A DNA stretch of 64,000 bases from Hexactinellida sp. DTS-2022 (taxonomy: Eukaryota > Porifera > Hexactinellida). The position numbers and the translations under genes are program-made. Below the pieces are notes generated by a model. That model did no database searches. It saw nothing but the letters and a program-made list of their open reading frames with translations, and was not told the DNA's origin. The stretch spans positions 2,356,001 through 2,420,000 of the forward strand of contig JAPNXP010000004.1 in NCBI GenBank assembly GCA_028753945.1. The letters run 5' to 3'. This document shows positions 1 through 64,000 of this stretch, in pieces (position 1 is the first letter of the stretch; each line of letters begins with the position of its first letter).

Positions 1-622
1 ATTTGTTGTAGCTCCTTCGAATCCATTTAGTAATCCGGACACAATATAGTGCAATTTCGAATAATAAAACAGGCTAATATAAGTGAAGCGCAAGTAAGAA
101 AAAATAGATAAAGAAAATTACGCGTACATATATAGATTAAAGATTAAATTTGCTATAGTAAGCTTTCTGTAACAGTCATTATCACTGTTAATTTTAGTCT
201 TGCTCTCTCATATTCATTACTCCAAATCTCACGGTATCCAATAATCCCTGGTTAACTAATACAATTGACTCCGAATCTCACGGCGTAACTATATCCATGG
301 TATTTCTATTGCAATCATTATCTTCCATAAAGTTATAACTGAAGTAAGAACAGGCTCGGACAGATACTTAAGTCCGCCACGATCTGTTAATTGTAGGAGC
401 TTAAACTCTGTATGTGATTCAACATCAAAAACAAATAATTTATCATAAGTTAAAGTATCAGTGCACATATGGCATTCTGGAGATCTTTTTTAGAACTTAT
501 GGACCGTATAACTTGCGATAAAAGCTAACGACTGAAGGATTTGTTCAGAGCATTCAATGGATGATAGATCGTCAATTTCAGCAAGAAAAGGCATTACAGC
601 CATTCCATCATCACTAGATGTA

Positions 623-1204
623 TCAGAGGGGGTTAGAAAAAGACTTTACAAATGTCTGAACCGTTTGGAAAGTGTCTTGTCGGTCTGCAAACATGTTTAA
701 TATACTAGAAAGTTTAAGACGACGCTCGGTTTCAAGAATCTGAAGGTAAGAAATATGGTAATTCGAACCCGACATCATACGGTAGAGTCCAAAATGGTGT
801 TCCAACGGGTCAGTTTGCAAAAAGGATGATAATACATAAGAAAAGCCACAATATTCAGTTAGATGGTTAGTTATAATTGGTAAGACAGTACAGTCGTGTC
901 TAAAACTAGCATACGTTTGCTTACTCAATTTATCCGTTAGAACTGTCAGTAAATCCTGCCAAGCATCTAGCCAAAATACTATACGTATCAAAAATAAAAA
1001 TCGTTCATCGTTTAAGATCAACGATCTTGAGAGGCTATCATTGAAACGAGTTCCTTTGAACGGTGTATTGATATTGAATATTTTCCAAGGAGTAAGAAGA
1101 ATACTTACGAATATAGATGTATTATTACGATACTGCGGGCAACGACTTTCATTTTGGATTTCAAGAGCAGATAGTGTAAGTGCGCTAACAACCTTCAGAA
1201 CCAA
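623..1204 (-). pseudogene. P1 transposase, C-terminal part
   Basis: Open 193-residue block with the conserved P/THAP9 signature DPLEHHFGLYRMMSG at about residues 131-145, followed by the segment around ETERRLKLSS. In P elements this region carries the last catalytic acidic residue of the split RNase H fold. The same block occurs in P4 (25150-25310), P6 (62900) and P7 (50020), which supports the call. It is open only within this piece; the rest of the P1 gene is in other frames or interrupted. No promoter is seen. Confidence 0.8.
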
Positions 1205-2479
1205 TTTGACATTTTGCCTTTCTAAACTAGAAGGAAAACAAGCTTTTAAAGTCTAGTGAGGGGCTAGGTTTGCTAAACTGCATGGTTCAGAATTGTAGAG
1301 AAGGCGTACATCTTGAAAGGAAGAAGAATGGACAATGAGGGGCAGCTGCATTTACCAATGTCAATATGTTCAAAATTTGAAAAACGAAATGTTTTATCAA
1401 AAAATGTCTGATTTAACCAATTATTGCGTATACTTTTCAATATATGGACAAAATCAAATGTAAGGAAGAGAGGTCTATTCCATCAAAAGGGTGGGGTACT
1501 CTAGTTTCCAGCTTTCCACTAAGAGAAAACAATTTAAACAAGTTTACATTAAAAATGGGTAGTTATTGGTAGAAATTATTTGGACCTTTAAACCACAATG
1601 CTCAATATCGAATATACAAGATTTGATAGTGGGAAAGATTTTTAAGCTGAGATAGAAGCACATGGTAACAAACGGGTAATACAAGACCATATCCTATGCA
1701 AACTAGACACCATAATCCAAATACAGTTCTCGTCAGATCCTCAGGGTTCAAATTTGGTGCAAATATTTCCCCACCTTTATAAGCGATATCAGATTTAACA
1801 TAGATTTAATCCATTTGAATGATTACATTTTTACCTCGGAACTAAAGCAACATGTAGCAGAAGTGAGATAAGTGCCAAAATCATTTTCAGGACCGAAGGA
1901 AGAATACAACTCTATCTAGTGTATGGACATGTGGTAGAGTAATACATTCTAAACCCTGAAGATAAATATAACAAACTGGAGAAATGAGATGAGTCTTAAT
2001 GGACATAATTTGTGTTATTATATTGTATCTTCGCCTGTTTTAGGAATAAATTCATTATCTAATTGACAGAGGATAAATTGAAGCTTAGCTAAATCTGAAG
2101 AATTGCATGAAGGTCCGTCGATACGCGCTAAATCATCATTAACATTTAATATATGTTTTTTGCCAAGAGAAATATGGTATGAATGTTAGTTAAAACTAGA
2201 ACCAGAGACAGATTTTAAGGAGATTTCATGCAGTATAGATTCAATTTGTCGAATATCATTAATTGAATTTCCCGAAAGGGGAATACTTTGTCAATGGAAC
2301 CAGGCGGATACAGATAAAAAATTATTTCCAGATATAAATCGACAGAAACAGTCCTATGAACCATGTTTGGTTCAATGAACATATTATTATGATTGTCAGG
2401 ATGCCATACTAACCAATTATCAGGTAATGCAATCAAGATTAACTTAGCTTTTAGATCCTGTAAATTTCTGATGATGTAC

Positions 2480-2884
2480 TTATGTTTCTCCTCTCTCAGA
2501 TAGTAAGCTAAGCTGTAGTGTCTGATTCATCAATTCTTCTTCTTTTGCGTCATACGACAAGCGAGTCCGTTTGGTTGTTGTAGTTGAAGAATAGTAGGAT
2601 GGACAAACAGGAAGCAAGCAGGGAACTGCGCCGTCTCTCAACTTGGGCTTTATACGAGTTATTTCAGTGAAAGTTCCGTCTCCATTGGGAGCCTTGTGAG
2701 AAACTTCGACATCTTCTTCTCGAAAATATTTCACGCATACATTGACTACCTTGGGGTCATCAATATCCTCTCGGTGAAGAGCCCGTATCCAAGCTTGTCT
2801 GAGTTCTGGTGGATGTTCCGGCATCCAAAATATAGGAACTCGATCATCTGGGCTGTAGTTACTTCTGCATCCGGGGCTGAGCAA
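2480..2884 (-). pseudogene. P1 transposase, THAP DNA-binding domain
   Basis: N-terminal THAP (C2CH zinc finger) domain, the DNA-binding part of P-type transposases. The core around PEHPPELRQAWIRALHRED and the following Cys are clear. The first zinc-ligand Cys lies just upstream in another frame, consistent with loss of one base near 2875, and the His of the C-x2-H pair is replaced by Tyr (VCVKYF). The finger can therefore not be functional as read. The displayed start is a TTG, not a real initiator. The tail, with alternating charged and Leu residues (MNQTLQLSLLSE), is shared with P2, P3 and P4. Confidence 0.75.
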
Positions 2885-3158
2885 CTGATGGGCATAATGT
2901 AAACGAATCTAATGGTTATACGTTAATAGGAACAGTAAGTGGACAAGAAAATGACAAAATATACAAAAAGGGAGGCTAATAATCAGTAAAGATTTTTACT
3001 TACTGTTTAGTGGGGTAGTTGTAACAAAAAAAATGTGGTTCATTATAAATAGAAATATGAGTTAAAATATTGTGGGTGGTTAAAAATTACCATCTATTAG
3101 TGCATCCTTAGTCCATAATTTCAAGGTTACTGTTAGGCCTTATATAGAGTAGGCTATG

Positions 3159-3774
3159 GTGTAGTATTTACGTTACTATTTTGAATAATAGATTTGACAT
3201 CATCATCAACTTTGTAAAATGTTCCAACTTCCAAGTGTTTTCATTGTACTTGTATGAATAACATATTTACTTACAAACCAATCAATAACAGTCATTATCT
3301 TGCTAGATAGTAGGCTTATGTAATATGTTCTATAGTATTCAGTATACTATAGAGTCATTACAATACGTATGAGATGGCTGATTTACTTAACAAACCGTTA
3401 ATAAAACGTAGAATTGATTAGCGAATTAATAATTTTAATTGATATATAGAAAGAACTTCCTTAGGAGAATACAACCTCTATATTTTCATTAACTAATTCG
3501 AAATATTAAAGGGTCACTGGACCAGAATATAAATTTCGATATAACTGACGAACCAAAGCGAAATGAGAAATTGGGTTTCGAGGAAATTCTATATCTCCTG
3601 TCCAAATTTTAAATCTCTATTACCAATGGTCTAGTCAGGCCATCGCGTACAGCCGGCCACCCGGCCGGCCGCAAGTCCGACAGATGTAAATTAAATACTG
3701 TGCATTTATAGTGTAAAACTATAGTAGGACACTACTATAACGTTTTTTACTAGAAGAAGCACATTAAAAAGATT
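3159..3774. other. No gene recognised
   Basis: AT-rich DNA between P1 and the LINE fragment. A short GC-rich palindromic stretch lies at about 3650-3675 (GCCGGCCACCCGGCCGGCCG). I see no coding signal or further repeat ends. Confidence 0.5.
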
Positions 3775-4490
3775 GATTGCAACGAGCTCGCTAACTACAG
3801 GCCAAAAGCAAACTTGTCTTTCCAATCTAAAGTCCTTGAAAGGGTAATTCTCACACAATTAGATTTGTATTTATCTGAGAAAAAGTTGTGTACCCCTTAA
3901 TACAATCGGGATTTAGAAAATATTACTCGTAAGAAACACTACTCATCAAAGTATTCATTGACATTGGTAGTATCCTTGATGCAGGACGAAATGATCTATT
4001 AACTCTCCCTGATCTTTCTAGTGCCTTCGATATTATGGACCATGAAATCCTCTTCGAGCGCCTTTACTCACGTTTTTGGTAAAACTGGTGAAGTTCTTTC
4101 CTGAATAAAGTCTTATTTCTCGCAAAGAAGTGAGGTTGTAGCATTAACGGTATCCTCTCTAATCCCCAACGTGTTAAGTTAGGCTTACCTCAAGGTTCTA
4201 TATTAGGCCCTCTTTTCTTCAATCTATACATTTCCACTATAGAAGATCTAGCTCAGGCTCACGCTATTTCATTTTATTTGACGCTGACGATGTCCAGATA
4301 TATAAATAATTATCACCTTCTAACATTTCTGAAATTATACTGCTTCTGGAATCGTGTCTGTCTGATCTCAATGTTTCGTTCAGTAAAAACAAACTTGTCT
4401 GTAACCCATCGAAGAGTAAGATTTTTTTTTTTATCACCTCGATCTCGTATTTCATCGGTTGATTTTTCTGTCAATTTTTGAGCCATCTAT
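3775..4490 (+). pseudogene. LINE (non-LTR retrotransposon) reverse transcriptase fragment
   Basis: Pieces in different frames match the reverse transcriptase of CR1/Jockey-type LINEs: a start like NELANYRP (3778), SKVLERVILTQLDLYLSEK (3828-3890), LSSAFDIMDHEIL (about 4017-4055), GLPQGSILGPLFF (4180-4220), and the metal-binding ADD at about 4270-4280 followed by VQIYK. The residue before ADD reads Asp instead of the usual Tyr. Several frameshifts and stops make it a dead 5'-truncated copy. No poly-A tail or TSD was found, so the 3' end is uncertain. Confidence 0.8.
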
Positions 4491-4946
4491 CCTACAGAAA
4501 TGCAGGCTCGGATGAAAAAAAAACTTAAAATATTATTTATCTCCTTTTTATGTACTTAATATTTCTGATGCATATCGTAGCACTGTCTTATATACTTTAG
4601 CATTTTTTCAATTCTCTACAGTGCAAACGCATTGGGAATCTGGTGTAATGCGTACAAAATGCTGTACTATTAATATTATTATAAAACAGTTAAATTGGCG
4701 AACAAAACTAGCACCTATGGAATATAGTCCATAAATTCAATGAATTGAATTCGTTGCAGGGTCGCTGAATTTGATAAAATTCCTTAACTGAGGGAACTGG
4801 AAACATTTAATATAACATTGTTTAATTTTGACACAATGTAAAATATGTGCAAATAATAGAATTATGTACAACATTAATTTCTTCAAATAATAACGAACTA
4901 GGATTGATTTTGATTGTTTATTCATAGGATACAGTAATAGTTGGAC
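4491..4946. other. No gene recognised
   Basis: AT-rich stretch that may include the 3' untranslated part of the LINE. Nothing else is recognisable. Confidence 0.4.
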
Positions 4947-4989
4947 AGCATAACCAGAGACGGATTAAGGGTATATTGGGACCCGGGCG

Positions 4990-5590
4990 GACATCAACCA
5001 TGGGCCTTTAGGAGTTTCTTTGAGGAGACCCCAGAATATAATCCTAGAGGATCCTTACAATTGTTTCTACAATCTTCACTACCTTTTGCTATCCAACGAT
5101 TTCGTAAGTCTTCTGATATATCGTCCCACAACCCAATATTATTCACAAGTTGTATTTCTTTCTGAGTTAAAAGCGTGTTGCTCTTCTACAACCTCTGGAA
5201 CTTGATACTTTGACTAGATATAACTGGAGTCCAATACTGCAACTATTCGTTTGAAATATATACAAATGAATTGCCAAGATGTACAAAGGAAGATGTTGAA
5301 GTAGAAATCTCATAGTCTTCGGCTGACGATTCTTGGGAATGTGATTGTAAGTAAAGAATGTGTCTAGTTTAGGAAGTTTAGACGTTTCTTGTTTAGTTGC
5401 TTTCGCGAAGGTGACATTCTTTTCTTTTAAGTGCCTGCGACTTGGGAATAGAATGCATTACTGAGAAGTGGATAATATATTTAGACTCGAAAAATTCAAT
5501 TAAAAAGTAGATCAGGACTAGGCCTGTTACTTTTAAGGTGTGCTGTCTATTAATTGTATCATTGTTATTGATTCACTGTTCAACATTAAT
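4990..5590 (-). pseudogene. hAT-A transposase remnant, N-terminal and TTF-type finger
   Basis: On the minus strand the sequence around 5060-5170 reads VNNIGLWDDISEDLRNRW followed by a Cys pair, the start of the TTF-type zinc finger of ZMYM1-like hAT transposases. A Ser- and Glu-rich stretch and a basic segment (KSQALKRKE) lie upstream at 5230-5450. The DUF4371 and catalytic regions are absent; the piece runs almost straight into the 4955 terminus, showing an internal deletion. Stops are present. Confidence 0.55.
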
Positions 5591-5724
5591 TACCCTTATC
5601 CATAGCCTACTCTATATATGGCCTGACAGTAGATATACCAGGGATGCACAAGAAGATGGGAAATTGAGGTGCCTTCATTTGTTAGAATTTTGGAGCTTTC
5701 ATTTGTTAGAATTTTCTGAGCTTT

Positions 5725-6005
5725 CACTTGTTAGAATAATTTTAGATACCACCTTCACTTGTTAGAATAATTTTAGATACTACCTTCACTTGTTAGAATA
5801 ATTTTAGATACTTACCTTCACTTGTTGGAATAATTTTAGATACCACCTTCACTTGTTAGAATAATTTTAGATACTACCTTCACTTGTTAGAATAATTTTA
5901 GATACTTACCTTCACTTGTTGGAATAATTTTAGATACCACCTTCACTTGTTAGAATAATTTTAGATACTACCTTCACTTGTTAGAATAATTTTGGATACT
6001 ACTAT
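5725..6005 (+). repeat. Left subterminal array of MULE1
   Basis: Nine copies of a 28-30 bp unit based on CACTTGTTAGAATAATTTTA. The copies vary in a three-unit pattern (a TTGG variant recurs at every third unit), pointing to growth by duplicating blocks of three. These are probably transposase binding sites, an inference from their mirror placement at both ends. Confidence 0.9.
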
Positions 6006-6108
6006 AATACACTGAATTGATTACTCAATTTGAATAGAATTATAGGTACGTTTGCATATTTATTGCTAATGTAATGGAAAGAGTATAGAAACGAAGAATG
6101 TAACTAAG

Positions 6109-7706
6109 TTAATTGGTAAATATTTGAAACATGTCCTGAATTTCTGATCGACATGTAGGGCATGATTGTCCTAGATCCTGAATTCTTTGACTGCATCCTG
6201 GACAACTATTAGCATGCCTGCAGGGCAAAAAGATCCAGGTAGCATTACGGGATTCAAGGCATACAACACACTTATTTTCTTCTCCAGGTCTGTTAGTATC
6301 CTCGTCGTCAGAATCTTCCGAATCGTTTGAGAGAACATTGGCATTCGTGTTTATCCTACCAATTGTATGGCTGATGGCTTTAAGATACTCCCAAGGATTA
6401 TATTCTCCGTCGCTTAGTTTTTGTCTTATTATCCTTCGACGTTCAAAATTCTGGACATTTTTCTTTTTTCTTGGTCTACTAATCTCCAAGCCTAGTTGTA
6501 ACCGACCAATGTCGTTGTCCGTGTCTTGTATAACTTGATTGAGTGTAGCCATAAACGTCCATATCCTCGGGTGACAGGTACGAATTAGTGACTTTAGTTT
6601 AGAGTGATAACTCTCAGCTGCGTTATTGGTTGAAATATTGAGGTTGTAGACTGAGAGTTCCCCAGGTTCGATTTGACTCAACCATCTTTTTTTGAAATAT
6701 TTATTAAGTTTTTGTAGTCTAATCATATCAGAATTACCCAAACTTGGTATCTGAAGATAAGCATAAGTGGGATTTATCAGAGATGCGGGTAAAAACGGAT
6801 AGCCATCAGTTGTTTTATGTAACTTTCGATTTCTTGACTATTTCTGAAAGCTTGAGCGAGTCCGACCTCTTGTGTTTTGGCCCAAATTCTTTGTGTGAAA
6901 TGGAACCAACACCCATAAATTTCAAACTGAGGAAGTGCTTTTTTCATTGCATTCCGGGCTGCTGGCTCCCAATCTGACATTGATGCCAATGGTCGAAAGT
7001 GGGGAATGCAGCTAAAGATCTTGTCTATCACAGCTTGATACAAATCTTGACTTTTTCCGGTCATTAAACAATGTATAGCTGGTAGACTATGCCTTCCAAC
7101 CGATACAAATACGGTCCATAATTGAGCAAACTGTATGGGTACTGTAAAAAATGTACCGTCAAATTGTATATTTGTGATCTCTGAGAGAAATCCAGCCATT
7201 TGTTCTGAAAAGAATACAACGCCAGTTTGATCGCCACTCGTCACACTAAATTTGAAATATTTTCCTAAAATGGTGGTGGTATGTATCATATCAACAAACT
7301 CAGAAGCGTTCAATGGTATTTTGGGTTCCACCGTCTTTCTTGCACGGTACATTGTTAATTCACATTGAGGAAACGATATTTCACATGCGAATGGGCTGTC
7401 TCTTGTAGCATCATCGAATACTTTTCTTAGAGTGGTTTGTGAATTTTTAGCAAGCGTTTTACACTTTGTATTTAGACTATATACTTCTCCCTTATATTCA
7501 TCGACATCATGATTGTGTCCCTTCAGAGGTGTTATCAAATTTGTATCGCGATTTAATTTGCTCGTTCCTTTACAAGTATTCCTAAATAACACGCATTTGA
7601 GGTAGATATAATTTCCCTTAAGCTTCGATTTAATATATTTATTCCCGTCAGAGGTGGTAAAAACTTTTCCGAAACTGCGTTTGTATTCATCTGTTGTAAA
7701 TTCCAT
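6109..7706 (-). pseudogene. MULE1 transposase: FLYWCH-like, MULE DDE and RING finger
   Basis: Two blocks in adjacent frames. Block 1 (6777-7706, 309 residues) has an N-terminal FLYWCH-like zinc region (Cys 38 and 45 and a HNH near residue 65) and the MULE core with FDGTFF (first Asp), SDWEPAARNA (second Asp) and GCWFHF. Block 2 (6109-6741) has NAAESYHSKL (third acidic residue) and then, at its last 55 residues, a C3HC4 RING: CVVC, FLPCRH, CPGC, CPTC. The RING spacing resembles IAP/MDM2-type E3 ligases. Loss of one T in a T run near 6795 explains the frame change; otherwise the gene looks whole. The start ATG at 7706 precedes the zinc region directly. Confidence 0.88.
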
Positions 7707-7989
7707 TTCTATCCTTATTCGTAATAAATTATGTCATTAGTACAACTATTTATATAACGCATTGTTCAATATAATCATTTGTAAAACCACAATAAGAAAC
7801 GCCATAAATATCATTGTTTGTAGACACCATTCAAAAAAGAAAATGTTGATGAAAATCAAAATAACTGAGTAATTGATGAAGCCTGAACTTAGTAAATAGT
7901 AGACAACTACTTTTGAAAAACAATAATAACCAAACATCCGTCTTGAAATGCAAGTTGAAATTATGGATTCTAAGAAGTGAAGGTAGTAA

Positions 7990-8430
7990 ACAAAAACCAT
8001 TCTAACAAGTGAAGGTAACTTCAAGGTATTATCAAAAATTATTCTAACAAGTGAAAGGTAGTATCTAAAATTATTCTAACAAGTGAAGGTGGTATCTAAA
8101 ATTATTCTAACAAGTGAAAGGTAGTATCTAAAATTATTCTAACAAGTGAAGGTGGTATCTAAAATTATTCTAACAAGTGAAGGTAGTATCTAAAATTATT
8201 CTAACAAGTGAAGGTGGTATCTAAAATTATTCGAACAAGTGAAGGTGGTATCCAAAATTATTCTAACAAGTGAAGGTAAGTATCTAAAATTATTCTAACA
8301 AGTGAAGGTGGTATCTAAAATTATTCTAACAAGTGAAGGTAGTATCTAAAATTATTCTAACAAGTGAAGGTAGTATCTAAAATTATTCTAACAAGTGAAG
8401 GTGGTATCTAAAATTATTCTAACAAGTGAA
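7990..8430 (-). repeat. Right subterminal array of MULE1
   Basis: About 14 copies of the same 29-bp unit as at 5725-6005, inverted (ATTCTAACAAGTGAAGGT phase). The array is longer than the left one, so the two have grown independently. Confidence 0.9.
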
Positions 8431-8920
8431 AGCTCCAAAATTCTAACAAATGAAGCGCCCCCGGGAAATTTTAATATTTTCTATATTGAACTACTTAGTT
8501 CTTTATGGGTCTCTAGGTCGTAAACATAACTCAGCCCAGTTAGCCCGTGATTAATATTAGCTGTAATGACAACGGTGATCGGATTTTCATAATTTAATAG
8601 TAATAATAAACTCAAACAGTACAATTTATAATATTAATATACTACAGTGAATATACTACACAATTATTTGCTTTCTTTCCTCTCTCCTCTTTCTCTCTCT
8701 GGCTCTAGCAGTGACACATGACACACTTAACTACATAATAGAAATAAGAATAAACAGAGTAATACAAATCATGGTAAATACTAATAAGTAGACACATAAT
8801 TAAGAGAATTTCTTTAATTTACGCTTTTCTATACTTTTTGAAAGAAACAGTGAGTTATAATTATAATTCTTTAACTTTGTTTGCAAGAAAGCAATTCGCT
8901 GCGGTAAAGACTAGCTTCGA

Positions 8921-9121
8921 TCAAATGTTCCAACTAAACACACCACAGCTAATACAAGTAGACTTCCAAATACTTGGATCACGATTATCACTGTCTTCCA
9001 AATACAGCAACGCGAGTTCAACTAGTATTTGTCTAGAAGGTCCACTTATAAGCTTCGCCAACAGCTCTTTATTGTTTTCGATGGCACTAAAGGTCTTCCA
9101 TAGAGCAAGTATGGATTTCAA
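8921..9121 (-). pseudogene. P2 transposase, C-terminal end
   Basis: A 66-residue open block nearly identical to 31472-31672 in P5, including a C-terminal CISC pair and SGPSRQILVELALL. This is the last coding part of the P-type gene; P4 has the same block at 25680-25850. The near identity of P2 and P5 here suggests they come from one fairly recent source. Confidence 0.75.
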
Positions 9122-9520
9122 AACTGGCTCAGAAGGATATTTAAGTCCGCCACGGTCCGTTAGCTGCAGAAGTTTATACTGAGAGTCTAGGTCTAAATCA
9201 AACAGAAATTATTTATCAAGTGTTAGCATATGTAGACAGACATGACACGGTTTTGTTCGTTCAGGTACTGATGGACAGAATAGCCTGCAATAAATGCTAA
9301 TGATTGAATCAACTGTGAGCACAATCAATTGTTGATAGGTCATGAATCTCATCAAGAAATGGCGGACAAGAAAATGACTTGACAAATGACTGAATAGATT
9401 GAAAGGAAGTGTCTTGTTGGTCAGTAAATATGTTTGATTATGCTAGAAAGTTCAAGTCGATGCTCAGATTTGAAGATAGGAGATGTGATAATTAGAAGCT
9501 TCACGATAGAACCGAAGGGC

Positions 9521-9592
9521 TCGTATATATATATATATATATATATATACATACACACATACAGGTTTGTGTTTTAATAGTATAGATATACC
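9521..9592 (-). mobile_element. Helitron 5' end plus (AT)n inside P2
   Basis: The minus strand reads TCTATACTATTAAAACACAA followed by an (AT)n run. It is the same 5' end as the Helitrons at 26665 and 32829. It interrupts the conserved HHFGLYR block of the P2 gene. No 3' end is present, so this is a tiny truncated or aborted insertion. Confidence 0.6.
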
Positions 9593-9924
9593 GAAATGGT
9601 GTCCAAGGGATCCGTCTGTAGAAAGGAGGACAACACATATGTAAAGCCACAAGTTTGAGTCAAATGGTTGGTAATTTGTGGTAAGGCAATACAAACATGT
9701 GTAAAACTGGTGTATGTTTGTATACTCAGTTTGCCAATTTTTTCTGGTAAAGTTTGCCAAGCATCTTATCAAAAACTACACAAGTCAAAAATAGAAATCG
9801 CTCGTCATTAAAAGTCAAAGGTCTCGAGAAATTATCGTTCAAACGTATTCCTTTAAATGGTGTGTTAATGTTGAATAATTTCCAAACAGTAAGAAGGGTA
9901 TCAACAAACTCCAGAGTATTTTTT

Positions 9925-10498
9925 CTATATATTCTGGATAGTTAATAGCGCAGATATTGTTATTTCGTTAACGACTTTCAAAACCAGTTTTACATTTTGA
10001 CGCTCTATGCTAGACGGAAAACATGACTCCATAGTCAAATGAGGAGCTAACTTAACTAAACTTGTTCTTTCTGAATTATATAATTGACATACATCTTCAA
10101 AGGATGCACAACCGAACTTAAGGGGATAATCACAATAAAAACTAGAGTTGTATATTAAAGCAAGTTCCTGCAAAACAGATTCAATTTCTCGGATGTCACT
10201 AAATGCAGCAATGGGAACGGATATACTCTGTCCATTAAAATATGAGGAGGTGGATAAATAAGCATTGATTTCAAGGTACAAATCTACGGAGAGATTTTTT
10301 CAGCCCGAGAACAAACGTTATATTACTCTCATTACGGAACCACACCAACCAACTATTAGGTAAATAAATCGAGGTTAACTTATCTTTCAAGTCCTGTAGA
10401 GAGTTGACCACAAACTTCTCTTTCTCTTGACTCTCGGATCTCAAGCTGAGTTGTAGTGTTTGGTTCATCAAGGCTTCCTCTTTTGCATCGTATGACAA
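9925..10498 (-). pseudogene. P2 transposase, middle part with internal deletion
   Basis: Two overlapping frames, 10271-10498 (LNQTLQ-type coiled segment after the THAP domain) and 9925-10281. The second runs from the region IREIESVLQELALIYN directly to FEDVCQLYNSERTSL, skipping roughly 250 residues that in P4 hold both catalytic Asp residues. P2 therefore cannot make an active transposase even apart from its frameshifts. Confidence 0.7.
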
Positions 10499-10597
10499 GC
10501 GATTCCGTTTGTTAGGTTTGGATGAGTATTATGCCGGGCAGCCAGGCAGTAACTTTGGTACAGCGCCTTCCTTCAGCTTTGGCTTCGCCCGCGGTAC

Positions 10598-10831
10598 TTA
10601 GGTAAAAGTACCATCTCCATTTGGGACTTTGAAAGTGTAGTCTATGTTTTCTTTCTGAAAATGGTTGATACATACATAGACCACCTTTAGGTCACCGATA
10701 TCCTCGCGACGAAGAGCGCATGTCCAGGCATGATTCAGGGTTGGTGGATTTTGAGGCATCTTGAACACAGGAACATGGTAATCTGTGTTGTAGTTGCTCT
10801 TGTATCCGGGGACAGAACACGAGTTATGCAT
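10598..10831 (-). pseudogene. P2 transposase, THAP domain
   Basis: THAP domain with the pattern CSVPGY, PVFKMP, ALRREDIGDL and VCINHF. The second zinc Cys is replaced by Tyr, while the later C-x2-H pair is kept. The start at 10831 (MHNSC) fits the family, where the first Cys lies within five residues of the initiator Met. A stop follows the segment GDGTFT. Confidence 0.75.
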
Positions 10832-11385
10832 GAATAGAAACTAATATGAATAAAATACAAAGCGAAATTAAAAGGATGAGATTGTACGTCAATAGAAGAG
10901 TTGGGAATAAAATCTGATCAATAGTTGTATATATTTCAAGAATATTTCTAACTAATGTGGTTGATTATTATTATTATTTTTGAAATTAAATATTGTGGTT
11001 GGATAAATATTACCATCTTCTCCTTCATCCTTGGTCCATATTTTATTGGTTACTGTCAGGCCATATATAGAGTAGGCTATGCCTTATCATGTTATTGCTT
11101 CACTACTCAAAAATTATAATGCAATACATTTCTCAATACAAATATTACGCTTTGTATTGGGCCCCGTGCCCAGTGGCGAGGCCAGGGGGGGCTTTGGGGG
11201 CTAAGCCCCACCAAATCCGAAATTAAGCCCCCAAATTTTATGAAGTTAGCCCCTAATTACTGATGGTTTTTACGTATAAAATAGTACAACATTGCAAAAT
11301 TTAATTTGATTCTTTTAAAATTAATATTTTAGATATCAATGTTCTCATATACTTAGTATTGTTTCTTTAATTAATTCTTCAGACC

Positions 11386-11684
11386 AGGGGTCTCCAAACT
11401 TCGGCCCGCAGGAGCAAAATATGCAGGCCCGCCAATAATATTGCCTATTTAAATATTTAGTTATGCGTCCAATTGAATTTTTGTTCCATATTGATCTATA
11501 TTTGAATGGTAATGATAGTGTTTCGAGTGTTTCAAATTTACAATTGACAAATTAGTTACTTACAAATAGAAGCAGATCTCAAAAAATTTGAAATATATCT
11601 GTCGAGGGAAGTTTTTCTACGTATTATGATCTTGAGGCCCTCAATCATGTTTTAATACACTAATGAAAACGGTTGGAGAGCCCT
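11386..11684. mobile_element. hAT-type MITE
   Basis: Ends CAGGGGTCTCCAAACTT and, inverted, CAGGGCTCTCCAACC. The flanks are CTTCAGAC and CTTTATAC (6 of 8). About 300 bp with no coding sequence; old, nested in hAT-B. Confidence 0.65.
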
Positions 11685-11733
11685 GCTTTATACCAAATAA
11701 TTCATATATAATTAGTCAATATTCCTTTGTAAT

Positions 11734-12332
11734 CAGGTTGTCAATCCAATCCAACCGATATCGCGGGTTGCACAATATACGCTGCACCTGAAAAATCCAA
11801 TTGATATTGACCATCGATAATCGCAATCGATTTGATAAGGTTTTTCTATCGATTTTTCTTGTATTTTTCTCGATTTAGGTCAGTTGATCATAATATTTAC
11901 ATGTTGTTAGCTTATTACCTAGTTATATATTATTTTAGTTGAAATTCTAATCGATTCTTTATTGGTCACATCAGAGCCACCACTATTTATGCATTTCAGC
12001 AGTAACTAATAACTATTCGCATTTGAACACACCGTTGGATTAAAGAATCGAAATATCGAAAATTCTGATGTTGATTTAAATAAATAATGAAAAAGGGTAT
12101 ACATATTGTCAGAAAGTGACAACCAAGTTGCAATAATGATTTGAGAAAAATGTTAGATCTTATTTTGTCAATCAATTTGGATAAAATATTACACCAATCA
12201 AAAAACAGAAATAAAATCGATCCAAGTCCATTGATTGAGTTCCAATCTATCTAAACTATGGGCAATCCAATCGATTCGAATGTTCAGCAATCGAGAATCG
12301 AAAATAATCTCGATTGGATTGGATTGGAAAGT
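11734..12332. mobile_element. hAT-type MITE with TTGGATTGG repeats
   Basis: Decayed relative of the intact MITE at 35242-35738: CAGGTTGTCAATCCAATCC on the left and ATTGGATTGGATTGG on the right, with ATCGATT motifs throughout. TSD not clear. Confidence 0.6.
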
Positions 12333-12570
12333 AAGTGTAGTATAATACCGCTGTGGGATGGATCAAAAATTATTAGATTCTTTTGAGGTTCCCGTTGACC
12401 TCTATTTTTTGAGTAATTGTCCAGGGGCTTAAGCCCCACAAAACAGTTGAGGTTGGCCTCGCCCCTACCCGTACCCCATCCGCCCCCCCCCCTTAATCCA
12501 CCACTGAGCATAACAGCAGTAGTGGTGTGAATAATTCACTTTTTGATAAAATTATGAAAATGGCACGGAG

Positions 12571-13712
12571 CACAGTGGGCCAAAAAGACAGTTTAGCGGA
12601 AATAGGCATTTTGTTAGCAGATAGCCACTTGTGTAGTATTATTGACATATAGGTTATTGATAGCAGGAAATTGAATGGCATCATCAAAAATTATGTATGC
12701 AGTCTCTAATGTTGAGTTTTGGGAAATTTGTTCAAATTTTATGAAAAACTAAATTTTGGTCTGTTAACAATTAGTCATCCATGATATTTGATAAAAAACT
12801 TAAACAATGGGAAAAATAATGAAAGCCTAGTCAAATGCCTGGAAAACAATATATTACATTGGATACAAAAAGGATAGATGGTTACTGAGTGTAATTATCG
12901 CAAGTACAACTACTCTTCTGGACCTAGATCGTTTTTTATAGCTTTGTTGTATATTTGGAATAATAGCTAGTTCATTAAATCCCCTCCGAATCTTATAAAT
13001 GTTACTTACCGGAATTTCAAAAGCCTGGATGTGTTCATAGGTTGATGCGGTGAATGCTAATTTTGTATTCAAATGATTAGATGCTTCTTCGTTGCTCATT
13101 ATAGACCATCAGTTATTTGAAATAATCAAAAAATGTACTACAATCAATTATTTTACTTTACTCCTTTTACGAGATTCATTAGAGGCCAATACCAAATTGA
13201 ATAAATTATATACATTGCGGCTTTGTACGGGCCTGGAAATTATCTTAAACTTAAGTTAAGATGCTAAATTACTATTAGAAAACATAAAATCTCCTACCCA
13301 AGACACAATTTCCAACTATATTGGCAAATAAATTTGTGTCCGATCTTGAGTAAAAGCGTAAATTAGATATCTAATTTTACGTGAATAGTATTCATAAGCA
13401 TTCTAATTATAGCAATGAGATAAGCTTGAATACTTAGAAAATGAAATAGTACATATTCAGTTTCAATCATTATACTATGCAGAACGACTTTAAAAATAGA
13501 ATCTTTCCGATTGTTAAACCGAAATATTCAACCTATAATACCAATTATATCACATCATTCATTCAGACTCACCGTATTCAAAATATTGAAGTCATAGGAC
13601 TCGATAAACTTCGCATTCTAGGTTTTAGACAATGCTTAATTCGATAATAATAATATGCCCTATATTCGTGAGTCTGAAAAATACCCCTACTTCCCCCCAT
13701 TGGCCCACTGTG
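12571..13712 (-). mobile_element. RAG1-like (Transib-superfamily) element, deleted copy
   Basis: The ends are CACAGTGGGCCAAAAAG at 12571 and, inverted, CACAGTGGGCCAATGGG ending at 13712. Subterminal sequence matches the full element at 41106-44185: the left side shares GGAAATAGGCATTT, the right side shares GGTTTTAGACAATGC. Inside is a start-of-gene segment homologous to the full copy, but the rest of the gene is missing. The 5-bp flanks (CGGAG and GCGCG) do not match, so the TSD is lost or the copy has been rearranged. Confidence 0.8.
12854..13099 (-). pseudogene. N-terminal remnant of the RAG1-like transposase
   Basis: An 81-residue frame beginning MSNEEASNHLNTK. It lines up with the start of the full-length gene (MNNKEAFKLLNSK) and keeps several positions over about 50 residues (the SNIYKIRRGFNEL segment against SEFHFITRKFRDL). 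After that homology stops, in line with an internal deletion of most of the gene. None of the catalytic residues remain. Confidence 0.6.
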
Positions 13713-14065
13713 GCGCGCTAGCTAGCCGCGCCCGCGCGCGGAGATAGAGAAACATCTCATAAAAGGAGATAGCACAAAATTTAGTATGTTAAGATGGCGG
13801 ATAAAAAAATGCGTACAAAAGCCCGCATTCGCGAAAACTGGTTGAATGATCTCGTAAAGTGTTTATATATGCATAGTTATCTTTCTATAAGGTAGAAACA
13901 ATATTTGAGAATGGAATGTGTCACATTCCAGCGATGTCATTAAATCACCCACTCCCAAAAATGTTCTTGTGACCCCTATAATGACTTGGAAATTTATGGT
14001 GATTGCAAATATCATGAATAAAATTGATTAAACTTCAATTGAAAGAGTTAATTGGATTTGGTATA
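13713..14065. other. No gene recognised
   Basis: Opens with a short GC-rich run (about 13713-13742) next to the RAG1-like terminus, then AT-rich DNA. No reading frame or repeat end recognised. Confidence 0.4.
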
Positions 14066-14319
14066 CAGTGGAAAATACCATAACGGGCACTCCAAATAGC
14101 GGACCTCTAAATAACGGACAACCCTCGTGACAAGGATTTATTATTTAGCATGTATGTCTAATAGAAAAGCAACCTCTAAATAACGGACAACCCTCGTGAC
14201 AAGGATTTATTATTTAGCATGTATGTCTAATAGAAAAGCAACCTCTAAATAGCGGACAACCTCTAAATAACGGAGAACGGTTCCGGTCCCAATGTGTCCG
14301 TTGTTCAGAGACTCTACTG
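14066..14319. mobile_element. TA-flanked pogo/mariner-type MITE
   Basis: Ends CAGTGGAAAATACC and, inverted, CAGTAGAGTCTCTGAAC, flanked by TA. It holds a 69-bp tandem duplication (from about 14103 and 14172) containing CCTCTAAATAACGGACAACC. No coding sequence. Confidence 0.65.
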
Positions 14320-14411
14320 TATATATATATATATGTACTACAGTATAACTCGTTTAGTATTTAGTATTTAATTTCGCGAATTTTATAAATTTAGATGTAT
14401 CGGAATATAAT

Positions 14412-17335
14412 CAGTAGCGGATTTACCATAGGGCTACTCGGGCTAAAGCCCTAAGCCCACTTCATTCTTAGGACCACTTTAGATCAACTGACTTGGAAAT
14501 GGGATCTATTTTTATCTAAAAAACTCGGTGAGAGCTTTTTTGAACAATTTATTCAGTGTGCTGTTCCATACATCACAGTATGGAACATAGGTACTGGACT
14601 AGTTCGTCTGATCTGAAACAATTATTAAAATATTATAATCTATTACTAACTTAGTATATTATGTATAATTAGTTTTTTTGTGCAATGAAGAGAAAAGGTG
14701 GATGGGAAAAGCAAAAGGAGCGTAAACGTGTCGAACATGTTCTATCAGCCTATCCTACAATTAGCACGTTTTTTCAATCGTCGCCACAACTTCAAGAAGT
14801 GAGTGCATCATCGGATAAAGTTGAAAATACTAATGTTGTTGAGGTAACAGCTTACTTCGATAATGAATTTGTTAACACCAACGCCAACAGGAATTATTTA
14901 ATAGATGAAGGTGATACAATTTCACATGATGTAGGTCACTGGATACTGCCGTTAAACGAACAATTGCGTAATATTTGGCTCAAAGTTGACCTGATTTCTG
15001 CAGAAACAAACAATCAACGTTTCCAGAAACAATAAGCTTGTACTCAAACCAAAATCGATTTCTGACTAGTGGTATGTTTGTTTCAATCAAAGCTAATAAC
15101 TAGTTAGTTGAGCGCAACTGGTTAGTGTATTCTCCAAAAGGAAAAAGTGTTTATTGCTTTTTCAATCAATCTGCTGAAGAACATCTGGTTCATTTCCACT
15201 CATTGGAAACGGATTTAATGACTGGAAACATGCTGAATATTTGGCCTCCCAGTAAAATGCAGAAGACATATTAATTCTCTTGCCTATTTCTTTACATTTT
15301 CAATAAAATATGGAAGAATTGATCACAAGCTAGAAGAGTGTTGGCAAAGCTTTCTATCTTTCTAACTGAACGAAGTCTGGCATTTAGGGGCTCAAATGAA
15401 CTAATTGGCTCACCCATAAATGGTAACTTTCTCGGAGTAATGGAACTTATCGAAAAGTTTGAACACTTTCTTGCCAGTCATATAGCAACATATGGAACAA
15501 AGGCAGTGGTCACATAAGATATTTGTCAAAAATATTCATGAAGGTTGTATTCTTTTGAAGGCTAACAGTGTCTTGAAACAAATAGTCGAAGAGATCAATA
15601 TGGCACGTTACTTCTCCATGTCTGTAGACTCAACGCCAGATGTTTCTCATGTAGACCAATTGACCGTAACTATTAGATACGTGTCACCTAATACCCATGA
15701 ACCAGTGGAACGTTTTTTGAACAACTATTCACGTTAAATGTGCTAAGACTGGCGAGAATCTTGCAAACATTGTTCTGGATTTTCTCAAATCTCATGGAAT
15801 TGACATTAGTTGTTGCAGAGGTCAAAGCTATGATAATTCGAGTAACATGCCTGGGAAATATTCCGGCATGCAGAGTATAGTATTCAAAACCAATTCACTT
15901 GCAGTTCGGGTACCGTGTGCCGCACACTCACTAAATCATGTCGGAGTATCAGTTGTGAATTGTTATATTGAAGCTGTCACATTTTAAGTTTTCTGCAACA
16001 TATCTACAACTTCTTTTCTGCATCTACACATCGATGGCAAGTGATGGTGGATACACTTCCTGCAGGTTGCTCTGTAGTTAAACGTTCTTCCGACACACGT
16101 TGGTCTCCAAAAGCGGATACAACAAATGCATTCATCTTAGGATATTCGTCTTTTGAAGCTGCTTGTTATCGCTTAGCATCAGATTCTGATGAAAAACCAG
16201 AGACCAGACTCGAGGCAGAAAATCTGAGAAAGCAAATGGAATTTCTTGAAACGGCATTACCGTCAGATTTGTGGAATGTTATATTATCCCGTTTTAATCG
16301 AACAAGCAAATCACTTCAGATTCAGAAGATTGACTTATCAACTGCTGTTGAGTTATTAAAAGGTCTGTCAGAATTTATCGATAAACTCTGTGGCATGTTC
16401 GAAGAATTCGAGCAAAGAGCCATTGAACGGTGCGGCAACGAAATTTACAACCGGCAGACAAGCCGTAAACGATTGCGAAATTCAAGACTTGATGACTGTT
16501 TGGGAGCCATTGTCAGATGATAATCAGAGGTTTGATAACATGGCACCAAGGGACAAATTCAGAGTCTCAACATACAAAGTTATCATTGAGCAACTTCAAG
16601 TGGCCCTACAGCAACGTATAGCTGCCTATACAACTCTTCACAGCCGTTTTCGACTCATAGTCTCAATGGATACTAAGACTGATGATCTCAACCTTCAGAA
16701 GGCTGCTAACGATCTATGTTGTAGTTATCAAACTGATCTGTGTGACAGCAAAGAGTTTTTGAATGAGTTTAAACATTTTGTCGAATTCAGAGAAGCCAGA
16801 ATGATGCTTTAGGAAAGTGAAATGGATCTTCTATCTGCGTACAAGATGGCGAAGGAGCTGGAAGTCACTTTCCCAAACGTTGAAACTGCATTCCGAATAT
16901 ACTTGTGCATCATGATAAGCAACGTTACTGGAGAAAGATCGTTTTCAAAGCTAAAACTCACTAAGTCATATCTCCGGTCTACGATGGGCAAGATCGTTTA
17001 CAGTCTTGCGGTGCTTTCAATAGAAAGTGAACTGGAACGCGAAATGAACTTCAAGGACATTATTGAACAGTTTGCTTCAGCTAAAATCCGAAAAGTTACA
17101 ATATAACTTTAGCTACATGTATTAGTACTTAGTGACTCTTTTCTTAATATACTATGTTATTTATATTAATAACTAATAATTAATAGGATTTAGAGAAGAA
17201 AACGTGTTAGTTACATTGTTTCTCTGTAATTTGTACAAGTAGGGAGTAGGGACAATCATTAGAAGAATTCAAGGATATAAGATAGGCCCAAATATTGACT
17301 TAGCCCTAGGCCCACAACACCTAAATCCGGCACTG
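14412..17335 (+). mobile_element. hAT-C, ZMYM1-like hAT transposon
   Basis: The ends are CAGTAGCGGATTTACC and, inverted, CAGTGCCGGATTTAGG. The flanks are AATATAAT (14404-14411) and AATTTAAT (17336-17343), a 7-of-8 TSD. The 2,924-bp element contains the whole order of a hAT transposase gene, decayed. Confidence 0.88.
14685..17106 (+). pseudogene. hAT-C transposase (TTF finger, DUF4371, hAT dimerisation)
   Basis: Order on the plus strand: a basic N-terminus (MKRKGGWEKQKERKR, 14685); a TTF-type zinc-finger remnant near 14940-15220 (RNWLVYSPKGK); the DUF4371 region with LAFRGSNELIGS (15375-15410) and MARYFSMSVDSTPD (15600); a middle part at 16041-16812; and the C-terminal hAT dimerisation domain at 16822-17106 with ERSFSKLKL and LRSTMG. 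This is the architecture of ZMYM1-like hAT transposases. At least five stops or frame changes separate the blocks, so it is inactive. The DE of VDSTPD probably marks the first catalytic region. Confidence 0.85.
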
Positions 17336-17472
17336 AATTTAATGTATGGCCAGTTAGTACGTACACTTGGAAAATACGTCAAATTTCCTCTTCCGAGGGG
17401 ATATATGCCAACCGAGTTATAAGAACCCACTTATGTATACAATACACTACATGAACTTCTAAATACATAGTA

Positions 17473-17839
17473 CCTTATTATAGGAAATTATCGCAACATG
17501 TAATTAACGCTCCATGAAATTAACGCGAATTGGAGCTGAACATTTTCAAATATATGAAATTGACGCGAATAAATTTATAAAAAAATTTCTGGATTATTAA
17601 TCTCCAGATTGAATACTATTATTGTGCCCAAATAGGCTTCCAATCTACTTGATAGACATTGTATATCCTTTCAAACTAGTTGCACATCTGAAAATATGTA
17701 GCTCGGAAGTTTGTCCATCCATTGTATAATTTTGCTAAATAGCAGGAAATTAAGATCATGGGAATTGACGCTCCATGAAATTAACGCGATTTGGAGAAAT
17801 TCGCGTAAATTCATGGCGCGTTGATTTCCTATAATAAGG
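17473..17839. mobile_element. TA-flanked MITE, copy 1
   Basis: A 367-bp MITE with ends CCTTATTATAGGAAATTA, flanked by TA, with several AATTAACGCG motifs near each end. A second copy is at 38669-39037. No coding sequence. P3 landed on its right edge: the P3 TSD overlaps the last base of the MITE. Confidence 0.85.
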
Positions 17840-19151
17840 TATATTCATAGGCTACTCTATATAAGGCCTACCATCAAATGTACCATGGATGAAGTAGTGT
17901 ACTATGAGATTAATTTTAGAAATTAATCTGTTATAATAAATAATTCTTGTAAATTAATAGATTTTCTCTATTGAGTTTTTATTGCTTACTTAACAACAAT
18001 GATAAGAATACATAAATAATAATGTGGGTTCAAATAACAATAATAATAATAGAAGAGTAGCCTTCTGGTATATTTCATTAATGTGAGAACTTCTTCAGTT
18101 TTCGCTTTTCTATAGCTTTAGATGTAACAGCGGAGTTATAATAATTAACCTTGTTAGCTAGTAAATAGTTGGCGCAAGTGAAAATAAGATTTTTATGATA
18201 GTCAAAATAGAGACACCACAAGAAATGCAACTCAATTTAGAAATCGCATCAGTCTATTCTAAGAATATCAAGGTTACTTTCACAATAATTTTTCTGGATG
18301 ATCCTTCCTTCAATATCGCCAACAAGTTTTCTTTGCTTTCAATTGCAATTAACGTCTTCCATAAAGTTATTATAGATTCGAGGATAACTCAGATGGATAC
18401 TTTAGGCCACCACGGTCAGTTAATTGCAAAAGCCTGAACTCGGGTTGTGAATCTTCATCAAAAAGAAAAAGTATTTGTCAATGGTCAAGAGATCAATGCA
18501 AACATGACATGGCTGAGTTTTTTTAATATATTTATGTACTGCATAACCAGCAATAAAAGCTAATGAGTGAAGAGTATGTAAACTACATTCAATGGAAGTT
18601 AGATCATCAATTTCATCCCAGACTAGTTGGACATCGATTTCATCGCCATTATTCGTATCAAACAAAGGATGAGTATGAATCAATAAATGTCTGAATTGAA
18701 TATAAGCCACAATCTTGTTGTGAAGCAAAAATCTTTAATATGTTAACTTGAGGCGGCGTTCAGTTTCAAGGATTTGAAGATACGAGATATGATAGTTTGA
18801 ACCTGACATCATACGATATAGGCCAAAGTGATGTTCCAATGGATATGTCTGTAAAAAGGATGTCAAAAGATAGTTAAATCCACAAAATCCAGTTAATGGT
18901 TAGTTATCAAGGCAATACAGTACAAGCATGTTTAAAATTGGTAAACGTTTGTTTACTTAACTTTCCTACATTTCCTGGCAAGGCCAGCCAAGTCTCTAGC
19001 CAAATAACAACACAAGCTAAGAATGAAAATCGTTCGCCCTGGTATGTTAGAGGTCTTGAGATATCATCATTCCAACGTTTATGTTTAAGTGGGGAATTTA
19101 TGTAGAAAAGTCCAAATTTGAAGAAGCATTTCAACAAAGTCGTGTCACCGG

Positions 19152-19500
19152 CAGGCATGGGGCCAAGCCCCAAAGGGCTTAAGCCCTTTGGACTTAAGCC
19201 CATTTTTGAGAGGGCTTAAATCCGGACTTCAGTCCTCCTTTAATAAAAGGGCTTAAGTCCGGACTTGGACATAAGCCCTTTATAGATGAGCTTCAAGCCC
19301 TATTTCAAGCTCTTTTCAAGGCACTTATTCAATAAAATACGGTATGGATTTCTAAATAGTTAGAGTAAAAGACTTAAGTCCGGACTTAAGCCCTTTATTA
19401 AGGGCTTGAGCTTGGACTTAAGCCCTTTTTCAAAAAGGGCTTAGAAAAAGGGCTTGGGCTTACGCCAAACTGATTAGGGATGGGCTTGACCCCATGTCTG
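19152..19500. mobile_element. MITE with AGGGCTTAAGCCC palindromes
   Basis: Ends CAGGCATGGGGCCAAGCCC and, inverted, CAGACATGGGGTCAAGCCC. It is packed with GGGCTTAAGCCC-type palindromes and CTTAAGTCCGGAC. hAT-like by its ends; no clear TSD. Confidence 0.65.
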
Positions 19501-19877
19501 GGACTCGTGTGTATTGTTTCGGTTTTCTTGGTTACGGAGTTCATTCAGTAACTTCAGAGCTGCAACAGTTAATTCGTTGAATACTTTCAAAACAAGTTTC
19601 ATATTTTGGCGCAATAGCAGAAGGATAACAAGCTTTGATTGTCAAGCTAGGTGCTAACTTAGCTAAGGATTTCTCTAAATTATAGAGGAGACGCACATCA
19701 CTAAAAGATGCAGAGTAAACTTGAACAGGATACACACAGTAATCCAGCTCAATGTTCTGAAAGTCGGGAAAGTGAAAGGTTTTCCGAATATCTTTCTGAT
19801 TCAACCAGTTGTTTCGAATACTTTTCAAAATGTGCACAAAGTCAAAAGTAACATAGATTTTCTTTTTTTACCAAAAG

Positions 19878-20062
19878 CAGGGTTTCATCCAGGCATATGC
19901 AGCCCGCCTCGAGGCGCGTGAATTTGGAGGGAAACATTTCTAGGCGCGCGAAAATCGATAGATGCTTCCGTAGACGTAATACAAAATGAGTAATTTAGGC
20001 GCGTGTGAGCGAGCTCAAACTAAATCTAGGCGCGCGGGAAATTTTGTCTCGATGAAAGCCTG
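19878..20062. mobile_element. hAT-type MITE, 185 bp, TAGGCGCG family
   Basis: Ends CAGGGTTTCATCCAGGC and, inverted, CAGGCTTTCATCGAGAC. Flanks ACCAAAAG and ATCAGAAG (6 of 8). TAGGCGCGxG motifs repeat inside. A relative with a perfect TSD is at 37490-37706. It splits the P3 RNase H block. Confidence 0.75.
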
Positions 20063-21000
20063 ATCAGAAGGGTGTGGTACACTAGTGTCTAACTGTTTAG
20101 TTGGAGAAAATAACTTGACAAAGTTCACGTTTAAAGGGTAATTGTCGGTAGAAATAATCTTTACTTTCAAACCGCAAGATTCGATAGCCAAAATACAAGA
20201 CTTAATTATAGAAAAAAGGTTTTCAGCAGATATAGATGCGCAAGGTATCAAACGAGAGATACAGGACCATTTTTTGTGTAAACTAGAAACCATGATAGCA
20301 AATACAGTTTTTGTGGGGTTTTTAGGGGATAATTTAGGACCAAATATTTTCCCACCCTTCCCACCCCTCAGAGTTAAGTTAACGTGGGTCTCATCCATCT
20401 GAATAATTACATTCTTCTCTTGAGAACTTAAAGAAGAAGTTACCTGGCTAAGGTAAGTACAAGAGTCGTTTTCCAGCCCAAAAGAAGAGTACAACTTTCT
20501 AGTGTATGAACATGTGGAAGAGAAATGCATTCTGAACTTTGGAGAATTTGTAACTTGCAGGAGAAACCAGATGCGTTTTAATGGCCATAATTTGTGTAAG
20601 AACATTATAACTCCTTCCCTTCTTGTAAATACCCACATTCTCTAGTTGGCCAAGAATAAATTGTAATCTTGGCAAATCGGAACAATTGGATTCTGTTTCA
20701 TCACTATCTAATAGATTACATATGGCCTCCTCAATATGTTATTTTGCTTTAGAGATAAGGTGAGGATGTTTCTTCTGAGGGGAAGAACTAAGTTTCAGAG
20801 TAATCTCTGTAAACAGCGTTTCAATTTGTTGGATATCGGTGATAGAGATAAGTGAGAGAGAAATGGACTCCTCCCATATATATAATATTATATATCCGTT
20901 CACAGATAAAAAAAGAATTTATTTCAAGAGAAACATCTGCACAAATATTATTATTTTCCATCTTAGGCAAAAAAATCTCACACAATTATCTGTTTGAATC

Positions 21001-22005
21001 ATAGATTCCATAGGTAAAGGACTGGAACGTCGCGATCTCGGGGGTTTTAACTTGAGTCTGAGAGGCTCCAATTATAAAAATTGATAAAGCATTAAGTTTC
21101 CGATCTCCAAATGTGATTTTTGGCATATAGTGGTGACTTTTGGCACCCGTCACCAATTTGAGGTTTTCACTCAAAACTTCTCACACCTCGACAAGTTTTG
21201 ACGTCATTGTCACATTTCGAGAACCCTGAAAAGTCACTTAATCGCACATGATTCGCGCACTCTAAGAGATAAAAATCTGAAAATTTAATAGAACATGCAC
21301 ATTAATGATGCGGACACTTTGGTCACACCAGATCACCGATATGCTAACTCATTATCACATGATGACGTCATCACTAAAATTTCACATTTTTAAATTTGAC
21401 TATTTAGGCCTATTTACGCTTTATAATCAATGTTAGAAGTGTATAAACCACACAACAACCTCGAAACAGTTGGTGTGTGGTTGGTTTCTGCCGCCAAGCA
21501 CGCTAGTATCTATATAGATTGATGCAACAGTATATCTATATAGACTAGGGCGCCTCGCTTGTTAGGTCGCTTTGCGGCAGAACCCAACCACACACCAACT
21601 GCTTCGAGGTTGTTGTGTGGTTTATACACAGTGATGACGTCATCATGTGATAATGAGTTAGCATATCGGTGATCTGGTGTGACCAAAGTGTCCGCATCAT
21701 TAATGTGCATGTTCTATTAAATTTTCAGATTTTTATCTCTTAGAGTGCGCGAATTATGTGCGATTAAGTGACTTTTCAGGGTTCTCGAAATGTGACAATG
21801 ACGTCAAAACTTGTCGAGGTGTGAGAAACTTTGAGTGAAAACTTCAAATTGGTGACTGGTGCCAAAAGTTACCCCTATATGCCAAAAATCACATTTGGAG
21901 ACCGGAAACTTAATGCTTTATCAATTTTTATAATTGGAGCCTCTCAGACTCAAGTTAAAACCCCCGAGATCGCGACGTTCCAGTCCTTTACTTAAGGAGT
22001 CTATG
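21001..22005. mobile_element. Foldback element with 9-bp TSD
   Basis: A 1-kb near-palindrome with arms of about 400-480 bp around a short centre at 21525-21540. The outer ends are ATAGATTCC and ATAGACTCC (inverted). The flanks GTTTGAATC (20992-21000) and GTTTGATTC (22006-22014) match at 8 of 9, a length typical of Mutator-type insertion. The arms contain sequence found in the Helitrons at 26665 and 32186, including TGACGTCA palindromes. The right arm has lost about 80 bp. No gene. Confidence 0.8.
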
Positions 22006-22708
22006 GTTTGATTCCAAACTAACCAGTCAGTTGGGATTGTTATCAAAGCTAACTTATCTCGTATTTCTTGTATACAACCAACACGAAACTTCTCCATTTC
22101 TGCATTCTCTGATCTCAAGCTGAGATAAGTTGCTTGGTTCAATAAATCTTCCTCTTTGAAATCGTAAGAGAACCGAGTTCGTTTAATTCCAATTGACGGG
22201 ATAGAGGAATAATAAGACGGACAACCAGGAAGGAGAGAGGGGGCAACACCAGGATTTAATTTGGGTCTTCCTCGCGCGACCTCATAGGATGTGCCATCAC
22301 CTCTGGGTACCGTGTGAAAATATTGTATATCTTCCTCCGGAAAATGCTTAGCACAGACATACACCATTTTGAGGTCAGAAATATCCTCAGGATGGAGAGC
22401 AAATATCCAGGCATGTCGTAACTCAGGTGGACCATCTGGAAGTTTAAAACTGGGACGCGCTCTTATGGGGTATAATTAACCCTACAACCAGGGGCAGAAC
22501 AGTTTTATTGAGAAAAATTAAATATCTAACTATTTATTAAAAAGAAACAAAGTCAAATCTAGTACTAGGAAGTGCTTAAAATATCGGTGGAAGGAGAATT
22601 GGATTAATTAATTACTAAAAATTAACAAAAATCAGTAACAAGTTGATCCAACTAAACTAAATTTAAAATATTTCTAACTGTACAGAGATAAATGTAAATA
22701 ACTATGGG

Positions 22709-25700
22709 CGTGGACTACGAAATAATGACGGAGTACTGAAATGAAAAAACGGACCATAGATATGTTAGAAGTGCATTGGTTATTGGTCCTAATTAGAGAC
22801 TAAATTATCAACTATGTTATTTTTATTGTTCATTTAATCATGGGTGTATAATAATTTGTCACTAAATTTAATAACCAACCAAATTGTTAATTAAGAACAT
22901 TTGGCTAACCTTTTGTTTATTGATTAATTAACCTTTGTTGTCTATTGTCTTAACTCGAAAGGTTAACTTTTTGTTGATTGGTTATAATAATTTGTTGTCT
23001 ATTGGTCTATTGGTTAATCTTTTTTTTTTTAACATTTAGCTTTCTAGTTTATTTATTTTATTGTGCTCGACGTAAAGATGCCTAATCAGTGTTCTGCACC
23101 TGTGTGTAGGAGTAGTTATCGAGGTGAACCATATACACCAGTGTTCAAACTTCCAAATACTCCCCCTGAACTTCGTGAGCAGTGGTTAAAATCTCTTCAT
23201 CGAGAGAACATAGAAAATCTAAAGCATATTTACGTTCTCTCCATCATTTTATGCCTGAAGATATTATCACCGTGGACAAAATAATGCAAGCAGACGGAAA
23301 GTTCACCGAGAAATTACGCGAAAGGCCCAAGCTTCGTACTACAGCCGTTCCTATGCTCTTACCTGGATGTCCGGCCTATCTTTCAGCTGAACAAGTTGGG
23401 AGACCTACTCGATTTACACGCGAGTCGAAAGAAACAGAACAATTTGCACGAGCTCTTGACTTAAGCCTGCAGCAACATGAAAGAGATAACGATGCATTTA
23501 TGTAAACAGTTTAAAGACCTAATTAAGAAAATTCCAGGACTTATTTTACCAAATAAGTGGATGGTTTGTCATTCTGACTATGATTCCCTTCATATATATA
23601 AACCCGAGTTCTCAGATCAGGGAATGAAGATTCAAGCTTGTTTGAAAGTATCTGGCAACTTAAGAATCTTTTCGTTTCGCGATAACCTCAGTATTCCGTT
23701 GACGTTGGATGTTTTATCTGATATACGACAGATCGAAGAAATTATCCAACAGACTGAAGATTTTTACATTAATGACAAAAATTCTACAAACCCGGACCAG
23801 CTTGTTTTTCATATTAATCAGGCCATTAAGCACGTTAATTTGGCAAAGAAAAGGCTCATTTCTAATTCTTCAGACTCAGATGATAGTCCAGAAACGGATT
23901 CCTATATTTCACAGCTTCAATTCATCGAATGCCAATTAGATAATATTCTCCCAAGTAAATTTAGGCGTAGATTTAATGTTCTTACTCAGGTAATGGCTTT
24001 AAAATCTCACCTGATCTCTCCAGCTTGTTACAGATACTTACAGTCACTCGAATGCCTCTCTTTACCACATCCTAAAACTCTTCAAAAACTCTACTCAAAT
24101 TTTGGGCTAGAGAATGATTTTTCAGCATTGCTTATACAAGCTACCTCTGAGTTTAGCGAAAAGGAAAAGAATCTTATTCTTCAACTGGATGAGATACATT
24201 TAAAATCTAACGTCGATTATAAGGGAGGAAAAATATTTGGCTACTCATTGCAACCTGATCACCCGATTAAAACTGTTTTCGCCATAATGGCATCAAGTCT
24301 TTATAAAAAGTGGTCAGAAATTGTCCGCTTGCTTCCATGGTCTTCTAATTCTGCTACCGAGATTTATACAGTGGTCAAGTCTGTCATTGGTGACATTGAA
24401 CGCTGTGGTCTAAAGGTGCAAGTTATCTGTACTGATAACTATCCTCTAAATGTGAACTTTTTCAAACTTTTTTCCTCTGATAAAAAGACTCTGACACCTA
24501 CTGCTATTCATCCCATTGATTCAGAAAGAAAAATCTTCTTAATTTTCGATTTCGTTCATATTGTAAAATCAATACGAAACAACTGGATCAATTTGAAAGA
24601 TTATGAACATACATTTTCTTATCCAAACACACTTATTTTTCCGAACTATGAAAATAGCCAACATATACATATTGCGAAATTTCAAGATATTCGAATGCTT
24701 TACAAAAACGAGCAGAGTTTAATCATCAAACAGGGTCATCGTTTAACAGCTAAAGCTTGCTGGCCCACAAGTTTAGAGCGGCAAAATGTCAGCCTAGCTT
24801 TAAAGATTTTCGACACATCAACACTCGCTGCATTATCTATTTACAACTCCGCACGAACAAATTCCGAAACCCAAACAATCGAGTTTCTTGACATTATTAT
24901 AAAAGTTTGGAAAATCTTCAATGTCAATACAACACATAAGCATATCAGACTTAATGATGATTTTTCCAAACCTCTTACGTATGATGATTATCGTTTTATT
25001 TTTCTACGGCTCATTGTTAATTGGCTTGCACGATGGCGATCTCGTGAAAATAAACACGGTAAATTGAGTCCCCAAACCTTCACAAGCTTCTCTCACTCGT
25101 GCCTTGCCCTGATTGAAATAGTAAATCATCTCACTCAAAATTGTGGATTTGATTACGTGCTCATATCACGATTACAAAATGACCCAATCGAACATCATTT
25201 TGGTTTGTATCGTATGATGTCTGGTGCACATTATCATATTAGCTATTCTCAAATAATTGAAAGTGAACGACGGATCAAGCTATCAAGCATCCTAAAATAT
25301 TCTCGAGAAAGGAACAATGAGATTACGTAAGTTTAAAGGATATGATCGATTCCTGTTCCTCCTCATCTAACGAACCTTCCAATTATGCTTTAAACCTAGA
25401 TACATACCTCATAGCATTGCAATCCTTTTCGACCATTACTTTTGATAGTTCACTTCTTCAATCAGTTGCCTTTGTCGGTGGATATGCTGTACACTCATAT
25501 TTGAAGCAATCTGTCAAGTGTGATACTTGTATGTCATTGATTACACAGGATAAAGAACTCGATATCGTTGGTACGGAAGATACTTATAAACTAATTCAAC
25601 TTATTGACCGAGGTGCTCTCAAATGGCCATCTCATATTGTTATAGATGCCATTATTATTGTGTTAAAGATCTTTATTACAATCGAAAATGACGAAACCTT

Positions 25701-26236
25701 AATGCGACAATTTTTAACAGGACCCTCTAGACAAATCCTAATTCAGCTGACAATTATTTTAATCGAAGAAAGCCAGAACATAAACTGGAGAAATACATGT
25801 AGTTTTTGCAATGTGCAAGGGTGGACTATCCTCCGAAAGATAACTACAATCACAGCGAACGTTATTTTGGCCAATAAAGTACGCAATGTCAATTCCGCTC
25901 TACGAGAACAAAAAAATATCCACTCTCGCAAACTCAAAAAGTTTAAAGATTAATGAATTAATAACTCAATTTTTACAAACATTATGTACTTCTCCTCAGT
26001 TTTATTACCTTATTATGTATTGTGTCTACAATTGCAATCATCAAAGCTTCTGATTGATATTGTTGATTATAAATTCCAATTAGGACTGTAATTATGATAG
26101 AACTTATATACCATTTTTTATATAACAAGATGATTGATTTATTGAGGAAATCATGAATTTGAATATGGCACTTCTAACATATCCTTGGTCCGTTTTTTCA
26201 TTTCAGTACTCCGTCCTTATTATTTCGTAGTCCACG
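22709..26236 (+). mobile_element. P element P4, nearly complete
   Basis: A 3,528-bp element inside P3. Ends CGTGGACTACGAAATAAT with imperfect inverted repeats of about 70 bp; flanking 7-bp repeat CTATGGG identical at 22702-22708 and 26237-26243. The outermost bases differ from the CATAGCC ends of P1-P3 and P5, so it is another subfamily. It carries the best-preserved P-type gene in the window. Confidence 0.93.
23078..25953 (+). pseudogene. P4 transposase (THAP, RNase H-like, GTP-binding-type insert)
   Basis: About 950 codons with three frame changes. THAP domain from the ATG at 23078 (MPNQCSAPVC; a family-typical start) to HHFMPED; a base loss near 23237 removes the third zinc Cys. A second frame change is near 23490. 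The long block 23477-25330 carries LQLDEIHLKS (first Asp, about 24185), CTDNYPLNVN (second Asp, about 24430), FDFVHIVKSIRNNW, and DPIEHHFGLYRMMSG (last acidic residue region). After a change near 25320, the C-terminal block 25342-25953 has GYAVHSYLKQSVKCDTC and a final CSFC. Length and order match P/THAP9 transposases. Confidence 0.9.
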
Positions 26237-26317
26237 CTATGGGTCAATAATAATATCGTACACTACTTCATCCTTGGTGCAAAATATTTGCTTGGATGGT
26301 AGGCCTTATGGTATATT

Positions 26318-26664
26318 GAATTTCTTCATTTGGTGGAATTTGATAATATTATACAAAACTTATATACGTGCTATCTAAATCAAATATTAACTTTTCGTGT
26401 ATACTATTTCGGCAATTTTCCAAGTCTATTGCCCGTTCATGATAACAAATTGTTGTCAACAGATGTCTTATGAATTGAAGATTCTCTGAAAGGACCAAAA
26501 GTATTGTTCATATTTTGCAAATTTACATTTTGTATTCGTATTAACGAGGTTCCACTGTACTGTATATTAATTTCTTAATTTAATTAGGATTTATTTAGTT
26601 TAATCATCAAAAATAAAGGCGAGAACATTCAGGGGTTAATGGTTTTAAGAAAATCATTATTGAA
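26318..26664. other. No gene recognised
   Basis: AT-rich DNA. ACGAGGTTCCACTGTA near 26543 looks like one end of a pogo-type MITE without a partner. Confidence 0.4.
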
Positions 26665-27446
26665 TCTATACTATTAAAACACAAGGCTGGGTGTGTGCTA
26701 TATTTGTTTGTATGATACGAGTTGATTGAAGAAGGTGGACGGTTTCCAAATGTGATTTTTGGCATATAGGGGTAACCTTTGGCACTTGCCAAAAGATGAG
26801 GTTTTCAATCGAAATTTCTCACACCCCGACAAGTTATAACGTCATTGTCACATTTCGAGAGCCCTGAAAATTCACTTATTCGCACATAATTCGGCCCTTT
26901 AAGAGATAAAAATCTGAAAATTTATAGAATATGCACATTAATAATGCGGACACGTTGGTCACACCAGGGCCCGTATTCGCTAAGAAGTTAAGTACGTACT
27001 TAAGTCGTATTCACTAAGATTTAAGTGTGTACTAAGTACATACTTAAGTACAAAACTTAATTAACCTACTAAGTTAACTTAACTTATAAGAATTTACTTT
27101 TATTGACTCTTTAGACGTTGGTGTTTAATTAGAACGTTGTAATAGATTTCTAGTAGTACTTGCTTTACTTTAGGAGAAGTTTATGATTATATTTTCAACA
27201 TTTATTACTATTGGTTGTTATTTTCTAAAAGTTCTGTTTTTTTTCAAGCACACAAATCACAGGAACTTCATTGAGAATATTATTTTTAAAGTTAAAAGAA
27301 TACACCAAGCTATTACAATAGCATTCCTCACACTAATATGCTATGCTATTAAATAAAATTGAATAAATATAATTCAATTTCGTACTTAAGTACGTACTTA
27401 GTTAAGTATGTCCTTAAGCACAACAATATTTCTTAGTGAGTACTCA

Positions 27447-27898
27447 TTGCAGGCTTGTCAAAAGGTCAGGTCATGACCTGACCTGACCTGACCTTTGAGT
27501 GACCTGAACCTATTTTCTGAATGCCTTGACCTGACCTGACCTGACCTGAACCTAATCTTGCATGATTTTGACCTGACCTGACCTGACCTGAACTGAACTT
27601 TTTTGACCTGAATTGACCTGAAAATGACCTGAAATTGACCTGAAATGACCTGAAATTGACCTGAAATTCAGGGATTTTCATTTGATTGACTCGATGACTC
27701 GCGAGTCACCACGAGTCATCGAGTCAGACTAGAATCACTGAATTTTGTCACGAGTCAGATTTCTCGGTGACGCGAGTCAGTTGACTCGGTGACTCATGAA
27801 AGCCCTGCTGAAATTGACCTGAAATTACCTGAAATTGACCTGAGAATGTGAAAGACCTGACCTGACCTGACCTGACAATGCGGGACCTTTTGACAAGC
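27447..27898. mobile_element. hAT-type MITE built of GACCT repeats
   Basis: Ends CAGGCTTGTCAAAAGGTC and the exact inverse. The interior is mostly GACCT pentamers and TGACCTGAAAT. No convincing TSD. Confidence 0.7.
27669..27807. mobile_element. 139-bp hAT-type MITE, innermost of four
   Basis: Ends CAGGGATTTTCAT and, inverted, CAGGGCTTTCATGAG; perfect 8-bp TSD CTGAAATT at 27661-27668 and 27808-27815. The interior is GACTCGxTGACTCG repeats. The TSD copies one unit of the surrounding MITE. Confidence 0.88.
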
Positions 27899-28191
27899 CT
27901 GGTACTTAGTTAAGTATGTAGATAACTAAGTACGTACTTAGTACTTAAGTATATACTTAGTACTTATGTAATCTTAGTGAATACGGGCCCAGATTGCCAA
28001 TATGCTAACTAATTATCGTATAATGACGTAATCACCAAAATTTTAAATTGTTAAATTTGACTATTTTAGGCCTATTCACGCTTTATAATCAATGTTAGAA
28101 GTATATAAACCCACATACCAACCGCGAAGCGGTTGGTGTGTGTGGTTGTGTTCTGCCGCGAAGCGACCTAGCAAGCGAAGCGCGCTACTAA

Positions 28192-28423
28192 TGAATAAAT
28201 AACAACTAAGTGTATAACTGCAAGTATTTAAAATTTTATTATCACTGGGTAACACGAATGGCAGGGGCGTATTGAGCCATTCACTGGATTATTCTGTCCT
28301 TAATCGGCGCATACTTTACACTATTTTTTCTTATAGTAAATAACCATATTGTTATCAGGAAATAGAATATACATAATTATTCCTATTAAAAGATGGGTGA
28401 GATAATTACAGCATTCGTATATA
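28192..28423. other. No gene recognised
   Basis: AT-rich flank; a CAGGGGCGTATTGAG at about 28263 resembles a lone hAT end. Confidence 0.35.
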
Positions 28424-29129
28424 CAGTAGAAGCTCGTCAGTGTTTTCCAGAAAAGACCACCCCGGAAAAGGTTCGTAAATTTGGAAAAAAATAATTATGA
28501 CCGCGAACATATATGGCAATACTGTAGGCCCATTTATGGTCAGCTTCTATAAGCAAGAGACATATATTGTAAAGAGATTCTACAGGACTTTTGAATTTGG
28601 GTCCCTAATGTAAACTAAGGTTAGTGGATTAACCACTAAATACACTGATATACGTATATGATATGTTTACTAATAGTACCAAAGGTGCCAGGTAAACGGT
28701 GATTAGTGTGGTATGTAGAAATTCTTCGAAACCAAATAAATCATATAAAAGTAACTGTTTCTAAGTTCTAACCGTGTGAAAAAAGTCAAAGTTGTGGAAT
28801 AAGCATTTAATTGATTGTAGACAGTGATATAGTATCCGCACTGTCACCGAAATATATTAATTATGCGTAGGCCAGTCAATAGAAAAAGGTAAAAAAGCGT
28901 TTTTTTGCACCTGCCCCGGTATTCTCTAGAAAAGGGCGGTATTTACCGAACACTGAACCTCGTTAATACGAGCACCAATGGACGATAAATTTGTTTGCTT
29001 TTCCGGTGATTATATTAACCGGAGTGATAGCCAATGATTAGCCATTGTAGGGACCTGATTCTATGGAAATGTTTATCTGTTTATCCTGAAAATAGTAATA
29101 ACGGAGTTCGTACTAAAGAAGTTCTACTG
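28424..29129. mobile_element. Probable pogo-type MITE
   Basis: Ends CAGTAGAAGCTCGTCAG and, inverted, CAGTAGAACTTCTTTAG; TA on the left flank only. About 706 bp, no coding sequence. Confidence 0.5.
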
Positions 29130-30011
29130 TTTTATGGAAATACTCGTTGAATACAAGAGGTATTGATGTATATTTAGATAAATACAAACAGTTTCGCTTG
29201 CTTGCTCGCCTGCGGGCAATTTGAATCTGCAGGTGCATTCTGGTGACTAATATATCCCAATTGATTAAAAACTTTGCCCATACAACAGAAGAAACATGTG
29301 AGATTTCTTTATATCTTGTATAATATATAGATATGTATGTTTACAAAAGTAAAACTAAATATTTTCCAAGTGTACATACTAACTGACTTTACATTATATT
29401 GAGATACGTATAAATAATAAATTGGTTAAAGAAATAGTATATACTAACCCCAAGTACGTACTAATCAAAGTACATTCTAACCGAGTACGACAGAAGTACA
29501 AATATGCATACAAAACGCAATTAACTCTGTCAATAGTTTAATAAATTTTTATTTGTAAATTCGTATACGGCATAAAATCTAGTCATTAAAGAGGTCACAT
29601 GACCTTGTTCGAGATGGGAGATTCAATAACAACGCTGGGTTCTGACACATTCCATTATGAATAATTTTTTCTACCCTGTACATGACTAATATTTCTTAAA
29701 CGGATATTCTTTTGAGAACAAACTTGCGTTTTATACTCTAAGAGGTGATATAACAAGCGTTCGCGAGAGCGGGCTTCAGTCTGACTTTTTCCGACAATTC
29801 TTTGTCGCATTCTTGAAAAATACTCCAGATCCAAATAAATATTTAAAATATATTTCTGAATGTTTGTGCCTATTTTGATGCTTGTATCAAAAATTGAGTA
29901 ATTTTACCCCATGATGCCCAGCGTAAACTTAAAAACATAAAACAGACTCGTTTTAAACGAAATTGAATTAAAGTCTTAATTGAAAATGGCTAAATAACAT
30001 TATATATATAT
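29130..30011. other. No gene recognised
   Basis: AT-rich DNA with scattered TATA runs. No coding or repeat structure that I can support. Confidence 0.45.
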
Positions 30012-30396
30012 AGGGCTGAAACGAATATACCGAATATTCGTTCGAAATGATTGAACGAATATTCGTTCGTTTGCAAACGAACATTCGTTTGGACGAATAT
30101 TAGAATGAAACGGATATTCGTTGACTGATTTTGGACAACAACAAGACTTTTGTATAGCTTAGAGATATCGTAATTATAAATTCCCACTTAAACTAGCTGA
30201 TTATTAGTTAACTTGTGTATAATACACTTCGTAACTATTATTATACCATTGTAACATGATCAAAAACCTATTTTCCAATGTATTTTGTCTCGAGAAATTG
30301 ATTTAATGCTTAGTCATCCAAACGAACGAATATTCGAATATTCGTTCGTTTAGAAAAAGGTTCGTTCGTTACATTTCGAATATTCGTTTCAGCCCT
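30012..30396. mobile_element. hAT-like MITE with GAATATTCGTT repeats
   Basis: Ends AGGGCTGAAACGAATA and the exact inverse, flanked by TATATATA. ACGAATATTCGTTCG motifs repeat inside. About 385 bp. Confidence 0.75.
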
Positions 30397-30410
30397 ATAT
30401 ATATATATAT

Positions 30411-30558
30411 CAGGGGCGGCGGAATCGGTCAGGTCGGTCAGGCCATGGCCTGACGACTTTTAGAAAGTGGCCAGGCCAATAGCCTTACCACTCTTACGTC
30501 ACTAGTTAGGCCGTTCAAGCATGGCCTGACTACTTTATAACTGCTTCCGCCGACCCTG
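30411..30558. mobile_element. hAT-type MITE, 148 bp
   Basis: Ends CAGGGGCGGCGGAA and, inverted, CAGGGTCGGCGGAA. Interior GGTCAGGCCATGGCCTGAC motifs. The flanks are AT repeats, so the TSD cannot be judged. Confidence 0.7.
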
Positions 30559-30586
30559 TATATAGTATATCATAGCCTACTATATA

Positions 30587-31066
30587 CAGTACCCGGACAA
30601 AAGTATTCGACCACCCAACATTTTCCCATTGAAAATAGTACTATAGTAGGCCTAATAATATTGTTCAATGTATTAAAACTTTATGACATATTGTTATTTT
30701 GAATTTAGATTCGTATTCTACGCAATCGAATTACCCATTGTAGATGCTTCCAATTGATTACATATTAATTCGGTTGAAATTTATCATCAAATGGCAACAT
30801 GTGCCACCAGTTCCCATCTCTCCCATAGTGGCAATTTGGGAAAAGTGGTGCATAGTGGCACAGAAAGAAAATCTTTAACCAAATCAAAAAGGGATTTAAT
30901 TGAAAGCTCCTACAATTGTTAATTCGAATGTGCAGAATACGAATATGTAAACGAAATAGCAATATCTCATATAATTTTAAAACACCATCTTCCATTGTTA
31001 ACCCAACTATAGTACTTTTTTCAACGGGAAAATGTTGGGTGGTCGAATACTTTTGTCCGGGTACTG
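30587..31066. mobile_element. Tc1/mariner-type MITE in the P5 terminal repeat
   Basis: Ends CAGTACCCGGACAAAAGTAT and the exact inverse over more than 40 bp, with TA on both sides (30585-30586, 31067-31068). Removing it restores the P5 end. 480 bp; no transposase, though the TA TSD and end sequence fit Tc1/mariner. Confidence 0.9.
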
Positions 31067-31471
31067 TATATGGCCTGAAAGTAACCTATAAACTATGGAC
31101 CAAGGATGAAGGAGAAGATGGTAATATTTATCCAACTACAATATTTATTTAGTTGGATAAATATTACCAATATTTATTATATTCTTCCTTTCAATCTATT
31201 CAGTCATTTGTCAAGTCATTTTCTTGTCCGCCATTTCTTGATGAGATTCATGACCTATCAACAATTGATTGTGCTCACAGTTGATTCAATCATTAGCATT
31301 TATTGCAGGCTATTCTGTCCATCAGTACCTGAACGAACAAAACCGTGTCATGTCTGTCTACATATGCTAACACTTGATAAATAATTTCTGTTTGATTTAG
31401 ACCTAGACTCTCAGTATAAACTTCTGCAGCTAACGGACCGTGGCGGACTTAAATATCCATCTGAGCCAGTT

Positions 31472-31672
31472 TTGAAATCCATACTTGCTCTATGGAAGAC
31501 CTTTAGTGCCATCGAAAACAATAAAGAGCTGTTGGCGAAGCTTATAAGTGGACCTTCTAGACAATTACTAGTTGAACTCGCGTTGCTGTATTTGGAAGAT
31601 AGTGATAATCGTGATCCAAGTATTTGGAAGTCTACTTGTATTAGCTGTGGTGTGTTTAGTTGGAACATTTGA
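31472..31672 (+). pseudogene. P5 transposase, C-terminal fragment
   Basis: 66-residue block nearly identical to 8921-9121 in P2 (SGPSRQLLVELALL, CISC). It has lost all upstream domains; only the tail of the gene survives. Confidence 0.75.
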
Positions 31673-32185
31673 TCGAAGCTAGTCTTTACCGCAGCGAATT
31701 GCTTTCTTGTAAACAAAGTTAAAGAATTATAATAATAAAAAAGTATAGAAAAGCGTAAATTAAAGAAATTCTCTTAATTATGAGTCTACTTATTTGTATT
31801 TACCATGATTTCTATTACTCTGTTTATTCTTATTTTTATTATGTAGTTAAGTGTGTTGTATGTCACTGCTAGAGCCAGAGAGAGAAAGAGGAGAGAGGAA
31901 AGTAGCAAATAATTGTGTAGTATTTACTGTAAATTAATATTATAAATTGTACTGTTTGTGTCTATTATTAATATTAAATTATGAAAATCCAATCACCGTA
32001 CTCATTACAGCTAATATTAATTAAGGGCTAGCAGGGCTGAGTTATGTTTACGACCTAGATACCCATAAAGAACTTAGTAGATCAATATAGAAAACATTTA
32101 AAAATTAAAATTTCCTATCTTCTTGTGCATCCCTAGTATATCTACTGTCAGGCCATATATAGAGTAGGCTATGTGTATATATACA

Positions 32186-32829
32186 CTAGCGTTTCGTTTT
32201 CTAGGTCGCTTCGCGAGAGAACATAACCAAATATCAACCGATTTGGGTTGATGTCTGGTTTATACACTACTAACTTTGATTATAAAGCGTGAATAGGCCC
32301 AAAATATCAAATTTAAAATTTAGTGATTACGTAATCATGCGATAATGACCAAGCATATTGGCAATCTGATGTGACCAACGTGTCCGCATCATTAATGTAC
32401 ATAATCTATTAAGTTTTCAGATTTTTATATCTTAGAGGACGCGAATTATGTCATATTAAGTGAATTTCAGGCTTCTCGAAATGTGATAATGACGTCAAAA
32501 CTTGTCGAGGTGTGATAAATTTTGAGTGGAAAATTTGAGCTACCCCTGCATGCCAAAATCACATTTGGAAACCGTACAATTTCTCCATTCAACTAGGTAC
32601 ATACAAACAAATATATATACACAGATACTCAAGTGTTTTTTGAAAGGATTTGCTTAGAGGGCCCTACCAACAATTAGAGGCCCTCACTCTACATTTCATG
32701 ATATTGAGTACTTAGCACGTTAAAAATTAGAGGCCCATTGAGAAAAATTAGAAGCACATTTTGGGACTCTAATTTGCCTTAAAAAACACTGCACATACTA
32801 TATACTGGTTTGTGTTTTAATAGTATAGA
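32186..32829 (-). mobile_element. Nonautonomous Helitron, copy b
   Basis: On the minus strand it runs from TCTATACTATTAAAACACAA (5', after A) to CTAG (3', before T), so both Helitron rules, A|T target and CTRR end, are met. 644 bp; shares TGACGTCA-containing core, TTTATAATCAA and GCGAAGCGACCTAG with copy a. It begins 13 bp after P5. Confidence 0.82.
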
Positions 32830-33844
32830 TTTCTTAAAATTTCCTGGTAGTACTATAGTTTTTAGTTATTTGTCAAATTATGTGTCTCTGCAGCAAAGGT
32901 AAGTCGACCATATGTCCTTCTTACATCAAACACGAGAGTATAAAATTGAGAAGACTGGAGAAGTAAACATCTGATAATAAGGCTATACAGTCAACATCGG
33001 GCATCTCGAACCCTCAGGAATTCTAAAATCTGTGAGAGACATTGATTGTTTGAGTTATCGAAAGGAATTTGCATGGGTGTATGTTTAAAATATTGTTTAA
33101 ATTTGCGAGTGTTCGAGATAACGGGCATTAGAGAAAGTGGATGTTGATTGTAGTATGAGGCATATATGCCATACTTTAGAAATTCTGAATATGGTAGGAA
33201 GTGGACTATTAAAAAGAAGAGATAGTAATAAATTTAAAAAGATGGATATAAAGTATTGTTCTTCTAAAATAGGACATATAGTCTCCATCTCCAGGCCTGT
33301 AGTCAGAAAAAGTAATAGTGGGTGAAGTTGTGAGAATTGGAGAGGGGCTGAGTCTAATGTAATATGAAAACCACAGGTATATTCAAACGAGTTTAATTAG
33401 GGAAAAAGTATTCCCAGTTGGCACAAGTCTCTCCAGAGGAGCGGAAAAGGTCCCTTAACACAACGGGGTTAATAGAAACGGTGTTCCTACTTCTCCATGC
33501 CCCCAATTTCGGCGCCTATTAATCGTAGAAAATTTTCCTTTAGTATTAATTGGGATCTTAAACAACAGAATTTACGAATAGATGCATATACTTGGATTTT
33601 CTTAAAATAACTCAATTAGAATGAATCAACATACTTGTCCGGAAAAAATTAAGAGTTCAGGATACAAAACGGACCATCCGAAACGGCTAAAATATTGACC
33701 AGTAGGACCCGCTCCTACGCCTATGACATACCTGTCAACCTATTTGAGTCATATCCCTGTACAGGGCTCCAATTTTCCCGTACATTGGCAAAAACCCTGT
33801 ACACCTCCCAAATAATTTTCACGCACGTCCAGGGAATGACTATA
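32830..33844. other. No gene recognised
   Basis: AT-rich DNA, with a stretch of GTACAGGG-type sequence at 33755-33805 that recurs in looser form at about 39065-39140 on the other side of the mariner MITE. No gene. Confidence 0.4.
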
Positions 33845-34557
33845 CACTGACCAGCCAAAAGTATTTGAACGATAGGGATTTTAATGCACACACAATATTC
33901 ATCCGGTAACTTATTAACGGCTATCTAAAATACTCTGAAATGACTATAAATAACTTATTATAGATATATGTTGCAGTCTATTGCCGAAATTAGTCATTTG
34001 CGCAATTGACTAGTTAGTTGCGCAAAAAACTAATTGGTTCGTCATTTGCGCAATTGACTAGTCTATTGCCGAAGTCAACAAAACATCATTAGTTTTCAGA
34101 TTTTTCAGGCTTCTATTTTAATGTCGGATGATTATATATTGTTGAATCTTCACTTACGTAAGCATATCTTCACTATTACTTTCCTCAGTGCCCTGACACT
34201 TGCTACGCCAGGTATGCCGCCCCTGGCTATTTTAGAGTGTGTTAATTAATAGTAATCTTCAACAAAATTGGCAATACGTGACAATAAAGTGCAGTAGAAA
34301 AAATATGATGCGGGCGGTGGAGCTGAAACAAGTTTATCATTAACAATGCAAATGGCTTTACCGACTGTGTATCGATATAAGCATTTTCAACCTCAAGGAG
34401 AAGTAATCACGTTTGGGTGATGATATCTTGATTTCACTGTTAATTTCTATATACTGTAACTTAAATTATGTAGTCGGAAATAGTATATAAACGAAAGCTA
34501 GCATGAGTCCAATTAAGTTAAACGTGGATATATTTTTGCATTTTTGTTGGTTGAGAA

Positions 34558-36990
34558 TTGAGACTAATTATGAATATTGAAGCTCGTTTCTACGAGTCAT
34601 TATACAAATTATCAAAAGCCAATCGTTCAGATCTATTTACACGCATTGAAGTAGATGAAAAGATACTTTTTCTCTCTGGGGTACCTCCGAAGAGCAATTC
34701 CTCTAATTATAATAAGTGGTATCGTCTCAATAAAAGATTCACAATTGTTAAGTTGCAGACTTCAAATTTGCTATATTTGAAAGGAGATGCTGCAGCTTTA
34801 AATAAGAGAGTTGTACCAATTGAAGATATGTTTTCTATCATTAAAAAGATTCGCATAGATCAGGGGCATCCTGGTCGTGATGGCCTTCATAAAGCTATTT
34901 CTCAGAAATACCATGGCATAACGAAAGAGGTTTGTCAAATTTACGTATCTTATTGCCAATTTTGCCAGTTTAAGAAGCATAAGAAACCAATGAAATCGTT
35001 AGTTGTAAAACCTATATCTTCTTCAGCTTACTTGTCCAGAGGTCAAATGGATCTCATTGATTTTTCGTCTACTTTCCCTGAGACTAACGAACCATATAAG
35101 TGGTTATTGGTTTACCAAGACCATTTGACAAAATATATTCGTATATGTCCTCTTATTAATAAATCAGCTCAAGAGGTATCTAAAGTTTTAATGAATATTT
35201 TCTGGGACTTAGGTGCTCCACTATTGTTACAAAGTGATAATCAGGGTTGCCAATCCAATCCAATCCAATCGACAATCCAATCCAATCGAGCCAAATTTGG
35301 ACAATCGGCAATCCAAATTTGGACAATCGATTATTCGGATGACAATCCAATCGCAATCGACAATCCAAAATATCATCGATTCTTTTGGATTGTTTCTCCG
35401 ATTTTTTTCGATCGTTTACTGCTCAGTATTATATCAAAAAGAGTTATGTTTCATCATATGTTCAAACTTAAAACATATATTATTGGGTTTAATTGACGAG
35501 CAATTGAGCATTTTAAATTTTGGCATTATTTAGATATTGAAAAAACAAACAATCGGAAAAAATCGATGAAATTCATCGATTGCAATCCAATCGATAATCC
35601 AATCGATGAAAAATGCAGCAATCCAATCGACAATCCAATCGATGAAAAATGAAGCAATCCAATCGACAATCCAATCGATGATAAATGCAGCAATCGGCAA
35701 TCGAAAATATTCTCGATTGGATTGGATTGGCAACCCTGGTGATAATGGAAGAGAGTTCCGAAATGAGCTGCTCTTCCAACAACTCAATCAACACTGGCCA
35801 TATTCGAAGATCATTCATGGTAAGCCACGCTACCCACAGTCTCAAGGTTCTGTTGAGCGTGCTAATCAAAGTATCAAACAACTTTTTACTACTTCTTGCC
35901 TTGAGCATTCCACAAATTGCTGGATAAAATTTGTTGTACAGGTACAATATCAAAAAAATACAAGTTTTCATACTACACTCGGAATGACACCATTTGAGGC
36001 CAGTTTTAATTGCAAGCCTCCTTTGGGATTAGCAGAATTAGGTATTCCTGATGAGCTATCAAATGACATAATTACAGAAGAAGACCTAGATATAATTATT
36101 GAAGATATTAATCAATCGGAGGGAGTATTCATTGAACAGGCCCATGGAAACGAACCAATGAACACGGGTATTACAGACTATCCTCAAAGTTTTGATTCTG
36201 GAAACTTTGAAGCATACATAGAAGAAATATCACTACCTCTTCCTTCAAATCTTCAGGTGTATGATCCACCTAACCAATTACTTCCTCATTATGAACCCTA
36301 TATAAATTCAAAGTTTCCCCCTGCTGAAACTGATGTTGACTCAAATTCAATACCTTCAAATGAATCTCCTTTTGAACAAAGTTATTCCCCTTCCTCCATC
36401 CTCAACATAAACTGTGTTGAATGTGGACTGGAAACATCCAAACTTCATAGTTGTCCTGATTGCTTACGGTATATTCATGTCCCATGTGGCATCCAACTTG
36501 GTGAAGAGGGCTTTGGTTCCAGAATACATACTTTGCAAAAATTGTTCGTTAAACAGAAAACGTGAGAAAGCAGAATCAAATCGATGCACTATTAAATGCA
36601 AGCAACAAAAATTGCATAACCGTATGCTTAAGTATAGTGCCAATAAACCAAACCACCGATTTCTAAACCTGATGTAAGGACAACACTAGGAAGTAGAAAT
36701 AAGATTGGGGTTATAGCTGAAAACCGAGATGGATATTATACAATAGCTACCAAACAAGGAAAAATTGATACTCCTTTTACCAGAAACCAATTTGATTTAT
36801 GTACAGCAAAAGTACTCATGTTGGATGAAATGCCTGAATCAACAATTACATACACAAATGCTATGCAGAACGCTTTATTGAGTACTACTTATTCTTGAAA
36901 ATGTAAGAATTGTAAGAATAATAGATGCCCTTGCAGAAGGAGTAGCAAACAATGCCATACGAGGTGCCATAATGGTAAAGTGTACAAATG
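34558..36990 (+). pseudogene. Ginger-like integrase/transposase, interrupted
   Basis: The first part (34558-35241) has an HHCC zinc region, QGHPGRDGLHK and YCQFCQ, then the integrase core with QMDLIDF (first Asp) and LLQSDN (second Asp). The second part (35747-36565) has SQGSVERANQSIK, which carries the Glu of the D,D-35-E triad, a linker rich in acidic residues, and a zinc-binding CVEC, CPDC, HVPC cluster. A further Cys-rich tail follows near 36898-36990 (CKNCKNNRCPCRR). This order is known from KRBA2-like proteins and Ginger transposases. A MITE separates the first two parts. Ginger is favoured over an LTR element because of the terminal inverted repeats. Confidence 0.8.
35242..35738. mobile_element. 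hAT-type MITE in the integrase gene
   Basis: Ends CAGGGTTGCCAATCCAATCC and the exact inverse; perfect 8-bp TSD GTGATAAT at 35234-35241 and 35739-35746. Interior ATCGATTGCAATCC motifs. 497 bp. It landed right after the second catalytic Asp. Confidence 0.93.
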
Positions 36991-37164
36991 GACTAGTTTT
37001 ATAACTTCATTCAGAAAAAATCACTTACTTTTCTCTATTCATATATAATATATTAGTTTAGATAGATTTATTTTCTTTCTAGTACACATATAGCAAAACT
37101 TACGAATAATTCTCAAATAGAATTTCTGAGTCCAGGTGCGTAGCTACAATTGGGAACCCCACTA

Positions 37165-37489
37165 CAGTGGCGGATTTAGGGGGGGCACAGGGGGTACGTG
37201 CTCCCCCCTGGAAAAAGATAACCCATAAAATATGGGGGAAATTTGCTGGTGGAACCAAATAATATGAGAATAGACCACAATAATAACAGTTTTAGAACAC
37301 ATATTTAACGAATTCTTAAATAATTTGCAATGATTTAACGAATTCTTAAATAATTTGTAATGATTTAACGAATTCTTAAATAATTTGTAATGATTTAACG
37401 AATTCTTAAATAATTTGTAATGATTTAACGAATTCTTAAATAATTTGTAATGATTTAACGAATTCTTAAATAATTTGTATTGATTTAAC
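37165..37489. repeat. Lone hAT end and 30-bp minisatellite
   Basis: CAGTGGCGGATTTAGGGGGG at 37165 is a hAT end with no partner found. From about 37308 to 37489 a 30-bp unit (TGATTTAACGAATTCTTAAA plus TAATTTGTAA) is repeated about six times. Because 30 is a multiple of three the array stays open on the minus strand (YKLFKNSLNH repeated), which is not evidence for a gene. Confidence 0.8.
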
Positions 37490-37706
37490 CAGGATGTTAT
37501 CCAGGCGTGCTGGCCGCGCCTAAAAAAGGAGCGAAATTTGGCAGGATTTTTATCTAGGCGTACAAAAATCGATCCTAGGCCTACAATATCGAGAGATGCT
37601 CCCATAGACTGAATCCAAGATGACTAATCTAGGCGTACAAAATGAAAACTGAACGAGCTCTAACAAAATCTAGGAGCGGGGTAATTTTTTCCTGGATGAA
37701 AGCCTG
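37490..37706. mobile_element. hAT-type MITE, TAGGCGCG family, in the minisatellite
   Basis: Ends CAGGATGTTATCCAGGC and, inverted, CAGGCTTTCATCCAGG; perfect TSD GATTTAAC (37482-37489, 37707-37714), itself part of a minisatellite unit. Relative of 19878-20062. Confidence 0.88.
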
Positions 37707-38668
37707 GATTTAACGAACTTCTTGAGATTTCTCTTTACAATAAACAACAAACTACAGTTGAAACCGGGTTTTTCTTATACTCGGTTATTCTAATTATTAT
37801 TATTTTTTAATGAATTTGTACTGCAATTATAGTTTAATTCGTCATTCTATTTATTCTATCGGTTTTTACTAACGCTTACGTACGTGAAGATTCAACAATA
37901 TATAATCATCCCACATTAATATAGAAGCCTGAAAAATCTGAAAACTAATGATGTTTTGTTGACTTCGGCAATAGACTAGTCAATTGCGCAAATGACTAAC
38001 CAATTAGTTTTTTGCGCAACTAACTAGTCAATTGCGCAAATGACTAATTTCGGCAATAGACTGCAACATATACATTTTAAAATATTGTGATTTCAATTAA
38101 ATTTAGAAAATATTCACGAAGTGGCATAAGTGTTTCTGCCACGTGCCACTTGTGGCATAAGTGGCACAAATGGAAATGTGGCTGTATCACAGTGGAAAAT
38201 ATTCGGATTGATTTGAAATTATCCACTTAGAGTAATTAAACTATGTGGAATTCAAATCTGCTATCAGAATGAATATATTAACATTGCATCTTAATTATCA
38301 CAAATTAAATATTTAATGAGGTAATTATATATTTAATGAGTTTAACGCCTCCATAAAAATGTAAATTCGAAAATTTTGCTGTTTTAATATACTTTACATA
38401 GCGTTTCATGTAAATAGCCATTTGTAGAATCTACTATTGTTATAATGCTGGTATAAACTCAAATGTCGGAATACAAATTATTGCTGTTCAAATACTTTTG
38501 GCCGGTTAGTGTACACTTAAAGCAATGAATTATATACTGTATTGGGATTCCCTGTTCGCTTGAATAAATATATACGTAAACCAAGTTGTGCCTTTGTGGA
38601 GAATGCATCATGCATGGCAGAATATACTATCATCACTGTAGACATTTTAAGGCATTATTTGATTCATA

Positions 38669-39037
38669 TCTTATTATAGGAAATTAACGCGCCATGAAAT
38701 CAACGCGGATTTCCCCAAATCGCGATAATTTCCTTCGCGTTAATTTCCAAGACCTTATTTTCCTTCTATTTAGCAAAATAATTCAATGGATGGACAAACT
38801 TCCGAGCTACATATTTTCAGATGTGTAACTAGTTTGAAAGGATCTACTATGTCTATCAAGTAGATTGGAAGCCTATTTGGGCACAATAATAGTATTAAAT
38901 CAGGAGATTAATAATCCTGAAATTTTTATTTATAAAATGTATACGCGTTAATTTCATGTATTTGAAAATGTTCAGCTCCAATTCGCGTTAATTTCTTTCG
39001 CGTTAATTACATGGCGCGTTAATTTCCTATAATAAGG
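38669..39037. mobile_element. TA-flanked MITE, copy 2
   Basis: Second copy of the MITE at 17473-17839, inverted relative to it: end CTTATTATAGGAAATTAACG, TA flanks, and the same core (CCTATTTGGGCACAATAATA). Confidence 0.85.
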
Positions 39038-39547
39038 TACCTAGTTAGTAAGAATAGATCCCTCTACGTCTGTACAGAAAAGGCAAAATGGTTAAATTCC
39101 TGTACTGTACAATGGAAATCCTGTACGGTTGGAAGGTGGTAGAGTGTTGGGGAGTCGTTTAATGTTAGTAGCTCGGTGAATTTATATTCCAGGTCAATAC
39201 AAGATTATGTGCGAAAATATTTATAATAAGATGAAGTTTTAAATTTACACAATCAAGCTTTAGAAAATAAAATCTGAAAACCCACCGTTTTAAGAAATAT
39301 AAGAATCTAAAATAGGGGAAATAATTACAAATGTTAATGTTATGAATTAATACGAAACAATACTTTAAGAGAACTTGATATCATCACATTTATTCTATAA
39401 TACTCCCAAACTTCTAGATCAGAATGATGAGAAGTATAACTTAATGCACTTCACAAACCTTGACCCAAATATGTACTGTTTGTTTATAATGATAGGATAG
39501 AAGTAGATAGTTCAAAGAAGAAGTAATATATCTTGAAACAATTGACT

Positions 39548-39849
39548 CACGATTTTCTTCTAAATATCTTGTGTAAAAAATAAAAATAAATCTCCTTAGG
39601 AAGTAATGTACAATTCTTGTTTATCGATTCGCATAATTCTAAATAACAAAGGTTTTCATAATCACTGAAAATAGTTCGTAAATCCAATTCGATATAGATT
39701 TCTTTCACATTCAGAACACATTTCGCATCGGTTTGAGCATAATTATCCTTGAAAAGAACAATTAAAACTAGTCCGAAAATTATCAACATGTCCGAACCTC
39801 GATAATTGGTAACCCTCGAGTATCCCAAAGCAAGTATGATAAATATCAA
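39548..39849 (-). CDS. Possible host exon with signal peptide
   Basis: A 100-residue minus-strand frame. From the Met at residue 21 the segment MLIIFGLVLIVLF followed by KDNYAQTDA reads like a signal peptide and cleavage region; four Cys follow (KCVL, NLCY, LCES, NCTLL). The frame ends at CG|GTGAGT-like sequence near 39550, a fair 5' splice site, so it might be a first coding exon of a secreted protein. I recognise no family, and chance is not excluded. Confidence 0.25.
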
Positions 39850-39872
39850 ATTTATACGTATGTATTAAATTT

Positions 39873-40151
39873 CAGGGAATGAAAGGTTCACGAACGAACT
39901 TATTGAACTTGTACTGAACGAACTGAACGAACGCCAACGGTTTCCTGAACGGCAGTTGAACGAATGAAAGAGCTGAAGGAACTGAACGAATTGAACGAAC
40001 GAATGAACTGAACGAATAGACCGAAGGAATTGAATTAAAGCTGGAACTGGTGTTGAAGTTAGGAGGTGAATGTGAACGAACTGAACGTACGTTAATTTGA
40101 AATGAACTGAATTGGGTTTATTCAGTCCGTTCGTGAACCTTTCATTCGCTG
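39873..40151. mobile_element. MITE with GAACGAACTGAACG repeats
   Basis: Ends CAGGGAATGAAAGGTTCACG and, inverted, CAGCGAATGAAAGGTTCACG. Flanks both contain GTATTAA. Interior GAACTGAACGAA repeats. hAT-like ends. Confidence 0.7.
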
Positions 40152-40309
40152 GTATTAATACTGGATTTCTTATCAACAAAATTAAACAAGAAAATACAAT
40201 AAAATTGGCATCATCTTCCCAGTATTCTGCTATAAATAATACTGGAAAGATGATACCAATTTTTTTAGAAATATGTGTCAAATCTATTAAAAGCCCATAA
40301 AATTATCAT

Positions 40310-40512
40310 TGTTGTTAAGTGAGATACTATCTGTGTTGAGCAATAAAGACTCAATAGAGAAAATGTATTAATTTACTATAATTAGTATTTATTATAACAG
40401 ATTAATTTCTAAATGAAGTTTAAAACATTGAACTGTGTTTATCACTTTTTCATCTTAAACTACTTCATCCATGGTACATTTGATGGTTGGCCTTTTATAG
40501 AGTAGGCCATAG
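40310..40512 (-). mobile_element. Lone P3-type terminus
   Basis: Matches the left end of P3 over about 200 bp (TTTATTATAACAGATTAATT, CTACTTCATCCATGGTACAT, AGAGTAGGCCATAG). No second end nearby; a broken terminal fragment. Confidence 0.75.
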
Positions 40513-41057
40513 TGCAGCATTTTAGATCAAATAATAACAGGATAATTAAAGGTTTAATAGGGTATTGATCATTACTAGGGTACAGTAAGCTATGATAGTT
40601 GAATATACGTAGTAGGAAATAGATGCAGAAAAATCTATAAAATAAAGAATGACATTAACAAATTAGAATACACCAATTTTGAACAAAATAGGACAAGATT
40701 TTAAAGGGATATTATTATATGGCTAATTTAAAGCTTAGCTTATTTAAAATAGCAAAAAAATTCAAGGAATATTTGTTCAAGTTAGTTGCCTCTCCAGCAG
40801 TGTGACCAGATGTAGTACTTCAAAAAGACACTAATCAACTAAATAACCGCAAATTGAGAAACCCAATATTAGAGAAGTAGAAAATTTAAAAATATATATC
40901 ACAAGGAAGAAAATAGCATGCTTTAGGAATTCTAGATAGAACAGACTTTAACGACTTTCAAAAAGAAAAGGAAACATTGTAAGAAGGCTTATCGGTGTCC
41001 ATGGAAGTAGAATAATTGGAAATTTCCATAAAAAATACACTGAATTCAATTTACTAT
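40513..41057. other. No gene recognised
   Basis: AT-rich DNA. If the frame at 41058 is a host exon, this would be its 3' side. Confidence 0.35.
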
Positions 41058-41105
41058 TTATTGACCAAGCATGGCAGAAGGACGATAACTAACGTTTGTA
41101 CATGG
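41058..41105 (-). pseudogene. Possible end of a host exon, downstream of the RAG1-like insertion
   Basis: On the minus strand the bases after the TSD read CTNVSYRPSAMLGQ and a stop (41058-41060), with AATAAA overlapping that stop. It continues the frame of 44186-44319 when one TSD copy is ignored. No family recognised. Confidence 0.3.
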
Positions 41106-44100
41106 CACAGTGGGTTATTATGGCTATTCAGGGGAAATAGGCATTTGCGAGGCAGACAGACCTATCAAATGTATTATTTGCGTATGGGTTATCAACCCTC
41201 TACATTCAATTTACATCACTTAATTTTATGTACCGCTTCAATTTTTTGATTTAATGACGTCATCGTGAGATCACATATTTACAAAAATATCTATTTAGCT
41301 CTATAATGTGTTCCTAAATACTTCGAATGCAATGCATATTATTTTCACTCTATTTAAGACATACTACTTCATGCTTTCACGATTCAATATTAACTTTCAA
41401 ATTTTTATTATTAATATCATAGATACTAAACTAAGGAATTTATTTGAAGAGCAATGAATCCAAAAGTTTGTCCTGATCCAGTGAAGCCACTTTATCTCCT
41501 TTGCACTTCTCCTTCCTGATATGCCCTATTTCTCCGCAACGTTTGCACACTAAAACTCTACGGTAACTTGAAAAGAGAGGGTCACTCTAACTAAGAAGTC
41601 TAACAAAAACATCTCTGATGTTTAAGGAAAATGAATTTTTTCTTAAAAGGTGTTCACGATAGCGCCTTATTAGCTTATTACAAGCTTCTACAGCCTCTTC
41701 TGAATATTCTTTCAGTGCATAACCGTCATTGCAATCACGGATTAATTCTGTGGAATGAGCTAAAACCTTATGCAATGAAGGGGTAATACTTGCCCATGGG
41801 AAGGCTGTTAAAATTAGCTCGTAAGTCTGTTTGCAAAGGACATCCATTTTTTCTGTTTCTACCTCCTGGCTACTGTTAAAAACTCGTAAGATAACTGATA
41901 GATTCATTTGAATGATTGCAATCTGCTCTCTAACGTCTGCCGGAATTAGACAGAATACCCATGTGATAAAATCATTTTTATTGGAAAAACATTGCCTAGA
42001 AATATTCCCTGTTGAAGTAGTACCGCCTTGAGGTGTTGGCTGATCTATTCGAAGGCCAGTTTTTTCAAAGAGAAATTCAGAACAAAACTTTTTCGCTGTT
42101 TCGATTGGTTTTGAAGTAGGCGACCATACTCTCCTTCCAGACTTTAAATGATAAACAAGGAGCATGACCAATGGAAGACACAAGTATAGCTATGTAAAGG
42201 CGACGCCGACAGTATGTTTATATCGGATAGTGGTTCATGAGTGATACCTAACCTATCAGCATGAGGAAGTGATAAATATTCATCCGCATCCACGTAATTG
42301 AACAGTTCTTTTGCATCTGCTATGTGCCTATTAATAGGGAATCCGGCCCAGACTAATTCTAGATCTTTTAATTCGTGTTTATGTGCAGTACATAACTGAC
42401 ACGATGCGCCACCAGCTCCGCTTAGAATACCAGACATCTTCCCATCGAGCATACTACGGCTGATTTTAACACGAACAACACCTTCAGGAAACTTTATTCC
42501 TTCTTGCTCAATGACTGATACTTCTGGATTAATGAAATTAGTCATAATGAATTTAACGTTCTCATAACATTCCTTCTGGGCCAATAATACAACTGGTCTT
42601 ACGCCAAATGAAGAATTAGGTGAGTAGTTTTTCCATATTTGCATGTTACTCGAGTTGTGTATGGATAAAATTTTGAATGCGAATAAGATAAAAAATTTCG
42701 AACTTGGGGTTGGATTGAGTTGGTAATGATTATAAATCTGATGACAACCAGAACCATCGAGGCCGTCAGCAATTTTTACTGATAAAGGGAATTCAAAATC
42801 AAGGATCGGAGGTAATGTTTGAAATAGACGTAATAAACTCTGGAATAAAATCCTTCTATAAGATAGTGAGATCCCGATAGTAACATTATGGACATTGTTT
42901 ACATAGGTTAACTCGTTAACTAGAACGGCATCCTTACGATATTCAGCAAGTTTAGAATAAGATGGAAATATTATGTCCTCTGATTTACAAATTAACCGAA
43001 AAGATGTATATTTTTGCTTACCAATTTCGAGAAGATCAAGCAAGAACGTTGATTTATCTATGGACATAATTTTCGATTTATCTGCAAATGTCCCCTTTGA
43101 AATGATTTCCTTGCAGAAGTTTGCCGTGCTTACATCCTTAGTCTCGTTAGAAATAAGTTGAAGCGCTTGAGCGGCTATGGTTTTGGCACTAACATCCTCT
43201 TTCTCAGCTATTTGACGGATTAGTTGCAATACTGGCGCTAATCTAGTTCTCAATCCCTTGAGGGTTAACTTTGATAAGTCCTTTCGTATTTCTGCTGATA
43301 AGTCAACGGTAAAGATTGCATTGTCAGGTGAAAGCATTTTCTCCGCAGGTTGTTTAACTCTAGGAGAGTAAAACATCAACTCCTCCCAGGTGCATAAATT
43401 ACTTTTCTTTACAAAGCTCTCTCTTCCCGATTTGAGATCGCGAAACTTTCGAGTAATGAAATGAAATTCGCTATCCGGCTGTTGGAATATGTTAAGTAAT
43501 TCCTCAGAAGCAGCTCTGATTGATGGTTTAGAGTTTAAAAGTTTAAAAGCCTCTTTGTTATTCATTCTATAATATCAACAGTCAAACAATGTTAAAATTT
43601 GATCAATTTTGAATTTTTATATTTTAAACATTTTAAGAAATTTATTAGTGACTTCTAGAAAATTGGGCAGAAGGGCCTCGGGGCGGCTTGGTGCGGTCCG
43701 ATAAAATATACCAAATTAAAGTTAAACCAATTAGCTATCATAATAAAAATTAAAAACATCTGCTCACGACTGCTCACCAATATTTTTCACACTAAATAGG
43801 CAAAATAATTGTGTCCGATTATTGTTCAACATCATTGAGAGTACACAGAAAATTTTCAGAGAATTTGCTTACGACTCTCTCTTCGTATATTATATACTAG
43901 CATAAATGTCAAAGGAATAAGAATATCATATCCGCCTTTACGTTGCTATGTAATTAAATATCAATTTATAAATAGAATCCAACAGTTGTGAAACATCAAA
44001 CTTTCACTATGAAAATTGTTTATCAAGTTAGTAATTAATCAACACACAAGTGAAGAACCTGAAGTACTATGACAATGAAAAGTTGGATTTATAGGTTTTA

Positions 44101-44185
44101 GACAATGCGGAATAAGAATATAATAATATCAAAGCCATTCAGGAGTTTGAAAAATTACACTAATTCCCCATAATAACCCACTGTG
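41106..44185 (-). mobile_element. RAG1-like (Transib-superfamily) transposon, full length
   Basis: The ends are CACAGTGGGTTATTATGG on the left and the exact inverse on the right over 18 bp. Both start with CACAGTG, the consensus heptamer of V(D)J recombination signals and of RAG/Transib termini. The TSD CATGG is perfect at 41101-41105 and 44186-44190; 5 bp is the length made by RAG and Transib. The 3,080-bp element carries a single minus-strand gene for a RAG1-core protein and no second gene. No nonamer at 12- or 23-bp spacing is evident. Confidence 0.93.
41440..43565 (-). pseudogene. RAG1-like transposase
   Basis: About 708 codons from the ATG at 43565. Block 1 (473 residues) aligns with the RAG1 core: a FLLDLLEIGKQKYTSFR region like the RAG1 pre-RNase H part, VKIADGLDGSG with the first Asp at 267, SSKFFILFAFKIL, PNSSFGVRPVVLLA, and SMLDGKMSG with the second Asp at 374, then the zinc pair CQLC (389/392). 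After one frame change near 42160, block 2 (41587-42183) has LHKVLAH, the His pair of the second zinc region, and EEAVEACNKLIRRYR, whose Glu 166 matches RAG1 E962. One in-frame TAG (41587-41589) precedes SDPLFSSYRR and a zinc knuckle CKRCGEIGH near 41500-41550; the frame ends at 41440. So one frameshift and one stop spoil an otherwise complete gene. No N-terminal RING or RAG2 partner. Confidence 0.88.
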
Positions 44186-44319
44186 CATGGTTTTGAATCT
44201 CTTCCAAGCTTATATTCAGAGTTATCAGCTATTTTGTACAGCGGATCATTGGTTTCACCACTTTTAACGATTATCAGACTGTATTCCTCAACAATGGTAG
44301 GATTGGTGGTATCTTTACT
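44186..44319 (-). pseudogene. Possible host coding exon split by the RAG1-like element
   Basis: Minus-strand frame DTTNPTIVEEYSLIIVKSG followed by ETNDPLYKIADNSEYKLGR and DSKP up to the insertion. It is open for 44 codons, begins after an AG that could be a 3' splice site (44320), and reopens in frame beyond the element for 15 codons to a stop at 41058. Composition is that of a hydrophilic C-terminal tail. I do not recognise the protein. Confidence 0.35.
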
Positions 44320-44330
44320 CTATCCAAGCA

Positions 44331-45606
44331 ATCACTGACGAAAATAGTCAACAATTGATCAAAATAAATATTAAAAAAGTGAATATTTAAACTTTTATGG
44401 CCTATAGTCACATTCTAGGGTACGCTTTCTTATCAATATTCTTTCTCAGACACCCGAGGTGCTAGAATCACTATCTACGTCTCAAAATGCTCGCAATATC
44501 CGACTTCCTATCCGTCAATAATACATTTCGTGACCCTAACACGCACCGTTTTCAAAATGTTCCATAAATGGTCATGTAATGTGCCCATTTTTGATGACAC
44601 AGCAAATTTCTTCTCTCCTAAAGTATAAACTCTAGAGCTTAGCTCTAACCATCTAATCACATCAATATCCCAATACAAACTCATTGGAAGTACAAATGAG
44701 ACCATAATCCAACTGGTTACAATCCTATAAATTCACATGCCCATATATGGTGGTGTCCTTTCAGCGATGTGACCATAAACCTTGAAATTAATTGATATGC
44801 GAGAGCTTAGCTCTAACTTCCCCGAAATATCAATAATCCATTTCAACTTTGAAGGTAAAGTTTTATATGGAATAAAACAATTTTCCACAAGATTGCAACC
44901 CCTCTTTACCATTTTTCCAGGAATAATTGGAATGACAAGATGCCGGAATAAATGCCCGACTTATTTGGGAAATATACAATAGATTAAGACTAAAAAATTT
45001 TTATACACAATGAATGATACTTAACTTCAAACCACCTTTTTTTTCCCGCAGAAATCAGCAATATTTCATGGAGATTATGCGCTAACAACGTAATTTCGAT
45101 GATAATATATACTTTTTCGGACTCCGGAGCCTTCATAATTAATTATTCCCTCATAAAAGTAATTAATCGCTACGTGAGTCAACGGGGTGGTAATAATAGA
45201 CCTATTAGAAGTTAAGTATTGAATTTGAACATTCTAGAACAAGTATGAATCAGTTTACGAATGCATATAAACTATGTCATATAGGATAGACGCTCTTATT
45301 CTAATATAGAAAGAATCTATACTTAGCCACAAAAATTTGTTCTAGAAGTATATTACTGACTTCTAAGTTATGCTCACCCCAGCCCTCAGTGATACTTCAC
45401 TAATGGAAATAAATGCTCATTTGGATAATCCTTTTATTAATCAAAAATTCCTGTCCTTGGACACCGTTATCTTGAAAGTACTGTCCTTCCAAAAATAGGA
45501 CACCTGGTCACCGTGTTCCAGGAGTGTAAACATAAAGTGATAGTGGGTCGAACTATGCAATTAGAATTGCAAGAGGGCTGAGTCACATCCATCCTAATAA
45601 AATAAA
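44331..45606. other. No gene recognised
   Basis: AT-rich DNA. GAGCTTAGCTCTAAC occurs at about 44636 and 44803; otherwise no structure seen. Short frames on both strands lack recognisable domains. Confidence 0.4.
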
Positions 45607-45639
45607 AAACTGCAAATAGTTCTTAGTATGTTCCGAGTG

Positions 45640-45705
45640 ATTGAAGAGACTGGACAGTTTCGATATATGATTTTTGGCATATAGGGGTAACTAATGGAAC
45701 CCGAC
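45640..45705 (+). mobile_element. Helitron 5' fragment
   Basis: Short stretch matching the 5' part of the Helitron family (ATTTTTGGCATATAGGGGTA), truncated on both sides. Confidence 0.5.
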
Positions 45706-45729
45706 ATGTTTAATCTATTGAAGAAATAA

Positions 45730-46667
45730 TTAAATATAAATGTTTAAGGAATTAAATATAAAAGTTGAAGAAAGAGAAAAAACTATATAAGTCTTAAAAT
45801 TCGAATTATATGCAATTCCCTTCAGAAAACCCAATGTTTCACAGTTTTCGTAATCGGCCACAAGGGATAAGATGCGATTATCAACGAGCGATAATAGCCT
45901 TTGAACTTTTTTTACTTCTCCACCCTCCCATTTTGCAAGAACGGCCTCTTGCATAGACTGTTTCCTTTGAAGAAACATAGAAAGTTTGCAAAAACTTGGA
46001 TGCGAATACTCAACCGTGGATCTGAATGCATTGTGCCAACCCTAAACGTTATTATTTGTCCTGGCTAGACGGCTGTTGACCCTCGTGTGAAGATTCCAAA
46101 TTCTTATTGGAAACAATGGGACCCTTCTAGTCAAATCGGGTAATATTTTTCCTATGTATGTCTTTTCAAAATATTTAGCTATTTCTATAGCCTCTTCTGG
46201 AAACTGTTGCATTAAATGTATGAAACTGTCTATAACGTCGATCTCTTGAACAAAGACAAATTGGCAAGCATTTTGATACTAATAGCGAAATCGTTATCCT
46301 CTTGATATCGTACAGCCAACCCTTGTTCTTGAACGTGCCTGAATATATTTTGCGAGAGGTGAAAAATGCATCCCGTAATTACAGAAACAAAATTATCCTC
46401 CAGGGGATTAAATGCAGCCTTCTCAAAATCGACCATAATTGTTAAAGGGTTTAATGATGGCTCTATTTCTAATAATTTCTTAAACAATCTGTCATATGTA
46501 GCTTCAGTTTTATTTGGAAGCAGTGCATAGATACAAGGGAAAATTATACCATCCTTTTCTGCATGGATTGTATACAGTTGTGTAAATAGATTAGGAACAA
46601 CTCTAAATGTTCCGTCGCAAAACCAGCTATCACACTTTCTTAGGAAATCAATAAATTTAAGTGTACC
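45730..46667 (-). pseudogene. MULE2 transposase, core and C-terminal part
   Basis: Minus-strand MULE transposase. 46230-46667 has SWFCDGTFRVVP (first Asp), MVDFEKAAF (second Asp) and GCIFHLSQNIFRH. After a one-base frame change near 46250, the continuation reads DVIDSFIHLMQQFPEEA and ARTNNNV, then a TAG (46042-46044) where the family has the catalytic Glu of NNxxEGWHN, then GWHNAFRSTVEYSHPSF. The final block 45730-45978 has VADYENCETLGFLKGIAYN, a usual MULE C-terminal motif. The N-terminal part is 4.5 kb away at 51128, because P7 is inserted between. Inactive. Confidence 0.85.
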
Positions 46668-47199
46668 CATGGCTTACTATATATACGGCTACACAGCTGC
46701 CGAATCCTATCAAAAAATAAGAGTCCAGTTTTGTAAATCTCATAAACGAAAAGGTTAGCATCTAATGCATGCGAATACAATTTTCTGGGATTCAAAAAAT
46801 ACAAGGAATCAATTAAGACTACTTAAAAAGTTCAAAAGGCCATCACTCATTTTATTTAGGCGCATTTAATCATGAGTCAACATTTTACATAATTGCTGTT
46901 TATCATAAACATTTCTATACAATGAAATATCTTATGTGTATTCCACGTATACTTCATAATAGAAGTGTCTAAATTTGTTGATAATATTTTCCATGTCCTC
47001 CTAAATACATGAATAATGTTGCCGAATCATCTTCAAAAAATAAGATTCCAATTAAATATGCAACCACAATATCAAAATATAGCTAAATTGATATATGTTT
47101 TGACTTTTCAATTGGTTATCTAGTTGTATCCCTTTGCTAAGTAGTAGTTTTCTTTTCTTTGATTGCCTATATCTTTCTTTTCTTAGGACTTTAATATAT

Positions 47200-47317
47200 T
47201 TTTACTGTGCCGACTATAGTATAGTATAGTGGCCCAGAATAGAAATCACTGCCTTTATTACTGTGCCGACTATACTATACTATACTATAGTGGCTCAGTA
47301 TTGGTCTTAGTGCTTTG

Positions 47318-47354
<37 letters not shown>

Positions 47355-48760
47355 GTCCGTATCCTCTACTTGCACAACAGAGTTAAATTAACTACGAGCC
47401 CAAATTTTTAGGATGGGTGTCTCATGGGTTACAGATGTGCACCTGGGGTTACGATTTTTGATTAACAAATTTTGGACACATCTTTAACACCTTTCAAAAT
47501 TTGTCTGGACCATAACTCATTAAATGTTTTACTAAGCCACTAAATTTTATTTCATATTTGGATTCACCATAAAACTCTGCGTCTGATGGGTGAAGACAAA
47601 TTTTTATGGTGGGTTTAATTCATGCCACAAATCGGGGTAGAAATTTATTTGTTTACTCACACTTCAGTTTCAGTAAACTGTTAAATATAATTCCATTGTT
47701 TCAACTTGTAAAAAATATATTGATTAAACTTGTTAAATCTTATAAATTGTTTAAACTTGCGATAATTATATTGATTCCACTTGTGAAATCGAGTAGGCTT
47801 CTATTTTCTATTTGAAAACTAAGATTTTACATTCCATAACAACAACAGATTATGTGATTATATTTACTTCTGCGTGAATATTCTGCACAAGGGATACACT
47901 GACATAATTAATTTGCTCTGTCATTAACTTATAGAGACTGATGCAATTAGATTATTGGGATTATCGAGTGCGCTGAATTTAAATATCATAATGAAATTCA
48001 ATATAGATTATTAATTATTGAAAATAATTTACTTAATTTATTTTGCTGTAGATAATAATTGTGTTAAATTGTTAATAATTTGAATAATAATTTATACTAA
48101 TTAGCTAAGTGGCATTAATCTCAGAGATGATACAAGATAGAAACAAACTTCCAATTTATCAATTGATCCTTGTGCCACGTAATACCTCTACAAATGGGTC
48201 TTGACACCTTGAGGTGATGATGACATCGTCAAAAAAATGTGTTTTAAAAATTTTGTGAATTCTATATTTAGAATGGGTTGGTTGGTGTTGGTTGGGTGAT
48301 CACCCAACACGCACATAAAAAATGTTGAGTCATCAGAGATGATATTCTACTGAAACTTAAATATCTCTCAAATGAAGTGAGGTAAATGGAAACTTCCACC
48401 ACTCTAAGGGTCGTTGCCTTCTGAAACACCTTTCTGAAATAATTTAACACCTTCATAGTGATGAGGACATGGCGAAAAAAATTCGAAAATTGCAGCTGTG
48501 CCGACTGCATGTTCCTTTGGAGGTACTATCAATAAACCACCAACAAATATAGTGCCACCAAAGGAGCATGTGTCGGCACTGCTGCAATTTTGGATTTTAT
48601 ATTATTTCTCCTTAGCAGGTGCCCTGGCCACACCTGCATACATTGAGGGCTGAAACTTGGCATGTAGTTGCGGAGTGACCGTCTAATTTGCACCTGGGGT
48701 TACGATTCTTAATCAAATAATTTTAACACCAATTTAAACTAATTATGGCTCATAAGTCTT
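47200..48760. repeat. Repeat-filled interior of P7
   Basis: Contains CTATAGTATAGTATAGT runs after TGTGCCGACTATAG (47205, 47263), an (ATT)n microsatellite at about 47323-47354, a direct repeat GCACCTGGGGTTACGATT at about 47440 and 48690, and a hairpin with arms of about 42 bp (48487-48528 and 48553-48594) that carries TGTGCCGAC again. No coding sequence. It may be one or two unrecognised insertions. Confidence 0.55.
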
Positions 48761-48879
48761 TGTCATTCGCGCAATTATTGCAGACATCCATAGGACAAAT
48801 TTAAGAGCATTTCAACATCTTTCCAAAGCTTATCCCATTACTGGAAAGCCAAACTGCGTTAGCAATCCAACACCGTTCT

Positions 48880-50690
48880 TCTCAGCATATTTTTCTAATG
48901 TTTGACACAGTCCATCTGATTAAAAATGTGAGAAATAATTTGTTAGCGCGTTCATTTCAAGTTCCTCATTGTAGGCTAGTTGTTTCAGATAAACTGCACG
49001 AATTTCCTGCTGGCGGTGTGTATTGGGCATGTTGACACAGAATTCATGAACATGATCTGAAAGAATGCGGAAAACTTAGAAAGGCTCAAAATATTAACTT
49101 TTCCGTTTTACATCCAGGAAATAACAAGCAATCTGTCTCTCTAGCTTTAGCTATCATTGATCCTACAACAACAACAACTGCTATCAGTAACTACAATCCA
49201 GAAGAAGTAGTAACACCCGGATTTTTGATCTGTGCTACTCTTGGTGGCTTGTTGGAAATTCTAAACAACGATTCCATCCTGATCCTATTGGAAAAGCTAT
49301 TGTTCCTAATGATAATAAGCTAGGATTTTTGCGTGGTTTCGCACATTGGCTAGAACAATGGAGAGAATCCAAAAGACTGGTCTCACGAACCAAACCTTTG
49401 ATGCCTTAATAGCATCAGTAGAAGAATCGAAAATGATGTGACGATCTCTTTTCTGATGGCTATGAGTAGGTAATGACGGGAATATTTCAAAAAGATCCAT
49501 TAGAGCAGGGCTGCCCAACCTTTCTCATGTGGCGAATCACATTTCAACTGATATATAATTTTCGAATCATAGACCACAATGAGGTTCCATAAACCCCTAA
49601 CTTACCAACTAGGATTAATAAACAAAAAGCACATGCATGTGTTATCCAAAATTACGATAAAAACGTAAATATCTGTCAAAATGTTAATTGTTCGTAAAGA
49701 AATACCAACAAAATAATTTTTCGCTGATACAATCTTCCTTGACTTCCATAAACAAAGTTACTATAGTTACTCAAATGTTTTTGGAAGAAATAAACGTACG
49801 ATTTAAAATACCGAAATAACGTAATTATAATTGTAGAATCATCAATTTTAACTGTATTCAATAATAATTGTATTTACGATCAAATAAGTAAAATGCTTTT
49901 TTCAAAGATTTTATTATATTAAAAAAAAAAAGCAACAAAATGCTTCGCGAATCATATTTTTCAGGAAAAGAATCACATTTGATTCGCGAATCACAGGTTG
50001 GGCACCCCTGCATTAGAGAGACGATTCTCTCAATATAGGCAAATGAATGGTGATCGATTTCTTGCTAGCCTGAAAGATGTAATGAGATCTGAGTCAATAA
50101 TTCAAGTGAAACAATCCTCCAAAATTGTTTGGAGCCAGTGGAATACTCAACTTCTAGCTCTTCAGAATCCAGTAAGCTCATTGAAGAATTTATCGCAGAA
50201 TTTGTCCAAAGTGAAGAATTTGACAACTTAATCCTCTCTGACGATTGCCAAGAAGATGTTGTTTATATTTCTGGGTATATCACACACTCTTTGATATCCA
50301 CACTTATATGTAAATTTTGTTTGGAGTGTTTACATAATCACCTAGAAACCAGTCCTTATGTTGATAGTCTTAACAGAGGGGGGCTTACCTTGCCGCCACA
50401 AACCCTAAACAACTATGTCCAGAAAGCTTTTTGTGTTATTGAATAAATTGAGTCAAAGATACTACATTCTGAGCTACCCGCGAAAATTCTAACTGCTAGC
50501 ATATTGGGCTATTTATCAGTTGATTGGGAGTCAAGCTTTTCATGTGAAAACCACATATAAAACATTCGAAAGCTGATCAATTCCAAAGTCTGCAACATCT
50601 ACTTCTCGAATCTTGCGAAGACGATAACTGAGACTAAGCGCAAGGAGCAAGTAGAGACTTTCAAATTGCGTCAACGTAACAAATTGTAAT
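48880..50690 (+). pseudogene. P7 transposase, C-terminal half
   Basis: Begins near FLMFDTVHLIKNVRNN (48890), matching the segment after the second Asp in P-type enzymes. Later pieces include LHPGNNKQSVSLALAI (49107), FLRGFAHWLEQW (49330) and, after the MITE, RRFSQYRQMNGDRFLASL (50025) and a C-terminal ISGYITHSLISTLICKFC zinc-like motif (50266-50320). Several stops and frame changes; the THAP half is absent. Confidence 0.75.
49506..50010. mobile_element. hAT-type MITE in P7
   Basis: Ends CAGGGCTGCCCAACCT and, inverted, CAGGGGTGCCCAACCT; perfect TSD CATTAGAG (49498-49505, 50011-50018). 505 bp, with GATTCGCGAATCAC motifs. It cuts the gene inside the DPLERRFSQYRQM motif. Confidence 0.93.
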
Positions 50691-51127
50691 CTCAGGTGTC
50701 TATTCACCATTAATAAATATTTTCATGACTAATCTAACTACAAATATTCCGATATTATATTTAAATATTCATATCATCGTTATTTCTCTTGCAAAAGCAA
50801 TAAAAATATGCAATTGTATCTAAAAGGTCTCGAATATTCAATAGTAGATCCACAAGAAGAGAATTTCCTGATCACATGAAAATGTTTATGATAAACAGCA
50901 ATTATGCAAAATGCTGACTCATGATTAAAATGCGCCTAAATCAAATGAATGATGGCCTTTTGAACTTTTTAAGTAGTCTTAATTGATCCCTTGTATTTCT
51001 TTAACCCCAGAAAGTTGTATTCGCATACATTAGATGCTAACCTTTTCGTTTATGAGAAATACAAAACTGGACTCATATTTTTGATAGGATTCGGCAGCAT
51101 GTGCAGCCGTATATATAGTAGGCCATG

Positions 51128-51440
51128 GTGTACCATATATAATGATCCTTTGCTGATCCCCAAACCCTAAATCATACAGTAAAAAGGTTTCGTCCTTTAA
51201 GAGAGTTATTATATTTTTCAGGGATGAAAATTTCATCTGCACAAGTGGGATTGCCACAATTTTCGATACTCATGCTTTTGTAAATACGAATCGTTCGTTT
51301 CACGGATTCCAATTGTGGTGGCTCACTTATAGTACTTGCATGCATTTTTCTAAACCAGAGGATAACATACCTCTAGTGCTCTGCTCGGAATTAGATGCTG
51401 TGTCTTTAATTTTTCTATAATCCTTTAACATCTGTATACG
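51128..51440 (-). pseudogene. MULE2 transposase, N-terminal part
   Basis: Minus-strand pieces ESVKRTIRIYKSM, FIPEKYNNSLKG and FLLYDLGFGDQQRIIIYGT, which in MULEs directly precede the DGTF block. The last residues meet the P7 TSD, and the coding sequence resumes at 46667. Frame changes are present, and the zinc-finger N-terminus is not recognisable. Confidence 0.75.
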
Positions 51441-51566
51441 ATCCTGTGAAGGGGGTGTGTATGGGCTTGCTCAACTTCGGATACTAGGACAGGCTTGATT
51501 ATAATATAATTTCTCGTATGAATTCTAGCTTTGCATGTGCCACGTTTTCACATGGCCAGTATAATA

Positions 51567-51753
51567 CAGTCGAAACCGGTTTATTCTAACACCGGTTTTT
51601 TCTAACTAATCGGTTTTTTATAACTAACTATTTATTCTAAACGTGTAAGAAATTCCAATTTTGTGTTATTTTAAATCGATTTATTCTAACTATCGGATTT
51701 TTCTTACTTTATTTCCGTGTAAAGAATTGGTTAGAAAAAACCGGTTTCGACTG
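51567..51753. mobile_element. TA-flanked mariner-type MITE, 187 bp
   Basis: Ends CAGTCGAAACCGGTTT and, inverted, the same; TA on both flanks. The interior is CGGTTTTTTCTAACTA-type repeats. One half-related stretch lies near 37747. Confidence 0.8.
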
Positions 51754-52135
51754 TATATAATCAGATACTCGGTTAAGAGTATAGATATATCCAATTAGCG
51801 AGGCTTTGTCTTTATTTTTGTTGCTCTTGATTCTTTCAAATAAGTAATTCAGAGGCCATTAGAGAAACAAGTCAAAACGTAAAAGTGAATTGAAATTACA
51901 ATATACAGTATAATTTCCTTAAGTAAACAGATAGTGTAGTGTCAAGAATAATAGTGTGTTGTTGAGATAATAACAAATTAATTAACCCCAAGTGACATTT
52001 GATAACAATGAGTGAAATCAAGAATAGGAAATTAACTTCAATATTATGGTTTCGTAGCGACTAAATTTCCCAGCGACTAAATTACCCTGCGACCAATTTT
52101 CCGCGACCAAATTTCCCCGTGACCATCTTTCCGTC
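51754..52135. other. No gene recognised
   Basis: AT-rich; a short GACCAAATTTCCCCG/GACTAAATTTCCC tandem at about 52055-52125. Confidence 0.4.
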
Positions 52136-52138
52136 AAC

Positions 52139-52222
52139 GAGTAATCAATGTTAGACATACCACACAAGTGGTTGGTGTGTTGTGAAGCTGTGCCCCTAAG
52201 CGACTAGCAAGCGAAGCGACTT
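52139..52222 (+). mobile_element. Helitron 3' fragment
   Basis: Matches the 3' part of the Helitron family (AATCAATGTTAGA, GTGGTTGGTGTGT, AAGCGACTAGCAAGCGAAGC). Truncated. Confidence 0.55.
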
Positions 52223-52324
52223 GAAAAATTAAACGTCAATTGAACATTATGAATACCCAGGTGGGGCACAAGGTTCTTCAGGGGCGCTCAACCCCAGAAT
52301 TCGATAGCAGGGGGTGCTCGGAAC

Positions 52325-52746
52325 CAGAGTGGACCATGGGTCGATGGGTCATGGGTCATGGGTCAGATGGGTCACCTAAATAGATGGGTCAGATGGGTCA
52401 TGGGTCACGGCTCCATGACCCATGACCCATGGGTCCATTTGGAATTTCAGTGTATTCTTCAGTTAAAATACGAATCACTCATCATCATCATTATTATTAT
52501 AACATTGATGTGCATTGAAAGACTAAACATATTCGACATTGCAACAAGTAGGTTTGTTGAGGTAATTATACTGTTATTCTGTTATTCTGTTAGTGTTACA
52601 GTATAGTGTATAGAAATTTAAAATTGTGTGATGGGTCAATGGGTCACTCGATGGGTCATGGGTCAATGGGTCAATGGGTCATGGGTCAGAAATGGGATGG
52701 GTCAGATGGGTCATGGGTCACCAATGTTGACCCATGGTCCACTCTG
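52325..52746. mobile_element. hAT-type MITE with ATGGGTCA repeats
   Basis: Ends CAGAGTGGACCATGGGTC and, inverted, CAGAGTGGACCATGGGTC; perfect TSD CTCGGAAC (52317-52324, 52747-52754). Dense ATGGGTCA repeats at both ends. 422 bp. Confidence 0.92.
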
Positions 52747-52754
52747 CTCGGAAC

Positions 52755-53053
52755 CATAGGCGCCAAGTTTGGGATTTGGGGGGGGGGGGGCGGCGGTCCA
52801 CCCATATTGCTGATTGGGGGGCTGGGGGTCAATGGGAGCGACCTCCCGGACCTTTCGGTGGATTTAATTTTTGTATGAAAGTGGTCCTTTTGATCGACCA
52901 AGGGATGATAGAGGGTGAGAATCACGTTTGTTTACTCAATATATCCAGATTTTGTTTCTGAAGAAACAAATCTGGAAATATTTTAGCAAACCTCCCAGTG
53001 CCCCCCCCCTCCCCATCTTTGATTATAAGTTCCAAAACTTGACGCCTATGCTC
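52755..53053. mobile_element. hAT-like MITE next to the previous one
   Basis: Ends CATAGGCGCCAAGTTT and, inverted, CATAGGCGTCAAGTTT. Flanks CTCGGAAC and CTCGAACA agree if one base is lost. The MITE at 52325 appears to have inserted at its left target repeat. Confidence 0.65.
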
Positions 53054-54496
53054 GAACATCAACCCCCCGGGTGACGCGCCTATGTGAGAGATATGTAATT
53101 TATCGCCCTTTGTTTATAGAAGTTTGTGACCTATTGAATCGGGTGTCAATGGAAATACTTCGAAAAGTTCATTTCCTCGGAGCGTGATTTACTTCATGTC
53201 TCCAACTACATTAAGAAGAATTCGCAAATGCGCTTGGGATGAAAAACGTGTTCCCATACAAATGTATTATTAGACAGACTTATGAATATTTATTCCCATC
53301 AAACTATTCAAAAGCTTCGTCCAGTTATGCTGTGCTCAATTTATAACGAAGGGAGGGGAAAAATGGAAGTATGTTCAATTATTAAATGACACTAACGATT
53401 GAAATCCCTAAGTATTTGGGACGTTCTAAGAATTTGCAATCGAATAGATATTCGAAAGAAAATATCATCAAACTTCAATAAAAAATTGGTACTTAACCAT
53501 TACCTTTAAAGACTCTACACAAATGAAAACGTATTTTAAACATATTATGGGACAAAAGATGTTTAATAGACGTTTTCATTTGTTCCTGTTGGAAGTTTTC
53601 ATTTGTCTTCCTAGTGTATCTTCCTAGTGTACCTCTGAATTTCCTACCAAGTGGCATCTTCACTTAAAAAGCGTTCCTGTAAAAGTTTTCAGAGCCGATC
53701 TACCAACCCAAAGTCACATGCTAGGGATAGACAACACGGAAAGTGGTCAATCTCGGTAAAGCCCATAGATGATACTTTTTCCTAAACGTGCCTCGATTTA
53801 AGGGGCCTCGCAGCACCGTACAACAGTCAAAGTCTTTTGAGTCCATATGCATTACCCTCAAAGGCAATCTATGGTTGTGCATATTTGGAAAAGGAGGTCA
53901 ACAAAATGTCTAAATAGGATCTATTGTCTTATTGATGTCCGAGAAAACGAATTTTATCAGAGAGTAAGAGCTTGTGGTGCACGGATTTGTCCAAACGGTC
54001 CACAAAATATTCAGCGTCATACTATGGGTGTGCGTGTCCTCGAGGATCTGCAGTCAGTGGCGGGATTGTTATAAAAGATTTACAACTGAAATTGTTATAA
54101 ATTGCAAGTAGACCGCTACTTTACATAATTTTTCGGTTAATTTGGAACTCCTTTATTGGGACAAGATGCGCGGGAGAAACGAGTCCCAATTAAGAGGAAT
54201 AGACTGTATTAATTAAAAATACACACTACATTCAATTTATGTATAATATATTGGAGACTTCCCGTCTCTGAAAGCTGAAGAACTATATGTAGGAGAGAAT
54301 TTGTTTTATAACAATATTTATTGGTTTCTGAAGTGGAATTTACGCATTATGAGATAATATGATAGGTATTTTGCCCAAATCCTTTAGTTCAGGTATTAAT
54401 GACTCGATTTATCATTGAACAGGTTAACTCAATGTGAATCAACTGTTTTATTCAAAATGTGGCCATATGGAGTCAAGTCAGTCAACGAATAACAAA
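53054..54496. other. No gene recognised
   Basis: AT-rich. A 14-bp perfect inverted repeat ACAAATGAAAACGT lies at 53519-53532 and 53570-53583. A 75-residue frame at 53847-54074 (REFYQRV-like NEFYQRVRACGARI) faintly recalls the end of a Tc1/IS630-type transposase, but I cannot support it. Confidence 0.4.
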
Positions 54497-55155
54497 TCTA
54501 TACTAATAAATACAATTAATCTATGTGCATGTATCAGAGGCGGAGCGAGGGTGGGGCTAGATGGACTCTGTGCCCCACCTGAATTTAAGTGTGCCTCATC
54601 TCATTAATGTAACTATGCACCAGTTTAATAGCCAGTGCCCCACATGTGACGCAATTGTGATCCACATGTGGCGGATGGGTACGTCGCCACTTGTATGTAC
54701 ATATGTAAAAAAAATTGTATGTATGTAGATAATTCATTGAAGAAACGTCATGGATAACAGGCGGAGTTTTGAACAAAAAATCACACATACCCTGGATTAT
54801 GACGTCATTGTCACATTTTTTAAAGTGTGAAAATCCACATAAGGGGTGAGTCGGGTAACAAAGGGTGAAAATGACCTTTCCACCAACAATCCTGAGCTTC
54901 TTGGGACATATTTTTGACCTCACACGCTCTGAAAACCATAATTTGTGTCCATATGCTATGCATAATGCTATATCTACTTATTAGAATACTGATTTATATC
55001 TATATGTACCACATTCTCCTATAAAGTGACTTTTTGAGGGAGAGTCGCCGCACGGGGTACACCCTACTCTTAGAATATCTCCTAACCAGAGATTTTAGCG
55101 CTTGACGTTGAAACTCGGCGGTTTGCGGTAGAGCTCAAAAGGTACTCGGGATTAA

Positions 55156-56046
55156 GGAGTCAGGAAGTTAAATATGGCCAGTTTCTATATAACGTCTCTA
55201 CAAAGTTAATCAGAACACTCCAATTATAATATCCGCACGACTGGAAGCACATAAAAAGTAATCAAAAAATTTATAGAAGATTCTAATGTATATTCTTGTC
55301 AGGAAAGTACAAAACGTCCCAAATCCGTCTGAAAATTCGGACAAAAGGACACTAAACCACGTGGCACCAGTCATTTACAACGGGTCCAAATACCTTGGTA
55401 AATAATCATAATCCTGGTAAAGAAGTATAAAATCTGCCGCTGTTAGTGTCCGGAAGTTAGAACAAAGCTCTAACGAAGATTTGATTTTTGCTTACATCAT
55501 CAAATTGTGCCACATGACGCATCCATATATGATATATGGTATACAAAATCATAGAATGTAAAACTACATGGTATGTAGTCCCAATTTGTTGCCCAGTGAA
55601 TTTGTATTGATTAATTGACATCGTTACATGGTTAGTGCTAGTCGCATCGCAACGACTTCTCATTCGTGAGATAATTAATTGCTCCGTCATCAAAAGTGGC
55701 GCATCCATATGACCATATACTGTCAAAAAAATAAAAATTTGCAGAATTATGAATTTTAGCATCTCAACTTTTTAGAGTCATTCTAATAGGTCTAAATCCA
55801 AATTTGCTAAGCAATATGATTGAATTTGACGGACTTATAGCTGATGGTCCATTTTCTGCCCCCTGCAGGTGTTGGATTTACGACGTTTTGATCTATCCTG
55901 ACAGGAATATACCATACAATCTTCTAGAGTAAATTCTAAATGGCTTTTTATGGACTTCCAGTCATGTTCATAAAAAAATTGGAGTGTTCTGATTAACTTT
56001 GTAGAGACGTTCTATAGAAACTGGCCATATTTAACTTTATGACTCC
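55156..56046. mobile_element. TTAA-flanked element
   Basis: Inverted ends of about 85 bp: GGAGTCAGGAAGTTAAATAT on the left and GGAGTCATAAAGTTAAATAT inverted on the right; TTAA on both sides (55152-55155, 56047-56050). TTAA is the target of piggyBac and Kolobok groups. 891 bp, nonautonomous, with a 101-residue minus-strand frame inside. Confidence 0.8.
55457..55762 (-). CDS. Frame with signal-like N-terminus inside the TTAA element
   Basis: 101 residues starting MLKFIILQIFIFLTVYGH, which looks like a signal peptide or membrane anchor, then a region rich in Thr, His and Met with a single Cys. I recognise no family. It may be chance in AT-rich DNA; it is listed because it is one of few frames not explained by a transposase. 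Confidence 0.2.
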   Translation of the reverse strand: MLKFIILQIFIFLTVYGHMDAPLLMTEQLIISRMRSRCDATSTNHVTMSINQYKFTGQQIGTTYHVVLHSMILYTIYHIWMRHVAQFDDVSKNQIFVRALF

Positions 56047-56106
56047 TTAACCTCGGCGTATTTACAATAATAGTTAAAACGTACTCACTAATAATCAGTG
56101 CCTTAA

Positions 56107-56282
56107 AGGAGCGGGCTCCAAAGAGCGCCGCTCCTGGTGCGCGCTCCATATTACAGTAGCGCAGGCTGGAGCGCGCTCTTTCTGAAATTGAGGAGCGGGA
56201 GGTGGAGCGCGCTCATTTTATATCGGAGGAGCGGAATCTGGAGCGCCACTCCTTTTTGTGACTTGGAGCATGGAGTGGGAGA
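56107..56282. repeat. GC-rich block of GGAGCGCGCTC palindromes
   Basis: Within 175 bp, GGAGCG or GCGCTCC occurs about ten times in both orientations (GGAGCGGGCTCC, GTGGAGCGCGCTC and others), sharply GC-rich against the AT-rich surroundings. Possibly a MITE core; no clear ends. Confidence 0.6.
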
Positions 56283-56959
56283 AATTTAAAATATGAAAAG
56301 AAATTTAAACTATGAAAAGTTTAAATTTCTTCACTGAGTAGTAGTTAAATCAAATTTTATTTCACTTTTGGCAGTTTCTCTGTTGTGCGAATAAACACAT
56401 AAAATTTCAACTCGATCGTTTAGAATTTGGTATGAACTAGCTGGTAACAACTCACCCCCTAATTGCTTATAACTCTCACACCAATAGAGATAGGAACGTG
56501 AAATTGTAAATACAATATGTACATTAATAGTAGCAATAAATCCATGAGCCAAAAGTGCAAATATGATTATACATTGTAAAATATGACGTCATCAAAATGA
56601 CAATAATTTACAAATTCTTTCATTCTGAACAAATTTGTTCTTCGCAATCCACGAGGTGCTCTGTCCAACACACAACAACCGAAAAGCGGTTGTGTGTGTG
56701 ATGTCACACGTGACAGGGAATCGAGCAGGCGTAGCGGCAGTTAAGTTATATTTTCAAATTTTAGTTCAGAAAATCCCCAAATATATAAATTTCAAGGAGG
56801 AACTGTGTAACATATTTAAGAAAATTCTCTAATTTAAGATGATTTCGTTAGCAATAACAAAATACTACAAAAGGAGAAATATCTTTTGAATTGAGTCCAA
56901 TGTAGTTATTAGTTAGTAAACACTTAAGTTATATTTTGGGGAAACCTCTTACATTAAAT

Positions 56960-57829
56960 CAGTGGTTCCCATCAGGGGTGCATGGGACACGTCTCGGGGG
57001 TGCACGGGACAAGGAGTGGAGTGAATATTGATCATTTTAAAATAAAGTTTTTTTATTACTCGACTATATTGATTTATTACTATTGTGTTCTGTAAGTTAC
57101 CCGACGCTTTTTCAAAGAGGGCTTGGTCAGTACTGGTCCATTTACCACAACCTACCTTTGGGAATTCGCCCCCCCCCCCCAATATTGGTACACATCATAA
57201 TTTTATCCTCCCTAAATCAGCAAAATATTGTTGCCATAAATTGTTAGTAATACTCAATGATATTTGAAAATCCTCTTCACCCAAGAAAATTTTTCCCGCT
57301 CACTGCCCTCGTTCGTCTATAAATCTATGTATACTTAGATTAACCTTGTATTAATATAAAATACTGACGCTTTTAATGAGACCATATGATGTTCACCCCA
57401 AATCCTGTTTTTATAATCGATGCCCTTGTCCATGTGCGTAGAATTTATCTTAAAGTCGCAAAAGACTTAGGGGGGGGGGGGGGGGGGCGAGATAAGATAT
57501 TTCTAATAACGATTTCCATTAATTACAAATCTAAAAAAAGCTGAGACACCTAGTGTTACTTTTTTAATATATTTCAGTTCCTTCAAATACTGAGGATTCG
57601 TGTTAACATTTCACTACACAAGGGAGAGAAAAGAACCAAATAGTGGGGGCGGTAGTATGGACAGCCCCCCAGTTGAAAAATTTAGGGGGGCGGGCCCCTA
57701 TCGCCCCCACGAATTCTACACTCATGCCCTTGTCAATAGAATCCTTCATACTTAGGTATGTCCTGGGGGTACACCACCAAATTTTCGGGTATCAGGGGGT
57801 TCACGAGTTAAAAAGATTGGGAACCACTG
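56960..57829. mobile_element. hAT-type nonautonomous element, 870 bp
   Basis: Ends CAGTGGTTCCCATCAGG and, inverted, CAGTGGTTCCCAATC; flanks CATTAAAT and CTTTAAAT (7 of 8). Contains C and G homopolymer runs (57170, 57472). No transposase seen. Confidence 0.85.
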
Positions 57830-58093
57830 CTTTAAATAAAAGAATAATTAGAGTTAAAATAAATTCTCAGATCAACTAGTCCATGCTTTGATTTTTAATG
57901 TTTTCCATATTAACGATTTAGATTCAAGATTGTTTATATACAGTGGAGGATGCAATTATGTTGATTAGGAGAATATAAATGCTTTACAAATGAGACATGA
58001 AGTTATAACTTGGCGTGGAGTGAGAGATTTTGACTGGAATTCAATCAACTCGGAACATACATATAAATATATTACACATAGATAGAAATATAG

Positions 58094-58637
58094 CAGTGGC
58101 GGCGCAACGGGGGGGCAAGGGGGGCTCAAGCCCCCCCCCCCCCGGAGCTACAATAGAATATCCTCCTCATAAGGATATTACAACCTCTGTACGAGGTTGT
58201 ATTATAGAAATAACATTTATGTTGTCCCTATACCTTTAAATTATAATGAATATTTGTAAAATGAAAGCATATACATAGTAATTGGAACTCATTAGTTTTC
58301 ATTTCGTGAACACTAATTCGATATCTAAGTTATATCTAATTCATTAAAAAATGGCAAATAATTTTTATTTATTCTAATTATGAAATTTTCAAGTATTCCT
58401 AAATGGCTTTACCGCTGTACCAATCGACAATTCCCTTTTCTGCTGTAGCTCCTGTATTACTACAAATTTGATGGATTTCTTAAACTTTATACTATAGTCT
58501 TGTAATGGAGCATTAAAAATATTTTTTATTGTGCCCCCTGAAATCTCCCTGCCGTGATCGTAAATATAAATTCCTACCTAAACTCGCTGACCCCAGAGCC
58601 CCCCCCCCCCGGATTAAAAATCATGGCGCCGCCACTG
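58094..58637. mobile_element. hAT-type nonautonomous element, 544 bp
   Basis: Ends CAGTGGCGGCGCAACGG and, inverted, CAGTGGCGGCGCCATG; flanks AAATATAG and ATATATAG (7 of 8). C-rich runs just inside both ends. Confidence 0.85.
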
Positions 58638-58650
58638 ATATATAGATATA

Positions 58651-59366
58651 CTAACCGGCCAAAAGTATTTAACAACAATAATTTTTATTCATAAATTCAA
58701 GTTTATAGAAGCATAATAACATTAGTAGATGCTTCTACATGGCTATTTACAACAACGATAGGTGAATTATAATAAAATAGCCAAAAATTTAACTTTATTT
58801 TTTTGGAGGTGTTAAACTCATTAACTATATTATTACCTAATTAAATATATAATTTCTGTACAGTAGGATGCAATGATTGCAGATTACAATTCCACATGGT
58901 CGAATTATTCAGAGTGCATAATTTCAAATCATACGATTATTTTCTACTGAGATACAGCCACATTCTCATTTGTGGGACGTGGCAGAGAGCCAGAGACAAC
59001 TATGCCATTTCATGGATTTTTAACTAAAATGACTAGAAATCACAATATTTGTTAATTTATAACTATAGTAAAATATTTATAGTAATTTTAGAGTACAGTC
59101 AACTCCGCTTAATAGAGCCACTTATTAAACGATTTCTCCGCTTAATCTGGTCAAGATTTCACAGGATTTATAGGACAGAATTAGATTTCGGCTTACACTA
59201 TTTTCGGTTAACCGGTTTCTCCGCTTAATAGGGTCAAAACAACCTGGTCCCGAGGTGGCTCGGATAAGCGGAGTCGACTGTGGTTTAAACTAGCCGTTAA
59301 TGAGTTTCCCCACGACTATTGAGTCTACACCTAATTCGTTTTGTGTAAATACTTTTGGCTGGATAG
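58651..59366. mobile_element. Mariner-type MITE with a smaller MITE inside
   Basis: Ends CTAACCGGCCAAAAGTATTT and, inverted, CTATCCAGCCAAAAGTATTT; TA flanks. Same family as 33845-38511. Hit by the MITE at 59096-59280. Confidence 0.75.
59096..59280. mobile_element. Pogo-type MITE, 185 bp
   Basis: Ends CAGTCAACTCCGCTTAATA and, inverted, CAGTCGACTCCGCTTATCC; TA on the left, TG on the right. CCGCTTAAT repeats inside. Confidence 0.75.
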
Positions 59367-60269
59367 TATATATACGTTTTGCGTGTTTTAGAAATATTCG
59401 GATGCACGTGCTAACACGGAATATTTATCGTAGGTCCGCAAACACACGATCCAATTCCAGTTGTTAGAGTTTATAATATCCGGGTACACACGTCATATGA
59501 AGATATGTAAAACTACAACACATATACATAAATCTTTGGGTTTTAATGAGCTACACCTGCTAGTTCGCTTCGCAGCAGAGCACAACCACACACACCAACC
59601 GCTGCGAGCTTAGTGTGTGGTTTATATACTTCTAACATTGATTATAAGGCGCATGGCTTAAAATATACTACAGCTTGTTAAGCATAGAATTGCCCAAATA
59701 ATTTCCAGGCCATTGTGTTTGGTCATGGATATATACAGCTATCGTTACATGTTCAACTATATTTAGGTTTCCATATACGGCGGAAACATCTAGACTACTT
59801 TTGAGAATAGTTCCTCATTAATTTAACCACAATGAAGTTTCAAAAATTCATACCATATATGGTAATTGCGTTCATTTTATGATCATCTTGTCAAACTTTC
59901 CTGAAATTTAAACCTAAACTTTCATCTCGATACAACCCACATTATTTATATTTATAAATAGGAATCAAAAGTGTTATATGATTCACTTAAGAGCCTTATG
60001 ACTAAACTTAAAAGATTGTAGTTATCAAACCATACATTAGGAATTATCTGATAAATAAATACATAAATTCTATAAATTTCTCATTTCTCTTCGAAATCTA
60101 CATTCTACATGATATCACATTGTAAATACCTGATTATGCCACTGACCTATCTAATTCATTTTTCTTTTCTCTCATATTTCATAAGTTTAGAGCTAATTAA
60201 TTTAAATATTGTACTGTTTGTACAACATTATATTTTCTAGCCTCATTTCTTCAATCCTCGTATTTATTG

Positions 60270-60650
60270 ATGCCTAACAAATGTTATGTTGTTGATTGTA
60301 ACTCTGGTTACAAGGATGGACCTAATAACCCTCGCTACAAATTTCCTCAGGACGAGCAATTGGCTGGTAAATGGTTGCGTTTTCTTAACAGGCCTGCTGA
60401 TTATGTTATTACCGATAACTCTTTCATTTGCTCACTTCACTTTGATAATAAATTCCTGAAAATATCTCCCAATAGTTTCACAAGATTGAACTACAATCTC
60501 AATCAAATTCCTACTATTCATCCACTTTCTATTCCGCAAAGTCAGGCTATTATCCCTTCTAATTCACGTCCACCACCAAAAGACCGTGTCTTTCAACCAG
60601 ACCAAATTTCCATCTACGAGGAAAAGTTCAAAATTCAAAAATTTAGGATC
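60270..60650 (+). pseudogene. P6 transposase, THAP domain
   Basis: The ATG at 60270 gives MPNKC, the canonical THAP start; the upstream TTG is not needed. The C2CH zinc finger is complete: CYVVDC, then ICSLHF about 45 residues on, with YKFP and the AVPTIF-like box QIPTIH near residue 90. It is the only THAP domain in the window with all four ligands in one frame. The frame ends at 60650, after which coding-like sequence goes on in another frame (DLIDFLDKAPEY), so the gene as a whole is broken. Confidence 0.85.
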
Positions 60651-60959
60651 TAATTGATTTCCTCGACAAAGCTCCTGAGTATGCAAGTTATAAACTGCAC
60701 ATTGAAGATAGTTTCGTTACTGCGTACCATCTTGTTATTAGCTCTGGGTTAGCTGGTGTAAATAATGCATTACTATCTACACAGACTTCCAGGTTGAACT
60801 TAGCTATAAAGGTTCGCTTATTCCTCTTCCAAGTTACATCCAAAACTCAACTGACCATAAGATAATTAATTTGGATGCTTTTGAGAATTTACCAAATTAT
60901 TGTCGAAATTTTGACTCCAAGCATCATGTCAATGTTATAAAGGAGCTAATTCAACTTTG

Positions 60960-61221
60960 ATGTTTCAGCCCTCGTGGTAGACCGAAGTACTCATCACAGG
61001 TTCTGCGTTTCTCTCTATTGCTAAGATATACTTCTAATTCTGCTTATACTTTCCTTAAGAAATGCATTCCTCTCCCGAGCAACTCACTACTCCGAAAGCT
61101 TAAATCCCCTACTATAGACAACTGTCAATCACTTCAAGTTTTACGTGACCAAAACTTGATTGGAAATGATATTGCAGTATTACTTGATGAAGGCCAAACT
61201 ATACTCAAGAATGACATTTGA
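60960..61221 (+). pseudogene. P6 transposase, start of RNase H region
   Basis: Reads GRPKYSSQVLRFSLLL and later SNSLLRKLKSPTID, then IAVLLDEGQ, where LLDE matches the first catalytic Asp of P-type enzymes (LQLDE in P4). The foldback at 61190 starts within codons of this motif and the frame then closes in foldback sequence. Confidence 0.7.
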
Positions 61222-61887
61222 GATTAGGTTGTTTTTGGATAGTAACCCATAAAGTAAACTAGCATTGAAAATTTCAGCTGAATCTGACTCATACTTTTGA
61301 CGTTGCACCCTTTTTAGAGTTTAGGAATGTGTCCATCATCATCAAAAGGTCAGTTTTAAAATGGTCGATCATAACTTTTGGTCTAGATTTCACAAATTTG
61401 GTTCAACATGTTTGAAACCAAGTGTAAATGAATGAATACATATGTACCTTTATAGAAACACGAATATTTAATATTTTGGCACTAAACTTTCAGAGTTACA
61501 GCACTTTGAAGTCGGATTTCAACTGACAAACGTCACTTTTTCGTAGTTTTGGGGTCGAAGTTTGACTTCAAAGTGCTGTAACTCTAAAAGTTTCGAGCCA
61601 AAATATTAAATATTCGTGTTTCTATAAAGGTACATATGTATTCATTCATTTACACTTGGTTTCAAACATGTTGAACCAAATTTGTGAAATCTAGACCAAA
61701 AGTTATGATCGTCCAATTTAAAACTGACCTTTTGATGATGATGGACACATTCCTAAACTCTTTTAAGGGTGCAACGTCAAAAGTATGAGTCAGATTCAGC
61801 TGAAATTTTCAATGCTAGTTTACTTTATGGGTTACTATCCAAAAACAACCTAATCTCAAATGTCATTCTTGAGTATAGTTGGGCCTT
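61190..61887. mobile_element. Foldback (long palindrome) in the P6 gene
   Basis: Inverted arms of about 325 bp (61190-61513 and 61564-61887), about 95% alike by eye, around a 50-bp centre. Ends AAGGCCAAACTATACTC and AAGGCCCAACTATACTC. No convincing TSD. No coding sequence of its own. Confidence 0.85.
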
Positions 61888-62389
61888 AAATGCATCTCCA
61901 ATCTCAAGTTCAATTCGATGTCCATACACTCATTGGTTGCAATGCTGGTTTGGAAATGTACAGCAGTATATTATGTTTTATCGTAAAATCCATCCGAAAG
62001 TCTCTCCATTTGTGATTTCCGCAGTACCTCTTGTAAAAACTCTGGTGATATTGTTAAGTTGAAATTTTCAGTGTAATTAGTACTTATTGCATACTGTTCA
62101 AAAATACTATAATCTCAATTTATGAAATGTTCAGAGAGGGGCCCTAGTTTTTCAAAATGTGTGCCGGAGGCCCTTTGAATTTGTCGCAATAAAAAAGTTT
62201 GCCCAAACTTTCCAGATCGGCATGGGAGCTTAAATCGCGAGTTATATCCTAAAGTATCAGAATCAGGCATAAAACTTAACTAGGCAGAGGTTGGTCACGG
62301 AACCTTAATTTTTGACCCCACTAAATCGTCTCTTAACTAATTACAAAATTCAGGACAAAGATTACAAAATCAAGAACCACTACATTTAA

Positions 62390-63557
62390 ATGAGAATATT
62401 TATTTTCTCTTTGACACATGCCACTTGATCAAGAACATTAGAAATAATCTGGTAGCCAAGAAATATTTTGATATTCCATCTTTCGAATTTTCCTCTGTAA
62501 ATCTAAATATTTTCTTTCAAGCAGGATTTGTTCGGTGGTTTCATCTTCATACTATTCACGAAAGAGATATAATCTTATCCGCACACCTCCGTGATGCTTA
62601 TAAAATCAATTCATCTGTACTTCATCCTTGAAATAATAAGCAATCTGTTCCCTTAGCAGCTTAGCCCTTGCTCTTTTTCACTTACTTTCTTTCACCCTCT
62701 TCGCCAAGAAAATGCTTTAGTTCCAAATGATTCTAAAGCAGAATTCCTTTGTTCCTTTAGTAATTGGCTAATTACCTGGCAAGCCTCGGGAAGATTTGGT
62801 TTGACTCAGCAAACATTTAAAGCCTTAATACAGACCAACTATGACATCCCTGAACTTTCTCTCGACTTACTCACAGAAGGGCATGACTATGTGTTAACTG
62901 GACGATTACAAAGTGATCCACTTGAGAGGTTTTCACATTATCGGCAAATGATTGGAGGGCGCTCATTGGTCAGCTTGCAAGAAGTGATCAGATCAGAATC
63001 AATAATTAAGTTGAAATCTCTCCTGAAGGGAAATATTGACATCTATTTTTTATCAACTCCGAATCAATCAATTTCATCTATCAACGACTTTGCAAGGAGC
63101 ATGCTCATAAATGATTGCGATCATTTACAACTGACAGACAGGGTATATAATATTGTCGCTATTAGAACAAATCCAGTGTATTGTCTGTTTGAGTTCCTTG
63201 AACAATAATCTTGTTTCATCTGAGTATGTCAGCAACTTAAACCAAGGTGGTTTGACTCTACCCTGTAATTCATTACAACACTATGTGTTGAGTGCCTTCT
63301 GCTTACTTGAAGTTTCGGAAGGAGAAATTAGAAGCTCCAGCTTTCCCTGAAAATCTCTAGCGCTGACACTACTCAGTATCGAAACAGTTGAGTGGGATTC
63401 TACCTTTGCTTGCAGTTGTCATTCAGAGAAGTCAAAAGAATTAGTCAACAAGATCATTTCAAATAAATACTTTAACAACTTAAGAAAACAGGTCTCTGAA
63501 ACTCGACGTGAGGACCAAGTGACAGCTTTTAAATCAAACAAACGACAGAAATTGTAA
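62390..63557 (+). pseudogene. P6 transposase, C-terminal half
   Basis: Starts FDTCHLIKNIRNNLVAKKYF (62405), then HLHTIHERDIILSAHLRDAY, SNWLITWQASGRFGLTQQTF (62760) and QSDPLERFSHYRQMIGGRS (62908), the conserved P/THAP9 block; the last pieces (63150-63557) have a Cys pair (IQCIVCLSS). A stop near 62630 and frame changes break it. The segment between the foldback and 62390, including a short GC-rich repeat at 62135-62180, is not clearly coding. Confidence 0.75.
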
Positions 63558-64000
63558 AACTTAAGTTTACACAAACATAACTATATTACATTTCCGTTCA
63601 TTATATAGTGATCCCTCGTATATGCCTTATTCGTAGTTAATACGAAAATTATGTTCAATCATAGCGAAGAGTTTATGTATGCTTATTACCATATAGGTAA
63701 TACAATTTTGAGTACGTCATTGTGGTTAAAATTAACGAGGAACTATCCTCAAAAGTAGTCTAGATGTTTCCGCCATATATGAAAACCTAAATATAGTTGA
63801 ACATGTAACGATAGCTGTATATATCCATGATCAAACAGAATGCAATCAATGGCCTGGAAATTATTTGGGCAATTCTATGCTTAGCAAGCCGTAGTATATA
63901 GTAAGCCATGTAAGGCGTAAATAGGCCTAAATAGTAAATTTTTTAATGTGAATTTTTAGTGATTACGTCATCATGCGATAATGAGTAAACATATTGGAAA

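Follow-up and report, generated by a model that had tools for sequence, protein, structure and literature searches.

Features of the locus

The window, that is the whole stretch of 64,000 nucleotides of glass sponge DNA analysed here, carries an insertion that is bounded by inverted ends and target-site duplications (TSDs) and holds a single gene for a RAG1-core-like D-D-E transposase (Table 1). The 18-bp inverted ends starting with CACAGTG, the CATGG duplications and the coordinates of the element had already been reported in a preliminary description made by reading the sequence, and all were exact on re-reading. A chance inverted repeat is ruled out by further copies with TSDs.

Table 1. 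Features of the transposon and its surroundings, positions being those of the window.
Feature	Position	Strand	Description or basis
Target-site duplication CATGG, left	41101..41105		sequence
Transposon	41106..44185		3080-bp insertion between CATGG duplications, 18-bp perfect inverted ends
Inverted end CACAGTGGGTTATTATGG	41106-41123; its inverse 44168-44185		read in the sequence
Long end, block 1, CACAGTGGGTTATT	41106..41119	+	14 bp; sequence and stacked ends
Long end, 12-bp spacer	41120..41131	+	12 bp in 9 chosen, stacked long-end representatives; sequence varies
Long end, block 2, GGGAAATAGG	41132..41141	+	begins at base 27 of the end
Transposase gene, RAG1/Transib type	41431..43565	-	broken here; intact copies used to set the low boundary
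Open block 2, 200 aa	41587..42189	-	LHKVLAH, catalytic Glu; premature stop precedes the zinc-knuckle tail
Catalytic Glu codon	41686-41688	-	block 2
LHKVLAH	41755-41775	-	block 2
Open block 1, 476 aa	42144..43574	-	NBD-like region, two catalytic Asp, CxxC
Catalytic Asp codons	42756-42758 and 42444-42446	-	block 1; alignment
Short end, block 2, GGGAATTAGT	44159..44168	-	begins at base 18 of the end
Short end, 3-bp spacer	44169..44171	-	stacked ends
Short end, block 1, CACAGTGGGTTATT	44172..44185	-	sequence and stacked ends
Target-site duplication CATGG, right	44186..44190		sequence

The gene is interrupted in this copy by the one frameshift and the one stop noticed earlier. The cut-off of the Pfam RAG1 profile (25 bits) is just exceeded by the C-terminal block of the window (25.5 bits) and by the protein of an intact copy (26.9 bits), and is not reached by the N-terminal block searched alone; profile, sequence and fold comparison together support the Transib/RAG1 lineage proposed at the outset, the protein carrying the RAG1/Transib fold and the D-D-E triad. 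Among the residues that had been placed by eye, Asp374, the CxxC pair (389-392) and LHKVLAH (block 2, 139-145) stand, while the two other members of the triad had to be shifted, the conserved Asp being residue 270 counted from the Met instead of 267 and the conserved Glu being residue 168 of block 2 instead of 166, which is Ala. In an alignment of 52 sponge-family proteins with the best 120 of 183 RAG1/RAG1L proteins and the best 119 of 765 from an HzTransib-led search, here called insect-type after the few named rows, which are all insects, most rows being unnamed, position 267 is Asp in 49/52 sponge-family rows, Glu in 68 and Asp in 50 of the 120 RAG-clade rows, and Trp, Tyr or Cys in 119/119 insect-type rows.

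A RAG2L gene was not found, with no non-transposase frame above 87 aa in seven full-length copies (frames of at least 80 aa examined), in agreement with the earlier reading of a RAG1-type gene only. Equally, no RING or N-terminal zinc family was detected by Pfam in the 710-aa protein (E ≤ 1). The RAG2 Pfam families gave no match in the genome, the control search being equally without a match, and matches to Kelch_6 indicate that kelch repeats occur in the genome and nothing more. About 160 N-terminal residues were considered as an extension over Transib and dismissed as such: the solved HzTransib chain is merely shorter, and many listed insect-type relatives are also ~700 aa long.

Other elements share the window. 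A MULE-type element (5674-8450) with a MULE transposase domain (E 5.6e-11) and a weak FLYWCH finger in the frame at 6777-7733 on the minus strand, next to a RING-finger frame (6109-6837, minus strand, E 2.6e-13), has ends made of tandem repeats, being bounded by inverted arrays of a 31-bp unit with 9 copies on the left and 13 on the right. Frames with a TNP-like RNase H domain at 23465-25330 (E 1.2e-10) and 20015-20641 (E 1.3e-8) are presumably of the P-element/THAP9-like kind. At 34555-36565, integrase fragments (H2C2 zinc domain, rve core) precede a SCAND3-like zinc finger, all of them under the Pfam cut-offs, a possible retroelement remnant.

Copies in the genome and recent mobility

The 112.4-Mb assembly of 18 contigs harbours seven full-length copies, the window copy included, of which the other six are 98.3-99.3% identical to it. 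All seven show the same ends and exact 5-bp TSDs of six different sequences, and two of the seven possess an uninterrupted transposase frame (708-710 aa), as expected for the recent mobility suggested in the preliminary description; the two observations that had been named there as speaking against its reading, lack of a RAG1/Transib profile match and copies with other ends or another TSD length, were not made. With its frameshift and its stop, the window copy is a dead insertion, at best movable by intact relatives. Remoter relatives are found at 64-91% DNA identity, one lineage with its own 712-aa frame, the listed relatives and family copies being a lower bound. When larger regions were fetched, both ends with a TSD were recovered in 6/20, and further inverted pairs there were taken as chance. 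A further window-type copy (L009/L019, G000:C4:1678806-1684905) has an intact frame and is interrupted outside it by ~3 kb of inserted DNA, on either side of which the same ~7 bp of the element are found.

Furthermore, a non-autonomous family of ~1.06 kb with CACAGTGGTTTATT ends (e.g. L051-L086) and mostly exact 5-bp TSDs has apparently been mobilised by this Transib group. That the gene is instead an immobile host gene domesticated from a Transib, a reading to which the amino-acid conservation between lineages would lend itself, is extremely improbable and already contradicted by the copies, with their TIRs, exact duplications at every one of the seven loci and near-identity, as well as by the mobilisation of the short family.

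Bipartite and asymmetric ends

The 18-bp repeat noted earlier is exact, while an asymmetry beyond it had been missed. The ends are bipartite, with a 14-bp heptamer block followed by a second block near AGGAAGTAGG that starts at base 27 of one end and base 18 of the other, the spacing between the blocks being 12 bp and 3 bp, respectively, in 8/8 lineages with both ends. The first seven bases of block 1 correspond to the RSS heptamer consensus. Relative to the gene of the window copy, the long end is the downstream one and the short end the upstream one, and the seven full-length copies of the window family show the same long/short design. The block 1 pattern CACAGTGGKTTATT occurs at 136 places in the genome versus 4 for the reversed control. 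Of the distinct ends whose block 1 has no more than one mismatch, 21/21 show their best block 2 match at base 18 or 27, and block 2 is identical between the two ends at 8-10 of 10 bases in 8/8 lineages with both ends. The 27/18 register reaches a mean identity of 0.89, against an average of 0.26 (sd 0.09) for 1296 registers, and the 26/17 register ties with it because the likeness reaches 1-2 bases further upstream. At bases 48-60 of the long ends, after block 2, a further stretch near CAGATAGACCTAT can be seen, exact or one base off in 4/9 representatives and partial in 3 more, which was not seen at the short ends.

Long and short patterns derived from the known ends matched the genome 59 and 49 times, respectively, with 0 matches for one intermediate spacing and 0 for the reversed controls. 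Pairing of convergent ends gave 34 pairs, all of them long with short, and left 40 of the 108 ends without a matched partner; these pairs are not independent, 27/34 being 1017-1073 bp long and belonging to one non-autonomous family that has short ends of two types, and the window family escapes the count, as its short end does not fit the pattern. Among 20 sampled pairs of block-1 sites, the TSD was exact in 18, one base off in 1 and unmatched in 1, a pair that also had no block 2 at one of its ends. For the window lineage compared with lineage B, dN is ~0.24 and dS was not computable, which is read as saturation; the single locus that gave a dN/dS between lineages was L034 (0.08 at dS 3.8). 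Even so, the two blocks and the two spacer lengths have been retained, and selection, not recent copying, most likely maintains them.

Protein comparisons and phylogeny

By sequence, the protein scores 81 bits with HzTransib, 34 with the amphioxus RAG1L and 28 with RAG1, and a fold search with the whole model only places HzTransib on top by a small margin with RAG1 about equal. On the other hand, the stretch from the CxxC to the next His has a median of 65 residues in the sponge family (range 25-67 in 49 countable rows), 64 in the RAG clade (60-68 in 118) and 30 in the insect-type proteins (28-31 in 119); the ~65-residue stretch is equated with the alpha11-alpha12 stretch on position rather than on helix matching. 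Among rows reaching the catalytic Glu, the zinc-knuckle tail occurs in 24/31 of the sponge family, where it takes the form CX2CX4HX3-6C and mostly GHX5C, not the GHX4C of RAG1L, in 44/115 of the RAG clade and in 0/118 of the insect-type rows; the 71 RAG-clade rows without the knuckle comprise many vertebrate RAG1 and at least one invertebrate protein (Ptychodera, P0086).

Maximum likelihood applied to 45 rows selected out of 291 gave a tree with three main clades at 100/100, the sponge family (14), the insect-type Transibs (13) and RAG1/RAG1L (18). The tree proposed in the preliminary description as a check thus places the sponge family outside both other clades; as it is unrooted, nesting within either of them is excluded and a sister pair is not given. 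Pattern scans of genome and viral contigs found no bacterial or viral relative that could have served as an outgroup, and a midpoint root, used for display only, joins the sponge family with the insect-type Transibs. The RAG1L label does not correspond to one clade, row P0102 standing within vertebrate RAG1 and the brittle-star row P0100 beside P0102.

These data bear on two further identities of the element. An ordinary Subgroup II (insect-type) Transib with a chance extra loop and zinc knuckle would accord with HzTransib as the nearest solved relative by sequence and, narrowly, by fold, with the midpoint root, a matter of drawing only, and with the asymmetric 12/23 ends that one paper ascribes to some fly and mosquito Transibs (PMC8355894); it is, however, unlikely and was rejected on the protein features and the tree, as the knuckle is missing throughout and the loop confined to 28-31 residues in all of the best 119 of 765 insect-type proteins, and the sponge family is a fully supported clade of its own. 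Loss of RAG2L from a RAGL (ProtoRAG-type) transposon could account for the RAG1L-like zinc region and tail and for ends that match the 13+4/13+10 layout published for AanRAGL (PMC9435367). However, the protein scores closer to HzTransib than to RAG1L, the sponge family lies outside the RAG1/RAG1L clade, the N-terminal zinc/RING region is not found and no RAG2L stands beside the transposase gene; with no second gene and a place outside the RAG clade, such an origin was rejected as very unlikely.

Placement and proposed mechanism

CAC-starting TIRs with a heptamer-like block, 5-bp TSDs and a single D-D-E gene place the element in the Transib superfamily. Subgroup I Transibs have been described to combine asymmetric TIRs, a CTT1-type tail and the alpha11-alpha12 stretch with the absence of RAG2L, and have been proposed as possible intermediates between Transib and RAG1L (Tao et al., 2022, PMC9435367). 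The same asymmetric TIR pair, CTT1-type C-terminal tail (zinc knuckle), alpha11-alpha12 stretch and lack of RAG2L are encountered here, the knuckle usually being one residue longer than that of Subgroup I when compared by the published description only. As two protein features are common with RAG1L and absent in the insect-type proteins, the element fits the published Subgroup I Transib, and it is very probably a one-gene cut-and-paste transposon of the Transib superfamily and of Subgroup I type, without RAG2L, from a young family in a glass sponge. The lineage between Transib and ProtoRAG considered in the preliminary description is plausible, on a tree that is unrooted and built without Subgroup I sequences. 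More tentatively, and rather doubtful at present, the sponge family might be a third, early-diverging Transib lineage that keeps the state just before the gain of RAG2L, in which a RAG1L-like enzyme without a partner handles bipartite ends spaced as in an algal RAGL.

To the observed anatomy, copies and TSDs, working steps can be added by analogy with RAG1, HzTransib and ProtoRAG. A dimer of the ~710-aa transposase would bring together one long-spacer and one short-spacer end, with recognition of the CACAGTG-containing block 1 falling to the catalytic core and the knuckle tail. Block 2, which lies 9 bp (about one helical turn) farther from block 1 at the long end than at the short one, may be recognised by the N-terminal NBD-like domain. 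The D-D-E RNase H site would then nick and hairpin at the CAC ends, and insertion would occur with a 5-bp stagger.

Significance and comparison with known systems

The element bears on how the 12/23 rule arose. According to a hypothesis paper, RAG1 must be in a complex with RAG2 to recognise 12/23 asymmetry (PMC8355894). A compact, recently mobile element free of RAG2L and with intact copies offers a direct test case, and the mobilised short family and the fixed long/short ends add to its value for asymmetric-end recognition without RAG2. If the early-lineage reading were true, obligatory short/long pairing, a forerunner of the 12/23 rule, would predate RAG2 and the bilaterian ancestor and would be enforced by a RAG1-type protein alone. 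No account of a sponge Transib was found in print, as judged by titles and abstract starts with supplements excluded. Asymmetric ends themselves are already known from some fly and mosquito Transibs, ProtoRAG and AanRAGL; informative here is the combination of features, including the end geometry of AanRAGL without RAG2L.

HzTransib from Helicoverpa zea (PDB 6pqn series), here assigned to Subgroup II following Tao et al. (2022, PMC9435367), equally has one gene, the D-D-E RNase H fold and a CxxC/HxxxxH zinc domain, whereas insect-type proteins of its kind are without ~35 zinc-domain residues and the C-terminal zinc knuckle, of which the element keeps the stretch and usually the knuckle. The pelagophyte AanRAGL has a 13-bp block and a 10-bp block with spacers of 4 and 13 bp (PMC9435367); counted in this way, the ends of the element become 13 + 4/13 + 10 (10/19 from the heptamer) with block 2 at base 18/27 in both, which is the AanRAGL geometry free of RAG2L, while AanRAGL carries RAG1L and RAG2L and its block sequences are unlike (CACACCCAAACCT in AanRAGL). 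ProtoRAG/RAG1L of Branchiostoma (PDB 6b40; PMC8289069) resembles the element in the 5-bp TSD, the CAC ends, the ~64-residue zinc stretch, the CX2CX3GHX4C tail and the preference for a 5'/3' end pair, and differs in its two genes, longer N-terminus and 27/31-bp TR1-TR5 spacing. Finally, the transposase is related to the enzyme of antibody-gene shuffling: vertebrate RAG1 with its 12/23 RSS shares the fold, the triad, the CACAGTG heptamer and two spacers about a helical turn apart, but is no transposon and has no zinc-knuckle tail, and with 10/19 bp from heptamer to second block versus 12/23 in the vertebrate RSS, the fixed difference between the ends of the element is reminiscent of the two signal types of that process.
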